From: an uncultured Pelagibacteraceae bacterium
GTDB lineage: Bacteria; Pseudomonadota; Alphaproteobacteria; Pelagibacterales; Pelagibacteraceae
Assembly: GCA_902607115.1 (NCBI GenBank)
Contig: CACLIZ010000001.1
Location: 1 to 64,000 of the forward strand
Length of the DNA: 64,000 bases
Direction of reading: 5' to 3'
Below, piece after piece: positions 1 through 64,000 of this stretch. The position numbers were made by a program, and so were the translations under genes. Position 1 is the first letter of the stretch. Every line of letters begins with the position of its first letter. The notes under the pieces were generated by a model. That model was not told the origin of the DNA and did no database searches. It saw nothing but the letters and a program-made list of their open reading frames with translations.

Positions 1-101
1 TTCCATATTGTACAAATATGTCTACAGCCTATGCTTTTCTAGAGGCGATCAAATCTCTTAAATCCAAAAAACTATCTGTAAAATCACTTCAGGATAAATA
101 A
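1..101 (+). CDS. C-terminal fragment of an unidentified protein (…PYCTNMSTAYAFLEAIKSLKSKKLSVKSLQDK*), truncated by window start
   Basis: Open frame from the window edge to TAA at 99-101, overlapping the next ATG at 101. Confidence 0.6.
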   Translation, partial: PYCTNMSTAYAFLEAIKSLKSKKLSVKSLQDK

Positions 102-544
102 TGTCTATTGTATTTGAAATTGGTATTACTGAAAAAAACAATCAAGAAATACAAAAAAAAGAAACTATTGAAGTAGTCGCTTCTAAAGGAATTATTGGAG
201 ATAGATATTTTCATGATTTCAATGGCGACAGGGAACAAATTACTTTAATCGAAAGTGAAAATATTGATTACTACAACAAAAATTTCAACACTAACTTTAA
301 CTATTTAGATTTTAGAAGAAATATAGTTACAAAAGATATTGAATTAAATAGTTTAATAGGCAAAACTATTAAGGTCGGTAAAATTAAATTAAAAGTTAAT
401 GATTTATGTAGACCTTGTAAAAATCTACAAAATAGACTTGGGGAAAGTAATATTATTAAAGAATTTTTAAAACGAGGAGGTTTAAGATGTGAAATTCTTA
501 CTTCCGGTTTCATAAATGTTGGGGATAAAATAATTAACTTATGA
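101..544 (+). CDS. MOSC domain-containing protein
   Basis: 147 aa; MOSC-like motifs (GDRYFHDFNG, FRRNIVTKDIELNSLIGK, LCRPCKNLQ). Confidence 0.8.
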   Translation: MSIVFEIGITEKNNQEIQKKETIEVVASKGIIGDRYFHDFNGDREQITLIESENIDYYNKNFNTNFNYLDFRRNIVTKDIELNSLIGKTIKVGKIKLKVNDLCRPCKNLQNRLGESNIIKEFLKRGGLRCEILTSGFINVGDKIINL

Positions 545-645
545 ATAAAAAAATACTTCTTTTTGGTGCAATTATATTGCTTATTGAGTTATCCGGACAT
601 GGGATTATAGCATCATTGTATAGACTTTTGGTATCAGTAAATTAA
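541..645 (+). CDS. 34-aa hydrophobic small protein MNKKILLFGAIILLIELSGHGIIASLYRLLVSVN
   Basis: ATG overlaps the upstream stop (ATGA), KK plus a hydrophobic segment; below the length cutoff of the supplied ORF track. Confidence 0.45.
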   Translation: MNKKILLFGAIILLIELSGHGIIASLYRLLVSVN

Positions 646-1304
646 TCTACTTTCCAATCTGTTTTGAAAGTAACATAATTTACCTGAAGACATCTTCTTT
701 CTTTTTTAATATCTTTTTTTTCCATACCATGCCATGTATTTGGTCCACTTGAGAAAAAGTATCCATAATTATCTTTATAGGGAAGAGTTTTAACTTTATT
801 TAGATTGTTATCATAAAAATCAGTGCCTAAATCTTCTTTTTCATTGTGCTTATTTACAAATAACAAACATGACATAAGTTTTTCTTTAATATCGCAATGA
901 GGCTTGAGCCAAAAACCTTGTCGATCACAAATAACTTCTACTCTTACATAAGAATTGGATAGATCTTTTCCTGTTAATTCAGAAACTTTTTTAGTTGTTT
1001 CTTTGCTTTGAAGTTCATTAATAAATTTTGTTAAGTGTGGAAAATTATTTGAATTTTCTTTTGTTATAAAACATCTAAATTTTAGTGCCCTACCGCCATC
1101 AACAATTCCTTGCCTAAAATTTCCTTCTCCACCATCAATAGCTCTAGTGCCATCATAATTAAGATTATGCTCTACTGGATTATCTATATCTGCTGTAATA
1201 ATTTCATTTATTTGCTCATCAGTTAAGGGCTGATTTAGCTCCCAATGAATAAATGGGTCCTCAAATTTTTTTGAATTATTATTTATAGAATTTAAGAATG
1301 ACAT
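642..1304 (-). CDS. 2OG-Fe(II) oxygenase-like protein
   Basis: 220 aa; HCD-like motif (LKPHCDIKEK) with downstream TWHGMEKK and a DSBH-like pattern. Confidence 0.55.
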   Translation of the reverse strand: MSFLNSINNNSKKFEDPFIHWELNQPLTDEQINEIITADIDNPVEHNLNYDGTRAIDGGEGNFRQGIVDGGRALKFRCFITKENSNNFPHLTKFINELQSKETTKKVSELTGKDLSNSYVRVEVICDRQGFWLKPHCDIKEKLMSCLLFVNKHNEKEDLGTDFYDNNLNKVKTLPYKDNYGYFFSSGPNTWHGMEKKDIKKERRCLQVNYVTFKTDWKVD

Positions 1305-2242
1305 TATGATAATTTTTCTTTTATTTGTTTAGCTATTCTATTTGTTTCATCTAATTTTTCATAGTTCCAAGTATCTAATTCATTCCCTAATTTTCTAATT
1401 ATATTCATGCCTTCTAATAAATTTCTAAATTTTTGAAATCTTTTATCACTCCTTGCAGCTGGCATCATTGCGACATAAAGAGGTTTTCCAGTAAGTGCGG
1501 CCTCTGAAATCATAGAGCTTGAATCGCACGTAACAATTATATACTTAGCTAACGCTAAACTTGAAAGATAAGCCTGTTTATCAACTGTATCTACTATTAA
1601 TTGATTTTTACCAAAATATTCTTTCGCAAACTGAATAATTTTTTCAGGCGTTCGATTTGATGGAATAACAATTAATTGTAAATTTTTTTCAAGAATTTGT
1701 TTATTAATTTTTGAAAAGATCTGGATAATATTATCATTACTATATTTATAGTATTTTGTTGGTCCCCCTAAAATCAAAGTTAAAACATCTTTTTCTTTTT
1801 CAATTTTATTTTCCAAATAATCTTTGGCCTCTTCAATTTCATTTATTGTAAGATAATGAATTGCACCTTTTGATATTATAACGTTGGACCCATGTATACT
1901 ATCGTGATCAGGTGCTATAACAAAGTCAAAATATTTTGGAGAAACTTTTGGATTTTGTATATGAATATTTACAATTTTCTTATTTGAATTTTTTTTAAGA
2001 AAAATTGATGGAATAATACTTTTTCTTCCACAAGAAATTATCACATCGTAATCTTTATTTATTTGATTTTTGAATACAAATTTTTTCTTAGGAGTAAGAG
2101 AGGGAGGAATTAGATTCCAAGGAATGTTTAATTCAATTTTTTCGTGAAAATAATCTAAATCAAGAGCTTTGGCTAATCCCTCAACTTGACTTATCATCCC
2201 ATGCAATCCTTCTGTTAATAATAAACCTTTTAATTTACTCAT
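1304..2242 (-). CDS. ELM1/GtrOC1-family putative glycosyltransferase
   Basis: 312 aa; motifs HIQNPKV, LILGGPTKYYKY, VTCDSSSMISEAALTGKP. Confidence 0.75.
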   Translation of the reverse strand: MSKLKGLLLTEGLHGMISQVEGLAKALDLDYFHEKIELNIPWNLIPPSLTPKKKFVFKNQINKDYDVIISCGRKSIIPSIFLKKNSNKKIVNIHIQNPKVSPKYFDFVIAPDHDSIHGSNVIISKGAIHYLTINEIEEAKDYLENKIEKEKDVLTLILGGPTKYYKYSNDNIIQIFSKINKQILEKNLQLIVIPSNRTPEKIIQFAKEYFGKNQLIVDTVDKQAYLSSLALAKYIIVTCDSSSMISEAALTGKPLYVAMMPAARSDKRFQKFRNLLEGMNIIRKLGNELDTWNYEKLDETNRIAKQIKEKLS

Positions 2243-2248
2243 TAATTA

Positions 2249-2256
2249 CTATATAG
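2249..2256. promoter_or_regulatory. CTATATAG palindrome, candidate shared symmetric -10 for divergent ELM1-like gene and trxB
   Basis: Perfect 8-bp palindrome at the centre of the 21-bp divergent intergenic region 2243-2263. Confidence 0.4.
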
Positions 2257-2263
2257 ACATCGT

Positions 2264-3208
2264 ATGACACAAAATCCAACTAAACATACAAAAGTGTTAA
2301 TAATTGGATCGGGACCAGCTGGTTACACAGCGGCGGTTTATGCTGCTAGAGCAATGCTAAAGCCTATTCTAGTTCATGGGATTGAGCCGGGTGGACAATT
2401 GACAACAACAACTGATGTTGAAAATTATCCAGGTTTTGCTCAAGTAATTCAAGGTCCTTGGTTGATGGATCAAATGAAAGAGCAGGCCCAAGCTGTTGGA
2501 ACAGAAATGATACAAGATCATATTAAGTCAGTTGATTTAAAAAAAACACCATTCCAAGCTGTTGGTGATAGTGGCCAGATGTATACGGCTGACTCAATAA
2601 TTATTTCTACAGGAGCTCAGGCAAGATGGTTAAATATTGAGTCTGAACAAAAATTTAGAGGATTTGGTGTTTCGGCATGTGCAACATGTGATGGATTTTT
2701 CTTTAAAGATAAAACTGTTGCTGTTGTAGGTGGTGGAAATGCTGCAGTCGAAGAAGCAATGTTTCTTACAAAATTTGCATCAAAAGTTCAATTAATTCAC
2801 AGAAGAGACTCTTTAAGGGCTGAGAAAATGCTCCAAAGCAAATTAATGGCTAACAAAAAAATTGAAATTATTTGGGATAGTGTTGTTGAAGAAGTTATTG
2901 GAGAAAATGATCCTAAAAATGTTAAGGGATTAAAAATTAAAAATGTAAAAACGAATAAAATTGATGAATTAAAAATTGATGGACTATTTATTGCAATTGG
3001 ACATGATCCGGCAACTCAACTATTTAAAGATCAATTAGATATGGATAAAGAGGGCTATTTAACAACAAAATCAGACTCTACTGAAACTAATATACCAGGT
3101 GTTTTTGCTGCGGGAGATGTTAAAGACAAAATCTTTAGACAGGCTGTAACTGCTGCAGGAATGGGTTGTATGGCGGCTCTTGAAGCTGAAAAATTTTTAT
3201 CCCACTAA
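2264..3208 (+). CDS. trxB: Thioredoxin-disulfide reductase
   Basis: 314 aa; GSGPAGYTAAVYAARA, CATCDGFFFKDK redox motif, GVFAAGDVKDK. Confidence 0.97.
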   Translation: MTQNPTKHTKVLIIGSGPAGYTAAVYAARAMLKPILVHGIEPGGQLTTTTDVENYPGFAQVIQGPWLMDQMKEQAQAVGTEMIQDHIKSVDLKKTPFQAVGDSGQMYTADSIIISTGAQARWLNIESEQKFRGFGVSACATCDGFFFKDKTVAVVGGGNAAVEEAMFLTKFASKVQLIHRRDSLRAEKMLQSKLMANKKIEIIWDSVVEEVIGENDPKNVKGLKIKNVKTNKIDELKIDGLFIAIGHDPATQLFKDQLDMDKEGYLTTKSDSTETNIPGVFAAGDVKDKIFRQAVTAAGMGCMAALEAEKFLSH

Positions 3209-3212
3209 GGCT

Positions 3213-4235
3213 ATGAGTGAAAAAGTATTTTTAACAGGAATTAGTGGATGGATTGCAAAACATACTGCAATAGAATTATTAAATTCAGGCTATGAAGTTC
3301 TTGGAACAGTTAGAAACAGCAATTTAATTGAGCAAACAAAAGAAACTTTAAGTAAATATGCTTCAATAGATAAATTGTCATTCGTTGAACTGGATCTTTT
3401 AAAAGATGATGGATGGAATGAGGCAGTAAAAGGGTGCAAATATATAATGCACATTGCTTCTCCTTTTCCTATGAAAGTTTCAAATAATAGAGATAGTTTA
3501 TTGCCAGTTGCTGTAGATGGAACTTTAAGAGTTTTAAATGCTGGTTTAAACGCTGGTGTAGAACAAATAATTAAAACTTCTTCTATCGTCGCAATGTTTA
3601 GAAAACCTAATAGAAGTAATCCTTATTCATTTGGAGAAAATGATTGGACTGATGAAAATTGGGTTGAGGGAGTAAATGATTATTTTTTATCAAAAACTAA
3701 AGCTGAAAGAATTGCTTGGGAGTTTATGGAAAACAAAGGATTAAAAAATAAATTAACAGTAATTAATCCTGGTGGGGTATTTGGTGATGCACTAGATAAA
3801 AAAGGTGGTACATCTATCGAATATGTAAGACAATTTATGAAAGGTAAATTTCCAGGAGCACCTAAATTTGCAGTTTTAATTTCTGATGTTAAAGATATAG
3901 CAAAAGCACATGTTGCCTGCATTGGAAATAATAAAGTTGGTGGAAGAAGATTAATTGTTGGTAAAGAAGTAAAAAAACTAGTTGAATTATCTCAATTGAT
4001 GGCAGAAGCGATGCCTGAATATTCAAAAAAACTTCCCAAAAAAGAACTGCCAAATTTTATGGTTAAATTAATAAGTTATTTAGACTCAAGTGCTAAAACA
4101 ATGATACCTGACCTTGGAATTGTAATGCAAACTGACACAACATATGCCGAAGAATTATTAGGTTTTAAATTTAAACCTGCAAAAGGTTGTATATCTGAGA
4201 ATGCTAAATCAGTTGTAAGACTTGGTTTAGTTTAA
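3213..4235 (+). CDS. NAD-dependent epimerase/dihydroflavonol 4-reductase family protein
   Basis: TGISGWIAKHTAIELL, IMHIASPFP, Y-x3-K (YFLSKTKAE). The ORF track start at 3180 lies inside trxB; ATG at 3213 is more likely. Confidence 0.88.
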   Translation: MSEKVFLTGISGWIAKHTAIELLNSGYEVLGTVRNSNLIEQTKETLSKYASIDKLSFVELDLLKDDGWNEAVKGCKYIMHIASPFPMKVSNNRDSLLPVAVDGTLRVLNAGLNAGVEQIIKTSSIVAMFRKPNRSNPYSFGENDWTDENWVEGVNDYFLSKTKAERIAWEFMENKGLKNKLTVINPGGVFGDALDKKGGTSIEYVRQFMKGKFPGAPKFAVLISDVKDIAKAHVACIGNNKVGGRRLIVGKEVKKLVELSQLMAEAMPEYSKKLPKKELPNFMVKLISYLDSSAKTMIPDLGIVMQTDTTYAEELLGFKFKPAKGCISENAKSVVRLGLV

Positions 4236-4257
4236 ATTTAAAGACAGTTTTAATTAA

Positions 4258-5469
<1,212 letters not shown>

Positions 5470-5493
5470 TTAATTTAATACCTTCTTTACTTT

Positions 5494-7668
5494 ATGGAAA
5501 ATACTTATCAAGACTTAATTACAGAAATTCAGAGCAGAAATCCACAAGTTGCAGGTAAACTTGAGGGTGGCAAGAAGTTTAAACTTATTACAGATTTTAA
5601 GCCGGCTGGAGATCAGCCAGATGCAATAAAAAAACTAGTTGGTTCTGCAAAAAAAGGTGAATTTAATCAGGTTCTGCTTGGAGTAACGGGATCAGGAAAA
5701 ACATTCTCTATGGCTAAAGTCATTGAAGAAACTAATCGACCAGCGCTAATTCTTGCACCAAATAAAACTTTGGCTGCTCAACTTTATGGAGAAATGAAAA
5801 CATTTTTTCCAGAAAATGCAGTGGAGTATTTTGTTTCTTATTACGATTACTACACGCCTGAAGCATATGTGCCAAGATCAGATACTTACATAGAAAAAGA
5901 AGCATCTATCAATGAACAAATAGATAGAATGAGGCACTCAGCTACAAGATCTCTATTGGAAAGAGATGATGTTATTATAGTCGCTAGTGTTTCCTGTATT
6001 TACGGTTTAGGATCTGTCGAAGCTTATAGCAAGATGACCTTGGCTATAAAAAAAAACTACGATTACGATAGAGAACAAATAATAAGATCATTAGTAGCAT
6101 TACAGTATAAAAGAAACGATCAAAATTTTTACAGAGGAACATTTAGAGCAAGAGGAGAATATCTGGAAATTTTTCCTAGCCATTTGGAAGATAGAGCTTG
6201 GAGATTATCTTTGTTTGGCAAAAAATTAGAAAATATAGAAGAATTTGATCCATTAACAGGAGATACAATTAAATCTCTTAACGTAATAAAAATTTATGCA
6301 AATAGTCATTACATAACTCCAAAACCAACCATAGAACAAGCAATCTTAAAAATTAGAAAAGAATTAGAAATAACTTTAAAAAAATTCAAACAAGAAAATA
6401 AGTTGCTTGAAGCTCAAAGGCTGGAGGAAAGAACAAAATTTGATTTAGAGATGATTGAAGCAACAGGATCATGTGCCGGTATTGAAAATTATTCAAGATT
6501 TTTATCTGGAAGAAAGCCAGGAGAGCCACCCCCTACTTTATTTGAATATTTTCCAGATAATACTCTAATATTTGTTGACGAAAGCCATGTTACAGTTCCT
6601 CAATTAAATGGGATGTTCAAAGGAGACAGATCAAGAAAAAGTACTTTAGCAGAATATGGTTTTAGACTTCCATCATGTATGGATAATAGGCCTCTTAAGT
6701 TTGAAGAATGGGACGCAATGAGAACTCAAACAGTATTTGTATCTGCAACACCAGGGCCATGGGAGCTTGATCAAACTAAAGGAAAATATATTGATCAAGT
6801 GATAAGACCTACAGGTTTAATAGATCCACCTGTTGAAATTAGACCTGCAAAAAATCAGGTTGATGATTTAATGCACGAATGTAAAGAGGTGGTTAAAAAT
6901 AATAATCGAATATTAATTACTACGTTAACAAAAAAAATGGCAGAGGATTTAACAGAATATCTTCACGAAAATGGAATTAAAGTCAGATATCTACATTCTG
7001 ATATCGACACATTGGAAAGAATAGAAATAATGAGAGACTTAAGAATGGGTGTATTTGATGTTTTGGTTGGAATAAACTTGCTTAGAGAAGGTCTTGATAT
7101 TCCTGAGTGTGCACTAGTTGGTATTTTGGATGCTGATAAAGAAGGCTTCTTGAGATCCGAAACATCTCTAATTCAAACTATTGGTAGAGCTGCTAGAAAT
7201 GTAGATGGAAAAGTAATTCTGTATGCTGATAAAGAAACAAAAAGCATTAAAAAAGCAGTAAGTGAAACAAATAGAAGAAGAGAAATTCAATTAGCTTATA
7301 ACAAGAAAAATAATATAGATGCTAAATCTGTTAAAAAAGAAATATCTGATATTTTAAAAAGTGTTTATGAAAAAGACTATGTTCAAGTAAGTGAAGGTTC
7401 TAATGTAGGTGGCAACCTTAAGAAGCATTTAAAAGCCTTAAATAAAAAAATGAAAGATGCGGCATCAAATTTAGAATTTGAAGAAGCTGCAAAAATTAGA
7501 GATGAAATAAGAAAGCTAGAAAGCAGTGAATTAGAAATTACTTTAAATCCTAAAGTTAAACAGTATGATTTAAAAAATAAACTTTATCCTAAAGGTAGAT
7601 CTACATTGGGAATGCCTGGAACAAAAGTTACAAAAAAAAGAGATAAAAAATGGAAGCAAAGAAAATAA
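5494..7668 (+). CDS. uvrB: Excinuclease ABC subunit UvrB
   Basis: 724 aa; [31 protein letters not shown]-terminal UVR motif. Confidence 0.98.
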
Positions 7669-8405
7669 TTATAACTGGAGGAGCAACAAGAATTGGAGCA
7701 GCTATAGCAAAGAAATTATCTGGCCCAAATAAAGAAATAATAATTCATTATAATAAATCAAAATCTAAAGCTGAAAATTTAAAAAAAATATTAACAAAAA
7801 ATGGTACAAAGATTTATTTAATTAAGGGAGATTTAAGCAAAGAAACAGATGTAATTAAAATTATAAAATTTGCAAAATTAAAACTAAAACATTTTGATTG
7901 CCTGATTAATAACGCTTCTCTTTTTGAAAATGATAAATTAGAAAATTTTACAACTAAAAGCTGGGGTAAGCATTTAAGAACAAATCTTAGAACACCCGCT
8001 TTATTATCAAAGGAGTTTGCAAAAAATATTAAGGGAAAAAATAACAATATTATTAATATTATTGATCAAAGAGTATTTAAATTAACGCCTTATTTCTTTT
8101 CATACACTATAAGTAAAACTGGCCTTTATACTTTAACAAAAACTATTGCTATGAGCTTAGCACCTAATATCAGAGTAAATGGAATAGCTCCAGGACCAAC
8201 AATTAAAAATAAAAGACAGTCACAGAAACACTTTAAGAAGCAATACTTAGCCACACCTTTGAAAAGACAAGTTGATGTAGAACATATATGCAATGCGGTT
8301 GACTTTTTTATAAAAAATGGATCTATTACTGGTCAAGTAATAGCTATTGATAGTGGTCAAAATCTGAACTGGCAAACACCAGATATTATGAATGGAAAAG
8401 AATGA
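7650..8405 (+). CDS. SDR-family oxidoreductase, pteridine reductase/FolM-like
   Basis: 251 aa; [30 protein letters not shown]; overlaps/adjoins folB. Confidence 0.75.
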
Positions 8406-8827
8406 AAAGAAATAATTTTAATGTTGTAAGAATAGAAAAAAATAAAAAATTATTTAATTACGAAAAAAAAGTTTTGATTAAAGAACTTATTTTAGATTTA
8501 AAAATTGGGTATTACGATTTTGAAAAAGAAAAAACTCAAAAAGTAAAGTTTTCTCTTGAAATTGATTACGAAGATAAAAAACCTTCAAATGATAAAGACT
8601 TGAAATCGATAGTTAACTATTCAAGAATTGTAAAATTAATAAAAAAACTTGTTAAAAATAAACATTATAACTTTCTAGAAACTTTGGCTGAAGATGTGTT
8701 TGACGAGTTATTTAAAGACAAAAGAATTGATAAAATTAGTCTTCGAATTGAGAAATTAGAAATTATGAAAGAATGTTCTTCTGTTGGAATTCAGATTTCT
8801 AAAAAAAGAAGTTATGGTCAACTCTGA
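8402..8827 (+). CDS. folB: Dihydroneopterin aldolase
   Basis: 141 aa; [41 protein letters not shown] pattern of FolB. Confidence 0.8.
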
Positions 8828-10649
8828 TATCGGTAAAGAAATAATTAAAAAAGAAATACCTTTAATTCCTAAACTTCCAGGTGTTTACAGAATGTTAAAT
8901 GCAAAAAATGAAGTTTTGTATGTAGGAAAAGCCAAAAATCTTCCTAATAGACTAAAGAGTTATGTGTCAGATAAAAATCACATAATTAGAACTGAGAGAA
9001 TGTTGTCTCAAACAAAAAAAATTGAGATAACAACCACATCAAATGAAAGCGAAGCATTACTTTTAGAGGCAAATTTAATAAAAAAATTTAAACCAAGATA
9101 TAATATTTTATTAAGAGATGACAAATCATTTCCTTTTATTTTTATTGGAATTAAAGACAAATGGCCTCAAATAAAAAGACATAGAGGAAAAAAAAATAAG
9201 GAAGGCTTTTTTTTTGGTCCTTTTGCTTCAGCAGGATCAGCTAATTGGACGATTAAAATGATCCAAAAAATATTTCAATTAAGAGTATGCGATGACACTG
9301 TTTTCAAAAATAGAGAAAGACCATGTATATTATATCAAATCAAAAGGTGTTCCGGCCCATGTGTTGGTTTTGTAAATGAAAATGATTACAGAAAATCTGT
9401 AGAAGAAGCTTTAGAGTTTGTCTCTGGTAAATCTAGAAAAATTCAAAAAAACCTATCTTTTCAAATGGAAAAATCTAGCGAAGAATTAGATTTTGAGAAA
9501 GCTGCAATTTTAAGAGACAAAATAAAATCTCTAAATATTATACAATCATCACAAAGAATTAATGAAGCAAATCTTGTTGAGGCAGATGTAATTGCTGGCT
9601 ATAAAGAGTCTGGCAAAACATGTATTCAGGTTTTTTTTTATAGATCAAAACAAAACTGGGGCAACCAAGCATTTTTCCCAAAACATGATCCTGATGAGAA
9701 TTTAAATGAAATAATGAATTCTTTTGTATCTCAATTTTATGAAAATAAGAGTGTTCCTAGTTCAATAATTATAAGTGAAGAAATTAAAGAGAAAACATTA
9801 ATCGAAAAAACGCTTACAAAAAAAGAAGGCAAACAAATAAATATTTCAGTTGCAAAAAAAGGTTCAAAATTAAATGTTATAAATTTAGCAATTAAAAATG
9901 CCAAAGATAGCCTAAATAGAAAACTGTATGAAAGTCAAAATAATAAAGAATTATTTGAGGAAGTGGTTAATAAATTTAATTTAGAGAATAACATTAATTT
10001 AGTTGAAGTTTATGATAACAGTCATAACCAAGGGACAAATAGTGTTGGCGCTTTAATAACATATGGAGATGAAGGATTCGTTAAAAAAAGATATAGAAAA
10101 TTTAATATTAAAATTAAAAAAAACGAACAAGATGACTATGGAATGATAAGAGAAGTTCTTAATAGAAGATTTAAAAGAGCCGTACAGGAAAAAGATGGTT
10201 ATCTAACTATGCCTGACTTAGTTTTGATAGATGGTGGAAAAGGCCAATATTCTGTCGCAAGAGAAACAATGAATGAACTTGGACTTCATGATATTCCAAT
10301 AATTGCCATTGCTAAAGGAAAGTTTAGAAATAGAGGTAATGAAACCTTTTTTCACAATGGTAAAGAATTTAAATTTGAAAAAAATGACCCTACTCTTTTC
10401 TTTCTTCAAAGGATAAGGGATGAGGCGCATAGATTTGCTATTAGCGCACATAGAGCTAAACGAAAAAAAAGTATAAGCAAATCTCTTCTTGATCAAATAA
10501 ATGGCATTGGCTCTATAAGAAAAAGAGCTCTTTTAAACCACTTTGGCTCAGCAAGAGCCGTGGAATCTGCCAGTTTAGAGGAAATTAAATTAGTTGAAGG
10601 AGTAGAAGAAAAAGTTGCAAAAAAAATATATAATTTTTTCCACGAATGA
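8814..10649 (+). CDS. uvrC: Excinuclease ABC subunit UvrC
   Basis: GIY-YIG N-terminus ([29 protein letters not shown]), [11 protein letters not shown]-terminal HhH. Track start 8784; ATG at 8814 preferred. Confidence 0.97.
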
Positions 10650-11230
10650 AAATTAAAATACCAAATTATCTAACTATAGGTCGAATTATCATTGTTCCTA
10701 TTTTTGTAGTAGCCTACTATCTTCCAGGTTTTTATGGTGATTTAATTCCTTTTACCCTTTTTTTAATTGCTTCATTTACTGATTTTTTAGATGGACTGCT
10801 TGCAAGAATGTATAAAGAAGAATCAAAGCTTGGAGAACTTTTAGATCCAATAGCAGACAAAATTATTGTAGCAACAGCTTTGATTTTATTGGTGATGGAT
10901 AATACTATAAAAAATTATGAAGTTATTGCTGCCATAATAATTCTAACTAGAGAAATTTTAATTTCAGGATTAAGGGAGTTTTTGGCAAAAGGAAAAATAA
11001 TGCTTCCGGTTTCAAATCTTGCAAAATTAAAAACTTTTTTACAAATGACAGCTATTTCTATTCTTTTAACTGGAGAAACTGGAAACAGAATTGTAAATTT
11101 TCAAGATTATAATGCTCAAACAATAGGTATTATCTTATTGTGGTTATCTGCTTTTTTAACCTTATATACAGGCTATGATTATCTTAGAAAAGGAATTGAT
11201 CATGCAATTTCAGAGGATAATAAGTCTTAA
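10646..11230 (+). CDS. pgsA: CDP-diacylglycerol--glycerol-3-phosphate 3-phosphatidyltransferase
   Basis: 194 aa; CDP-alcohol phosphotransferase motif [27 protein letters not shown]. Confidence 0.95.
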
Positions 11231-11231
11231 T

Positions 11232-12113
11232 TTAAGCTGCAGCTTTTTTTCTAACTAAAGATTGATAATTTTCGGATAAATCAATTATTGTATTACAGAC
11301 TTTAAATTTAAAATCTTGGATTTGAGAAACGGGTGTTACTTCTGCGGCTGTACCAGTCAAAAAACAGCCTTCAAATGTGCTCAGTTCATTGGGCGATATC
11401 TTTCTTTCTGATACTTTTATATTTTTAGATTTAGCAATATCAATTAATGTTCTTCTAGTTATACCATCCAAAAAACTATCTGGGATTGGAGTATGAAGAT
11501 TTCCATTTTTGTCTTTAAAAAAAACATTTGCACCTGTTGCCTCTGCTACGTTGCCTTCATGATCTAACATTAATGCATCGGTGTAACCATCCTTTTCGGC
11601 TTCATGTTTTGACAGTGTACAAATCATATACAAACCTGAGGCCTTTGTATCCCATGGTATAGTATTTGGTGCAGGTCTTCTCCACTTAGAGATATTAAGC
11701 TTTATTCCTTTTAGTTTTAAATTTGGATCAAAGTATGAGCCCCATTCCCAGGTTGCAATAGCTACATGAATTTTTGTTTGTTGAGCAGAAATTGCCATCA
11801 TTTCACTACCTCTCCATGCAACTGGTCTTATGTAACCATTTTGAACATTTTGAATTTTTACAATTTGTTTAGTAGCTGTGTTAATCTCATCTTCACTGAA
11901 TGGAATTTTAATACCCATTCTATTTGCAGAGTAAAAAAATCTTTTTGTATGCTCTTCTAATTTAAATATCTCACCATCATAAACTCTTAGACCTTCAAAT
12001 ACACAGCTAGCATAGTGAAGCCCATGGCTAAGCACATGTAATTTTACATTGTTCCAATCAACTAATTCGTTGTTGTACCAGATTTTGCCGTCTCTTTTAT
12101 CGTAGGGTATCAT
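11232..12113 (-). CDS. ilvE: Branched-chain amino acid aminotransferase
   Basis: YNNELVDWNNVKLHVLSHGLHYASCVFEGLRVY, AEATGANVFF. Start reassigned from 12167 to 12113 (MIPYDKRDGKIWY) because a promoter-like element lies between. Confidence 0.93.
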   Translation of the reverse strand: MIPYDKRDGKIWYNNELVDWNNVKLHVLSHGLHYASCVFEGLRVYDGEIFKLEEHTKRFFYSANRMGIKIPFSEDEINTATKQIVKIQNVQNGYIRPVAWRGSEMMAISAQQTKIHVAIATWEWGSYFDPNLKLKGIKLNISKWRRPAPNTIPWDTKASGLYMICTLSKHEAEKDGYTDALMLDHEGNVAEATGANVFFKDKNGNLHTPIPDSFLDGITRRTLIDIAKSKNIKVSERKISPNELSTFEGCFLTGTAAEVTPVSQIQDFKFKVCNTIIDLSENYQSLVRKKAAA

Positions 12114-12125
12114 TAAAAAATTAAA

Positions 12126-12154
12126 AAAATATCTTTCTATATATATTATGTCAA
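12126..12154 (-). promoter_or_regulatory. Candidate sigma70 promoter for ilvE (TTGACA-N17-TATTTT on minus strand)
   Basis: TGTCAA at 12149-12154 read on minus = perfect -35; 17-nt spacer; -10 TATTTT. Confidence 0.5.
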
Positions 12155-12178
12155 TATAACTTACCAATATAAATAATT

Positions 12179-12628
12179 ATGAGAGAACTTCTTTATCTTA
12201 AAGATGAGCAAATAAAAGAATTTATTGAGAAGCTATTTTTAAGCTATAGAGACACATTTTCAGATTCTAAAACGGTTTTAAATAAGTATTCCTTGGGAAT
12301 AGCCCATAATAAGGTTCTTCACATTTTATCCACCTATAGAGGCATAACCATAGGAGAACTATTAAATAAACTTAAAATAACAAAACAAAGTTTGAACAGG
12401 ATATTAAGAGATTTAATAAAAATTGATGTAATCACATTTAAGAAGGATACAAAAGATACTCGAGTAAAACATGTTTATTTAAACGAAAAAGGTGAAAAAA
12501 TTTTTGATGAAATATTTTCTAAACAAAAAAAAAGAATATATAATGCCCTATTAAGTTCTTCTGCTAAAGAAGTGGTAGATTTCAATAATGTCTTAAAAAA
12601 ATTAATTAATTCTAATGAAAGAATTTGA
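12179..12628 (+). CDS. MarR-family transcriptional regulator
   Basis: 149 aa; wHTH pattern GITIGELLNKLKITKQSLNRILRDLIKIDVI, DTRVKHVYLNEKG. Confidence 0.85.
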   Translation: MRELLYLKDEQIKEFIEKLFLSYRDTFSDSKTVLNKYSLGIAHNKVLHILSTYRGITIGELLNKLKITKQSLNRILRDLIKIDVITFKKDTKDTRVKHVYLNEKGEKIFDEIFSKQKKRIYNALLSSSAKEVVDFNNVLKKLINSNERI

Positions 12629-13292
12629 AGCTCACATACTAATCGTTGACGATGATAAAGGTATCAGAGAACTGGTAAAAGAATATCTTGATCAAAATAA
12701 TTTTATTACATCAACTGCAGAGAATGCTGAGGGTGCAGCAGAAAAAACAAAATTAATTAAATTTGATTTAATTATCTTAGACATAATGATGCCAGGAAAA
12801 TCAGGTCTAGAATTTTTGAGAGAAAACAAACATATTTTAGATACACCTATTATTTTATTAACCGCAAAGGGAGAGGCTTTGGATAGAATAGAAGGTCTTG
12901 AAACTGGTGCTGATGATTATTTACCTAAACCTTTTGAACCTAAAGAATTAATATTAAGAATTAAAAATATCTTAAACAAAACAAATATTATAAAGGATAA
13001 AAGAGAAGTTCAATTTGGTAACATAAAAATTAATTTAAATAAAATGTTAATTTTTAAAAATAATAAACAGATAAAGATAAATAATACTGAAAAAAAAATT
13101 TTTGAGAAAATGCTAAATTCCCCAGGTAGAGTGTTTTCAAGAGAAAGCATAGGTAAGTTAATCAAAATTGATAAGGAAAGATCTGTAGATGTAATAATAA
13201 CTAGATTGAGAAAAAAGATTGAAGATTCTCCAAAGAATCCAAAATATTTACAAACTATAAGAGGTGAAGGATATGTTTTATGGATTGAGTAA
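12615..13292 (+). CDS. OmpR/PhoB-family response regulator
   Basis: 225 aa; receiver ILIVDDDKGIRELV, LIILDIMMPGKSG, LTAKGEA, LPKPF; C-terminal winged helix IRGEGYVL. Confidence 0.95.
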   Translation: MKEFEAHILIVDDDKGIRELVKEYLDQNNFITSTAENAEGAAEKTKLIKFDLIILDIMMPGKSGLEFLRENKHILDTPIILLTAKGEALDRIEGLETGADDYLPKPFEPKELILRIKNILNKTNIIKDKREVQFGNIKINLNKMLIFKNNKQIKINNTEKKIFEKMLNSPGRVFSRESIGKLIKIDKERSVDVIITRLRKKIEDSPKNPKYLQTIRGEGYVLWIE

Positions 13293-14586
13293 TTTTTTAA
13301 AAAAATTACTTCCAAAGCAACTTTTTTATAGAAGTCTTCTAATTGTTGCATTGCCAATAATAATCTTACAAGTAACTATAGCAGTAGTTTTTTTTGATAG
13401 TTTATGGATTAAAACAAATATTGGAATGACAAGAGCCTTGGTTGGTGAAATTAAAACTTTTATAGACTCATACAATAGAGAAGGTGCAGATAAAAATTTT
13501 GTTGAAAACATTTTTGAAGAACATTTAGAAATTGACGTTGTATATTTTGAAAATAAACAGTTTTCTGAATCAATGAAAGAAAAATGGTACAGTCCAATCG
13601 ACCGATCACTTAGACGTGAATTAAAATCTAAAAATCTAAAATACTGGTTTGATACTTCAAAATTTAAGAATACTGTTAATTTAAAAATTCAAAGACAAGA
13701 TGGTTATTTTGAGTTTTTTATTCCTAGAGAAAGATTAACTAGCACTTCAGTCAGAATTTTTGCATTATGGATCACTCTGCCTGCAATTCTCATAGTGGCC
13801 ATCGCTATAATATTTTTAAAAAATCAGACCAGACCTATAAAGAAACTTGCTGAAGCCTCGAAAAGATTTGGTAGAGGTGAAAATATTGAAGAATTTGTTC
13901 CATCTGGCGCATCAGAAATTAGACAGGCTGGTTATGAATTTGAAAAAATGAGAAAAAGAATATTAAGACATTTAAATCAAAGATCTGAAATGCTCTCTGG
14001 AATAAGTCACGATTTAAGAACTCCATTAACAAGGATGAAACTTCAATTAGCTTTAATAAAAGACAAAAACTTAATTAATAGATTTTCTAGTGATATTGAT
14101 GAAATGGAAAAAATGCTTAATGAATATCTTCAATTTTCTAGTGAGAGTAATAAAGAAAAAACAGAAGAATTTGAAATTAACAATCTAATTCAAAATATAA
14201 TAACAAAATTTAATAACAATTTTATAACATTTAACAAGGGAGATGAGTTTTTATTTAATGGAAGAAAGTTATCAATACAAAGATGTTTAAATAATTTAAT
14301 TGAAAATTCTACAAAATTTGCAAATAAAATAGATATTAATTTTCAAAAATTAAAAAGTAATATTCTCATTTACATTGAAGATGACGGCCCAGGTATTCCG
14401 ATTCAGGAGAGAGAAAATGTATTTAAGCCATTTTACAAAGTTGATAAAAGCAGATCAAAAGAAAGTTCAAGTGTTGGTTTGGGACTTTCAATATCATCTG
14501 ATATAATTAGATCTCATGGGGGAAAAATTGAACTTGGAGATTCAAAGTATGGTGGTTTAAAGGTAGTTATTTCTTTGCCTTTTTAG
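13273..14586 (+). CDS. EnvZ-like sensor histidine kinase
   Basis: HAMP region, H-box GISHDLRTPLTRMKLQ, N-box NNLIENSTKFA, DDGPGIP, GLGLSIS. Confidence 0.94.
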   Translation: MFYGLSNFLKKLLPKQLFYRSLLIVALPIIILQVTIAVVFFDSLWIKTNIGMTRALVGEIKTFIDSYNREGADKNFVENIFEEHLEIDVVYFENKQFSESMKEKWYSPIDRSLRRELKSKNLKYWFDTSKFKNTVNLKIQRQDGYFEFFIPRERLTSTSVRIFALWITLPAILIVAIAIIFLKNQTRPIKKLAEASKRFGRGENIEEFVPSGASEIRQAGYEFEKMRKRILRHLNQRSEMLSGISHDLRTPLTRMKLQLALIKDKNLINRFSSDIDEMEKMLNEYLQFSSESNKEKTEEFEINNLIQNIITKFNNNFITFNKGDEFLFNGRKLSIQRCLNNLIENSTKFANKIDINFQKLKSNILIYIEDDGPGIPIQERENVFKPFYKVDKSRSKESSSVGLGLSISSDIIRSHGGKIELGDSKYGGLKVVISLPF

Positions 14587-14821
14587 ATTTTCTTAATTTC
14601 TTATTTTTCTTTTCAATTTTTTCAATTTTCTTTTCTAAAATCTCAATTCGTTTATTCAATACATCTGTTTCTTCACTGCTTGTAAGTTTCAATTTATAAA
14701 TTAATTCATCTCTTTTAGATTTCAAAATTGAAATAAATTCATTGGATAAGTCTTTATAATTGTACAGTCCTTCCTCAATTAATTTGGATATTTGATTAAA
14801 AAATAATTTTGATTTTGACAT
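14567..14821 (-). CDS. ubiK: UbiK/BMFP-family accessory factor (coiled coil)
   Basis: 84 aa; amphipathic N-terminus then coiled coil with SSEETDVLNKRIEILEKKIEKIEKK typical of BMFP proteins; no strict motif. Confidence 0.55.
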   Translation of the reverse strand: MSKSKLFFNQISKLIEEGLYNYKDLSNEFISILKSKRDELIYKLKLTSSEETDVLNKRIEILEKKIEKIEKKNKKLRKSKKAKK

Positions 14822-14865
14822 AGCTAATTTAAATTTTATAGTTTAATTTATAGTATTATTTACTG

Positions 14866-15633
14866 ATGTTTATCAATGATTTTGATCCTGTGGCTTTCAA
14901 TATTTTTAGCCTAGAAATAAGATGGTATTCATTATCATATATTTTTGGAATTATTTTTGGGTGGTTATATTGTAAAAAAAAATTAATAAAAGATGATTCA
15001 TTAAAAATATTATTTGATGATTATATATTGTACTTAATTTTCGGCATTGTACTAGGTGGAAGACTTGGATACGTTTTAATTTATAATTTAAAATACTATT
15101 TTTCTAATCCGCTTGAAATATTTATGATTTGGCAAGGTGGCATGTCTTTTCATGGAGCAATCGTGGGAATAATTTTGGTTACCTATATTTTTTCTTTTAA
15201 AAAAAAAATAAGCACCTTTTATTTTTTAGATATTGTCGCTTTATCTTCACCTATTGGAATTTTCTTTGGAAGAATAGCTAATTTTATAAATTCTGAGCTT
15301 TATGGAAAAGAGACAGATTTGTTTTGGTCTGTAAAATTTGTATTAATTGATAATTTGAGTCGCCACCCATCTCAAATTTACGAAGCTATTTTTGAAGGTT
15401 TAATTTTATTCATAATATTAAATTTATTAATCTCAAGAGAGGGGAAAAAGGATGGATATATTTCATCGCTTTTTTTAATATTTTACTCGATTTTTAGATT
15501 TCTTATAGAATTTACAAGAGAACCTGATGCACATATTGGCTTATTAATATTTAATTTATCAATGGGTCAATTAATAAGTGTTGTCGTTTTATTTGCAGGA
15601 TTATTATTATGGAAATTCAAAAAAAATGTTTGA
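14866..15633 (+). CDS. lgt: Prolipoprotein diacylglyceryl transferase
   Basis: 255 aa; GGRLGYVLIYN, WQGGMSFHGAIVG, GRIANFINSELYG, HPSQIYEA. Confidence 0.97.
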   Translation: MFINDFDPVAFNIFSLEIRWYSLSYIFGIIFGWLYCKKKLIKDDSLKILFDDYILYLIFGIVLGGRLGYVLIYNLKYYFSNPLEIFMIWQGGMSFHGAIVGIILVTYIFSFKKKISTFYFLDIVALSSPIGIFFGRIANFINSELYGKETDLFWSVKFVLIDNLSRHPSQIYEAIFEGLILFIILNLLISREGKKDGYISSLFLIFYSIFRFLIEFTREPDAHIGLLIFNLSMGQLISVVVLFAGLLLWKFKKNV

Positions 15634-16669
15634 AAAAGAAAATTATAAAATCCCATTAGATAAATTTATAAATAATGCGCTTTATCATCCAAAAAATGGT
15701 TACTATATGCAAAAGTTTCCTTTTGGAAAGAAGGGAGATTTTATAACAGCACCCAACATTTCAAATATTTTTTCAGAGATGATTTTTTTATGGTTAATAT
15801 CCTATTGGCAAAAATTTCATACTAAAAGAAATATTAATATTGTTGAGCTTGGTGCTGGGAATGGAGAAATGATGTTTCAAATAATTAATTCTGCCAAAAA
15901 ATTTACAAAATTTTACAATAAATGTAATTTTTCAATTTATGAAAAAAGCAACAAACTAATTAAATCACAAAAAGAAAAACTCAAAAAACATAAAGTAACA
16001 TGGATAAAAAATTTAGATAAATTAAAAAATAATCCAACAATATTTTTTGGAAATGAGTTTTTAGATGCACTACCTATTAAACAATTTATTAATTATGATA
16101 ATATTTGGTATGAAAGATGTATTGAAAAGAAAGGTGGTGTCTACAATTTCACAAAAATTAGATGTGATATAAAAAAAATAGAAAAAAAAATAAATTTAAA
16201 AATATCAAAAAAACAAAAATTCTTGGAAATATCATTTGAAGAATTTAAAATAATTCAAAAACTAAATAATATAATTACAAAAAAAGGTGGCTGTATTCTT
16301 CTAATTGATTACGCTTATACAAATAAGAAAATGTTTGACACTCTCCAAGCTGTTAAAAATCATAGAAAAGTAAATGTTTTAGAAGAGGTTGGAAGCTCAG
16401 ATATAAGTCACATGATAAATATCAATTTTTTAAAAAAATATTCAAATAAAATAAATTTGAAAGTTGATCACAACACTCAAAGAGAATTTTTATTAAATTT
16501 AGGAATCATGAACAGAGCTGAGATATTAGCTGCTAAAACAAGTTTTTTAGAAAAAGCAAATATTTTTTACAGAGTCAATCGTTTAATAGATAAAAAGCAA
16601 ATGGGTGAACTATTTAAAGTAATGTATTTCTACAAAAAAAATCAAAAATTTAAATTGGGATTTAAATGA
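15626..16669 (+). CDS. SAM-dependent methyltransferase, NDUFAF7/MidA family
   Basis: GDFITAPNISNIFSEMI, VELGAGNGEMM, GNEFLDALPIKQF. Track start 15578 lies inside lgt; ATG 15626 preferred. Confidence 0.88.
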   Translation: MFEKENYKIPLDKFINNALYHPKNGYYMQKFPFGKKGDFITAPNISNIFSEMIFLWLISYWQKFHTKRNINIVELGAGNGEMMFQIINSAKKFTKFYNKCNFSIYEKSNKLIKSQKEKLKKHKVTWIKNLDKLKNNPTIFFGNEFLDALPIKQFINYDNIWYERCIEKKGGVYNFTKIRCDIKKIEKKINLKISKKQKFLEISFEEFKIIQKLNNIITKKGGCILLIDYAYTNKKMFDTLQAVKNHRKVNVLEEVGSSDISHMININFLKKYSNKINLKVDHNTQREFLLNLGIMNRAEILAAKTSFLEKANIFYRVNRLIDKKQMGELFKVMYFYKKNQKFKLGFK

Positions 16670-17418
16670 TTTCTTCTAAATTTCTTAATCAAACTAATGT
16701 TGTTAATCATGGTTTTTTTAATAAAAAAAATGGCTTTTCTAAAGGTATATATAAAAGTTTAAATTGTGGAAAAGGTTCTTTTGATAGTAAAAAAAACATT
16801 AAAAAAAATCTAACCTATGTAAAAAAAAAAATTATTTCAAAAAAAAACAATATTGCCCTTTTATATCAAATTCATAGTTCTAAATTTTACTATATAAAAA
16901 AATTTCCAAAAAAAAAATTAATTGGTGATGCTCTAATAACTAATGTTAAAAATTTACCTTTAGGAATTTTAACAGCTGATTGTGCGCCAATATTAATTCT
17001 AGATACTAGAAAAAAAATAATTGCAGCTATTCATGCTGGATGGAAAGGAGCTTATAAAAATATTACTATTAAAATTTTAAAAAGATTAATTAAACTTGGT
17101 TCACAAAAAAAAAATATTGTTGCTGTAATTGGCCCATGTATAGGACAAAAAAATTATGAGGTTGGTAAAGAATTTAGAAAAAAATTTATTAAGAAAAATA
17201 AGAAAAATTTAATTTTTTTTAAGTTAAAAAAAAGGAAAATTTACTTTAATTTATCAAAATTTATTTTCAATCAATTAATTAGTTTTGGAATTTTTAAAAT
17301 TGATGTTATAAACAAGGATACCTTTGATACAAAAAACAATTTTTTTAGTGCGAGAAGATCTTTAAAAAGAAATGAGCCCGATTATGGTAGAAATATATCA
17401 GTAATTATGCTTAAATAG
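16666..17418 (+). CDS. pgeF: Peptidoglycan editing factor PgeF (YfiH/laccase-domain family)
   Basis: 250 aa; HGFFNKKNGFSKGIYKSLNCG, TADCAPILILD, AAIHAGWKGA, IGPCIGQKNYEVG. Confidence 0.92.
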   Translation: MISSKFLNQTNVVNHGFFNKKNGFSKGIYKSLNCGKGSFDSKKNIKKNLTYVKKKIISKKNNIALLYQIHSSKFYYIKKFPKKKLIGDALITNVKNLPLGILTADCAPILILDTRKKIIAAIHAGWKGAYKNITIKILKRLIKLGSQKKNIVAVIGPCIGQKNYEVGKEFRKKFIKKNKKNLIFFKLKKRKIYFNLSKFIFNQLISFGIFKIDVINKDTFDTKNNFFSARRSLKRNEPDYGRNISVIMLK

Positions 17419-17425
17419 GATATCG

Positions 17426-18358
17426 ATGAAAATAATAACGGGTAATTCAAACAAAAACCTAAGTTTGAGAATATCTAAATATTTAAAAAATAGACTTGTT
17501 CGTTCTACTATAAAAAAATTCTCAGATGGCGAAATTTATATTGAGATTAACGAGAATATTAGAGGTAATAGTATTTTTGTAATTCAATCAGTATCATCTC
17601 CAGCTAACGACAATTTAATGGAATTGCTTCTTTCTATAGACGCCTTGAAAAGATCTTCTGCAAAGAATATTACAGCTGTTATTCCTTATTTTGGATATGC
17701 TAGACAAGATAGAAAGGTTGTTCCTAGAACATCTATTTCTGCTAAACTAGTATCAAATCTAATTACAAAAGCAGGCGCGGATAGAGTTGTTACAATAGAT
17801 TTACATGCGGGACAAATACAGGGATTTTTTGATATACCGGTGGATAATCTCTTTGCTACACCAATCTTTGCTAGACATATTAAAAGAAAAATTAAAAATA
17901 AAAATTTAATTTGTGTTGCTCCAGATGTTGGTGGAACTGAAAGAGCAAGAGCCCTGGGTAAATTTCTTAACGCTGGATTGGCGATAATTGATAAAAGAAG
18001 GCCCGCCCCAGGAAAATCAGTAGTAATGAATGTGGTAGGATATGTTAAAGGCAAAACATGTATTATAGTTGATGATATAATTGACTCGGGTGGCACAATC
18101 GTAAATGCTTCTAATGCATTAATTGAAAGAGGTGCAAAAGAAGTTCACGTTTATGTAACACATGGTGTGTTAAGTGGGAAAGCAATAACAAAAATTAAAA
18201 ATTCAAAAATAAAAAGATTAATTATGACTGATACGATTGACAACTCTGATCGTATAAAAGAAGCAAAAAATATTGAAATTTTAACAATTTCTCAATTAGT
18301 TGGCGAAGCTATAAAAAGAATATCAAACTCTACATCTGTATCTGATTTATTTAGATAA
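17426..18358 (+). CDS. prs: Ribose-phosphate pyrophosphokinase
   Basis: 310 aa; FSDGEIYIEINENIRG, PYFGYARQDRK, VDDIIDSGGT. Confidence 0.98.
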   Translation: MKIITGNSNKNLSLRISKYLKNRLVRSTIKKFSDGEIYIEINENIRGNSIFVIQSVSSPANDNLMELLLSIDALKRSSAKNITAVIPYFGYARQDRKVVPRTSISAKLVSNLITKAGADRVVTIDLHAGQIQGFFDIPVDNLFATPIFARHIKRKIKNKNLICVAPDVGGTERARALGKFLNAGLAIIDKRRPAPGKSVVMNVVGYVKGKTCIIVDDIIDSGGTIVNASNALIERGAKEVHVYVTHGVLSGKAITKIKNSKIKRLIMTDTIDNSDRIKEAKNIEILTISQLVGEAIKRISNSTSVSDLFR

Positions 18359-18406
18359 TTTTCTTCTTGTAAAAGTACTGCTACTGGGCTAAAAGCTACC
18401 ATTTTT

Positions 18407-19120
18407 ATGAGTAATTTAGAAGCAAGCCCAAGATCCAACGTGACAAGGGGGGAAAATAATATTCTCCGAAAGCAAGGATTAGTTCCTGGCATAGTGTACG
18501 GTGGAGAAGAAAAAAATGAACTAATTAGTGTTTCAAAAAAACATTTAAAAATATTATTAGACCAAGAAAACTTTTTATCTAACGTTTTAAAAATAAAAAT
18601 TAATGAAAAAGAAATTAATGTACTTCCAAGAGAAGTTTCATTTCATGTGGTGACTGACGAACCAATCCACATAGATTTTTTAAGAATGGTTGAAGGCAGA
18701 AAGATTGTGTTAGAAATTCCAGTAAGATTTATAAATAATGATAAATCTCCAGGTTTAAAAAGAGGTGGAGTGTTAAACATTGTAAGACGAAAAGTTGAGC
18801 TGAAATGTCCTACTGAAAGCATACCTAATGAATTGGTTGTTGATTTAGAAGGATTAGATATAGGGGCTAGTATAAAAATTTCAGCAATTAATTTACCTGT
18901 GAATGTTACTCCAACAATTACAGGAAGAGACTTTGTAATTGCTACTGTTGCTGCCCCAACAATCGTCAAAGAGCCTGAAAAACCAGCTGAAGAAACGGCT
19001 GAAGCAGCAGAAGGTGCGGAAGGAGAAACTCCAAAAGAAGGTGAGCAGCCTGCTGCAACTACTGATGATGCAAAAAAACCTGAGGCTGATAAAAAAGAAG
19101 CTGCCCCAGAGAAGAAATAA
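18407..19120 (+). CDS. rplY: 50S ribosomal protein L25/general stress protein Ctc
   Basis: 237 aa; RKQGLVPGIVYGG, PIHIDFLRM, acidic Ala/Glu-rich tail. Confidence 0.95.
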   Translation: MSNLEASPRSNVTRGENNILRKQGLVPGIVYGGEEKNELISVSKKHLKILLDQENFLSNVLKIKINEKEINVLPREVSFHVVTDEPIHIDFLRMVEGRKIVLEIPVRFINNDKSPGLKRGGVLNIVRRKVELKCPTESIPNELVVDLEGLDIGASIKISAINLPVNVTPTITGRDFVIATVAAPTIVKEPEKPAEETAEAAEGAEGETPKEGEQPAATTDDAKKPEADKKEAAPEKK

Positions 19121-19153
19121 CTTGTTTTATAACATCAAAAATAATCTATAAAA

Positions 19154-19708
19154 ATGATCTTATTTGTAGGTCTAGGCAACCCAACACCTGACAACCAAAA
19201 CAACAGACACAATATTGGATTCAAAATTATTGATGCATTAAATCAAAATTTTAATTTATCAAAGCAAAAACCTAAATTTAAAGGATTGCTTACTATGGGA
19301 AATATTGGGGATGAAAAAGTATATGCAATAAAGCCTTTAACATTTATGAATAATTCTGGAACTTGCATAAGAGAACTTATAGAATATTTTAAAATCGACT
19401 CTTCAGATATAATTGTTTTTCATGATGATTTGGATATTGAGTTTGGAAAAATTAAAGCAAAGTTTGGGGGATCTGACGCTGGTCATAATGGTATAGCATC
19501 TTTAGATAAATTCATAGGTAAAGATTACTCAAGAGTAAGAATAGGAATTGGAAAGCCAGAAAAAATTAAAACAAACGATTTTGTTTTAGGTGATTTCAAT
19601 GAAGAAGAAAATATTAAACTTGATGAGATTTCAAAAAAAATAATTTCATTATTAAATTTATTAATTGAAAAAAAACTCGATTTATTTACAAGTACAATAA
19701 ATAATTAG
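19154..19708 (+). CDS. pth: Peptidyl-tRNA hydrolase
   Basis: 184 aa; FVGLGNPTPDNQNNRHNIGF, KPLTFMNNSG, HDDLDIEFGKIKAKFGGSDAGHNG. Confidence 0.97.
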   Translation: MILFVGLGNPTPDNQNNRHNIGFKIIDALNQNFNLSKQKPKFKGLLTMGNIGDEKVYAIKPLTFMNNSGTCIRELIEYFKIDSSDIIVFHDDLDIEFGKIKAKFGGSDAGHNGIASLDKFIGKDYSRVRIGIGKPEKIKTNDFVLGDFNEEENIKLDEISKKIISLLNLLIEKKLDLFTSTINN

Positions 19709-19709
19709 T

Positions 19710-20783
19710 ATGGGTTTTAAGTGTGGAATAGTTGGATTGCCCAATGTTGGTAAATCTACTTTGTTCAATGCTCTAACTAATTCTAGTAAAGCACAGGCTG
19801 AAAATTTTCCCTTTTGTACAATTGATCCTAATCTAGGAGTGGTTCCAGTTATCGACATGAGGTTGGATAATTTAACAAATATATCAAATTCAAAAAAAAA
19901 AATTTATACCACTATTTCTTTTGTTGATATTGCGGGTCTAGTTAAGGGGGCATCAAAAGGTGAAGGTTTGGGAAATAAATTTTTATCTCATATAAGGGAA
20001 GTAGACGCAATTATTCATATGATAAGATGTTTTGACTCTAACGACATTCAAAATGTAAATACCAATGTAGATCCTGTTAGAGACCTTGAAATCATACAAA
20101 CTGAAATGAAATTAGCTGACCTTGAATCAATTCAAAAAAGATTAGATAAAAAAAATAAAAAAAATATTTCCAATGAACAAATTCAAATTTTAGAAAAAGC
20201 TTTAGATTATATTAATAACGATAAAAATATTGATGAAATTCATAATCTTTATGAAAAAAAAGAAATTGAAATGAGTGGCTTATTATCTTTAAAACCAAAT
20301 TTATATGTTTGCAATGTAGACGAAGAAAGCATTACAAATGGAAATCAATACACTCAAAAATTTATTGAAAAGTATGGAGACAAAAACACAATCATAATTT
20401 CAGCTGAAATTGAAAACCAACTTAATTCTTTGAATGACCAAGAGAAAATAAATTATATGGATATGCTTGGCATAAAAGAAACAGGAATCAAAATACTTAC
20501 AAAAAAAGGTTATAATTTATTAAATCTCGAAACTTTTTTTACCTCTGGTCCTGAGGAGTCTAGAGCTTGGACTATAAATAAAGATTGTCTGGCTCCTAAA
20601 GCTGCAGGAAAAATACATACTGATTTTGAAAAAGGATTTATAAAAGTAGAAACCATCTCTTATCAAGATTTTATAGATAATAAAGGATGGGTGAACTCAA
20701 AAAATAATGGTAAAATGCGATTAGAAGGTAAAGAATATATTGTTAAAGATGGAGATGTTTTAAACTTTCGTTTTAACAATTAA
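19710..20783 (+). CDS. ychF: Redox-regulated ATPase YchF
   Basis: 357 aa; GIVGLPNVGKSTLFNALT, FVDIAGLVKGASKGEGLGN, C-terminal TGS domain. Confidence 0.97.
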   Translation: MGFKCGIVGLPNVGKSTLFNALTNSSKAQAENFPFCTIDPNLGVVPVIDMRLDNLTNISNSKKKIYTTISFVDIAGLVKGASKGEGLGNKFLSHIREVDAIIHMIRCFDSNDIQNVNTNVDPVRDLEIIQTEMKLADLESIQKRLDKKNKKNISNEQIQILEKALDYINNDKNIDEIHNLYEKKEIEMSGLLSLKPNLYVCNVDEESITNGNQYTQKFIEKYGDKNTIIISAEIENQLNSLNDQEKINYMDMLGIKETGIKILTKKGYNLLNLETFFTSGPEESRAWTINKDCLAPKAAGKIHTDFEKGFIKVETISYQDFIDNKGWVNSKNNGKMRLEGKEYIVKDGDVLNFRFNN

Positions 20784-20814
20784 AAATACCAAAATATAAT
20801 TTTAATTAATAAAT

Positions 20815-21618
20815 ATGAAGTTATTTCTAAATAAAAAATATTTTTTTTTAAAACCAATAGTAAAAAAAAATTTGATTCGGATAGGAAACAAAAGTGATGG
20901 CGGATACGTCATTGATAAAGCGTGTTTAAAACGAGCAAATAATTTAATAAGTTTTGGAGTTGGAGATGATTGGAGCTTTGAGAAACAATGTTTAAAAATA
21001 AATAATAAAATAAATATTAAAATATATGATCATACAGTTGATATAACATTTTTTTTTAATAATTTTTTTAGAAGATTTAGAAGATTCATAACCTTTAGAA
21101 ATAAACTAAGCAGTTTAACAAATACGTTTAAAATTTTAAACAATTATATAAAACTTAAAAAATTCGTTAATAAAAATAATTTAGAATATTTTCCATATAA
21201 AGTTACAAATATTAAATTTTCTAAAAATGAAATAAATATTGATAAAATTATTTCAAAAAATGATCAAAAAATAATTTTAAAGTGTGACATAGAGGGAGAT
21301 GAGTATAAAATTATTGATAAAGTTTTAAACTTTTCCAAAAAGATCGAAATGATTATAGTAGAATTTCATTGGCCAGAAAAAAATTTCAAAAAATTTAAAA
21401 AAATTATAAATAAATTAAAAAATGATTATAATATAGTTCACTTGCACATTAATAATAATTCAAATTACGTTAAATCTAAACTTCCTGATTTTATTGAATT
21501 TACATTTTTAAAAAAACAAGGAATTAATAGATATAAATATAGAAAACACCTCCCAATCAAAAATTTTGACTATCCAAATAATCCAGCAATTGATGATTTT
21601 GAAATTTATTTTAAATAG
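20815..21618 (+). CDS. FkbM-family methyltransferase-like protein
   Basis: 267 aa; RIGNKSDGGYVID, SFGVGDDWSFEKQC, LKCDIEGDEYKII. Confidence 0.7.
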   Translation: MKLFLNKKYFFLKPIVKKNLIRIGNKSDGGYVIDKACLKRANNLISFGVGDDWSFEKQCLKINNKINIKIYDHTVDITFFFNNFFRRFRRFITFRNKLSSLTNTFKILNNYIKLKKFVNKNNLEYFPYKVTNIKFSKNEINIDKIISKNDQKIILKCDIEGDEYKIIDKVLNFSKKIEMIIVEFHWPEKNFKKFKKIINKLKNDYNIVHLHINNNSNYVKSKLPDFIEFTFLKKQGINRYKYRKHLPIKNFDYPNNPAIDDFEIYFK

Positions 21619-21641
21619 AGTATTAAGTAAATTTATATTCT

Positions 21642-22745
21642 ATGAAAAAAAAAATTTTATTTATACAGCCATACTATTTTAGTGGAGGTCATCCATTTCA
21701 GTCATTTAATAATTTAATATTGAATTTATTAAAATATGATAAATATGATTTTTTAGTTTCAATTAATAATCATATTAAAGAAAAAAATTTTATAAAAGAT
21801 TTTAATATTATAAATAAAAAAAAAAAAATTTTTACATATGCTTCTTCTCCAAAAAGTAGCAGTAATTTGAATGTTTACAAAGCTTTTTTAAAAACATTTA
21901 TTATGAGAAAAAAATATGATTTATTTTTTTATTATGATGTGAATTTAAATATTACAAGTTTTTTGTATGTTCTTTTTAATATATTTTTTAAAAAAAAAAT
22001 TATTGTTATTTATGTTCTTTTTGGCCCAGAAAAAATTTTTCAATCTAAAATTAGATTATACTTCTTTAAATTATTCTTAAGATTAGGCAATACTAAGATA
22101 GTAACTCGAACTATAGAATTAGAAAAATCTTGGAAAAAAAGTTTTAATAATTTTAAATGGAAAATAAATCATATTCCTCCCATAGATTTTCCTAAATTAA
22201 ATAATTTCAACAATATAAGGAAAGGTAATTTAAGTTTTGGATCAGTGGGACAAATTAGATTTGGCAAATCTTTAGAATTTTTAAATTCTTTCTTTAAAAA
22301 AAATATAAAATATAATTTTTCAATTATTGGAGGATATGCAAACAAACAAAGCAAGGAAAGCTCCAGTTTTTTAGAAAAAAAATTTTTAATTTCGAACAGG
22401 ACGTTTCTTACTTTTAATGAAATTATAAAAGCAGCAGCAAAGCTTGATTATATCATATTATTATATGATAAATTTTTTGATAAAAGAAATGAGGTAAGTA
22501 CTTTGTATCTGGCTGCAAAATTAGGAATTCCAATAATATGCTTTAAAAATAATAGTTGGCTATATAAACAATTAAAAATATTTAAATTTGGATATTCTAT
22601 AAAATCTCTTAAAGAATTTTCAAATTTCCCGAAACGCAATTCTAAAAAGTATAAGTCTTATATTAGAGGTTTAAAAAAACTAAATAAAAATGTTTTACAA
22701 ATAAAAGTTAATGAAAAAAGTATGGAAAAAATTTTATTTAGTTAA
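21642..22745 (+). CDS. Glycosyltransferase (GT4-like)
   Basis: 367 aa; C-terminal half resembles GT4 (SFGSVGQIRFGKSLEFLNSF, STLYLAAKLGIPIICFKN). Confidence 0.6.
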   Translation: MKKKILFIQPYYFSGGHPFQSFNNLILNLLKYDKYDFLVSINNHIKEKNFIKDFNIINKKKKIFTYASSPKSSSNLNVYKAFLKTFIMRKKYDLFFYYDVNLNITSFLYVLFNIFFKKKIIVIYVLFGPEKIFQSKIRLYFFKLFLRLGNTKIVTRTIELEKSWKKSFNNFKWKINHIPPIDFPKLNNFNNIRKGNLSFGSVGQIRFGKSLEFLNSFFKKNIKYNFSIIGGYANKQSKESSSFLEKKFLISNRTFLTFNEIIKAAAKLDYIILLYDKFFDKRNEVSTLYLAAKLGIPIICFKNNSWLYKQLKIFKFGYSIKSLKEFSNFPKRNSKKYKSYIRGLKKLNKNVLQIKVNEKSMEKILFS

Positions 22746-22747
22746 TT

Positions 22748-23530
22748 TTATATTTTATTTTCAACACGTGACCAGATTTTCTTCATACTTAGATATACGA
22801 GTATTGTAAGTATAATTAGATATATAATTACTCTAAAACCTGTCTTATGTCTTGTCTCTAAGTGCGGCTCCGCTGACCACGCTAAAAAAGTAGTTACATC
22901 TTTTGCCATCTGTTGAGTTGTAGATTCTGTACCGTCAATATATTCAATTAATCCATCTGATAATGGTGATGACATTTTAATTTTATTTCCGTACATATAT
23001 TTATTGTAGTAAACACCATCATCTAATTCCATGTCAGCAGGAGGATCATCATATCCTAATAAAAGTGAATAGATATAGTTCGCTCCACCTTTTCTAGCCT
23101 TTACTAAAACTGACATATCTGGTGGATATGCGCCTCCATTTGCAGCTGTTGCTGCTTGAACGTTTTCATAAGGCATTACAAATTTATCCGATAACTTTGC
23201 TGGCCTAGTAAACATTTCTCCTTCACTATTTGGACCATCTATAACTTCGAAATTTGAAGCTATTGCCTTTGCCTGATTTTCTGAAAACTCTGGGCCGCCA
23301 GGTTCATAAAGATTTCGGTAACTTAAATACTTCATTGAATGACAGGCCGAACAAACCTCAGTATAAACTTGATATCCTCTTTGCAAAGACGCTTTATCAA
23401 ATTTACCAAAAAAACCTTTAAAACTCCATTCTGGGCTTAAAAGTTTAGCAGTTTTCTCAGCTGCCATAGAATTAAATCCAAAAAATAATAAAAATACTAA
23501 AGTAAATGTAATATTGAAAAACTTTCTCAT
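22748..23530 (-). CDS. petC: Cytochrome c1
   Basis: 260 aa; signal peptide, CSACH heme motif, KFVMPYENVQAATAANGGAYPPDMS, C-terminal TM. Confidence 0.96.
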   Translation of the reverse strand: MRKFFNITFTLVFLLFFGFNSMAAEKTAKLLSPEWSFKGFFGKFDKASLQRGYQVYTEVCSACHSMKYLSYRNLYEPGGPEFSENQAKAIASNFEVIDGPNSEGEMFTRPAKLSDKFVMPYENVQAATAANGGAYPPDMSVLVKARKGGANYIYSLLLGYDDPPADMELDDGVYYNKYMYGNKIKMSSPLSDGLIEYIDGTESTTQQMAKDVTTFLAWSAEPHLETRHKTGFRVIIYLIILTILVYLSMKKIWSRVENKI

Positions 23531-24786
23531 TAAATTTCTTTCTTAAATTTGGCCATTGCTTCTTTGGGTGATCCACCTATAACAGGCTCAATTATGCTTA
23601 ATGGAACTTCTAAGGTTTTTTCTTTTTTTCCTAAAAAAGGAAGTATAAATAAAAAATGAATGAAATAATATGCAGTTGCAACTCTTGCAATTAATAAATA
23701 AGTTCCTTCTGCGGGCATAGCCCCCATGTAACCAAGTATAATTACATCGGCAACTAAAAACCAATAAAACTGTTTGTAAATTGGTCTAAATATAGCTGAC
23801 CTCACTTTAGATGTATCTAGCCATGGTAATATAACTAGTACAAAAATTGCAGCAAACATAGCTATAACTCCTAAAAGTTTATCAGGTACAGATCTTAAAA
23901 TTGCATAAAAAGGTAATAGATACCATTCGGGAACTATATGAGCCGGAGTTACAAGTGGGTTGGCTTCTATATAATTATCCGCATGTCCTAGTATATTTGG
24001 TGAATAAAATACAAAAAAAGCAAAAACTATTAAAAATAGTAACAATGCAAATGCATCCTTTACCACAATGTATGGATGAAAGGGTACTGTATCATTAGAT
24101 GGTTTTTTTATTTCAATTCCAATAGGATTGTTATTTCCAGGAACATGAAGTGCCCAAATATGAAGCACTACTAATCCTAAAATTAAAAAAGGTAAAAGGT
24201 AATGTAAACTAAAAAATCTAGTAAGAGTTGGATTATCTACTGAATAACCTCCCCAAAGCCAATTAACTACGCTCTCTCCAATAAATGGTATAGCGCTAAA
24301 TAAATTTGTGATTACAGTTGCTCCCCAAAAACTCATCTGACCCCATGGAAGAACATATCCCATAAAAGCTGTAGCCATCATTAAAAAATAAATAATCATT
24401 CCTATGATCCAGATTACTTCCCTTGGAGACTTGTAAGATCCATAATACAGAGATCTAAAAATATGTATATAAACTGCTAAAAAAAACATAGAAGCACCAT
24501 TTGCATGAACATAACGTATTAGCCATCCATAATTTACATCTCGCATAATATGTTCTACGCTTTCAAAAGCTAAGTCAGAATGAGCTATATAATGCATTCC
24601 TAATATTATTCCGGTAACTATTTGGGTAATTAAACAAAAAGTTAATATTCCTCCAAATGTCCACCAATAGTTTAGATTTTTGGGCGTAGGATATTCTTGT
24701 AGGTGATTTGAAAGAGTAAGCAGAGGCAAACGATCATTAAACCATTTTCCTAACTTTGAAGCAGGTTGATAATCGTGATCACTCAT
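23530..24786 (-). CDS. petB: Cytochrome b of the bc1 complex
   Basis: 418 aa; [44 protein letters not shown]. Confidence 0.98.
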
Positions 24787-24788
24787 TT

Positions 24789-25307
24789 TTATCCTATTTT
24801 AATTGTTTTGCTGTCAACGAATACATATTTTGGAACTTCCAAATTTGTTGGTGCAGGACCTTTTCTTATTCTTCCTGAAGTATCATAGTGTGAACCATGA
24901 CAAGGACAAAACCAAGCATTATAATCTCCTTTATCTGTTAAAGGCACGCATCCCAGATGAGTACAAACTCCAAGCATTACAAGCCACTCAGGATTTTCTG
25001 CTCTATCTTCATCTTTTTCTGGATGTTTTAAATCTTTTAAATCTACTGCTCTTGCACTATCTATTTCTTCCTGCGTTCTTCTTTTTATAAATACTGGTTT
25101 GCCTCTCCATAAAACTGTTATTGATTGACCTGGTTGCAATCCACTAATATCCACTTCTGTGCTTGCCAAAGCTTTTACGGAAGCATCTGGATTCATTTGA
25201 TCAATTAAAGGCCAAACAGCAGCACCAACTCCCACTGCCCCAGCCGCTGTAGTAGCTGTTACTATAAAATCTCTTCTATTTGGCTTTTTTTTATCAGATT
25301 CGGACAT
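24789..25307 (-). CDS. petA: Ubiquinol-cytochrome c reductase Rieske iron-sulfur subunit
   Basis: 172 aa; Tat-like [23 protein letters not shown] and CPCHGSHYD cluster motifs. Confidence 0.98.
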
Positions 25308-25376
25308 CTTTACTATTTTAAATCTCCTTTAATATATGATTTCATATAAGAAAAGAGATATTTTTCTATAGTAACA

Positions 25377-25847
25377 ATGACACAGAATATAAGTTATTCA
25401 GGCCCTAAAATAGCCCTTTATCAACCTGATATTCCTCAGAATACAGCAGCTATAGTGAGAACATGTTCTTGTTTAGGAATTGGACTTGAAATAATAGAAC
25501 CATGTGGTTTTTTTTTAACAGATCCAAGATTCAAAAGAATCGTTATGGATTACATGGATATATCTTCCATTAAATTTTATAAAAGCTATGAGAGTTTCAA
25601 AAAAGCTAAGATTAACAAAAGAGTTGTCCTAGCAACAACTAAAGCAAAGGAAATTTATACTAATTTTAAATTTAGCAGAGATGATACATTATTATTTGGA
25701 AGGGAAAGCTCTGGAGTGCCTGAAAGTTTACATAAAAGTATTAAATACAAAATAAAAATACCAATGATTGAAAACAAAAGATCTTTGAATCTTGCAACAT
25801 CAGTGGCTATAATTACTTCGGAAAGTTTGAGACAAATTTTATATTAA
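25377..25847 (+). CDS. trmL: tRNA (cytidine(34)-2'-O)-methyltransferase (SPOUT)
   Basis: 156 aa; LYQPDIPQNTAAIVRTC, FGRESSGVPE, IPMIENKRSLNLATSVAI. Confidence 0.92.
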   Translation: MTQNISYSGPKIALYQPDIPQNTAAIVRTCSCLGIGLEIIEPCGFFLTDPRFKRIVMDYMDISSIKFYKSYESFKKAKINKRVVLATTKAKEIYTNFKFSRDDTLLFGRESSGVPESLHKSIKYKIKIPMIENKRSLNLATSVAIITSESLRQILY

Positions 25848-25849
25848 AA

Positions 25850-26677
25850 ATGAAAATAAATTTAAAACAAGAACTAACAAAGCAATGGTTTAAAAACCTG
25901 CAAGAAATTATTTGTAAAAATATTGAAGAGTTAGAAAATAATAAAGTATTATTTAAAAGTAAAACATGGTCTCGTAATAAAAATAAAAATGAAGGTGGTG
26001 GAGAATCTAAATTATTAGAAAATGGAAAAATATTTGACAAAGTTGGGGTAAATTATTCTGAGGTTTATGGAAAATTTCCTAAGGAACTTAAAGGAAAAAT
26101 TCCAGGTACTAAAAAAAGTGCTAATTTTTGGGCTTCTGGAATATCAATTGTAATGCATATGAAAAATCCTTTTATGCCCACTATGCATTTTAACTCACGC
26201 TATATTTATACTACACATGGATGGTTTGGTGGCGGTATAGATATAACTCCATGTTTTAAAGATGAAAAATTAAAAAAATGGTTCCATAAAAGTCTTAAAA
26301 TTATGTGTGATGGTCACAATAAAAAATATTATAAAAATTATAGTAAATGGTGTGATAAGTATTTTTATTTACCACATCGAAGTGAAACGAGAGGTATAGG
26401 TGGAATTTTTTTTGATTATAAAAAAAATAGTTGGGAAAATGATTTTCATTTTGTTAAAGATGTAGGTTTAGAATTCATGAAGGTATTTAATGAAATAATC
26501 GCCAAAAAAAAGAAAGTTAAATGGTCAAGAAATGATAAAGAAATTCAGTACATAAAAAGAGGCAGATATGTTGAATTTAATCTTCTATATGATAGAGGAA
26601 CAAAGTTTGGTCTACAAACAGGTGGTAATATAGATGCAATTTTAATGTCGCTACCTCCTTTGGCGAAATGGAAATAA
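25850..26677 (+). CDS. hemF: Oxygen-dependent coproporphyrinogen III oxidase
   Basis: 275 aa; PTMHFNSRYI, WFGGGIDITPCF, RGIGGIFFDY, EFNLLYDRGTKFGLQTGG. Confidence 0.97.
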   Translation: MKINLKQELTKQWFKNLQEIICKNIEELENNKVLFKSKTWSRNKNKNEGGGESKLLENGKIFDKVGVNYSEVYGKFPKELKGKIPGTKKSANFWASGISIVMHMKNPFMPTMHFNSRYIYTTHGWFGGGIDITPCFKDEKLKKWFHKSLKIMCDGHNKKYYKNYSKWCDKYFYLPHRSETRGIGGIFFDYKKNSWENDFHFVKDVGLEFMKVFNEIIAKKKKVKWSRNDKEIQYIKRGRYVEFNLLYDRGTKFGLQTGGNIDAILMSLPPLAKWK

Positions 26678-27154
26678 ATGGAAAAGGAACCAATTACAAT
26701 TCAAGGTCTAGAAAAATTAAAACAAGAATTAAAATTTTTAAAAGAAGAAAAAAGACCAGAAATAATTAATGCAATTGCTGAAGCAAGATCACATGGAGAT
26801 TTAAAAGAGAATGCAGAATATCATGCAGCAAAAGAACAACAATCTCATAGTGAAGGAAGAATTCAAGAAATTGAAAACAGTATAGCTACAGCAAATGTAA
26901 TTGATGTCACAAAACTTAACAACAATGGTAAAGTTATATTTGGTTCAACGGTATCTTTACAAAATTTAGATACTAACGAAAAAATTGAGTATAAAATTGT
27001 TGGGAAAGATGAGGCAGACCTTGAGCAAAAATTAATTTATTTTAAATCACCAATAGGAAAAGGTTTAATTGGAAAAAATAGAAATGATTTAGTTGAAATA
27101 AAAACTCCAAATGGTGTTAAAAACTTTGAAATTTTTGATGTTAAATACGTTTAG
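26678..27154 (+). CDS. greA: Transcription elongation factor GreA
   Basis: 158 aa; [32 protein letters not shown]. Confidence 0.97.
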
Positions 27155-28424
27155 ATTTGACTATTTCTTCAATTTGATTATTTGAAATTTTAAAATTATT
27201 ATTTAACCATTGTTCTTCAATTTCTTTGAGTATAGACCCTAATAGTCTACCCTCTTGTAAATCAAATTTACTAATTAAATCCTTAGCATTGACTGGCATT
27301 ACAGGAATTTTAAATTCTATAAAATGTTTTTTTAAATCTATTAGATAGTTTTTATTTTTTTTAGTTGTTAGAATTTTATAATCTAAAATATCAATTAAAT
27401 TATCTTTCCCATTTTTTAATAGTATTTTTGATAAATTTTCTTTAGTAAAATGATCTTTTATTTTGTCTTCTGAAAATATTGAATTTAATAAAATAATTAT
27501 ATCTTTTTCTTTGTTTGATAAATTATATTTATAAATAAAGTAATCACAATCATCACCTTTATCTATTAATAACAATGACAAGATAAAAGCAAAATTTTTA
27601 TTTCTTAAAATGTCATTGCTTAATTTATCCAATTTATTTATTTTATTAGTATTTTTTAGTTCAGGAAAAATTAATAAAAATAACTCTTTAGAAATTTTAT
27701 CGGAATTAATTTTGCTAAAATTTTCAATGCAAATTATTTTTTTTAATTCTTGTAATTGTCTATCCTTAGAAACTTGTTTTAGACCACTTAGGTTTTGTTT
27801 TATAATTTTAACAGTGTTTTTATCATGTTTATTCCTGCTATAACCTAGAAAGAATCTTACATATCGAAGAATTCTTAGGTAATCTTCTTTTATCCTACTT
27901 GCTGGATCTCCAATAAATTTAATTAATCCATCATTTAAATCCTTCTTTCCATTAAATGGATCAAATAAATTTCCATCAATATCTGCATAAATTGCATTTA
28001 TAGTAAAGTCCCTCCTAGATGCATCTTCTAGCCAATTTTTTGTATACTCAACTTGAGCATGCCTGCCATCAGTTTTAACATCTTTTCTTAAAGAAGTTAT
28101 TTCAAAAGTTTTTTTATTTATAACTGCGGTAACTGTTCCATGAACAATTCCTGTTTCATAAAAATTGATATTATTTTTTTTTAAAACTTCTATTACATTC
28201 TGTGGTTCTAAATTTATTGATAAATCTATGTCGTTAATGATTTCATTATTAATTAATTTTCTTACACATCCTCCAACAAATCTTACCTCTGTTTCATCTG
28301 AGTAAGTGTTAAATGATTTGAATAAATCTTGAATTTCTTTTTGTGAAACTAGTTCTTTAAAATTAGTTTTATCTTTGAAAGTCTCTTTTTTTGATTTAAA
28401 TAATTTATTTATAAAATTAATCAT
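27141..28424 (-). CDS. cca: CCA tRNA nucleotidyltransferase / poly(A) polymerase family
   Basis: 427 aa; [50 protein letters not shown]. Confidence 0.93.
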
Positions 28425-28427
28425 ATA

Positions 28428-28501
28428 TGGCTGGGGCGCTAGGATTCGAACCTAGGATGGCGGTACCAAAAACCGCTGCCTTACCACTTGGCTACGCCCC
28501 A
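28428..28501 (-). tRNA. tRNA-Gln (anticodon TTG), CCA encoded
   Basis: Minus strand TGGGGCGTAGCCAAGTGGTAAGGCAGCGGTTTTTGGTACCGCCATCCTAGGTTCGAATCCTAGCGCCCCAGCCA; acceptor TGGGGCG/CGCCCCA, anticodon stem GCGGT/ACCGC, T-arm CTAGGTTCGAATCCTAG. Confidence 0.97.
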
Positions 28502-28534
28502 AAATTGTTTTTGATATATCACAAAAAAAAAGCT

Positions 28535-29377
28535 TTATATAGTTTTTGATACAATACTCCAATGATTTTTAAATTTTTTCTTAATTAATTTTAACCCATT
28601 TATAGCAGACTTTTTGTTTGAAAAATAAGCGACTATTACAGATCCTGAGCCAGTCATTCTGACAAATTTGACTTTATTAATATTAGACAAAAATATCTTT
28701 ATTTTTCCTAAAATTGGATAAAGTTTAAATGCTGGTATTTCTAAATCATTTTTAGCATACTTTAAAAATTGAATTTTAAAGACTTTGCTAGAAATTTTTA
28801 TTCTATTTTTAGAAAAAAATTTAAATCTTTTGTAAATTTCTTTAGTTGAACAGCCTACTTTTGGCTTTACCAAAAGTGCAAATAAAGCCATTTTTACATT
28901 ATATTTTTTGATACTTTTTTTATTAAATAAAATTAAGTTTTTACGATCTAATCCTAAAAACACATCAGAACCTATTTGATTGCAAATATTAAATATCTCT
29001 TTTTTTGATAGTTGAATTATTTTTTTTTTTAAAAAATAGTTTAAAAGAAATGCGGCGTTCATTGAGCCTCCACCTAGTCCTGACTGTTGTGGGATATTTT
29101 TCTTTACTTGAATTTTATATTTTTTTTTTAAAACAATTTTTTTATCTAAAATATCTAATAATTTTGAAATAGTATTTTTCTTATTTAAATTTTTAGAAAA
29201 AGGGCCAATAAATTTCACGATATGTTTTTTTTTATTTATTTGTTGGATATAAATTTCATCATAAAAATTTAAGAAACTAACTATACTTTCTATTTTATGA
29301 AATCCATCTTTCTCTTTTTTTAAAACATTCAAAGATAAATTAATTTTTGCATAAGATTTAATTAAAGTTTTTTTCAT
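28535..29377 (-). CDS. ispE: 4-diphosphocytidyl-2-C-methyl-D-erythritol kinase
   Basis: 280 aa; SYAKINLSLNVLKKEKDGFHKIESI, IPQQSGLGGGSMNAA, MTGSGS. Confidence 0.95.
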   Translation of the reverse strand: MKKTLIKSYAKINLSLNVLKKEKDGFHKIESIVSFLNFYDEIYIQQINKKKHIVKFIGPFSKNLNKKNTISKLLDILDKKIVLKKKYKIQVKKNIPQQSGLGGGSMNAAFLLNYFLKKKIIQLSKKEIFNICNQIGSDVFLGLDRKNLILFNKKSIKKYNVKMALFALLVKPKVGCSTKEIYKRFKFFSKNRIKISSKVFKIQFLKYAKNDLEIPAFKLYPILGKIKIFLSNINKVKFVRMTGSGSVIVAYFSNKKSAINGLKLIKKKFKNHWSIVSKTI

Positions 29378-29379
29378 AC

Positions 29380-31065
29380 TTACGAATTTTTTAATCCAAA
29401 TAATAATTTTTTATTTATATCTTTTTTTAATTTATCCTCTGCTTCCTCTGATGATAATGCAGTATTCCAATAGTAAATAGCTTGTAATTTCATATTTAAT
29501 CTCCAAAGAACATCTCCGTAATGATCATTCACAACAGGATCTTCTGGCATTATCAATAAAGCATTTTTTAAAAATTTTTCAGCTGAAATATAATCTTCGG
29601 TCAAGTAGTAAGCCCAACCTACAGAGTCGATAATATATGGATCAGTTTGTGTTTGCTCATATGCCTTTAAAAGCATTTCCATTGATTGCTTAATTTTTAT
29701 TTTTCGCTCAAGCCAACTATAAGCTAAATAATTTAAAACATACGGCTGATCTGGATTTAGTTCTAAAGATAGCAATAAATCTTTGTCAGCTTTTTTATAA
29801 TCTTTGAGTCTTTCATAGCTTCCTCCTCTTCTATAAAGAATATCAGCATATGAGTCGGAGTCTTTGCTAATTTCATCAAGAGCGAAGTTGTAATTTTCAA
29901 TTGATTTATTGTATTCTTTAAATCTTTTATAAATATTTCCTAAATCAAAATAAACTTTTGGGGATTTAAGTTTTAAATTTTTTATTTTTGAATTTAGAAA
30001 AGTTAATGATTTTTCTTTTCCTTGCTCTTCTTTTAAAATATTAAATTCTTTTTTAATTCTATACCAATAATAAAAACCATCGTTATCATTAAATTTCTTT
30101 AATACTTTTTTTACCTTTTCTTCCTTATTCATCAAGTAGTAATTTTCAGCAGCCAAAGAAAGATTAAATTTAAATTTTGGATTAAGATAATTTGAAATAT
30201 ATAAGTAAAAATTCGACATACCATATTCCTCTTGTGAAGAGTAAAGATTTGAAATTAAAAAAAATATTTCAGCAAGAATATCAGTTTCAGATTTACAGGA
30301 AAATATTTTAGAAAAATTATCAAACTTAGATAGATCAATCCAATTTTTGGATTGTAGAATTAATAATGTGCTTGTTATTGGTTCTATTTTTAAAGATACA
30401 TTCTTTGCAGACTCATATTCATTTTTATTAATTAAATTTGATATGTAAAAAAATATATATCTTGAATAGTCTCCACTGTCTGAGTTTAGCAATGCAGAAA
30501 AATAATTGTTGGCTCTATCATCGTCTAAATAGCAGTATTGAAAGGATAGAAGAATGTTGCCTAAATTTCCGTAATTTTTGACCTCTGATACTTTTTTTTC
30601 TAAGAATAGTTGGTTGTATGACTTTAATATTTCATAAATAATTTGCTCAAATGAATTTGGTATTAATATACTTTTCATAGCCAATAAGTGATGGTTTGCT
30701 TTATTAAAATCGCTTTTTTTTAAAGCATCGACTGTTAATAAAAGAGATGTTTGAAAATTATTTATATTATTTTTTGATTTAAAAACTTTGATTTGATTTA
30801 TGGCTTCACGAACTTTATTATTTAATACTAAGCTTTCAACGTATTTATCAAAATAGCTTGGATAATCTCTTAGAATACTTTTTGTAGAGTCAAAGTATTT
30901 TATAGATAGATCATTATCTCCATTTTCATATGAAACAAGCGCCGAAAAATAATTTGATAAATATCTCTGGTTGAAATTATTATTTTCAGTTGATTTTGAA
31001 AAAACTGATGAATGGTATAAAAATATAAGAAATATAAATAAAGCTTTTAAAAATCTAACTAACAT
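29380..31065 (-). CDS. Tetratricopeptide repeat protein, probably exported
   Basis: 561 aa; hydrophobic N-terminus, C-terminal TPR pattern (ADILYRRGGSYERLKDYKKADKDLLLSLELNPDQPYVLNYLAYSW). Confidence 0.85.
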   Translation of the reverse strand: MLVRFLKALFIFLIFLYHSSVFSKSTENNNFNQRYLSNYFSALVSYENGDNDLSIKYFDSTKSILRDYPSYFDKYVESLVLNNKVREAINQIKVFKSKNNINNFQTSLLLTVDALKKSDFNKANHHLLAMKSILIPNSFEQIIYEILKSYNQLFLEKKVSEVKNYGNLGNILLSFQYCYLDDDRANNYFSALLNSDSGDYSRYIFFYISNLINKNEYESAKNVSLKIEPITSTLLILQSKNWIDLSKFDNFSKIFSCKSETDILAEIFFLISNLYSSQEEYGMSNFYLYISNYLNPKFKFNLSLAAENYYLMNKEEKVKKVLKKFNDNDGFYYWYRIKKEFNILKEEQGKEKSLTFLNSKIKNLKLKSPKVYFDLGNIYKRFKEYNKSIENYNFALDEISKDSDSYADILYRRGGSYERLKDYKKADKDLLLSLELNPDQPYVLNYLAYSWLERKIKIKQSMEMLLKAYEQTQTDPYIIDSVGWAYYLTEDYISAEKFLKNALLIMPEDPVVNDHYGDVLWRLNMKLQAIYYWNTALSSEEAEDKLKKDINKKLLFGLKNS

Positions 31066-31076
31066 TTTTTTAATAT

Positions 31077-31781
31077 ATGGAAATAAATCGTAAAAATCAA
31101 AGTGACAATAATTTTGAAGAAGTTATGGATTTATTTGAAATTGATTATGTTTATGAAAATAAGCCAATTAAAAGAACTTTTGATGAACCTAATTTAGAAA
31201 ATAAACAATCTTTACTAGAAAATTTGAAAAAAAAAATTTTAAGTATTTCGGATTGTGAATTAAAAAAAAATTCTAATCAAGTAGTCTTTAGCGATGGCAA
31301 TCCTAGTAGCCCAATTATGATTATAGGTGAAGGACCAGGGCAAAAAGAAGACGAGATAGGCAAACCTTTTGTTGGTGATGCGGGTATGCTTTTAAATAGG
31401 ATGCTTGAAGCCATTAATATCAAAAGACCAAAAGTTTATATTACCAATGTAGTAAATTATAGGCCTCCGAATAACAGAAAACCAGAACTGTCAGAGATAA
31501 ATAGATACTCGGTCTTTTTAAGAGAACATATAAATATTATTGATCCAAAAATACTTATACTAATGGGAGGTACTGCTATGGAGGCTTTATTCGGTCAAAC
31601 CTTAAAAATATCTAAAGAAAGAGGTAAATGGAAAGAACTTATTGTTAATCAAAAAACATACTTAACAATTTTAACGTTTCACCCTGCTTACCTACTAAGA
31701 CAACCTGACCAAAAAAAATTCTCTTGGTCTGATCTAAAAATGATCAGAAAAAAGATAGATGAACTAAAAATTAATATTTAA
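31077..31781 (+). CDS. Uracil-DNA glycosylase (family 4-like)
   Basis: 234 aa; IMIIGEGPGQKEDEIGKPFVGDAGMLLNRML, LTFHPAYLLRQP. Confidence 0.92.
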   Translation: MEINRKNQSDNNFEEVMDLFEIDYVYENKPIKRTFDEPNLENKQSLLENLKKKILSISDCELKKNSNQVVFSDGNPSSPIMIIGEGPGQKEDEIGKPFVGDAGMLLNRMLEAINIKRPKVYITNVVNYRPPNNRKPELSEINRYSVFLREHINIIDPKILILMGGTAMEALFGQTLKISKERGKWKELIVNQKTYLTILTFHPAYLLRQPDQKKFSWSDLKMIRKKIDELKINI

Positions 31782-32353
31782 TGAAAAAAATTATAGCTGG
31801 AGTGGATGAAGTTGGCAGAGGAAGTCTGGTAGGACCAGTTTTTGCAGCAGCTGTAATATTCAAAAAAAATGAAGATAAAAAAAAGTTTAAAGATTCCAAA
31901 CAACTTTCAAAAGAAAAAAGAAATAGTCTAGAAAAATATATTAAGAAAAACTGCATATGCGCTATTGGTTCAGCTTCTTTAAAAGAAATTGAAAAACTAA
32001 ATATTTTAAATGCAAGTTTATTAGCTATGAAAAGATCAATAAAAAAACTTAAAATTAAACCTACAATGACACTAATTGATGGGAATAAAGTACCAGATAT
32101 AATTGGCTATAAATTAAAGTGTATAATTAAAGGTGATCAAAAAATACCTGAAATATCAGCTGCTTCTATTATTGCTAAGGTTGCTAGAGATAGACTTATT
32201 ACAAAAATGTCAAAAAAATTTAATAGATACGCTTGGGATAAAAATGCAGGCTATGGAACTAAACAACATTTATCAGCAATTAAGAAATTTGGAGTAACTA
32301 AGCATCATCGGAAAACGTTCAGCCCTATACACAATATATTGAGTCCCAATTAA
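31781..32353 (+). CDS. rnhB: Ribonuclease HII
   Basis: 190 aa; AGVDEVGRGSLVGPVFAAAV, ISAASIIAKVARD. Confidence 0.97.
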   Translation: MKKIIAGVDEVGRGSLVGPVFAAAVIFKKNEDKKKFKDSKQLSKEKRNSLEKYIKKNCICAIGSASLKEIEKLNILNASLLAMKRSIKKLKIKPTMTLIDGNKVPDIIGYKLKCIIKGDQKIPEISAASIIAKVARDRLITKMSKKFNRYAWDKNAGYGTKQHLSAIKKFGVTKHHRKTFSPIHNILSPN

Positions 32354-32392
32354 ATCATACAACAAGACGAGTCCATTTTTTTCAATCTCTGG

Positions 32393-32421
32393 TTGACGTA
32401 GAATCCACGCTGGAGTCTAAT
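32393..32421 (+). promoter_or_regulatory. Candidate sigma70-like promoter of the ccrM-like gene: TTGACG-N17-TCTAAT, overlapped by GANTC sites
   Basis: TTGACG 32393-32398, 17-nt spacer, TCTAAT 32416-32421; GANTC at 32341-32345, 32369-32373, 32401-32405, 32413-32417; ATG at 32435. Confidence 0.6.
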
Positions 32422-32434
32422 TGTTTTTTTAAAA

Positions 32435-33508
32435 ATGGTTAGTAAAAATTTACATAACAAAATTATCAACGGGGATAGTATAAGAGAGTTAAAAAAAATT
32501 CCTGACGAAACATTTGATCTAATATTTGCAGATCCACCTTACAATTTGCAATTACAAAATAGTTTAATCAGACCAGATAGGTCAAAAGTAAATGCTGTAA
32601 GCGATAAGTGGGATCAATTTGAAAGCTTTAAATCATATGATAGGTTCACAAACGAATGGTTAACTGAATGCAAAAGAGTACTAAAGAAAAATGGATCGAT
32701 TTGGGTAATCGGGAGTTATCACAATATATTTAGAGTCGGCAAAATAATTCAAGATTTAGGTTTTTGGATATTAAATGATGTTATATGGAATAAAAACAAT
32801 CCAATGCCAAATTTTAGAGGCACTAGATTTACTAATGCTCATGAAACTTTAATATGGGCTTCAAAAAGTAAAAAATCAAAATATACTTTTAACTACCAAT
32901 CAATGAAATCTTTTAATGATGATTTGCAAATGAGATCTACTTGGAATTTACCCATATGTAATGGTAAAGAAAGATTGAAGAATAACGGAGTAAAAGTTCA
33001 TTCAACACAAAAACCAGAGGCTTTATTACACAGAATTGTTTTAGCCTCTTCAAATAAGGATCATTTTATTTTAGATCCGTTTTTAGGATCAGGAACAACT
33101 GCTACAGTTTCAAAAAAGCTAGGCCGAACTTATTTTGGAATTGAAAAAGAAAAAAAATATTTTGAAGCTGCTAACAAAAGAATAAAAAATACAAATATAA
33201 TTAAAGACGAATATTTAGATACAATCCAGAATAATAAGTCAAAACCAAGAATTCCTTTTGGTTCATTAATTGAATTAGGAGTGATTAAACCTGGAACAGA
33301 AATCTATGATCAAAAGAAAAAAATTTATGCAAAAGTCATGGTTGATGGAAGCGTCAAATATAAACAAAACGAAGGATCTATACATAAAGTGGCGGCCCAA
33401 ATATTAGGTGCTGAAAGCTGTAATGGTTGGACATATTGGCATTATCAATCGGGAAATAGTTTAAAACCAATTGATGAGCTTAGACAACGTCTAAGACCAA
33501 GAAATTAA
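32435..33508 (+). CDS. ccrM: CcrM-type adenine-specific DNA methyltransferase (predicted GANTC)
   Basis: 357 aa; ADPPYNLQLQN, FLGSGTTATVSKKLGR, C-terminal IPFGSLIELGVIKPGTEIYD…GWTYWHYQSG domain typical of CcrM. Confidence 0.95.
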   Translation: MVSKNLHNKIINGDSIRELKKIPDETFDLIFADPPYNLQLQNSLIRPDRSKVNAVSDKWDQFESFKSYDRFTNEWLTECKRVLKKNGSIWVIGSYHNIFRVGKIIQDLGFWILNDVIWNKNNPMPNFRGTRFTNAHETLIWASKSKKSKYTFNYQSMKSFNDDLQMRSTWNLPICNGKERLKNNGVKVHSTQKPEALLHRIVLASSNKDHFILDPFLGSGTTATVSKKLGRTYFGIEKEKKYFEAANKRIKNTNIIKDEYLDTIQNNKSKPRIPFGSLIELGVIKPGTEIYDQKKKIYAKVMVDGSVKYKQNEGSIHKVAAQILGAESCNGWTYWHYQSGNSLKPIDELRQRLRPRN

Positions 33509-34638
33509 TTATTATAAATTTTACCTAAATAATTTTCTAGAAATCTTTTATTTTTAGAAAGATGTTTTAAAAAAATATTTCTAAAAAAAACATTTAATGG
33601 ATTTGATATATGAAATGCAAAGTGGTTGAACGAAGATCTAGAATTTATTTGTTTCGTCTTTAAAATCCGTTTTTTGTAGTAATTGGTAGAATTATTCTTT
33701 AGGTCATTAAACAGATCCTTTGCACCTTCTATTGATTGCGATGCACCTTGGGCAAATGATGGTGGAAATGAATAAAACGCATCACCAGTTAAAAAAATAT
33801 TTTTTGACTTGGGTATTTGAAATTTTTTGCTTACAAAGATTGGAAAGCATTTAATTTCTTTAACTTTTTTATCTAAATTTAAATGCGATTTTGAAGAAAT
33901 ATGTTTTAACAAGTTATTTATAAAAGTATTATCTTTAAATAAATTTCTATTTGAGATTTCTTCTTCAATTAATTCTTTCCTAACAATTGAGATAAAGTTA
34001 AATTCTTTGTTTTGGTTGATGGGATAAATTACGAAGTGAAAATTGGGCCCTAAATATAATGAAATATCAAAATTTTCGAAATTCTCAATGTTCCCTCTTA
34101 GAGCAATTGAGTTAAAATATTTGGGCAGACCATCTTTTTTAAATAAAATCTGTTTAGTTTTGGAATAAACTCCATCAGCAGCAACTAAATAATCGAATTC
34201 CTCATTTTTTTTATCTCTGAAGGATAATGCTAACTTATCTTGATCTTTAATATCAACAAGATCAGAATTGTAAACTATTTTTTCCTTAGGGATATTTTCC
34301 AAAAGAAATTCAATAAGTTTAGATCTTTTTAATGTAGTATATCGATTGCTCTGATTATTAAATTGAGATAAATCAATATCACAAATTTTTTTTGAATTTT
34401 TTGCATCTAGAAAATTTACTTTTTTTGGAAAACAAATGTTGCTTACATTTATTTTTTGAAAACCAATTTCATTTAATAAATTAATACTATTTACAGATAA
34501 TTGTATTCCATATCTTTCGTTTAGATCTAATGAATTTTTTTTTTCAAAGATTTTATAAGAGTGAGATTTACCTTGCTCTAATAGGTTTGCGAGAAATAAA
34601 CCTGAAATTCCTGCTCCTATAATTGCAATTTTTTTCAT
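33505..34638 (-). CDS. FAD-dependent monooxygenase (UbiH/salicylate-hydroxylase-like)
   Basis: 377 aa; IIGAGISGLFLANLLEQG, YLVAADGVYSKTK, IFLTGDAFYSFPPSFAQGASQSIEGA. Confidence 0.85.
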   Translation of the reverse strand: MKKIAIIGAGISGLFLANLLEQGKSHSYKIFEKKNSLDLNERYGIQLSVNSINLLNEIGFQKINVSNICFPKKVNFLDAKNSKKICDIDLSQFNNQSNRYTTLKRSKLIEFLLENIPKEKIVYNSDLVDIKDQDKLALSFRDKKNEEFDYLVAADGVYSKTKQILFKKDGLPKYFNSIALRGNIENFENFDISLYLGPNFHFVIYPINQNKEFNFISIVRKELIEEEISNRNLFKDNTFINNLLKHISSKSHLNLDKKVKEIKCFPIFVSKKFQIPKSKNIFLTGDAFYSFPPSFAQGASQSIEGAKDLFNDLKNNSTNYYKKRILKTKQINSRSSFNHFAFHISNPLNVFFRNIFLKHLSKNKRFLENYLGKIYNN

Positions 34639-35627
34639 TATAAATGAGATAGAGTGTTAAATATTTTTTTTGTAAATGAGGGTAAAATATATTTATTTAA
34701 ATTTGACTCATCTAATAGCAAGCTATCCTTTATAATTTTTTTTTTATTATTTTTATTAATAATAATTTTCATATTCATATTAGACATTTTTACATTTATC
34801 TTTTTGTTAATTGAAAGTTTAAATTTTTCTTTATTTATTTCGTTCATTGGAAAAATAACTAAGTTTTTTAAAAAATTAAATTTTTTGTTTTTAATTAATA
34901 AATACTTATTTTTATGCTTGTAAACATTTGCTTCAAAATACTTTATCTTATTAATCTTATTTTTACTTTGTATTAAAAAATTTTTATTTTTATAGGCTTT
35001 ACAATTTTGAATTAATGGACAAAAATTACAAGATGGTAATATAGGTTTGCAAACTAAAGCCCCTATTTCCATAATTGCCTGCGCATAATCACTTGATCTT
35101 TTGGAAGTATTAAAAAAAGATTTTTTTTTAGTTAAATTTTCTTTTGAAATTTCATTTTTCGTTTTAAGCAAAAAAATTCTTTTTAATATTCTCTCAACGT
35201 TGCCGTCCATTGGAATATAAGGTTGATTATGAGCAATAGCTAAAATTGATCTTGAAGTATATTCTCCAATACCTGGGAGAGACTTAAGTTTTTCTAAATC
35301 TTTTGGCAAACTTCCATTAAACTCTTCTAACAATTTAATTGCAGTTTTTTTTAAGTTTCTTGCTCTAGAATAATATCCAAGTCCTTCCCAATTTTTTAAA
35401 ACTCTTTGTTCATTTGCCTTTGCTAATGATTTTAAGTTTGGAAAATTTTTTATAAAACTTTCAAAATAAGGAATTACAGTTTTTACTTGTGTTTGTTGGA
35501 GCATAAATTCACTAACCAAAGTAAAGTATTCTCTATTTTTAGTTGATGTTTTTTTTCTCCAAGGAAGATTTCGCTTGTTATTATCGTACCATTTTAAAAT
35601 TTTATTTGGTATGTTTAGTTCTGGCAT
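34638..35627 (-). CDS. mutY: A/G-specific adenine glycosylase
   Basis: 329 aa; NLPWR, EFMLQQTQVKTVIPYF, LPGIGEYTSRSILAIA, FeS Cys cluster. Confidence 0.95.
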   Translation of the reverse strand: MPELNIPNKILKWYDNNKRNLPWRKKTSTKNREYFTLVSEFMLQQTQVKTVIPYFESFIKNFPNLKSLAKANEQRVLKNWEGLGYYSRARNLKKTAIKLLEEFNGSLPKDLEKLKSLPGIGEYTSRSILAIAHNQPYIPMDGNVERILKRIFLLKTKNEISKENLTKKKSFFNTSKRSSDYAQAIMEIGALVCKPILPSCNFCPLIQNCKAYKNKNFLIQSKNKINKIKYFEANVYKHKNKYLLIKNKKFNFLKNLVIFPMNEINKEKFKLSINKKINVKMSNMNMKIIINKNNKKKIIKDSLLLDESNLNKYILPSFTKKIFNTLSHL

Positions 35628-36113
35628 ATGAATTCAAAAAATTATAATAAGAATAGCAGAAAATTTATACAAGGTCTTAGATCATTTAAAGACATTTTGC
35701 CTTCCAAAGTAAAAAATCTAATTAATAAAAAAGGTCAAATTTATTCTGAAACATTAGATAATTGGAGATATTTTGTTGGTAATGATTTATTTGATATCAG
35801 CTTTCCTAAATCTTTCAAAAATGAAAATAAACTTGGATCTAGCTGTTTAACTGTAATGGTAAAAAGAGGTAATGAGGTTAATTTTGAATATTCTAAAAGT
35901 TTTATAATTGAAAAAATTAACTCTTTTTTTGGGTATGAAGCAGTTCATAATATAAAATTAGTTTCTTTTGAAGAAAAAAATAAAGAATTTAAAGAAAAGC
36001 AAAGAGAAGATGATGTGACAAAAAATAAATATAAAAAACAAATTTCTGATATTAAAAATGAAAAAATAAAAGATTCTTTAATTGAGTTAAGTAAAGTATA
36101 TAAAAAAAAATGA
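35628..36113 (+). CDS. DUF721/DciA-family protein
   Basis: 161 aa; WRYFVGNDLFDISFPKSF…LTVMVKRGNEVNFEYSKSFIIEKINSFFGYEAVHNIKLV pattern; located between mutY and smc. Confidence 0.75.
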   Translation: MNSKNYNKNSRKFIQGLRSFKDILPSKVKNLINKKGQIYSETLDNWRYFVGNDLFDISFPKSFKNENKLGSSCLTVMVKRGNEVNFEYSKSFIIEKINSFFGYEAVHNIKLVSFEEKNKEFKEKQREDDVTKNKYKKQISDIKNEKIKDSLIELSKVYKKK

Positions 36114-36445
36114 AAAAAATTTTATTCACATTGATAGTTTTTTTGTTATCCTATGCTAACTTAGGCGCAGAAAATAAAGTTAAAAGAATATTTGAGGGAA
36201 AAGAAGACTCCAAAATTACCATATTAGTCTATGAGTCGCTTACTTGTTCTCATTGTGCAAAATTTCATTCCGACGTTTATCCAGATTTAAAGAAAAATAT
36301 TGAAGATTTTGTTTTAGAAGACCGAATCGAGGGTGTAAAAAAATACAACGTGAGCGCTACTCCTACTTTAATTATCAATGGTGAAAAGTTTGAAAAATCA
36401 CTAACCTATAAAAATTTAGAAAAAACTTTAGAAAAACTGTTATAA
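36110..36445 (+). CDS. DsbA-like thiol oxidoreductase, apparently internally deleted
   Basis: Signal peptide, CSHC active site (YESLTCSHCAKFH), cis-Pro segment VSATPTLIINGEKF, but only 111 aa with no intervening helical domain. Confidence 0.75.
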   Translation: MKKILFTLIVFLLSYANLGAENKVKRIFEGKEDSKITILVYESLTCSHCAKFHSDVYPDLKKNIEDFVLEDRIEGVKKYNVSATPTLIINGEKFEKSLTYKNLEKTLEKLL

Positions 36446-36453
36446 GTTAGTTC

Positions 36454-38851
36454 ATGGAGTTTAAAAAAATCCAATTAAATGGATTTAAATCATTTTCAGA
36501 GAAAACTACCTTTTTAATTGAAAAAGGATTAACTGGCATTGTTGGTCCAAACGGTTGTGGTAAATCAAATATTGTTGAGTCTTTAAGATGGTGTATGGGA
36601 GAAACCTCTGCAAAAAGTATGAGAGGCTCTGGAATGGAAGATGTTATTTTTTCTGGAACATCAAATAAACCATCGAAAAATATTGCTGAAGTAAGTATAA
36701 ATATTTCAAATACTGAAAAGTCAGGATCATACCAATTCAAAGAAATAGAAGAAATAGAAATTAGAAGAAAAATAGAAAGAGATAAAGGTTCGCGTTTTTA
36801 TTTAAATGATAAAGAGGTTAGAGCAAAAGACGCTCAAATGTTTTTTGCAGATCTTTCAACTGGTGCGCATTCCCCTTCTATAATTAGTCAAGGAAGAATT
36901 GGATCGTTAGTTACGGCCAAACCTCAAGATAGAAGAGCAATATTAGAGGAGGCAGCTGGAATTTCTGGATTACATGTAAGAAGACATGAGGCAGAACTAA
37001 GATTAAATGCTGCAGAAAATAATTTAAAAAGAGCAGATGAACTAAGAAGGCAGCTGGAAAAACAACTAATCAGTTTAGAAAAACAAGCTGAAGAGGCAAC
37101 AAAATACAAAAAAAATATCTGATGAAATAAAACAAGTAGAGGCAGGTTTGTATTTCTTAAAAATCAGAGAAATTGAAAATGAAATTAAAGTTGAAAATGA
37201 AATAAATACTGATGCAGAAAAAGAATTTTCATTATTCAACGATAAAATATTAAGCTTAGAAAACTCAATTAAAAAATTAGAGGATGAGCTCGGTCCAATT
37301 AGAGACAAAAATTTAGAAATTATTTCAAGAATTCAAAGGCTAAATTTAGAATTACAGAATCTAGATGAAGAAACAAAGAGGATGGCCAATGAAATAGAAG
37401 CAACTAAAATATCATTGAAAACTATTGATGAAGACGAAGATAGAGAAAAAAGTATAGTAATTGATGCAAATTCTAATGAAAAAAGACTTAAGGAAGAAAA
37501 GAATGAATTAATTGAAATTGACTCTAAGTATTATGACACAGAAAAAAAGTCAAATGAAGATCTGGATGCAGCAAAAAATAAATTAAACCTCGAGATAGAC
37601 AAAGTTAAGGAATTGATCAATGCTAATAAAAATAATGAAGCAATAGTTGTTCTTGATAACTGCAAAATAATAATAGAAGAATATGCAAACTTTTTTAGTA
37701 AAAACCAAAATATAAAACAAGAATCTACAAAAAGAAGAGAAAGGATCAATAATATAGATATTGAAATTGAAAGTTGGAAAAATTTGTTAGTAAATTCTGA
37801 AAAAATGATAGTTCAATTAGCGGATAGAAAAGAAAAACTAAATCAAAAATTATCAGATTTAGAAAAACGTCCCAATCAAAATGCAGAAAAGAAAGGACAA
37901 ATTTCTGAAAATCTTAGAATTTCAGAAAATGAAAAAGAAAATAATGAAACTAAAATAAATACCTTAGAACAACAGCTTGAAGAAAATAAATCCAAATTAA
38001 ATGAAATAAAAGAAAGTTCAATTAGTGTTAGAGAAAAAAGAGCAAGCGCCAATGCTACTATTGTTGGATTAAATAAAAGAAAAAGCGATTTAATCGATAG
38101 AGTTGAAAATGATTTAAATATTAAAGAAGATAATCTTTTAAAATTTTCAAATTTAGAAAAAGAAGAAGAATTTCCAGATACAGTTACTCAAGAAGAACTG
38201 TTAGATAAAAAAAAGAGAGATAGGGATAATTTGGGATCTGTAAATCTAAGAGCAGATGAAGAAACTGGAAAATATAAAGATGAAATTATTAAAATGGAAA
38301 AAGATAGAGAGGATATTGTTAACGCAATTACTAAACTTAAAGATAGTATTAATGAATTAAATCATAAAGGAAGGGAAAGACTATTAGATGCGTTTGACAA
38401 AGTAAGCAGAAAATTTAATGAAGTTTACACAAAACTTTTTAATGGTGGTAATGCAAAACTAGAACTTGTTGACTCTGAAGACCCTTTGGATGCGGGATTG
38501 GATTTGTTGGTTAGTCCTCCAGGTAAAAGACTTCAATCCATTACTTTATTATCTGGTGGTGAACAGGCTTTAACTGCTCTGTCTCTAATTTTTGCAGTAT
38601 TTTTAACTAACCCATCTCCAATTTGTGTACTAGACGAAGTAGATGCTCCTTTAGATGATGCAAACGTTACTAGATTTTGTAATTTACTAGATGAATTAAC
38701 AAGAATAACTACAACTAAGTTTATTATTGTAACGCACCATGCATTAACAATGTCTAAGATGGACAGACTTTATGGAGTTACAATGCCAGAGAAAGGTATA
38801 AGTCAGCTAGTTTCTGTAGATTTACAAAAAGCTGAAAGCCTAGTTGCCTAA
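36454..38851 (+). CDS. smc: Chromosome segregation protein SMC, reading frame interrupted at an A8 tract
   Basis: Two ORFs (36454-37122; 37148-38851): Walker [10 protein letters not shown] in the first; [15 protein letters not shown] and [13 protein letters not shown] in the second. Removing one A from 37108-37115 joins them as …[27 protein letters not shown]…. Confidence 0.9.
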
Positions 38852-39128
38852 AATGCCTGACGACTTAAAAACTCGCTTAAAAATTGCAAAATCAAAGTTT
38901 AAAAATAAAAATCCATCTGATGAGGACAACAAAAAATCTAGCTTTGGTAAGGCTTTTCAGCTTAGCACTGAATTGGTATCTGCGGTATTAGTAGCCACAA
39001 TTATAGGGTTTATTTTAGACAATTGGTTTGATACTAAACCCTGGTTAATAATAATATTTTTTTTTATTGGTGTGGCGGCAGGAATTATGAATGTTATCAG
39101 ATCAGCAAAAAAAATGCAGAAGGACTAG
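38844..39128 (+). CDS. atpI: AtpZ/AtpI-family protein
   Basis: 94 aa; two TMs, [36 protein letters not shown]; precedes atpB. Confidence 0.85.
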
Positions 39129-39134
39129 ATAAAT

Positions 39135-39869
39135 ATGGCAGCAAACCCCATGACTCAATTCAATGTCTACAGAATTGGGCCAGAAATTAAAATTAGTGAA
39201 ATAGATATTTCTTTTACAAATGCAAGTTTGTTTATGGTGATCTGTACTGTTACTATTCTTTTAATATTTAACTTTGGAACAAAAAAAAATTCAATTATTC
39301 CAGATAAATTGCAGTTACTTGGAGAGTTAAGTTATTCATTTGTTTCTAAAATGATAAGCGACACTGCGGGTACAAAAGCTAAACCTTATTTTTCATTTAT
39401 ATTTTCACTATTCATGTTTGTTTTATTTTGTAACATGTTAGGAATGATACCATATACTTTTACAGTAACTAGCCACATAATTGTTACTTTTGTTTTAGCA
39501 GCATTCATTTTTATTGGAGTAACAATAATTGGCTTTATAAAACATGGGCTAGGATATTTAAAACTATTTGTGCCGAGTGGAGTACCTTTGGTTTTATTGC
39601 CATTGATAGTAGTTATAGAAATTATTTCATATTTAAGTAGACCGATTAGTCTTTCGGTTAGATTATTTGCCAATATGATGGCAGGACATACAATGATGAA
39701 AGTATTCGGAGGCTTCGTAGTAAGTCTTGGGATAGTGGGAGGATGGCTTCCACTTGGTTTTTCAGTTGCACTTACAGGTTTAGAAATCTTAGTAGCATTT
39801 CTGCAAGCATATGTATTTGCAATATTAACGTGCATCTATTTAAATGATGCATTAAATTTACACCATTAG
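39135..39869 (+). CDS. atpB: F0F1 ATP synthase subunit a
   Basis: 244 aa; SLSVRLFANMMAGHTMMKV, LEILVAFLQAYVFAILTCIYLNDA. Confidence 0.98.
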   Translation: MAANPMTQFNVYRIGPEIKISEIDISFTNASLFMVICTVTILLIFNFGTKKNSIIPDKLQLLGELSYSFVSKMISDTAGTKAKPYFSFIFSLFMFVLFCNMLGMIPYTFTVTSHIIVTFVLAAFIFIGVTIIGFIKHGLGYLKLFVPSGVPLVLLPLIVVIEIISYLSRPISLSVRLFANMMAGHTMMKVFGGFVVSLGIVGGWLPLGFSVALTGLEILVAFLQAYVFAILTCIYLNDALNLHH

Positions 39870-39876
39870 TATTAAC

Positions 39877-39884
39877 AAAGGAGG
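39877..39884 (+). promoter_or_regulatory. Strong Shine-Dalgarno AAAGGAGG upstream of atpE
   Basis: AAAGGAGG followed 5 nt later by ATG at 39890. Confidence 0.8.
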
Positions 39885-39889
39885 ATATA

Positions 39890-40117
39890 ATGGAACTAGA
39901 AGCAGCAAAAATGATTGGGGCAGGTTTAGCAGCTATTGCTCTAGCAGGTGCAGGAGTTGGAATAGGAATTATTTTTGGTAATTACCTTTCTGGAGCGATG
40001 AGAAATCCTTCAGCAGCTCAAAAACAGTTTCCAAATTTATTATTAGGTTTCGCATTGGCGGAAGCAACTGGATTATTTGGATTAGTTGTTGCATTGATTA
40101 TTTTATTTGCATTTTAA
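39890..40117 (+). CDS. atpE: F0F1 ATP synthase subunit c
   Basis: 75 aa; GAGLAAIALAGAGVGIGIIFGNYLSGAMRNPSA, FALAEATGLFGLVVALIILF. Confidence 0.98.
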   Translation: MELEAAKMIGAGLAAIALAGAGVGIGIIFGNYLSGAMRNPSAAQKQFPNLLLGFALAEATGLFGLVVALIILFAF

Positions 40118-40120
40118 TTA

Positions 40121-40699
40121 ATGTTTAAAAAAATAATATTAAAAACACTAGCTGTATATTTTTTATTTATAAATTTTATACACGCGGCTGAAAGTGGAGG
40201 TATGCCTCAACTTGATCCTGAGTTTTGGTTTTCTCAAATATTTTGGCTAATTATAACTTTTGGAATTTTATATTTAGTTTTATCTAAAATAATATTACCA
40301 AAAATAAGTGATAATCTTGAAACTAGAAAATCGCAAGTTTTAGAAAATTTAGAACTTGCAGAAAAACAAAGAAATGAGAGTGAAGCTAAATTAAAAGAGT
40401 TTGATGATATTATTTTAAAATCAAAAATTGAGGCAAAAAATCTATTTAATGAATCAAGAAAAAATTTATTAGATGACATTAATAACAAAAGGCAAAAACT
40501 TGAGGGAGAAATAGATAAAGAGGTTGAAATTATAGAAGCAGAAATCGAAGATCTTAAAAAAAAGTCGCCTGATAAAATAAATAAAATAGCAATCGAGACT
40601 TCTGAAGATTTAATTAATCAATTAATTGGTGTTAATGTAAATAACAGCAGCATTACTGCGATTGTCAATGATATTTCAAGCAAAAATAAACATTTATGA
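40121..40699 (+). CDS. atpG: F0F1 ATP synthase subunit b'
   Basis: 192 aa; N-terminal TM (FWLIITFGILYLVLSKIILPKI) and long helix; position after atpE. Confidence 0.88.
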   Translation: MFKKIILKTLAVYFLFINFIHAAESGGMPQLDPEFWFSQIFWLIITFGILYLVLSKIILPKISDNLETRKSQVLENLELAEKQRNESEAKLKEFDDIILKSKIEAKNLFNESRKNLLDDINNKRQKLEGEIDKEVEIIEAEIEDLKKKSPDKINKIAIETSEDLINQLIGVNVNNSSITAIVNDISSKNKHL

Positions 40700-41194
40700 G
40701 TTTTGACGCAACATTCTGGGTAGCAGTATCATTTGTAATTTTTTTTGGAATTTTAGTTTATTTTAAAATACCAAAAAAAATAAATGAGCTATTAGGCAAT
40801 ATGATAACTGATATAAAAAAAAGAAATTGATGAAAGTGAAAAGCTAAGGTCAGAAACTAAAAATATGTTAGATGAAGCTCAAAAAAAACTGGACACAGCT
40901 GATAAAGAAGTAAATAAAATTTTAATGCAAGCTAAAGATGATGGTGAAAAGCTTGTTTTAGAAATGAATGAAAAGTTTCACAATTCCTCTGAAATCAAAA
41001 AAAATGCTGCTCAACAGAAAATTAATCAAATGAAAGAAAATGCTATCAAAGAAATAAAAAATACATCTATAAAAATAGCAGTTGAGTCAGTCAAAAAAAT
41101 CATATCTACATCGGTCGATAAATCAAAACTAAACAATCTTTTTGATAAAAACCTTGAAGAAACTAAAGCAGAATTAAAAAAAATTAATTCTTAA
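40696..41194 (+). CDS. atpF: F0F1 ATP synthase subunit b, reading frame interrupted at an A8 tract
   Basis: ATG 40696 gives MSFDATFWVAVSFVIFFGILVYFKIPKKINELLGNMITDIKKRN* (stop 40830); removing one A from 40815-40822 continues as DIKKEIDESEKLRSETKNMLDEAQKK…, in frame with 40865-41194. Confidence 0.88.
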
Positions 41195-41226
41195 AATTTA
41201 GCTGATATAAGTTAAATTTATATATT

Positions 41227-42690
41227 ATGCATTCAATAGTAATAGGTTCAGGCTTTGGTGGTATTGCGGCTGCACTGCGTCTTAAGGCAAAAAATCATAA
41301 AGTAACATTAGTAGAAAAACATAATGACCTCGGCGGTAGAGCAAGAGTATTTAGAAGAAATGGATTTACTTTTGATGGAGGACCAACTGTAATAACTGCT
41401 CCTTATTTAATTAATGAACTGTTTGAATTATTTAATAAAAATTCTAAAGATTATATAGATCTAGTACCACTTAATACTTGGTATCAATTTGTTTTTGAAG
41501 ATAAATCTAAATTTAATTACTCTGGCAATGAAATAGAGATGAAAAATCAAATTGAACAAATAAGCAAAGAAGATTTTGAAGGATATAAAAAACTGGTAAA
41601 TTTTACAAAAAAAATTTTTGACAAAGGTTTCACTGAACTTGCGGATGTTCCATTCAATAAACCATTTGTAATGATGCAACAATTGCCAGCTTTATTAAAA
41701 TTAAAAAGTTATAAATCAGTTTATTCACTTGTTTCTTCTTATGTGAAAAATGAAAAATTAAGAAGAGTATTAAGTATGCATCCTTTATTAGTTGGTGGAA
41801 ATCCTTTTACAACAACTTCTATTTATGGATTGATTTTATATTTAGAAAAAAAATGGGGAATTCATTATTCAATAGGTGGAACAGGAAATATCATAAATGG
41901 TTTGGAAAGATTAATGAATGAAGTTGGAATTGAAGTAATTAAAGGCAATGAAGTAACAAAGATTATTTTAGATAATAAAAAAATAACAGGTGTACAGTTA
42001 GATAATGACCAGAATATAAATGCAAATTACATTATATGCAATGCTGATCCACCTGCTGTTTATGAAAATTTATTAAACGAAAATAAAAATAATTCTTTTT
42101 TATTTAATTGGAAAAAAAATAGAATGGAATATTCTATGGGATTATTTGTTTACTATTTTGGAACAAAAAAAATTTATGAAGATATTGAACACCATACAAT
42201 TAAGTTTGGTAATAAATATAAAGAACATTTAGAAGACATATTTAATAATAAAAGATTAAATAACGATATAAGTTATTACTTACATAGACCATCTGCTACA
42301 GATAAATCAATGGCTCCTGAGGGACATGATTGTTTTTACGTTCTTGTTCCTGTTCCTAATAATCAATCAAATATTAATTGGGAAATTGAGGGAGAAAAAA
42401 TGAAAAATCTAGTTATTAATAAAATGGAAAAAGATCTTATGCCAAACCTAAGAGAAAATATTATTGAAGATTTTTATTTAACTCCCAATTATTTTGAGAA
42501 AGATTTAAACACGAGACATGGTTCTGGTTTTTCTATTCAGCCAAAACTTTCACAATCTGCTTACTTTAGATTTCACAATAAATCAGAAATATATAAGGGA
42601 CTTTATTTTGTTGGGGCAGGAACTCATCCTGGGGCTGGAGTACCTGGCGTCCTATCTTCAGCTAAAGTATTGGATAAGATAATTCAATGA
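41227..42690 (+). CDS. crtI: Phytoene desaturase
   Basis: 487 aa; VIGSGFGGIAAALRLKAKNHKVTLVEKHNDLGGRA, GLYFVGAGTHPGAGVPGVLSSAK. Confidence 0.96.
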   Translation: MHSIVIGSGFGGIAAALRLKAKNHKVTLVEKHNDLGGRARVFRRNGFTFDGGPTVITAPYLINELFELFNKNSKDYIDLVPLNTWYQFVFEDKSKFNYSGNEIEMKNQIEQISKEDFEGYKKLVNFTKKIFDKGFTELADVPFNKPFVMMQQLPALLKLKSYKSVYSLVSSYVKNEKLRRVLSMHPLLVGGNPFTTTSIYGLILYLEKKWGIHYSIGGTGNIINGLERLMNEVGIEVIKGNEVTKIILDNKKITGVQLDNDQNINANYIICNADPPAVYENLLNENKNNSFLFNWKKNRMEYSMGLFVYYFGTKKIYEDIEHHTIKFGNKYKEHLEDIFNNKRLNNDISYYLHRPSATDKSMAPEGHDCFYVLVPVPNNQSNINWEIEGEKMKNLVINKMEKDLMPNLRENIIEDFYLTPNYFEKDLNTRHGSGFSIQPKLSQSAYFRFHNKSEIYKGLYFVGAGTHPGAGVPGVLSSAKVLDKIIQ

Positions 42691-43577
42691 CAGAGAAAAA
42701 CTATCTAGCTCTTTTTGCTAAATCCTTTAATTGGGCTGGATTTTTTTTGCCAAAAAATATTTACCATGATTGCTCTAAACTTTATGCATTTTGTAGAATT
42801 TTGGATGATTTGGTAGATGAAAAAGATAACTTGGAAATAAAAATAAAAAGATTTAATGAAATTAAAAATATTTATAAAAATAATTATGAACTAGATAACA
42901 GTAATAGACAATTACCTGATAAAAATGAACATGAATTAATTGTTAATGATATGATTATCCTTGCAGATAATAATAATATTAAACGAATTATTCTAGATGA
43001 CTTAATCGAAGGCATTGGTTCAGATTTAAAACAAAAAGTTTATTTTAGGTCAGTAAAAGATTTATTAGTTTATTCATATAGAGTTGCTGGTACAGTTGGC
43101 TTAATGATGGCAAAAATACTAAATGTAAATGACACAAGATCTTTAAAAGGGGCTATAGATTTAGGAGTTGCAATGCAATTAACAAATATAGCCAGAGATG
43201 TAATTGAAGATCAAAAAATGAATAGACAATATATAAAACCAGATTTCGAAAATATTATAGCAACATTAAAACTTGCTGATATGTTTTATAAAAGTTCATT
43301 TAGTTCATTAAAGAAAATTCCATTTAAGTATAGATTTGCGATAATCGTAGCAAGAAGAGTTTACAGACAGATAGGAAAAAAAATTATAAAAAAAAGAAAT
43401 ATGGAAAGTTATGAAAAATCTGGAAAAATTTATGTTAATAATTTTGAAAAAATTTATCAAACTTTCTTTTCTATATTGGATTTAATGAAACTATTTTTAA
43501 TAGATATAGAATCTCATCAAAGAATGACGGAACATGAAATTATAAGTGAGGAAGTAAATCTAGATGAAAGAATTTGA
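42687..43577 (+). CDS. crtB: Phytoene synthase
   Basis: 296 aa; YAFCRILDDLVDE, AMQLTNIARDVIEDQ. Confidence 0.96.
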   Translation: MTEKNYLALFAKSFNWAGFFLPKNIYHDCSKLYAFCRILDDLVDEKDNLEIKIKRFNEIKNIYKNNYELDNSNRQLPDKNEHELIVNDMIILADNNNIKRIILDDLIEGIGSDLKQKVYFRSVKDLLVYSYRVAGTVGLMMAKILNVNDTRSLKGAIDLGVAMQLTNIARDVIEDQKMNRQYIKPDFENIIATLKLADMFYKSSFSSLKKIPFKYRFAIIVARRVYRQIGKKIIKKRNMESYEKSGKIYVNNFEKIYQTFFSILDLMKLFLIDIESHQRMTEHEIISEEVNLDERI

Positions 43578-44629
43578 TTATATTATTTTAGGCGCTGGCT
43601 GTGCGGGTTTATCGTTAGCTTATGAACTTGATATAAATAAAAAATTAAAAGACAAAACTTTAGCTATAGTTGAAATTAGAGATGAATATAAAAGAGATAA
43701 AACATGGTCTTTTTGGAAAGTTATTGATCATAATTTTGAGAAGTGTGTTATCAAAAGTTGGAATAATTTTTCTATTAATTCTGAATTAGGCTCCCATGAA
43801 GTTATTAATAAAGATTTTCCATATCAAACCATTGATAGTGGTTTATTTTACAAAACAATCTTAAATCAATTAACTCAAAATAAAAATATTCAATTTTTTA
43901 AAAATTCAGAACAATTGAATTTAGAGAATTCATTTATATTTAACAGTATTCCTTCCAACAACATTGATCGATCGAATATTTGGCAACATTTTAAAGGTAT
44001 AGAAATTGAAACTTCTGGAGATATTTTTGATGACGAAATATTTAATTTGATGGATTTTGGCTGTGAACAAAGAGACAATGTTCATTTTTTTTATACTTTG
44101 CCGTTTAAAAAAAATAAAGCTTTAATCGAAACAACATGGATATCTAAAATGGATGACAAAACATTAATGGATTATGACATTCAATTAGAAAAATATATTA
44201 AAGAAACTCTTAGAATTAAAAACTATAAAATAAATTATCAAGAAGAGGGTGCTATACCTTTGTTCTATCCAAAAAACAAAATTGAAAAAAATAAAATTAA
44301 TATAGGTTCTGCTGGAGGTATGACGCGTCTAAGTACTGGCTATACTTTTCTCAATATTCAAGAGCATAGTAAATATATATCAAATAATATAGAAAAAATT
44401 AAAGATAAAAAAATTTATCACATTGGTAAAAAAATATAAGTTTCTTGACAATATTTTTTTAAATGTTCTAAGAAATTATCCTGATAAAATGCCTGAGTTA
44501 TTTTTTAATATGTTTAAAGGATCTTCTAAAACGGTTATAAAATTTCTATCAAATAAAAGTAATATTTTTGAGGATTTAGCAATAATTTTAAAAATGCCTA
44601 AATGGATCTTTATTAAAAATATTTTTTAA
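43564..44629 (+). CDS. crtY: Lycopene beta-cyclase, reading frame interrupted at an A7 tract
   Basis: 43564-44439: DYIILGAGCAGLSLAYEL, GGMTRLSTGYTF; 44423-44629 encodes the natural C-terminus. Removing one A from 44428-44434 joins …YHIGKKYKFLDNIFLNVLRNYPDKMPELFFNMF…. Confidence 0.88.
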
Positions 44630-44634
44630 ATTAG

Positions 44635-45540
44635 ATGAATAAAATAAATTATTACCATTCATTAATTTTTTTTAATTTATGCATTTTTTTATCTGCATTT
44701 GATTTTTTAAGAGATAATAGCCTTCTTATTTTATCTCTATTTTTTATTTTAACTTTAGGAATATCACATGGAGCACTAGATCATATAAAGGGAAAGAAAT
44801 TATTAAAACTACTAAATTATAAATCTTCTTTAATATTTTATATTTCTTATATTTTTATTGGGATCATCATATTGCTTGCATGGTTATTATTTCCTAAATT
44901 TTTATTATTAATATTTTTAATTGTTGCATCATATCATTTTGGTAAAGAAGACTCGGAATTTATAAATTATAAAACAAATATTGATTTAATCTACTTCTTT
45001 AAAGGTTCTATTGTAATAACGGCACCTTTATTATTTCAAAAAAATGAAACTTTAAATATTTTTAAAAACTTAAATTTTGATGTATCTAACAATTTTCTAA
45101 TATTTGATGAAGCTTTATATATTCTTATAGCAATTAGTTTTTTTTCTAATATAATTATTTCAGTTAATAAACAAATTGATATAAAATCTCTATTACTAAT
45201 GGATTTTATATCTATCTTGCTGCTCAATTATTTTTTAAGTCCAATTTTAGCGTTTACAATTTATTTTTGTTTTTTACATTCTATAAGACATTCATTTAAA
45301 TTATCGAATGAACTTAATAAAAAAGATTTTAGCAAGGGATTTAAGGAATTTTTAAATAAAGCCATACCTTTAACTATATTAACTGCTTTTTTATTCTTAA
45401 TTTCATTATTTTTTTTAAAAAATTATTATCTTTTAGATAATGCTATATCAAAAGTGATATTTATTGGTTTGGCGTCTTTAACCTTTCCACATATATTGCT
45501 GGAATATTTTATAGAAAAAAATGAAAAAAAAATAAATTAA
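44635..45540 (+). CDS. blh: Brp/Blh-family beta-carotene 15,15'-dioxygenase
   Basis: 301 aa polytopic; LTLGISHGALDHIKGKK, SYHFGKEDSEF, FCFLHSIRHSFKL. Confidence 0.92.
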   Translation: MNKINYYHSLIFFNLCIFLSAFDFLRDNSLLILSLFFILTLGISHGALDHIKGKKLLKLLNYKSSLIFYISYIFIGIIILLAWLLFPKFLLLIFLIVASYHFGKEDSEFINYKTNIDLIYFFKGSIVITAPLLFQKNETLNIFKNLNFDVSNNFLIFDEALYILIAISFFSNIIISVNKQIDIKSLLLMDFISILLLNYFLSPILAFTIYFCFLHSIRHSFKLSNELNKKDFSKGFKEFLNKAIPLTILTAFLFLISLFFLKNYYLLDNAISKVIFIGLASLTFPHILLEYFIEKNEKKIN

Positions 45541-46463
45541 AAATATTACTTGCGGCACCAAGAGGATTTTGTGCTGGCGTTGATAGAGCTATTGAAATAG
45601 TTAAAAAAAGCATAAATAAGTTTGGAGCTCCGATTTATGTAAGGCATGAAATCGTTCACAATAAACATGTTGTGGAAAGTTTAAAAAAAATTGGTGCAAT
45701 TTTTGTAGAGGAATTAAGTGAAATTAAAGATAAAACTAGACCAGTAATATTTTCCGCTCATGGAGTCCCTAAATCAGTTCCAGTAGAAGCTGAAGGGTTA
45801 AATATGAATTATATTGATGCAACTTGTCCTTTGGTTTCAAAAGTTCATCGTGAAGCTGAAAACTTATATAAATCTGGAAATCATATTTTATTAATTGGTC
45901 ATAAAAATCATCCCGAAGTTATAGGAACTTTGGGACAACTGCCCAGTGGATCTATCGATCTTATTGAGTCAGTTGAAGATGTGGAAAAATATAACAATAC
46001 AAAGAAAAACATTGCTTATGTTACACAAACAACTCTATCTATAGATGACACTAAGGAAATAATAAATCAATTAAAAAATAAATTCCCAGAAATCAAAGAG
46101 CCAAAAAAAGAAGATATTTGCTATGCCACAACAAATAGGCAGAGCGCAGTAAAAAATATTGCTAAATTGTGCGAAATGTTTTTTGTAATAGGCAGTAGAA
46201 ACTCCTCAAATTCAGTGAGATTAGTTGAGGTTGCAAAAAATTCTGGCTGTAAAAAATCAACTTTAATACATTCAGAAATTGTTGTTCCATTTGAGGAAAT
46301 TGACAAATGCAGCACTATAGGTATTTCATCAGGTGCTTCAGCTCCTGAAATTTTGGTTGATAATTTCATTAGTAGTCTTAAAGAAAAATACGAAGTTGAA
46401 ATTGAGGAAGTTGAAATTATAAAAGAAAATATAACCTTTAAAATTCCAAAAAAATTAAATTAA
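45521..46463 (+). CDS. ispH: 4-hydroxy-3-methylbut-2-enyl diphosphate reductase, start separated from body by an A9 tract
   Basis: Body 45672-46463 plus in-frame upstream LKILLAAPRGFCAGVDRAIEIVKKSINKFGAPIYVRHEIVHNKHVVESLKK; the only nearby ATG (45521) is one base out of frame across A9 45524-45532. Confidence 0.92.
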
Positions 46464-47431
46464 TGGCTGTATACACAAAGATCAACAAAACTGAAATTAT
46501 TATCATTGAAAATAAATTTAATATTGGAAAAATATTAAGTTTCTCAGGAATAAAAAAAGGAATAGAAAACACAAATTATCTTATAAAAACTAAAAAAAAA
46601 AAATATATTTTAACTATTTTTGAAAAAAGAGTTAATTCAAAAGATTTACCATTTTTTATGAAGCTTATGTATGGGCTTTCAAAATTAAAAATTAAATGTC
46701 CTGAGCCTTTAAAAACTATAAATGGAAAATATCTTATTAAATTAAAAAATAAAAATGCATGTATAGTTAGTTTTTTGAATGGAAAAGATAAAAAAAATTT
46801 ATCAACAAATGAATGTTATGTTGTTGGCAAAAATATTGCTAAACTACATAAAGCCTCTAAGAAAATTAAAATTTATAGAAAAAATACTTTTGCAGTTCCT
46901 AAGTTAAAAAAGTTACTATACAGCATAAATAGAAGAATAGATAAAGTTCAAACAAATATTCTTAGAGATATGAAGCACGAATATAATTATTTAGGAAAGT
47001 TTTGGCCTAAAAAATTAAAGTCTGGAATCATCCACTGTGATTTATTTATTGATAATATAATTTTTTATAAAAAAAAATACTATGGAATTATAGACTTTTA
47101 TTTTTCTTCTAATGATTTCTTGGCATATGAACTTGCAATTTGTATTAATGCCCTTTGTTTTGATAAAAAAGGTAAAAAATATTTTTTGAATAAAAATAAA
47201 TCTACAAATTTAATTAAAGGTTATGAAAGTATAAGAAAACTTGATCAAAACGAAAAAAGTTATTTTAATATTCTTTGCAGAGGCTCAGCGCTAAGATATC
47301 TTTTAACAAGATCATATGACTGGTTAAATACTCCAAAAGATGCCTACATAAAAATCAAAGATCCAAGAGAGTACATACAAAAATTAAAATATCATAAGAG
47401 TTTAAATGAGTTTAAGGATTATTTAAAATAA
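46463..47431 (+). CDS. thrB: Homoserine kinase (ThrB, aminoglycoside-phosphotransferase fold)
   Basis: 322 aa; GIENTNYLIKTKKKKYILTIFEKRV, GIIHCDLFIDNIIF, ispH-thrB-rnhA order. Confidence 0.92.
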   Translation: MAVYTKINKTEIIIIENKFNIGKILSFSGIKKGIENTNYLIKTKKKKYILTIFEKRVNSKDLPFFMKLMYGLSKLKIKCPEPLKTINGKYLIKLKNKNACIVSFLNGKDKKNLSTNECYVVGKNIAKLHKASKKIKIYRKNTFAVPKLKKLLYSINRRIDKVQTNILRDMKHEYNYLGKFWPKKLKSGIIHCDLFIDNIIFYKKKYYGIIDFYFSSNDFLAYELAICINALCFDKKGKKYFLNKNKSTNLIKGYESIRKLDQNEKSYFNILCRGSALRYLLTRSYDWLNTPKDAYIKIKDPREYIQKLKYHKSLNEFKDYLK

Positions 47432-47856
47432 TGATTATAATTTATACTGATGGATCATGTTTGGGAAATCCTGGTAATGGAGGATGGGCGGCAATAATTA
47501 TTAAAGATGGAAAAAAAACTCAAATAAAAGGAAGCAAAAAAAATACCACAAATAATCAAATGGAACTAATTGCTCCAATTAAAGCCTTAAAAAAAATTTC
47601 TAAAGGTAGCAAAGTTCAAATTTTTACAGACTCTAAATATGTTAAATCAGGAATAACAGATTGGATCCATAATTGGAAAAAAAATGGATGGAAAACTGCC
47701 AACAAACAACAAGTTAAAAATAAAGAACTTTGGATAGAGTTAGATCTTTTATCTAATAAATTTGACATAAAATGGAGTTGGGTAAAAGCACATTCTACTG
47801 ATAAATTAAATAACGAAGTAGATTTAATTGCTAGAGAAACCGCAAGTTCAGAATAA
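47431..47856 (+). CDS. rnhA: Ribonuclease HI
   Basis: 141 aa; IYTDGSCLGNPGNGGWAAII, TNNQMELIAPIKAL, WVKAHSTDKLNNEVD. Confidence 0.98.
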   Translation: MIIIYTDGSCLGNPGNGGWAAIIIKDGKKTQIKGSKKNTTNNQMELIAPIKALKKISKGSKVQIFTDSKYVKSGITDWIHNWKKNGWKTANKQQVKNKELWIELDLLSNKFDIKWSWVKAHSTDKLNNEVDLIARETASSE

Positions 47857-47865
47857 ATACTCAGA

Positions 47866-48321
47866 TTATTTTGTGGTTTTAAAAATTAAACAAAGACCAT
47901 TATTACAAAATCGCATACCATTTTCGCCGGGACCGTCTTCAAAAACATGTCCATGGTGTGCTCCACATTTTGCACAGTGATATTCGACTCTTTTCATTCC
48001 CAATGAGTAATCAATTTTAGTATTAAATGCTCCTGGAAGAGCCTCTGTAAATGATGGCCATCCTGTTCCACTATCGTATTTTGATTTAGAGCTAAACAAT
48101 TTTGCATCACAATTGGCACAATGATAAAAGCCATCTCTTTTCTCATGAAGTAAAGAGCTAGTGAATGGACGCTCAGTCCCTTCATTAAAAAGTATATTTT
48201 TTTGCTCTTCAGTTAGATTTTTATTTATTATTTTTTTTGATGCTGAGTGTAAAAATTTATATGGCAGCAGTATTAATGAAAATATAGATACACCGAGTAA
48301 TTTTAAAAAATTTCTTCTCAT
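47866..48321 (-). CDS. msrB: Peptide-methionine (R)-S-oxide reductase with twin-arginine-like leader
   Basis: 151 aa; N-terminal RRNFLKLLG, FHCANC-type zinc motifs, GTGWPSF, RVEYHCAKCGAHHGHVFEDGP, GMRFCNNG. Confidence 0.95.
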   Translation of the reverse strand: MRRNFLKLLGVSIFSLILLPYKFLHSASKKIINKNLTEEQKNILFNEGTERPFTSSLLHEKRDGFYHCANCDAKLFSSKSKYDSGTGWPSFTEALPGAFNTKIDYSLGMKRVEYHCAKCGAHHGHVFEDGPGENGMRFCNNGLCLIFKTTK

Positions 48322-48363
48322 ATAATCAAAAATATATTTTTTAAATTAAAATACAATAAGCGC

Positions 48364-48376
48364 CATTGACACAATG
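48364..48376. promoter_or_regulatory. CATTG-ACA-CAATG palindrome containing a perfect TTGACA -35 between msrB and bcp
   Basis: TTGACA 48366-48371 lies within the inverted repeat in the 83-bp divergent region. Confidence 0.45.
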
Positions 48377-48404
48377 TAATTATCATATATTTAAGCATTA
48401 AATT

Positions 48405-48869
48405 ATGAAACTTAAAAATAATATTAAAGCTCCTAATTTTAAACTTCCTAGTACAGATGGGGGTGTTTTTGAATTAAATAAAGTTAACAAAAAAAATATT
48501 ATTTTATATTTTTACCCTAAAGATGATACCCCAGGGTGTACTATAGAATCTAAAGATTTTAGTAAATTAAATAATTTAATTAATAAGAAAAAGACCGTTG
48601 TCTTTGGTATTTCAAAAGATACTATTGAAAGCCATTTAAAGTTTAAAAAAAAATATAAATTAAAATTTGAATTGCTTTCTGATGAAAAAAAAGAAGTAAT
48701 AAAAAAATATGGTGTTTGGGGTAAAAAAAATTTTTTAGGTAAAGAATTTATGGGGATAATTAGAACTACATTTTTGATTAACAATAAGGGAAAAATACAC
48801 AAAATCTGGAATAATGTCAGAGTAAAAGATCATGCAAAAGAAGTTTTTGAAGAAATCAAAAAAATATAA
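48405..48869 (+). CDS. bcp: Thioredoxin-dependent peroxiredoxin (BCP/PrxQ)
   Basis: 154 aa; APNFKLPSTDGG, YFYPKDDTPGCTIESKDF. Confidence 0.96.
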   Translation: MKLKNNIKAPNFKLPSTDGGVFELNKVNKKNIILYFYPKDDTPGCTIESKDFSKLNNLINKKKTVVFGISKDTIESHLKFKKKYKLKFELLSDEKKEVIKKYGVWGKKNFLGKEFMGIIRTTFLINNKGKIHKIWNNVRVKDHAKEVFEEIKKI

Positions 48870-48910
48870 CTACTTTAAATAGCTTGGAACAACTGGCAAC
48901 AGAACGCCCT

Positions 48911-50278
48911 TTACACTTTTCTTTTAATGAAGTTTTTTACTTCTTCAATATTGTTTTTTAATACTTGAAAATTCTCATTTTTATTAAGAACATGCTGTAG
49001 TTGTTGAGGTAATTTTTTATGTTTATTTATTGCGTTATTTGTAGCATCTGGAAACTTGCATGGATGAGCGGTTGATAAAACTACACAATCATTAAAAGAT
49101 AGTTTATATGCAGCCCCTACCCCAACGGCTGTATGTGGATCTAAAATTATATTATTCTCTTCATAATTTTTTTTAATGATATCTAGTGTCTCTTGTTCAT
49201 TGCAACTTTCAGATAGAAAATCTTTTTGAATTATTTCTAAATTGTTCTTTTCAATTTGGTGGGAATTTTGCTTAATTTTTTTCATTATATCTGCTGTTAT
49301 TTTAGAGTCTGAATTATTTATATAATAAATTAATCTTTCGAAGTTACTTGCTAATTGAATATCCATACTAGGTGATGATGTTTCTTTCACTTCTCTTGAT
49401 GTATAATCTCCTTTTGATATAGCTCTATGCAGGATATCATTTTCGTTTGTTGCAACAATCAATTTATCAATTGGTAATCCCATTTTCTTTGCAAGATAAC
49501 CTGCAAAAACATCACCAAAATTTCCTGTTGGCACTGAAAATGAAACAGTTTCTTTATCTAATCTAAAATATGAATAAAAATAATAAACTGTTTGAGTAAT
49601 AATTCTTGCCCAATTAATTGAGTTTACTCCTGACATATTTATTGATTTAGAAAACTCAAGATCCAAAAACATGCTTTTAACTATGTTCTGACAATCGTCA
49701 AAATTTCCATCTATTGCGATATTGAAAACATTTTTTTCTACTACTGTGGTCATCAATTTTCTCTGAATAGAAGAAATTTTATTATTTGGATGTAAAACAA
49801 AAATATTTAAATTAGATCTTCCTTTAATCGCATCTATGGCTGCTGCTCCTGTGTCTCCAGAAGTTGCAACAACTATATTTATTTTTTTGTCATTTTTACT
49901 TAAATAGTATTCATACAAATTTCCAATAAACTGCATTGCAATATCTTTAAAAGCTAATGTTGGACCATGAAATAATTCTAACAATTTTAGTTCTCCAACT
50001 TTTGAAAGTTTAACAACTTCTTTTTCTCTAAATGTTGAATAAGATTTATTGATTAATGATGAAAGTTTTTCTTTAGAAATAAAATCTGATGAAAATTGAT
50101 TAATTATTTCAGTTGATAGTTCATTATAATTTAAATTTTTAAGTTTAGATAATTCCTCAACGTTGTATTTATTTAGTGATTTTGGTAAATAAAGACCCCC
50201 ATCATCAGCCAAACCTTTTATAAAAACATCTTCAAAATTATGTTCTTTGGAATTGTCTCTAGTACTTACATATCTCAT
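48911..50278 (-). CDS. thrC: Threonine synthase
   Basis: 455 aa; MRYVSTRDNSKEHNFEDVFIKGLADDGGLYLP, HGPTLAFKDIAMQ, VATSGDTGAAAI, SVPTGNFGDVFAGY. Confidence 0.97.
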   Translation of the reverse strand: MRYVSTRDNSKEHNFEDVFIKGLADDGGLYLPKSLNKYNVEELSKLKNLNYNELSTEIINQFSSDFISKEKLSSLINKSYSTFREKEVVKLSKVGELKLLELFHGPTLAFKDIAMQFIGNLYEYYLSKNDKKINIVVATSGDTGAAAIDAIKGRSNLNIFVLHPNNKISSIQRKLMTTVVEKNVFNIAIDGNFDDCQNIVKSMFLDLEFSKSINMSGVNSINWARIITQTVYYFYSYFRLDKETVSFSVPTGNFGDVFAGYLAKKMGLPIDKLIVATNENDILHRAISKGDYTSREVKETSSPSMDIQLASNFERLIYYINNSDSKITADIMKKIKQNSHQIEKNNLEIIQKDFLSESCNEQETLDIIKKNYEENNIILDPHTAVGVGAAYKLSFNDCVVLSTAHPCKFPDATNNAINKHKKLPQQLQHVLNKNENFQVLKNNIEEVKNFIKRKV

Positions 50279-50319
50279 GAATTTTTTTTTACCATTTTCT
50301 TATAAAATAAATAGAATTA

Positions 50320-51234
50320 TTATCTTATAATCTGGTCTATCAAAAATAAAACAAATAGCAAAAATAAGTAGAAAATTGAGTAAGAGAATACTTTTTGGGC
50401 CTTTTTTAATTCAAATTTATTCTTTTTAAATTTAAATAAATCATAACATATGTAATTGTAGTAGAATGTCAGTAATAAAGAAGCAACTAAAAATATTTCA
50501 CCTGTAAAGCCTATATAATAAGGAAGTATAACTATTGGCACCATAAAAAGAGAATAAACAAGTATTTTTTTCTTAGTCTCTTCAATTCCGTTGGTAATTG
50601 GCAACATTGGAATTTTTGCCTTCTCATAATCTTTAGCCTTATAAAGACTCAATGCCCAGAAATGAGAAGGTGTCCAATAAAATATAATTAAAAAAAATGT
50701 TAATGGTTCAAAAGATATTGCATTTGTTGCTATAGTCCATCCAATAACCGGTGGCAACGCACCTGATGCGCCTCCAATAACAATATTTTGTGGGGTTAGT
50801 TTTTTTAACCAAATTGTATAAATAAATAAATAAAAGAAGATTGTAGAAAATAACAAAATAGCTGAAATAGTATTTGCAAAATAATTAAGTCCCAAAACAG
50901 ATGTTAATGAAAGTACTATGCCAAAAATTAAAGCATGATTTCGGTTTACTTTGCCAGTTGGTATAGGTCTTAAGCAGGTTCTTGTCATTAACTTATCTAA
51001 ATCTGCCTCATACCACATGTTTAAGGCTCCAGCCGCTCCCGCTCCCATTGCAACAAAAAAAATACCAATTACAGAATCATAAAATGAAATTGTGACTGGG
51101 GCTGTTAATAGTCCAACTGTAGAAGTAAAGATAACCAAAGACATTACTCTTGGTTTCATTAATAATAATAAAGACTTGAGATAAGATAAAAAATTAAATG
51201 AAATAGTTTTTTTATTGAGTGTATTAGCTGTCAC
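50320..51234 (-). CDS. ctaB: Protoheme IX farnesyltransferase (heme o synthase)
   Basis: 304 aa; LKPRVMSLVIFTS-like motif, NMWYEADLDKLMTRTCLRPIPTG. Confidence 0.96.
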   Translation of the reverse strand: MTANTLNKKTISFNFLSYLKSLLLLMKPRVMSLVIFTSTVGLLTAPVTISFYDSVIGIFFVAMGAGAAGALNMWYEADLDKLMTRTCLRPIPTGKVNRNHALIFGIVLSLTSVLGLNYFANTISAILLFSTIFFYLFIYTIWLKKLTPQNIVIGGASGALPPVIGWTIATNAISFEPLTFFLIIFYWTPSHFWALSLYKAKDYEKAKIPMLPITNGIEETKKKILVYSLFMVPIVILPYYIGFTGEIFLVASLLLTFYYNYICYDLFKFKKNKFELKKAQKVFSYSIFYLFLLFVLFLIDQIIR

Positions 51235-51236
51235 TT

Positions 51237-51500
51237 TTAATCAACGTTTAAAGCCACCAATATAACGATCAATACAAATCCTATAATTAGAATATGGTTT
51301 CCTAAATCAAAAACTCCAACTTTATTATTTTTCTTATCAATAAGTTTTCTATGTAGTGGCAAATTATCATAAGGATTAATTTTAATTTCGGAACTTTCAT
51401 TTTGTTCATTATCTATTTTTACTGAAAAACCAAACCATGTTAGATAAATAAATAATAATATAAAAATCAATAAACCAGCTAATATAGTATATCCATCCAT
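51237..51500 (-). CDS. 87-aa two-TM protein in the cytochrome oxidase operon, unknown function
   Basis: Between ctaB and the subunit IV-like gene; hydrophobic N- and C-termini. Confidence 0.7.
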   Translation of the reverse strand: MDGYTILAGLLIFILLFIYLTWFGFSVKIDNEQNESSEIKINPYDNLPLHRKLIDKKNNKVGVFDLGNHILIIGFVLIVILVALNVD

Positions 51501-51506
51501 AAATTA

Positions 51507-51842
51507 TTATCCTCCTACAACAAAATAAAAAAGTCTAGTAAAAACGGTATATTCAAATTCTGCAACCATAAGAAATATAAAACACGCAATTGCTGTCATG
51601 GGCCATAAAAGAACGTTAACTAAAGCATATCTTTCCCAATACAAATGCATAAAAAAAGCCATAATCAATCCTGCTTTTAAAAACATAAAGACTAAAATTA
51701 AAGACCATCTAAGCATTCCTTGGAATTGATACCAATCCACCATATATGAAAAGAAGCTCAAAACAAATAATAGACCCCATATCCAAAGATATATCCCTAT
51801 CTTATGTGTAGTTGTTTGTTCTTGTTTTGTTGTTTCGTTCAT
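51507..51842 (-). CDS. Cytochrome c oxidase subunit IV-family protein
   Basis: 111 aa; three TMs; LVFMFLKAGLIMAFFMHLYWE. Confidence 0.82.
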   Translation of the reverse strand: MNETTKQEQTTTHKIGIYLWIWGLLFVLSFFSYMVDWYQFQGMLRWSLILVFMFLKAGLIMAFFMHLYWERYALVNVLLWPMTAIACFIFLMVAEFEYTVFTRLFYFVVGG

Positions 51843-51850
51843 AATTTAAT

Positions 51851-52561
51851 TTACCATAAATAAAAAAATGCAAAAATAAATACCCATACTAGGTCTACAA
51901 AGTGCCAATATAATCCTAAAATTTCAATTTCAACATAGTCACCTTTCATTGATGTAAACCAGCCTCTTTTTCCTTCATCATAATGACCTTTAAAAGTTTT
52001 ATATGCATAGATGAAAAGGAAAATTACACCTATTGAAACGTGAGTGCCGTGAAATCCCGTAATCATGAAGAAAAAAGAACCAAATTGTGGCGCGCCAAAA
52101 GGATTTTCCCAAGGTCTCACACCCTCATGGATTAATTTTGACCATTCAAAAGCTTGCATTCCAACAAATGTAAGTCCACCTATGGCGGTAGCTAATATTA
52201 ACCAACCGCACATTTTTCTATTTTTTTCATAACCATATTTTACTGCTAGAGCCATAGTTCCACTGCTTGTGATCAGAACGAAAGTCATAATAGCAATAAG
52301 CAGTAATGGAACTTCAACACCAAATACATGTAGTCCAAAAACTTCACTTGCATTTGGCCAATCAATTAAGGTTGATCCTCTTCCTTTCATGTATGAAATT
52401 AAAAAACAGCTAAATATAAATGTATCGCTTAATAAAAAGATCCACATCATTGCTTTGCCCCAATGAACTCCTTTAAACATAGTTTGGTCAGAACCTGTAT
52501 CCTCAGCCATTCCTCTGAAGCCAGGTTTAAGTACGTAGCCTTCTATTTTTGGATCAGACAT
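51851..52561 (-). CDS. ctaE: Cytochrome c oxidase subunit III
   Basis: 236 aa; MQAFEWSKLI, TGFHGTHVSIGV, LYWHFVDLVWVFIF. Confidence 0.95.
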   Translation of the reverse strand: MSDPKIEGYVLKPGFRGMAEDTGSDQTMFKGVHWGKAMMWIFLLSDTFIFSCFLISYMKGRGSTLIDWPNASEVFGLHVFGVEVPLLLIAIMTFVLITSSGTMALAVKYGYEKNRKMCGWLILATAIGGLTFVGMQAFEWSKLIHEGVRPWENPFGAPQFGSFFFMITGFHGTHVSIGVIFLFIYAYKTFKGHYDEGKRGWFTSMKGDYVEIEILGLYWHFVDLVWVFIFAFFYLW

Positions 52562-52568
52562 ATATTGT

Positions 52569-54410
52569 TTATGTTTTTTCTACTTCTGTATTGGCCACTT
52601 CACTTGGTGGTGTGGTTTGAGTTATAAAATCTTCTTTTGCTCCAGGAACACTAAAGTCATAAGCCCATCTATGAACTATTGGAAGTTTATCTCCCCAGTT
52701 ACCATGTTCAGGTGGCACTGAAGGCGTAAGCCATTCCAATGAACAAGCTTTCCATGGATTGTGTCCTGCAGGTTTGCCTACTTTTAAAGTTTTTATAATA
52801 TTATACATTAAAATTAATTGCGCAGCTCCTACTATGAAAGCTGCGATGCTTATAAATTCATTCATGCCAACTGCTGATGTCATGTATGGGCTGTCATACA
52901 TTTCAAAATATCTTCTAGGAACTCCAATAAATCCTAAATAGTGCATTGGGAAATAAATTGAATAAGCTCCTAAAAAAGTAAGCCAGAAATGCCATTTGCC
53001 TAATTTTTCATCTAATAATCTGCCTGATACTAATGGAAACCAATGATATACGGCGCCCATTATAACCATAAGAGGAGCTATACCCATTACCATGTGGAAA
53101 TGAGCAATAACAAAGTAGGTATCTGATAATGGAACATCTACACTAACATTTCCTAGGAAAATTCCTGTAATTCCTCCATTTACAAAAGTAACAATAAAAC
53201 CTAAACACCATAGCATAACCGTATTAAGTCGAATATTTCCTCTCCAAAGAGTTAGGATCCAGTTATAAACTTTCATTGCGGTTGGAACTGCTATGATAAG
53301 TGTTGTCGTTGCAAAAAAGAATCCAAACCAAGGATTCATTCCACTAACATACATGTGGTGTGCCCACACAAAAAAGCTTAGTGCGCCTATACCCACTATA
53401 GCCCAAACCATCATTCTATAACCAAATATATTTTTTCTAGCATGGACTGAAATTAAATCTGATATTATTCCAAAAGCAGGTAGTGCAACTATATAAACTT
53501 CAGGGTGTCCAAAAAACCAAAACAAATGTTGAAATAAAATAGGACTTCCGCCACCATATTCTAAGACTTCTCCTGCTTTTAATATAGTTGGCATAAAAAA
53601 GCTTGTTCCAAGCACATTGTCTAAACTCATCATTAACGCACCAACCAATAATGCTGGAAAAGCTAGCATTGCTAAAACAGTAGCCGTAAAAATTCCCCAA
53701 ACTGTTAGGGGCATTCTCATTAATGTCATTCCTCTTGTTCTGGCTTGAAGTACAGTAATTAGATAGTTTAAGCCACCCATCGTAAATCCTGCTACGAATA
53801 AAATTAACGATATACACATTAACATTATTCCATAACCTGAACCTGGGGTTCCTTCTAAAATTGCTTGAGGAGGATATAATGTCCAACCTGATCCTGTTGG
53901 CCCCCCTGGAACAAAAAAACTTGCTAATAAAACTCCAACTGCAACAAAAAACATCCAGAAACTTACCATATTAAGATACGGAAAAACCATATCTCTTGCT
54001 CCGACCATTAATGGAATTAAAAAATTACCAAAACCTCCCAGAAAGAGTGCTGTTAAAAAGTAAACCACCATTATCATTCCATGCATAGTTACAAACTGAT
54101 AATAATGTTCTGCGGTCATAAAACCTGCTAATTCTGGAAAACCTAATTGTAAACGCATTAACCAAGAAAGAATAAGACCAATTATTCCTGTAAAAGTTGC
54201 TAATAGAAAATATTGCACTCCAATAACTTTTGCATCCTGACAAAAAACCCATTTAGTAATAAAACTATGTCCATGATATAAATCCTGCTCTGATATTTCT
54301 GCAGGTCTTACATAGTCCTTATCTGGCGATAACCCCGATCCTCCTCCTCCAGAAATAGTTTCTGAAGATTGCGCCTGTATTGTTTTATTATCATTAAAAT
54401 CTTCTGACAT
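52569..54410 (-). CDS. ctaD: Cytochrome c oxidase subunit I
   Basis: 613 aa; FWFFGHPEVYIVALPAFG, WAHHMYVSGM, YFVIAHFHMVMG. Confidence 0.98.
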   Translation of the reverse strand: MSEDFNDNKTIQAQSSETISGGGGSGLSPDKDYVRPAEISEQDLYHGHSFITKWVFCQDAKVIGVQYFLLATFTGIIGLILSWLMRLQLGFPELAGFMTAEHYYQFVTMHGMIMVVYFLTALFLGGFGNFLIPLMVGARDMVFPYLNMVSFWMFFVAVGVLLASFFVPGGPTGSGWTLYPPQAILEGTPGSGYGIMLMCISLILFVAGFTMGGLNYLITVLQARTRGMTLMRMPLTVWGIFTATVLAMLAFPALLVGALMMSLDNVLGTSFFMPTILKAGEVLEYGGGSPILFQHLFWFFGHPEVYIVALPAFGIISDLISVHARKNIFGYRMMVWAIVGIGALSFFVWAHHMYVSGMNPWFGFFFATTTLIIAVPTAMKVYNWILTLWRGNIRLNTVMLWCLGFIVTFVNGGITGIFLGNVSVDVPLSDTYFVIAHFHMVMGIAPLMVIMGAVYHWFPLVSGRLLDEKLGKWHFWLTFLGAYSIYFPMHYLGFIGVPRRYFEMYDSPYMTSAVGMNEFISIAAFIVGAAQLILMYNIIKTLKVGKPAGHNPWKACSLEWLTPSVPPEHGNWGDKLPIVHRWAYDFSVPGAKEDFITQTTPPSEVANTEVEKT

Positions 54411-54446
54411 TTTTTTTCCTATATATGTTTTTTTTTATCATTTAAT

Positions 54447-55283
54447 TTATTTTTTTGCTAATTTTGTTTTACTAGTTTCTAAAATTTCTTGTTTTGCTAT
54501 TAAATCTGAAAATGTTTCTTGTTGCTGAAGCCAATTATCATAGTCTTGTTTATCTTGTACTTCTACACCACCTCTCATAGCATAATGTCCTACACCACAA
54601 TACTCAGCACACAAAACCTCAAACTCACCTACTTTGTTAGGTTCAAACCAATAATAAGTTACAATTCCTGGAACTGCATCCATTTTTGCTCTGAACTGAG
54701 GAACATACCAATTATGAAGCACATCTACTGATCTTAGCAATATTTTAACTGGTCTATTATTTTCTAAATTTATCACATCACTTTGTATCATTACATCATC
54801 ATTTCCATATGGGTCATCTAAATTAATTCCAAACGGATTATCATCATTTATGTTAACTACTTTCGTAGTTCCTAATTTTCCATCTTCACCTGGCAATCTG
54901 TATTGCCATCCCCATTGCCAAGCCATTACATCAATCTCAATTGCATTTTTTGGAACATTGACATACTGATTCCAAATAATAAGTCCTGGCGCTAAAAGAG
55001 CAGCCACACCTAATGTTGTTGCCCATGTAAGTATTCTTTCTAATTTTTTATCTTCAGGTTTATACTCAGCTTTTCGATCTTCTTTATAAGAAAATTTAAA
55101 AACACAGTAAACCATGAAAAGACAAACAGCTATGAAAACTCCTCCACCGATCCAGAATGTTAGCGTAATAGTGTCATCCATTCCTCCCCAGTTTGATGCA
55201 ACGTCAGTCCAATACCACGGAGTAAAAATATGAAAGAGTACCGATCCAAGGATAACTAAAAAAAATATAATACCTGCGTGCAT
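54447..55283 (-). CDS. ctaC: Cytochrome c oxidase subunit II
   Basis: 278 aa; DVMAWQWGWQYRLPG, CuA motif CAEYCGVGHYAM. Confidence 0.96.
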   Translation of the reverse strand: MHAGIIFFLVILGSVLFHIFTPWYWTDVASNWGGMDDTITLTFWIGGGVFIAVCLFMVYCVFKFSYKEDRKAEYKPEDKKLERILTWATTLGVAALLAPGLIIWNQYVNVPKNAIEIDVMAWQWGWQYRLPGEDGKLGTTKVVNINDDNPFGINLDDPYGNDDVMIQSDVINLENNRPVKILLRSVDVLHNWYVPQFRAKMDAVPGIVTYYWFEPNKVGEFEVLCAEYCGVGHYAMRGGVEVQDKQDYDNWLQQQETFSDLIAKQEILETSKTKLAKK

Positions 55284-55318
55284 AAAAGCTTATATAGAAT
55301 AAATATCACATAAAAACC

Positions 55319-55335
55319 TATGACAAAATGTCATA
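55319..55335. promoter_or_regulatory. TATGACA-AAA-TGTCATA inverted repeat centred between divergent ctaC and the 63-aa ORF
   Basis: Perfect 7-bp arms with 3-nt spacer; 35 bp from ctaC ATG and 36 bp from the ATG at 55372. Confidence 0.55.
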
Positions 55336-55371
55336 AGAATCATTCAAAATATCAAATATAACGTTGATTAT

Positions 55372-55563
55372 ATGCTGGGAAAAATTGAAATATTGGCAGT
55401 TATTCTAATACTGATTTTATTATTTTATTTTGTTATTTCTTTTGGGGCCGGGGCATTCTCAAAAAAAGAAACTAACTTAAGAACAAAAAAATATTTGAAG
55501 TCAGTAAATATATTGCTGGCTATAATTACTGTTGTAGGTGTTTTATTAACTCTGTTTTTATAA
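55372..55563 (+). CDS. 63-aa two-TM protein of unknown function
   Basis: MLGKIEILAVILILILLFYFVISFGAGAFSKKETNLRTKKYLKSVNILLAIITVVGVLLTLFL; own upstream region. Confidence 0.65.
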   Translation: MLGKIEILAVILILILLFYFVISFGAGAFSKKETNLRTKKYLKSVNILLAIITVVGVLLTLFL

Positions 55564-55570
55564 AATAATT

Positions 55571-56251
55571 TTAAGAAATTAATTCTTTGCACCACGCTAT
55601 AACTGAATCGTTATAAATAAACATGATAACAAAAAACACTAACCAAACTATAAAAAGAAATAACCAATAAATAGATAGAGCCTGAAGATTATTTGACTCC
55701 TTAACATAATCTTCTTCTTTTAGTTTAAATATTCTTGAACTTATTTTTCCCCAAAAAAATAAGCCTCCCAATAAATGTATTCCATGTAATGCCGTAAAAA
55801 CGTAATATGAAGAAAAGTATGTATTTGTAGTAACAAAATGACCAGCAGTCATTAATTGGTACCATAATATAACTTGTAAAAATAAAAATAAATAACTGAA
55901 TGCACCAACGGCAATCACGTTACTTTTTATTTTGTTTGTAAAATTATTTTTTAAATCTTTACTTATCTTATTAAAAAAATATGTAACAAAAATTAAAACT
56001 AACGTATTAATCCACAGCAATTTATTCTTCAAAATTAATGTTGTATCTTGTTCAGGAGGAATTGAATAAAGATAAGCGGTAAATATTAAACTAAATATAG
56101 CAGTACTAAAACCAAAAATAATTATTACCGCCGACATTTGATTAGAAATTCCAAAAGTCTTGCCTTTATGTTTGTTGTCAATTAAAACTTGACTTTCTTC
56201 CCAAGGCTTTTCTGCTAGTGTGCCAAATAGTTTCTTTATAATAGACGACAT
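55571..56251 (-). CDS. Second heme-copper oxidase subunit III-family protein
   Basis: 226 aa; YYVFTALHGIHLLGGLFFWG, IYWLFLFIVWLVFFVIMFI. Confidence 0.8.
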   Translation of the reverse strand: MSSIIKKLFGTLAEKPWEESQVLIDNKHKGKTFGISNQMSAVIIIFGFSTAIFSLIFTAYLYSIPPEQDTTLILKNKLLWINTLVLIFVTYFFNKISKDLKNNFTNKIKSNVIAVGAFSYLFLFLQVILWYQLMTAGHFVTTNTYFSSYYVFTALHGIHLLGGLFFWGKISSRIFKLKEEDYVKESNNLQALSIYWLFLFIVWLVFFVIMFIYNDSVIAWCKELIS

Positions 56252-56287
56252 GCTATTTATATAGTTGGTAAATATTATTTTACAAGA

Positions 56288-56878
56288 ATGAAATTAAAAA
56301 CCTCAATAACAGTAATTGCTGGATGTTTAATAATTTTTTTATTTATTTTGCTACCTGTATTTTTATCTATTGAAAAAAAAGAAGACGAATATGTTTCAAA
56401 ATTTCAAGGTTCTTCTTTTTCATTAAAGGATGTGAATAACGAAATTATAACAGACTCATCTTTTGAAGGGCCTTTAACTGCAATATTTTTTGGTTTTACA
56501 AATTGTCCCGATATCTGTCCTATGACATTAAATAATTTAGACCTAGTTATAAAAAATTTAACACTAGAAAAGAAAGATAAATTGAAAGTATTTTTTGTTA
56601 GTATAGACCCAAAAAGAGACAGTACTGAAGTTATAAAGGAATATCTAAATTCATTTGAAAATAAAATTTATGGAATTACAGGAGATCCAAAAAAAATATT
56701 TCTTATGTCAAGATCTTGGGGGGTCCTTTCGGAAAAAATTTTTACTGAAGACGGAAACTATTTAATCAATCATAGCTCTTCTATTATTTTATTAAATGAT
56801 GGAAAATATTTAGATAGAATTAGTCATCACGCAGGTTACGAAGATATTTTTAAAACTATAAACAAACATCTAAGATAA
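56288..56878 (+). CDS. SCO1/SenC-family copper chaperone
   Basis: 196 aa; FGFTNCPDICPMTLNNL, VFFVSIDPKRDS, conserved His near C-terminus. Confidence 0.95.
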   Translation: MKLKTSITVIAGCLIIFLFILLPVFLSIEKKEDEYVSKFQGSSFSLKDVNNEIITDSSFEGPLTAIFFGFTNCPDICPMTLNNLDLVIKNLTLEKKDKLKVFFVSIDPKRDSTEVIKEYLNSFENKIYGITGDPKKIFLMSRSWGVLSEKIFTEDGNYLINHSSSIILLNDGKYLDRISHHAGYEDIFKTINKHLR

Positions 56879-57571
56879 CAAATTAAAACATATTATAGAT
56901 AACATTGAAATTGCTGCTGTTTCAGACCTTAAAATATTCTGATTAATTTTAAGAGGAATTAATTTTTTTAGTTTTAAAATATTTTCTCTTTCTTTAACTG
57001 TAAAATCACCCTCAGGTCCAATTAGTATACAAAGTGGATCTGAACTTTTAAAATTAATTTTACTATTATCAGTGTTTAAGTCTCCAAATATAATATTTGT
57101 GTTTTGATTTAATTTTAAAAATTCATTTAACTTTAAAATTTTTTCTAACTTAGGAACTTTTAATCTATTGCTTTGTTCGGATGCCTCTATAATGATTTTA
57201 TTTACTCTTTTGTCGTTTAATTTTCTTACAATAGTCCTCTCAGTTAAAATAGGAATAAATTTTGTAACCCCAAGCTCAGTTGCTTTTTGTATCATTAAAT
57301 TTAAATAATTTAACTTTATAGGCGAAAAGGCTAACCAAATCTCTCTTTCGTCGATCGCAGATCTTAATTTTTTTATTACCGAAAATGCTACAATTCCTTT
57401 GCTGATCTCTTTTATTTTTGCCTCCCACTCACCACTTTGATTAAATAAGGAAAAACTTTGTCCTATATTTATCCTCATTACTTTAGATAAATAATGTGAT
57501 TGAGATTTATCTAGCTTTGAAATTAAATTAAGTGATAAACTTTCTTCAAAAAATAATCTAATATTACTCAT
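56870..57571 (-). CDS. rsmE: 16S rRNA (uracil(1498)-N(3))-methyltransferase
   Basis: 233 aa; QKATELGVTKFIPILTERT, ILIGPEGDFTVKE, LRSETAAIS. Confidence 0.95.
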   Translation of the reverse strand: MSNIRLFFEESLSLNLISKLDKSQSHYLSKVMRINIGQSFSLFNQSGEWEAKIKEISKGIVAFSVIKKLRSAIDEREIWLAFSPIKLNYLNLMIQKATELGVTKFIPILTERTIVRKLNDKRVNKIIIEASEQSNRLKVPKLEKILKLNEFLKLNQNTNIIFGDLNTDNSKINFKSSDPLCILIGPEGDFTVKERENILKLKKLIPLKINQNILRSETAAISMLSIICFNLLS

Positions 57572-57587
57572 TTGGATAAGTTAATTT

Positions 57588-58250
57588 ATGAAAAATATTA
57601 AAGCAATAATATTTGATGCGTATGGCACATTATTTGATGTCAATTCAGCTGCAGAAAAATGTAAGCATAAAATTGGAGATAAGTGGGAGGGTTTTGCAAA
57701 TTATTGGCGAACTACTCAACTAGAGTACACTTGGCTTAGAAGCATGATGAATAGGCATAAGGATTTTTGGCAAGTAACAGAAGATAGTTTAGATAAATCT
57801 ATGCAAGCATTTAAAATAGATATTTCAATGAGAAATGAACTATTAGATCTTTATAAAGTTTTATTAACTTTTCCTGAAGTAAAAGAAGTTTTAAATAAAC
57901 TTAAAGAAAAAAATTATAAGCTTGCTATTCTTTCAAATGGTACGCCTTTTCTACTTAATGAATTAGTTAAAAGTAATAATTTAGATAATATATTTAATAA
58001 TATTTTTTCAATTGAAGAAGTTAAAACTTATAAACCAGATCCAAAAGTCTATAATATTCCAATTAAAAAATATCAAATACAAGAAAATGAAGTTGCCTAT
58101 TTAAGTGCAAACACTTGGGATGTATCTGCTGGAGGTAACTATGGGTTTAATCCTGTTTGGGTAAATAGAAATAATAGTATTTTTGACAATTTAGATTATG
58201 TTCCAAAATTTCAAATTAAGAGTCTCACTGAACTACTTGATATAATTTAA
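57588..58250 (+). CDS. Haloacid dehalogenase type II
   Basis: 220 aa; IIFDAYGTLFDVNSA, LAILSNGTP, KPDPKVYN, VSAGGNYGFNPVWVNR. Confidence 0.93.
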   Translation: MKNIKAIIFDAYGTLFDVNSAAEKCKHKIGDKWEGFANYWRTTQLEYTWLRSMMNRHKDFWQVTEDSLDKSMQAFKIDISMRNELLDLYKVLLTFPEVKEVLNKLKEKNYKLAILSNGTPFLLNELVKSNNLDNIFNNIFSIEEVKTYKPDPKVYNIPIKKYQIQENEVAYLSANTWDVSAGGNYGFNPVWVNRNNSIFDNLDYVPKFQIKSLTELLDII

Positions 58251-58271
58251 TAAATTGTTACATCAAACATT

Positions 58272-59108
58272 ATGAAAAATATTGAGGTAAATAAAATAAT
58301 TAATCCTACTCCAGCCTCTGACGGTGCAGGTGTTAAATTAAAAAGAAGTATAGGCGTTGAGCCAGATTATTTTGATCCATTTTTAATGTTAGATGAATTT
58401 GGTTCCGAAAATAAAGATGATTATATAGGAGGCTTTCCTCCTCATCCTCATAGAGGAATAGAGACAGTAACCTACATGCTTCAAGGTGAATTTGAACATG
58501 AAGATAGTACCGGCTCTAAAGGAAGAATGAAGTCTGGAGATGTTCAATGGATGAAAACGGGTAGTGGAATAATTCATTCTGAAATGCCTGCTATGAAGGA
58601 AGGTAAACTCCATGGATTTCAGCTATGGGTAAATATGCCTGCAAAATTAAAAATGAGTAAACCTAATTATATTTATATAGATTCTGATAAAATGCAGGTT
58701 CACACTGATAGTGATAAAAATGTAAAGGTTATTGCCGGAAAATTTAAAAGTGCTGAGGGACCTGTAAAGGGTCATAATGTAGACCCTATTTATTTTGATA
58801 TAGATCTTGAAAAAAATAAATTTTTTAACTTTGAGTTACCTTTGGGTCACAATTCTTTCATTTACTTAATTGATGGTGAAATTAAAATAGGCAAACAGGC
58901 TCATAAAAAAATTAAAGATTCAACTTTAATTTTATTAACTAAGGGTGACAAACTTGAAATATCTGCTTTAACTAAGACTAAATTTTTATTAATTTCTGGT
59001 AAACCAATTGGTGAGCAAATCGCTAGGGGTGGACCTTTTGTTATGAACACTAAAGCAGAAGTCTTGCAAGCTGTTCAAGATTATCATAATGGTACATTTG
59101 TAAAATGA
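58272..59108 (+). CDS. Pirin family protein
   Basis: 278 aa; DPFLMLDEFG, FPPHPHRGIETVTYMLQGEFEHEDSTGSKG, GSGIIHSEMP. Confidence 0.96.
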   Translation: MKNIEVNKIINPTPASDGAGVKLKRSIGVEPDYFDPFLMLDEFGSENKDDYIGGFPPHPHRGIETVTYMLQGEFEHEDSTGSKGRMKSGDVQWMKTGSGIIHSEMPAMKEGKLHGFQLWVNMPAKLKMSKPNYIYIDSDKMQVHTDSDKNVKVIAGKFKSAEGPVKGHNVDPIYFDIDLEKNKFFNFELPLGHNSFIYLIDGEIKIGKQAHKKIKDSTLILLTKGDKLEISALTKTKFLLISGKPIGEQIARGGPFVMNTKAEVLQAVQDYHNGTFVK

Positions 59109-60076
59109 AAGCTATTAAAATTCAAAAAAATGGTGGACCTGAAGTATTAGATCTAGAAGAAATAACTTTAAGCAAACCAGTAAAAAACGAAGTCTTAATT
59201 GAGCATGCTGCTATAGGCTTAAATTATATAGACACATATCATAGATCTGGACTTTATCCTTTAAAGATGCCTAGTGGACTTGGAATGGAAGCCTCAGGTG
59301 TAATTAAAGAAGTTGGGCCAGAGGTTTCAGATTTTTTTGTTGGAGATAGAGTTGCGTATGCTGCGGTACCTTTAGGAGCATATTCCTCACATAGAATTTA
59401 TAAAACAAATAATTTAGTAAAAGTACCAAAAGAAATAGATTTAAATATAGCGGCAGCAATAATGACTAAGGGATTAACAACTTATTATTTATTATATAAG
59501 ACTTATCCTGTTTCATCTGGTGAAACTATATTATTTCATGCGGCTGCTGGAGGAGTGGGACAAATATTTTGCCAATGGGCTAAAAGTTTAGGATGCAAAA
59601 TTATTGGAACAGTTGGAAACGAAGAAAAAGTAGAGATAGCAAAAAAAAATGGTTGTGATGAAATAATTAATTATAATAAAGAAGATTTTGCAAAAAAAAC
59701 TATGGAAATAACAGATGGCAAAGGCGTCTCTGTAGTTTACGATGGGGTAGGAAAATCAACATTCGAAAAATCTCTTGAATGTTTAAAAACTAGAGGAATG
59801 ATGGTTTCTTTTGGAAATGCATCTGGAGCACTAGACCCAATTAATGTTCCAAAAATGTTACAACCAAAAGGATTATTTTTTGTTAGACCTTCAATGGGAC
59901 AGTATTTAAATACTAACGATGAGTTAAACGAAGCTGCAAAAGAACTTTTTGAAAAAATAAATTCTGGAAAAATTAACATAGAAATATTTAAGAAATATAA
60001 ACTGGATGATATTAAGCAAGCACATGTTGATTTAGAAAATAGAAAAATTATAGGTCCAGCTATTGTTGTACCTTAA
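59105..60076 (+). CDS. Zinc-independent quinone oxidoreductase (MDR family)
   Basis: 323 aa; IGLNYIDTYHRSGLYP, FHAAAGGVGQIFCQWAKSLG. Confidence 0.94.
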   Translation: MKAIKIQKNGGPEVLDLEEITLSKPVKNEVLIEHAAIGLNYIDTYHRSGLYPLKMPSGLGMEASGVIKEVGPEVSDFFVGDRVAYAAVPLGAYSSHRIYKTNNLVKVPKEIDLNIAAAIMTKGLTTYYLLYKTYPVSSGETILFHAAAGGVGQIFCQWAKSLGCKIIGTVGNEEKVEIAKKNGCDEIINYNKEDFAKKTMEITDGKGVSVVYDGVGKSTFEKSLECLKTRGMMVSFGNASGALDPINVPKMLQPKGLFFVRPSMGQYLNTNDELNEAAKELFEKINSGKINIEIFKKYKLDDIKQAHVDLENRKIIGPAIVVP

Positions 60077-60477
60077 TCTAAATCAATTTTCATATCTGAC
60101 AAATGTAATTTTAAAGTTTCAGTTGATAGATGTATATCTCTTATAAAAAATAATACTGAAATTATCATTGCTAGACAACATGATCCAAAAATAACTCTTG
60201 CAATGAAAATCAAGTCTAAGTATAGAGCAAAAACTGTTAACATATTAAACAAAAAGCCAAAGCTTGCAAATCCAAGTGTATATTTTAACCATTTTACTCT
60301 TCCATTCAAATTTATTAACTGCTTTTCCCACTCTTGAGGAATATGTTTTTCCCAAACATATTCATCATGTATTTTTCTAATTAAATTACTTAGGGTATGA
60401 AAACGGTTAGCATAAACACTCATTAGCAATGGAATTGCTGGAAACATCAGAGCAGTTACCGTGTAATCTATATTCAT
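60073..60477 (-). CDS. DUF2721-like membrane protein
   Basis: 134 aa; MFPAIPLLMSVYANRFHTLSNLIRKIHDEY and two further TMs. Confidence 0.75.
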   Translation of the reverse strand: MNIDYTVTALMFPAIPLLMSVYANRFHTLSNLIRKIHDEYVWEKHIPQEWEKQLINLNGRVKWLKYTLGFASFGFLFNMLTVFALYLDLIFIARVIFGSCCLAMIISVLFFIRDIHLSTETLKLHLSDMKIDLD

Positions 60478-60525
60478 GTCGATTAAATTTGCTTAAAAAA
60501 AAAACTTTGTTATTTAATAAAATAT

Positions 60526-61389
60526 ATGTCTCATATAAGCATCTTCTTTGAATTAACAAGGCTAAAAAAACCAATTGGTTTCATGTTGTTATTTTGGCCT
60601 TGTGTTTGGGGATTGTCTATAGCTTACGATTTTCAAAATGGTTTTGAACAATATGTATTCTACATAATCTTATTTTTTTTTGGATCAGTTTTAATGCGTT
60701 CAGCGGGATGTATAGTGAATGATATCACGGACAAAGATTTTGACAAAAAAGTTAAAAGAACAAAAAATCGACCACTTGCATCTGGTATAATATCGGTTAA
60801 AGCTGCGATGATTTATTCAATTATTTTATGTATATTAGCTTTTTTAGTATTAATTAATTTTAATTTAATAACTATTTTATTAGCAATCGCATCAATGCCT
60901 CTTGCTTTCACATACCCTTTAATGAAAAGATATACTTACTGGCCTCAGCTGTTTTTGGGCGTAACATTCAATTATGGATTATTGCTTGGATGGACTTCAA
61001 TTTATGAAAATATAAATTTAGCACCAATACTATTCTATTTTGGCGCCATATTTTGGACATTGGGTTACGACACAATATACGGCTTTCAAGATATTGAAGA
61101 CGATGAAATTATAGGAGTAAAATCAACATCTATTAAATTTAAAGATAATCCAAAATTATTTTTAGTAATTTGCTATTCTATGTTTATATTTTGTTTTTTT
61201 TTAGTAGGTATAATTTTAGAATATAATAGTTATTTCTATATTGGCGCAGTAATAGTGGTTCTACATTTATTTTATTTACAGATTTACAAATTTGATCAAT
61301 CAAATAAAAATAAATGCTTACAAATATTTAAAAGTAATAATTTGTTCGGTTTTATTATATTAATTAATATTATTTTAGGTAAAATTTAA
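60526..61389 (+). CDS. ubiA: 4-hydroxybenzoate polyprenyltransferase
   Basis: 287 aa; MRSAGCIVNDITDKDFDKKVKRTKNRPLASG, DTIYGFQDIEDDEIIGVKSTS. Confidence 0.96.
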   Translation: MSHISIFFELTRLKKPIGFMLLFWPCVWGLSIAYDFQNGFEQYVFYIILFFFGSVLMRSAGCIVNDITDKDFDKKVKRTKNRPLASGIISVKAAMIYSIILCILAFLVLINFNLITILLAIASMPLAFTYPLMKRYTYWPQLFLGVTFNYGLLLGWTSIYENINLAPILFYFGAIFWTLGYDTIYGFQDIEDDEIIGVKSTSIKFKDNPKLFLVICYSMFIFCFFLVGIILEYNSYFYIGAVIVVLHLFYLQIYKFDQSNKNKCLQIFKSNNLFGFIILINIILGKI

Positions 61390-61394
61390 ATTAA

Positions 61395-63146
61395 ATGTCT
61401 AATATACAAATATTGAAAAGATTATTCAATGATTACACAAAACGTTATTTTGGAAAAATATTACTTTCGGTTTTCTTTTCTGTTTTAGTTGCGGGTAGTA
61501 CTGCGGGCATCGCTTATTTATTAGATCCAGCTATTGAAAAAATTTTTATTGAAAAGGATAAACAACTAATGCTTCTTATTCCTTTCGCGATTGTAATATT
61601 TTTTTCAATTAAAGGGATATCTTTATTTCTTGCAAAAACAATTCTTATAAAAGTAGCCGGCGAGATAATGAAGACGCTTCAACTACAAGTAATGCAGGCC
61701 ACTCTCTATTCTAGTATGGAGTCTGCAGACTCGAAACACTCTGGAAAAATAATTTCACACGCAATGTACGATGCAAGCATTATGAAAAATCTGGTATCGA
61801 GCACAATTTTACTTGCAACCAAAGAGTCAATGACTTTAGTTGGGCTAATATTTGTAATGTTTTACCAAAATTGGAAACTTGCTATGTTTGCATTAATAAT
61901 GATACCTCTGGCTTCGGTTGCCGTAAAGTCTTTAGGAAAAAGAGTTGGCAAAATTACTACACAAGCACAAGAGGTAGTAGGTGTGGTTAACTCATTTTTA
62001 TTAGATATAATTAAAAATCACAAAATAATAAAAATTTTTCAAAGAGAAGATTATGAAACTGAAAGGTTAGACAAAGAAATAAACAAAATTAAAGAAAAAT
62101 CTGTCAAAACAGATGTTGTGATGATGCGTTCTACACCAATTATGGAAACACTTACAGGCATAATGATAGGTGGATTAATTTTTTATGCCGGAAACCTCAT
62201 AATAAATAATGAATTAGAGATAAATAATTTTTTCTCTTTTTTAGCTGCAATGATGCTTGCTTATCAACCTGTCAGATCTCTGGCTACAATTAATATGGGA
62301 ATACATTCGGGTCTATCAGCTGCAAAAAGAGTTTTGCCAATTATTGATTCTAAATTTATTGATGAAAACGAAGGTAAAAATTTAGTTTATAAAAAAGGAA
62401 ACATTAGTTTTAAAGATGTAAGCTTTAAATATTCTAGTCGTAAAGATATTATTTTAAATAAAATTAGCTTAAACATAAATAGTGGAGAAATGACAGCTTT
62501 AGTAGGACATAGTGGTGCTGGCAAATCAACCATCATGAACCTTATTCCGAGGTTTTATGATCAATCTGAGGGTAAAATATTTATTGACGACCAGTCAATT
62601 GAAAATGTTTCATTGAAATCTTTAAGAAAAAGCATTTCTTTAGTCAGCCAAGATACAACATTATTTGACGATACTATTAAAAATAATATTAAATATTCAA
62701 ATTTAGAGGCATCAGATGAAGAAATCATGAAAGCTGCAAGACTATCTCATTGTGATGAATTTATAAATAATATGCCAGATAAATACGATACTATGGTTGG
62801 AGAAAATGGAGTTAGGTTGTCAGGTGGAGAAAAACAGAGGCTTTCGATTGCAAGAGCAATTCTTAAAAATAGTAATATAATTTTATTAGACGAAGCAACT
62901 TCATCTTTGGATTCAGAGACAGAGGAAAAAATTCAAAATGCGATAGGTTATTTAACTAAAGGTAAGACCACTTTAGTAATAGCTCATAGATTATCTACCG
63001 TTATTAATTCTAATAAAATTTATGTAATTGAGAAAGGGAAAGTTGCAGCAGAAGGTAAGCATGAAGATTTGATGAGTACATCCGAAACCTATAAAAATTT
63101 TTACGAAATTCAACTTCATAAAAAAAAAGATGAGACTAATTTATAG
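61395..63146 (+). CDS. msbA: MsbA-like ABC transporter, fused permease/ATPase
   Basis: 583 aa; Walker A GHSGAGKST, signature LSGGEKQR, LLDEATSSLD; adjacent to waaA. Confidence 0.92.
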   Translation: MSNIQILKRLFNDYTKRYFGKILLSVFFSVLVAGSTAGIAYLLDPAIEKIFIEKDKQLMLLIPFAIVIFFSIKGISLFLAKTILIKVAGEIMKTLQLQVMQATLYSSMESADSKHSGKIISHAMYDASIMKNLVSSTILLATKESMTLVGLIFVMFYQNWKLAMFALIMIPLASVAVKSLGKRVGKITTQAQEVVGVVNSFLLDIIKNHKIIKIFQREDYETERLDKEINKIKEKSVKTDVVMMRSTPIMETLTGIMIGGLIFYAGNLIINNELEINNFFSFLAAMMLAYQPVRSLATINMGIHSGLSAAKRVLPIIDSKFIDENEGKNLVYKKGNISFKDVSFKYSSRKDIILNKISLNINSGEMTALVGHSGAGKSTIMNLIPRFYDQSEGKIFIDDQSIENVSLKSLRKSISLVSQDTTLFDDTIKNNIKYSNLEASDEEIMKAARLSHCDEFINNMPDKYDTMVGENGVRLSGGEKQRLSIARAILKNSNIILLDEATSSLDSETEEKIQNAIGYLTKGKTTLVIAHRLSTVINSNKIYVIEKGKVAAEGKHEDLMSTSETYKNFYEIQLHKKKDETNL

Positions 63147-64000
63147 AATTATTAGTGAATTATTTTTGCTAATTTCTCCGATTATAATTTTATATAGAAT
63201 ATTAAAAAAAAAAGAAAGTATAAATAGATTTTTTGAAAGGTATGGAATCAATTCAAAACATAGAAAAAGAGGTAAACTAATTTGGTTTCATTGCTCAAGT
63301 GTTGGCGAACTTTTGAGTATAGTGCCTATTCTTGAAAAATTTGAAAATAATTCAAAAATAAAGCAAATATTAATCACAACTACAACCTTGAGCTCTTCTA
63401 AAATATATGAAAAACTTCATCTTAAAAAAGCAATCCATCAATTTTTTCCTATAGATAATAAATTAATAATAAATAAATTTGTAAATTATTGGAGACCTTC
63501 AGCTTTTTTTTTGTGTGAGTCTGAAATCTGGCCAAATTTGATTCACAATATATACAAGAATAAAATCAAATTAATTTTATTAAATGCTAGAATGACTTCT
63601 AAATCCTATAATAGATGGATGAAATTTGGAAGTTTTTCAAAAAGAATATTTGAAAAATTTGATTTATGTTTACCACAAAATAATGAAACTCAAAAACGTC
63701 TTAATTTTCTTGGAGCAAAAAAAATATGCAACCTTGGAAATCTTAAATTTTCAACAAGCAAGAACCTTAAAGATAATATTTTAGAAAAAAAGATTATTAA
63801 TTTTTTTAGCAGAAAAAAAATTTTAATTACAGCTGCCAGTACTCATTTTGATGAAGAAAATTTCATTATTCAAAATCATTTGTATTTTGTTAAAAAAAAA
63901 AAAATTAATAATTTTATATCTATAATTGTGCCACGACACATAGAAAGAACAAATGAAATTAAAGAGGCTGTTGAAAAATTTTCGTTAAAACCTCACCTCC
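63130..64000 (+). CDS. waaA: 3-deoxy-D-manno-octulosonic acid transferase, truncated by window end
   Basis: ATG 63130 (overlaps msbA stop) open to window end; IWFHCSSVGELLSIVPILE, CESEIWPNLI, LLNARMTSKSYNRW, ITAASTHFDEE. Confidence 0.9.
   Translation, partial: MRLIYRIISELFLLISPIIILYRILKKKESINRFFERYGINSKHRKRGKLIWFHCSSVGELLSIVPILEKFENNSKIKQILITTTTLSSSKIYEKLHLKKAIHQFFPIDNKLIINKFVNYWRPSAFFLCESEIWPNLIHNIYKNKIKLILLNARMTSKSYNRWMKFGSFSKRIFEKFDLCLPQNNETQKRLNFLGAKKICNLGNLKFSTSKNLKDNILEKKIINFFSRKKILITAASTHFDEENFIIQNHLYFVKKKKINNFISIIVPRHIERTNEIKEAVEKFSLKPHL

Follow-up and report, generated by a model that had tools for sequence, protein, structure and literature searches.

A tRNA-Gln gene lies a few nucleotides before cca across Pelagibacteraceae, in a layout that recalls mitochondrial tRNA punctuation

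In mitochondrial genomes, tRNA genes abut the start codons of protein genes with few or no nucleotides in between, and they do so at several genes per genome, an arrangement described as tRNA punctuation, in which excision of the tRNAs generates the 5' ends of the mRNAs. Pelagibacteraceae (SAR11) resemble mitochondria in their gene layout, with tRNA genes that sit right against start codons at a number of loci per genome. The mRNAs would be expected to be leaderless in both cases. There are also clear differences. Only some of the SAR11 tRNAs, between about a quarter and a third, are placed in this way, and the host is a free-living bacterium with many promoters. In addition, the SAR11 tRNAs have an encoded CCA, and their 3' ends would depend on RNase E, whereas mitochondria use RNase Z (ELAC2).

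Bacteria have mixed tRNA-protein operons of their own, examples being E. coli thrU-tyrU-glyT-thrT-tufB and the pairing of Trp tRNA with secE. These are similar to the SAR11 junctions in that a tRNA precedes a protein gene of the same orientation and a single precursor is expected, and the SAR11 genomes examined also hold tRNA-Gly-tuf (leader of 38–43 nt) and tRNA-Trp-secE (leader of 16–19 nt). By contrast, cca, hisS and similar SAR11 junctions leave 3–12 nt, which is too short for a usual ribosome binding site. Another point of comparison is Caulobacter, an alphaproteobacterium with many leaderless mRNAs that are translated well (PMC4117421). Like the cca message proposed here, these begin at the AUG or close to it and have no Shine-Dalgarno sequence; however, their 5' end originates from the transcription start (PMC4117421), whereas that of cca would originate from tRNA processing.

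The tRNA-Gln/cca junction in the window

The window, i.e., the whole stretch of DNA that was analysed, comprises 64,000 nucleotides from a Pelagibacteraceae bacterium and has a GC content of 30%. A tRNA-Gln gene with anticodon TTG (UUG) is present on the minus strand at 28428–28501, as identified by ARAGORN, by Rfam (RF00005, 64.6 bits) and from the sequence itself. Direct reading shows that the tRNA has an encoded CCA (28430–28428), followed on the same strand by a 3-nt spacer, TAT (28425–28427), which is the putative 5' leader of a processed mRNA, and by the ATG start codon of cca (28424–28422). The earlier note, which had placed tRNA-Gln 3 nt before cca on the same strand, is therefore correct to the base. 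Its statement that ispE lies 33 nt upstream of the tRNA on the same strand is borne out as well by the sequence, the ORFs and the profiles: ispE (28535–29377, minus strand; NF011202 and TIGR00154, both under their cut-offs) ends at 28535, leaving a gap of 33 nt.

The cca ORF (27141–28424, minus strand) starts with ATG and encodes a protein of 427 residues with a PolyA_pol head domain (PF01743, E = 1.7e-29). The NCBIfam profile for CCA nucleotidyltransferase, NF009814, gives 182 bits, under its cut-off of 290 bits. The best relatives in the PDB are chains of the human mitochondrial CCA-adding enzyme, which match over nearly the full length with approximately 183 bits, while chains named poly(A) polymerase reach at most 58 bits. 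The gene, named CCA nucleotidyltransferase/poly(A) polymerase in the earlier note, can thus be resolved as encoding a class II CCA-adding tRNA nucleotidyltransferase and not a poly(A) polymerase. Ahead of the catalytic domain there is no further in-frame ATG, GTG or TTG, and conservation is recognisable in the N-terminal residues, which rules out a true start further downstream. Since the tRNAs already encode CCA, the role of Cca is probably confined to repair.

At its 3' end, cca is convergent with greA (26678–27154, plus strand; ORF list and profile matches). The 3' ends of both ORFs share 14 nt (27141–27154), so that there is no room for a terminator between them and the transcripts would overlap in antisense, unless they end inside the genes. 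Elsewhere in the window, an Rfam match to the bablM sRNA (32369–32438, plus strand; 62 bits versus a gathering threshold of 38) immediately precedes, and slightly overlaps, a DNA methyltransferase-like ORF that starts at 32435.

Conservation of the junction and of the gap before it

The cca loci of genomes from 13 Pelagibacteraceae genera and of 80 named records gave 134 distinct junctions, which share descent, so that the counts are not independent events. The earlier note had suggested a comparison of the junction across related genomes as a check, and the adjacency turns out to be kept, with tRNA-Gln directly preceding cca at 126 of the 134 distinct junctions. The adjacency is not due to chance, and the contact between tRNA and cca is a real, family-wide feature. 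It is absent in the sister family, which belongs to the same order, and at the 29 loci examined from other alphaproteobacterial families. At one of these 29 loci, the other strand carries a tRNA-Gln(TTG) at a distance of approximately 200 nt.

At the 126 direct junctions the spacer measures 3 nt (66 junctions), 4 nt (14), 5 nt (20), 6 nt (8), 7 nt (17) or 17 nt (1); 125 of them thus have 3–7 nt, and none has 0–2 nt. Its sequence is A/T-rich and varies widely among loci, and cca starts with ATG at every one of the first 90 loci that lacks the insertion described below. The length of 3 nt predominates in the genus of the window. A strict 3-nt rule can be rejected, since other genera have 4–7 nt, and 3 nt is not a strict minimum within the family either, because a tRNA-Leu junction in genome G009 has a spacer of 1 nt. 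In genus g5, which accounts for 8 of the 134 junctions, a GNAT acetyltransferase ORF of approximately 155 codons lies between tRNA-Gln and cca; direct contact is therefore not essential, which argues against an obligatory coupling of the two genes. The start of this ORF is perhaps a GTG located about 17 nt past tRNA-Gln. In two relatives, tRNA-Gln has an altered acceptor stem, with GTGGGCCAGCCA instead of GCGCCCCAGCCA at the same location, and in these two the cca frame is open across the entire tRNA gene.

Alignment of the gap between ispE and the tRNA revealed a conserved, probable extended -10 element, TGATATATC (28513–28521, minus strand; TGnTATA at 28521–28515). TGnTATA is found 15–28 nt ahead of tRNA-Gln, most commonly at 15–21 nt, in 112 of the 126 loci, compared to 5.5 loci expected from mononucleotide shuffles and none in a control stretch of ispE. 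The gaps that carry it are 31–38 nt long. The motif is absent in genera g7, g9 and g12, where the gap measures only 6–12 nt or so, and in a small number of loci from the main genus. Its form is that of an extended -10 promoter, with a predicted transcription start some 5–10 nt before tRNA-Gln. Because the conserved motif sits in the gap between ispE and the tRNA, the transcription unit is probably tRNA-cca rather than ispE-tRNA-cca, which amends the earlier note. Read-through from ispE as the source of the tRNA can be rejected for most genera on account of this element, and may apply in g7, g9 and g12.

Between tRNA-Gln and cca there is no room for a Shine-Dalgarno site, a promoter or a terminator. 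In a generic scan, the minus strand gave no sigma-70-like site within tRNA-Gln or shortly before it; the scan requires a -35 box and is for that reason also blind to the conserved TGnTATA element. The same scan gave no terminator-like site near the junction. The two genes thus have the adjacency of a bacterial tRNA-mRNA dicistronic unit, being on the same strand, 3 nt apart and without a promoter- or terminator-like site in between. It is very likely that tRNA-Gln and cca are co-transcribed, given that nothing fits in the spacer and that the scan gave no sigma-70-like site within the tRNA or shortly before it.

A proposed route from tRNA excision to the cca mRNA

The best account of these data, which we hold with moderate confidence, is a two-gene unit from which the tRNA would be excised, followed by leaderless translation of cca. 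tRNA-Gln and cca would be transcribed together from an extended -10 promoter of their own, located between ispE and the tRNA, and the short 5' leader of the tRNA would be taken off by RNase P. An RNase E-type endonuclease would cut the A/U-rich spacer right after the encoded CCA, yielding a tRNA with little if any 3' trimming left to do, along with a cca mRNA that bears a 5'-monophosphate. The AUG of the released message would be no more than 3–7 nt from the 5' end, and leaderless translation would follow. Initiation on the uncut RNA should be poor, because the folded tRNA ends 3 nt from the AUG, where it would hold ribosomes off, and because there is no room for a Shine-Dalgarno site; in the predicted fold, the acceptor stem stays paired near the cca AUG. 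The layout recurs in Pelagibacteraceae genomes and would have arisen under genome compaction. The proposal of the earlier note that 3' processing of the tRNA creates the 5' end of the cca mRNA is partly supported, in this reduced form: the geometry and the short spacers fit, and both ispE and a special feedback loop are dropped.

RNase E/G is present in 10 out of 10 genomes tested. In SAR11 genomes, all matches to RNase Z are far under the curated cut-off, and judging from these scores the enzyme may be absent. CCA is encoded by all tRNAs but one in the genome of the window and by all tRNAs in genomes G078 and G009, and such near-universal encoding fits 3' processing of the RNase E type. For an E. 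coli tRNA precursor, RNase E cleavage has been located 2 nt downstream of metU (PMC4191395). Several points speak against excision. The tRNA is needed far more than a repair enzyme, and most of the freed mRNA would therefore need to decay rapidly or be translated inefficiently. Moreover, short gaps arise from SAR11 compaction alone, one genus has GNAT in between, and g7, g9 and g12 are without the promoter-like element.

Other tRNA genes close to start codons

We measured the distance from the CCA of each tRNA to the next ATG on the same strand, with a threshold of 12 nt or less. In the genome of the window (an assembly of 892 kb that is 69% complete), 8 of 27 tRNAs fall within this distance, one of which, tRNA-Arg (8 nt), is doubtful, a later ATG being the likelier start. 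A complete genome from this genus has 7 of 30, a genome from another Pelagibacteraceae genus has 11 of 32, and the sister family has 3 of 27, all at 9 nt. None of the 28 tRNAs qualifies in a 1.2-Mb alphaproteobacterium of another family with 30% GC. As a control genome, the high-GC G199 was flooded by chance ORFs and was dropped, and G227 was used instead. The genes behind the close tRNAs include hisS, tig (trigger factor), NAD kinase, NDUFS4-like, phhB and a fatty-acid (acyl-)CoA ligase, and tRNA-His is located 4–6 nt before hisS at all 31 measured loci. With identical geometry at other tRNA-gene junctions, a layout specific to cca is rejected; the pattern resembles tRNA punctuation across the family more than a circuit made for cca. 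Tentatively, tRNA excision might serve Pelagibacteraceae as a general route to near-leaderless mRNAs. Between about a quarter and a third of the tRNA genes would then release an mRNA, those for Cca, histidyl-tRNA synthetase and trigger factor included, and RNase E and RNase P would gate part of the translation machinery.

The earlier note had also envisaged that tRNA processing sets the expression of the enzyme that matures tRNA ends. Such a dedicated circuit, in which the processing rate would tune Cca levels to tRNA maturation, has in its favour that the enzyme works on tRNA 3' ends, that the family has kept the tRNA-Gln/cca pair and that a second tRNA-related pair, tRNA-His/hisS, shares the geometry. 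However, the same geometry is found before the genes for trigger factor, NAD kinase, NDUFS4-like, phhB and acyl-CoA ligase, which are unrelated to tRNA, and GNAT breaks the adjacency in one genus. With an enzyme that probably acts in repair only on tRNAs that encode CCA, the direction of any feedback would be ambiguous as well. Special feedback on cca is not supported, and we consider a dedicated circuit very unlikely. It is also highly improbable that cca has its own promoter within the tRNA gene and is transcribed from there with a short leader. Bacterial promoters can sit in upstream genes, and a conserved tRNA sequence would also keep the distance from promoter to start codon steady, but the scan for sites with a -35 box gave no promoter-like site in the tRNA on the minus strand. 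A transcription start at the cca AUG would place a -10 hexamer about 7–12 nt before it, a position occupied by the GC-rich CCCCAG at the end of the acceptor stem, and by sequence nothing in CCCCAGCCATAT resembles such a hexamer. By eye, the best hexamer is TAGGTT, which matches at 3 of 6 positions and lacks a -35 box, and the conserved element is located upstream of the tRNA instead.

The remaining alternative is pure genome compaction, with the short gap as a by-product of deletion bias and cca translated from any RNA that crosses the junction, read-through included, so that tRNA processing would play no particular part. Gaps in SAR11 are indeed short throughout: in a 400-kb sample of G078, 42% of the same-strand protein-gene pairs overlap, 12% have gaps of 0–2 nt and 11% have gaps of 3–12 nt, with a median gap of 2 nt for same-strand genes, and the median intergenic length in P. 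ubique is 3 nt (PMC2704228). Drift of the cca spacer from 3 to 7 nt between genera and the tolerated GNAT gene also agree with compaction. Yet, while protein genes overlap so often, the cca junctions never drop below 3 nt, and ribosomes should be kept from initiating on uncut RNA by a folded tRNA only 3 nt ahead of the start codon. In addition, the control genome of equal size and GC content lacks such junctions. Overall, compaction by itself appears unlikely as the full explanation.

If mRNAs do begin at tRNA processing sites, as the excision account proposes, a free-living bacterium would share an arrangement with mitochondria, and genome compaction would be the pressure in both. The supply of tRNA would be tied one to one to that of mRNA, and exposure of the start codon would depend on tRNA maturation, in a family that ranks with the most abundant marine bacteria. 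We did not find this layout reported for bacteria in searches of the open-access literature.

A final observation concerns hisS, which occurs as two divergent types (approximately 45%–50% identical) inside one genus. The 4-nt junction with tRNA-His is present in both types, a pattern that hints at transfer or replacement of the gene with preservation of the tRNA-gene contact.
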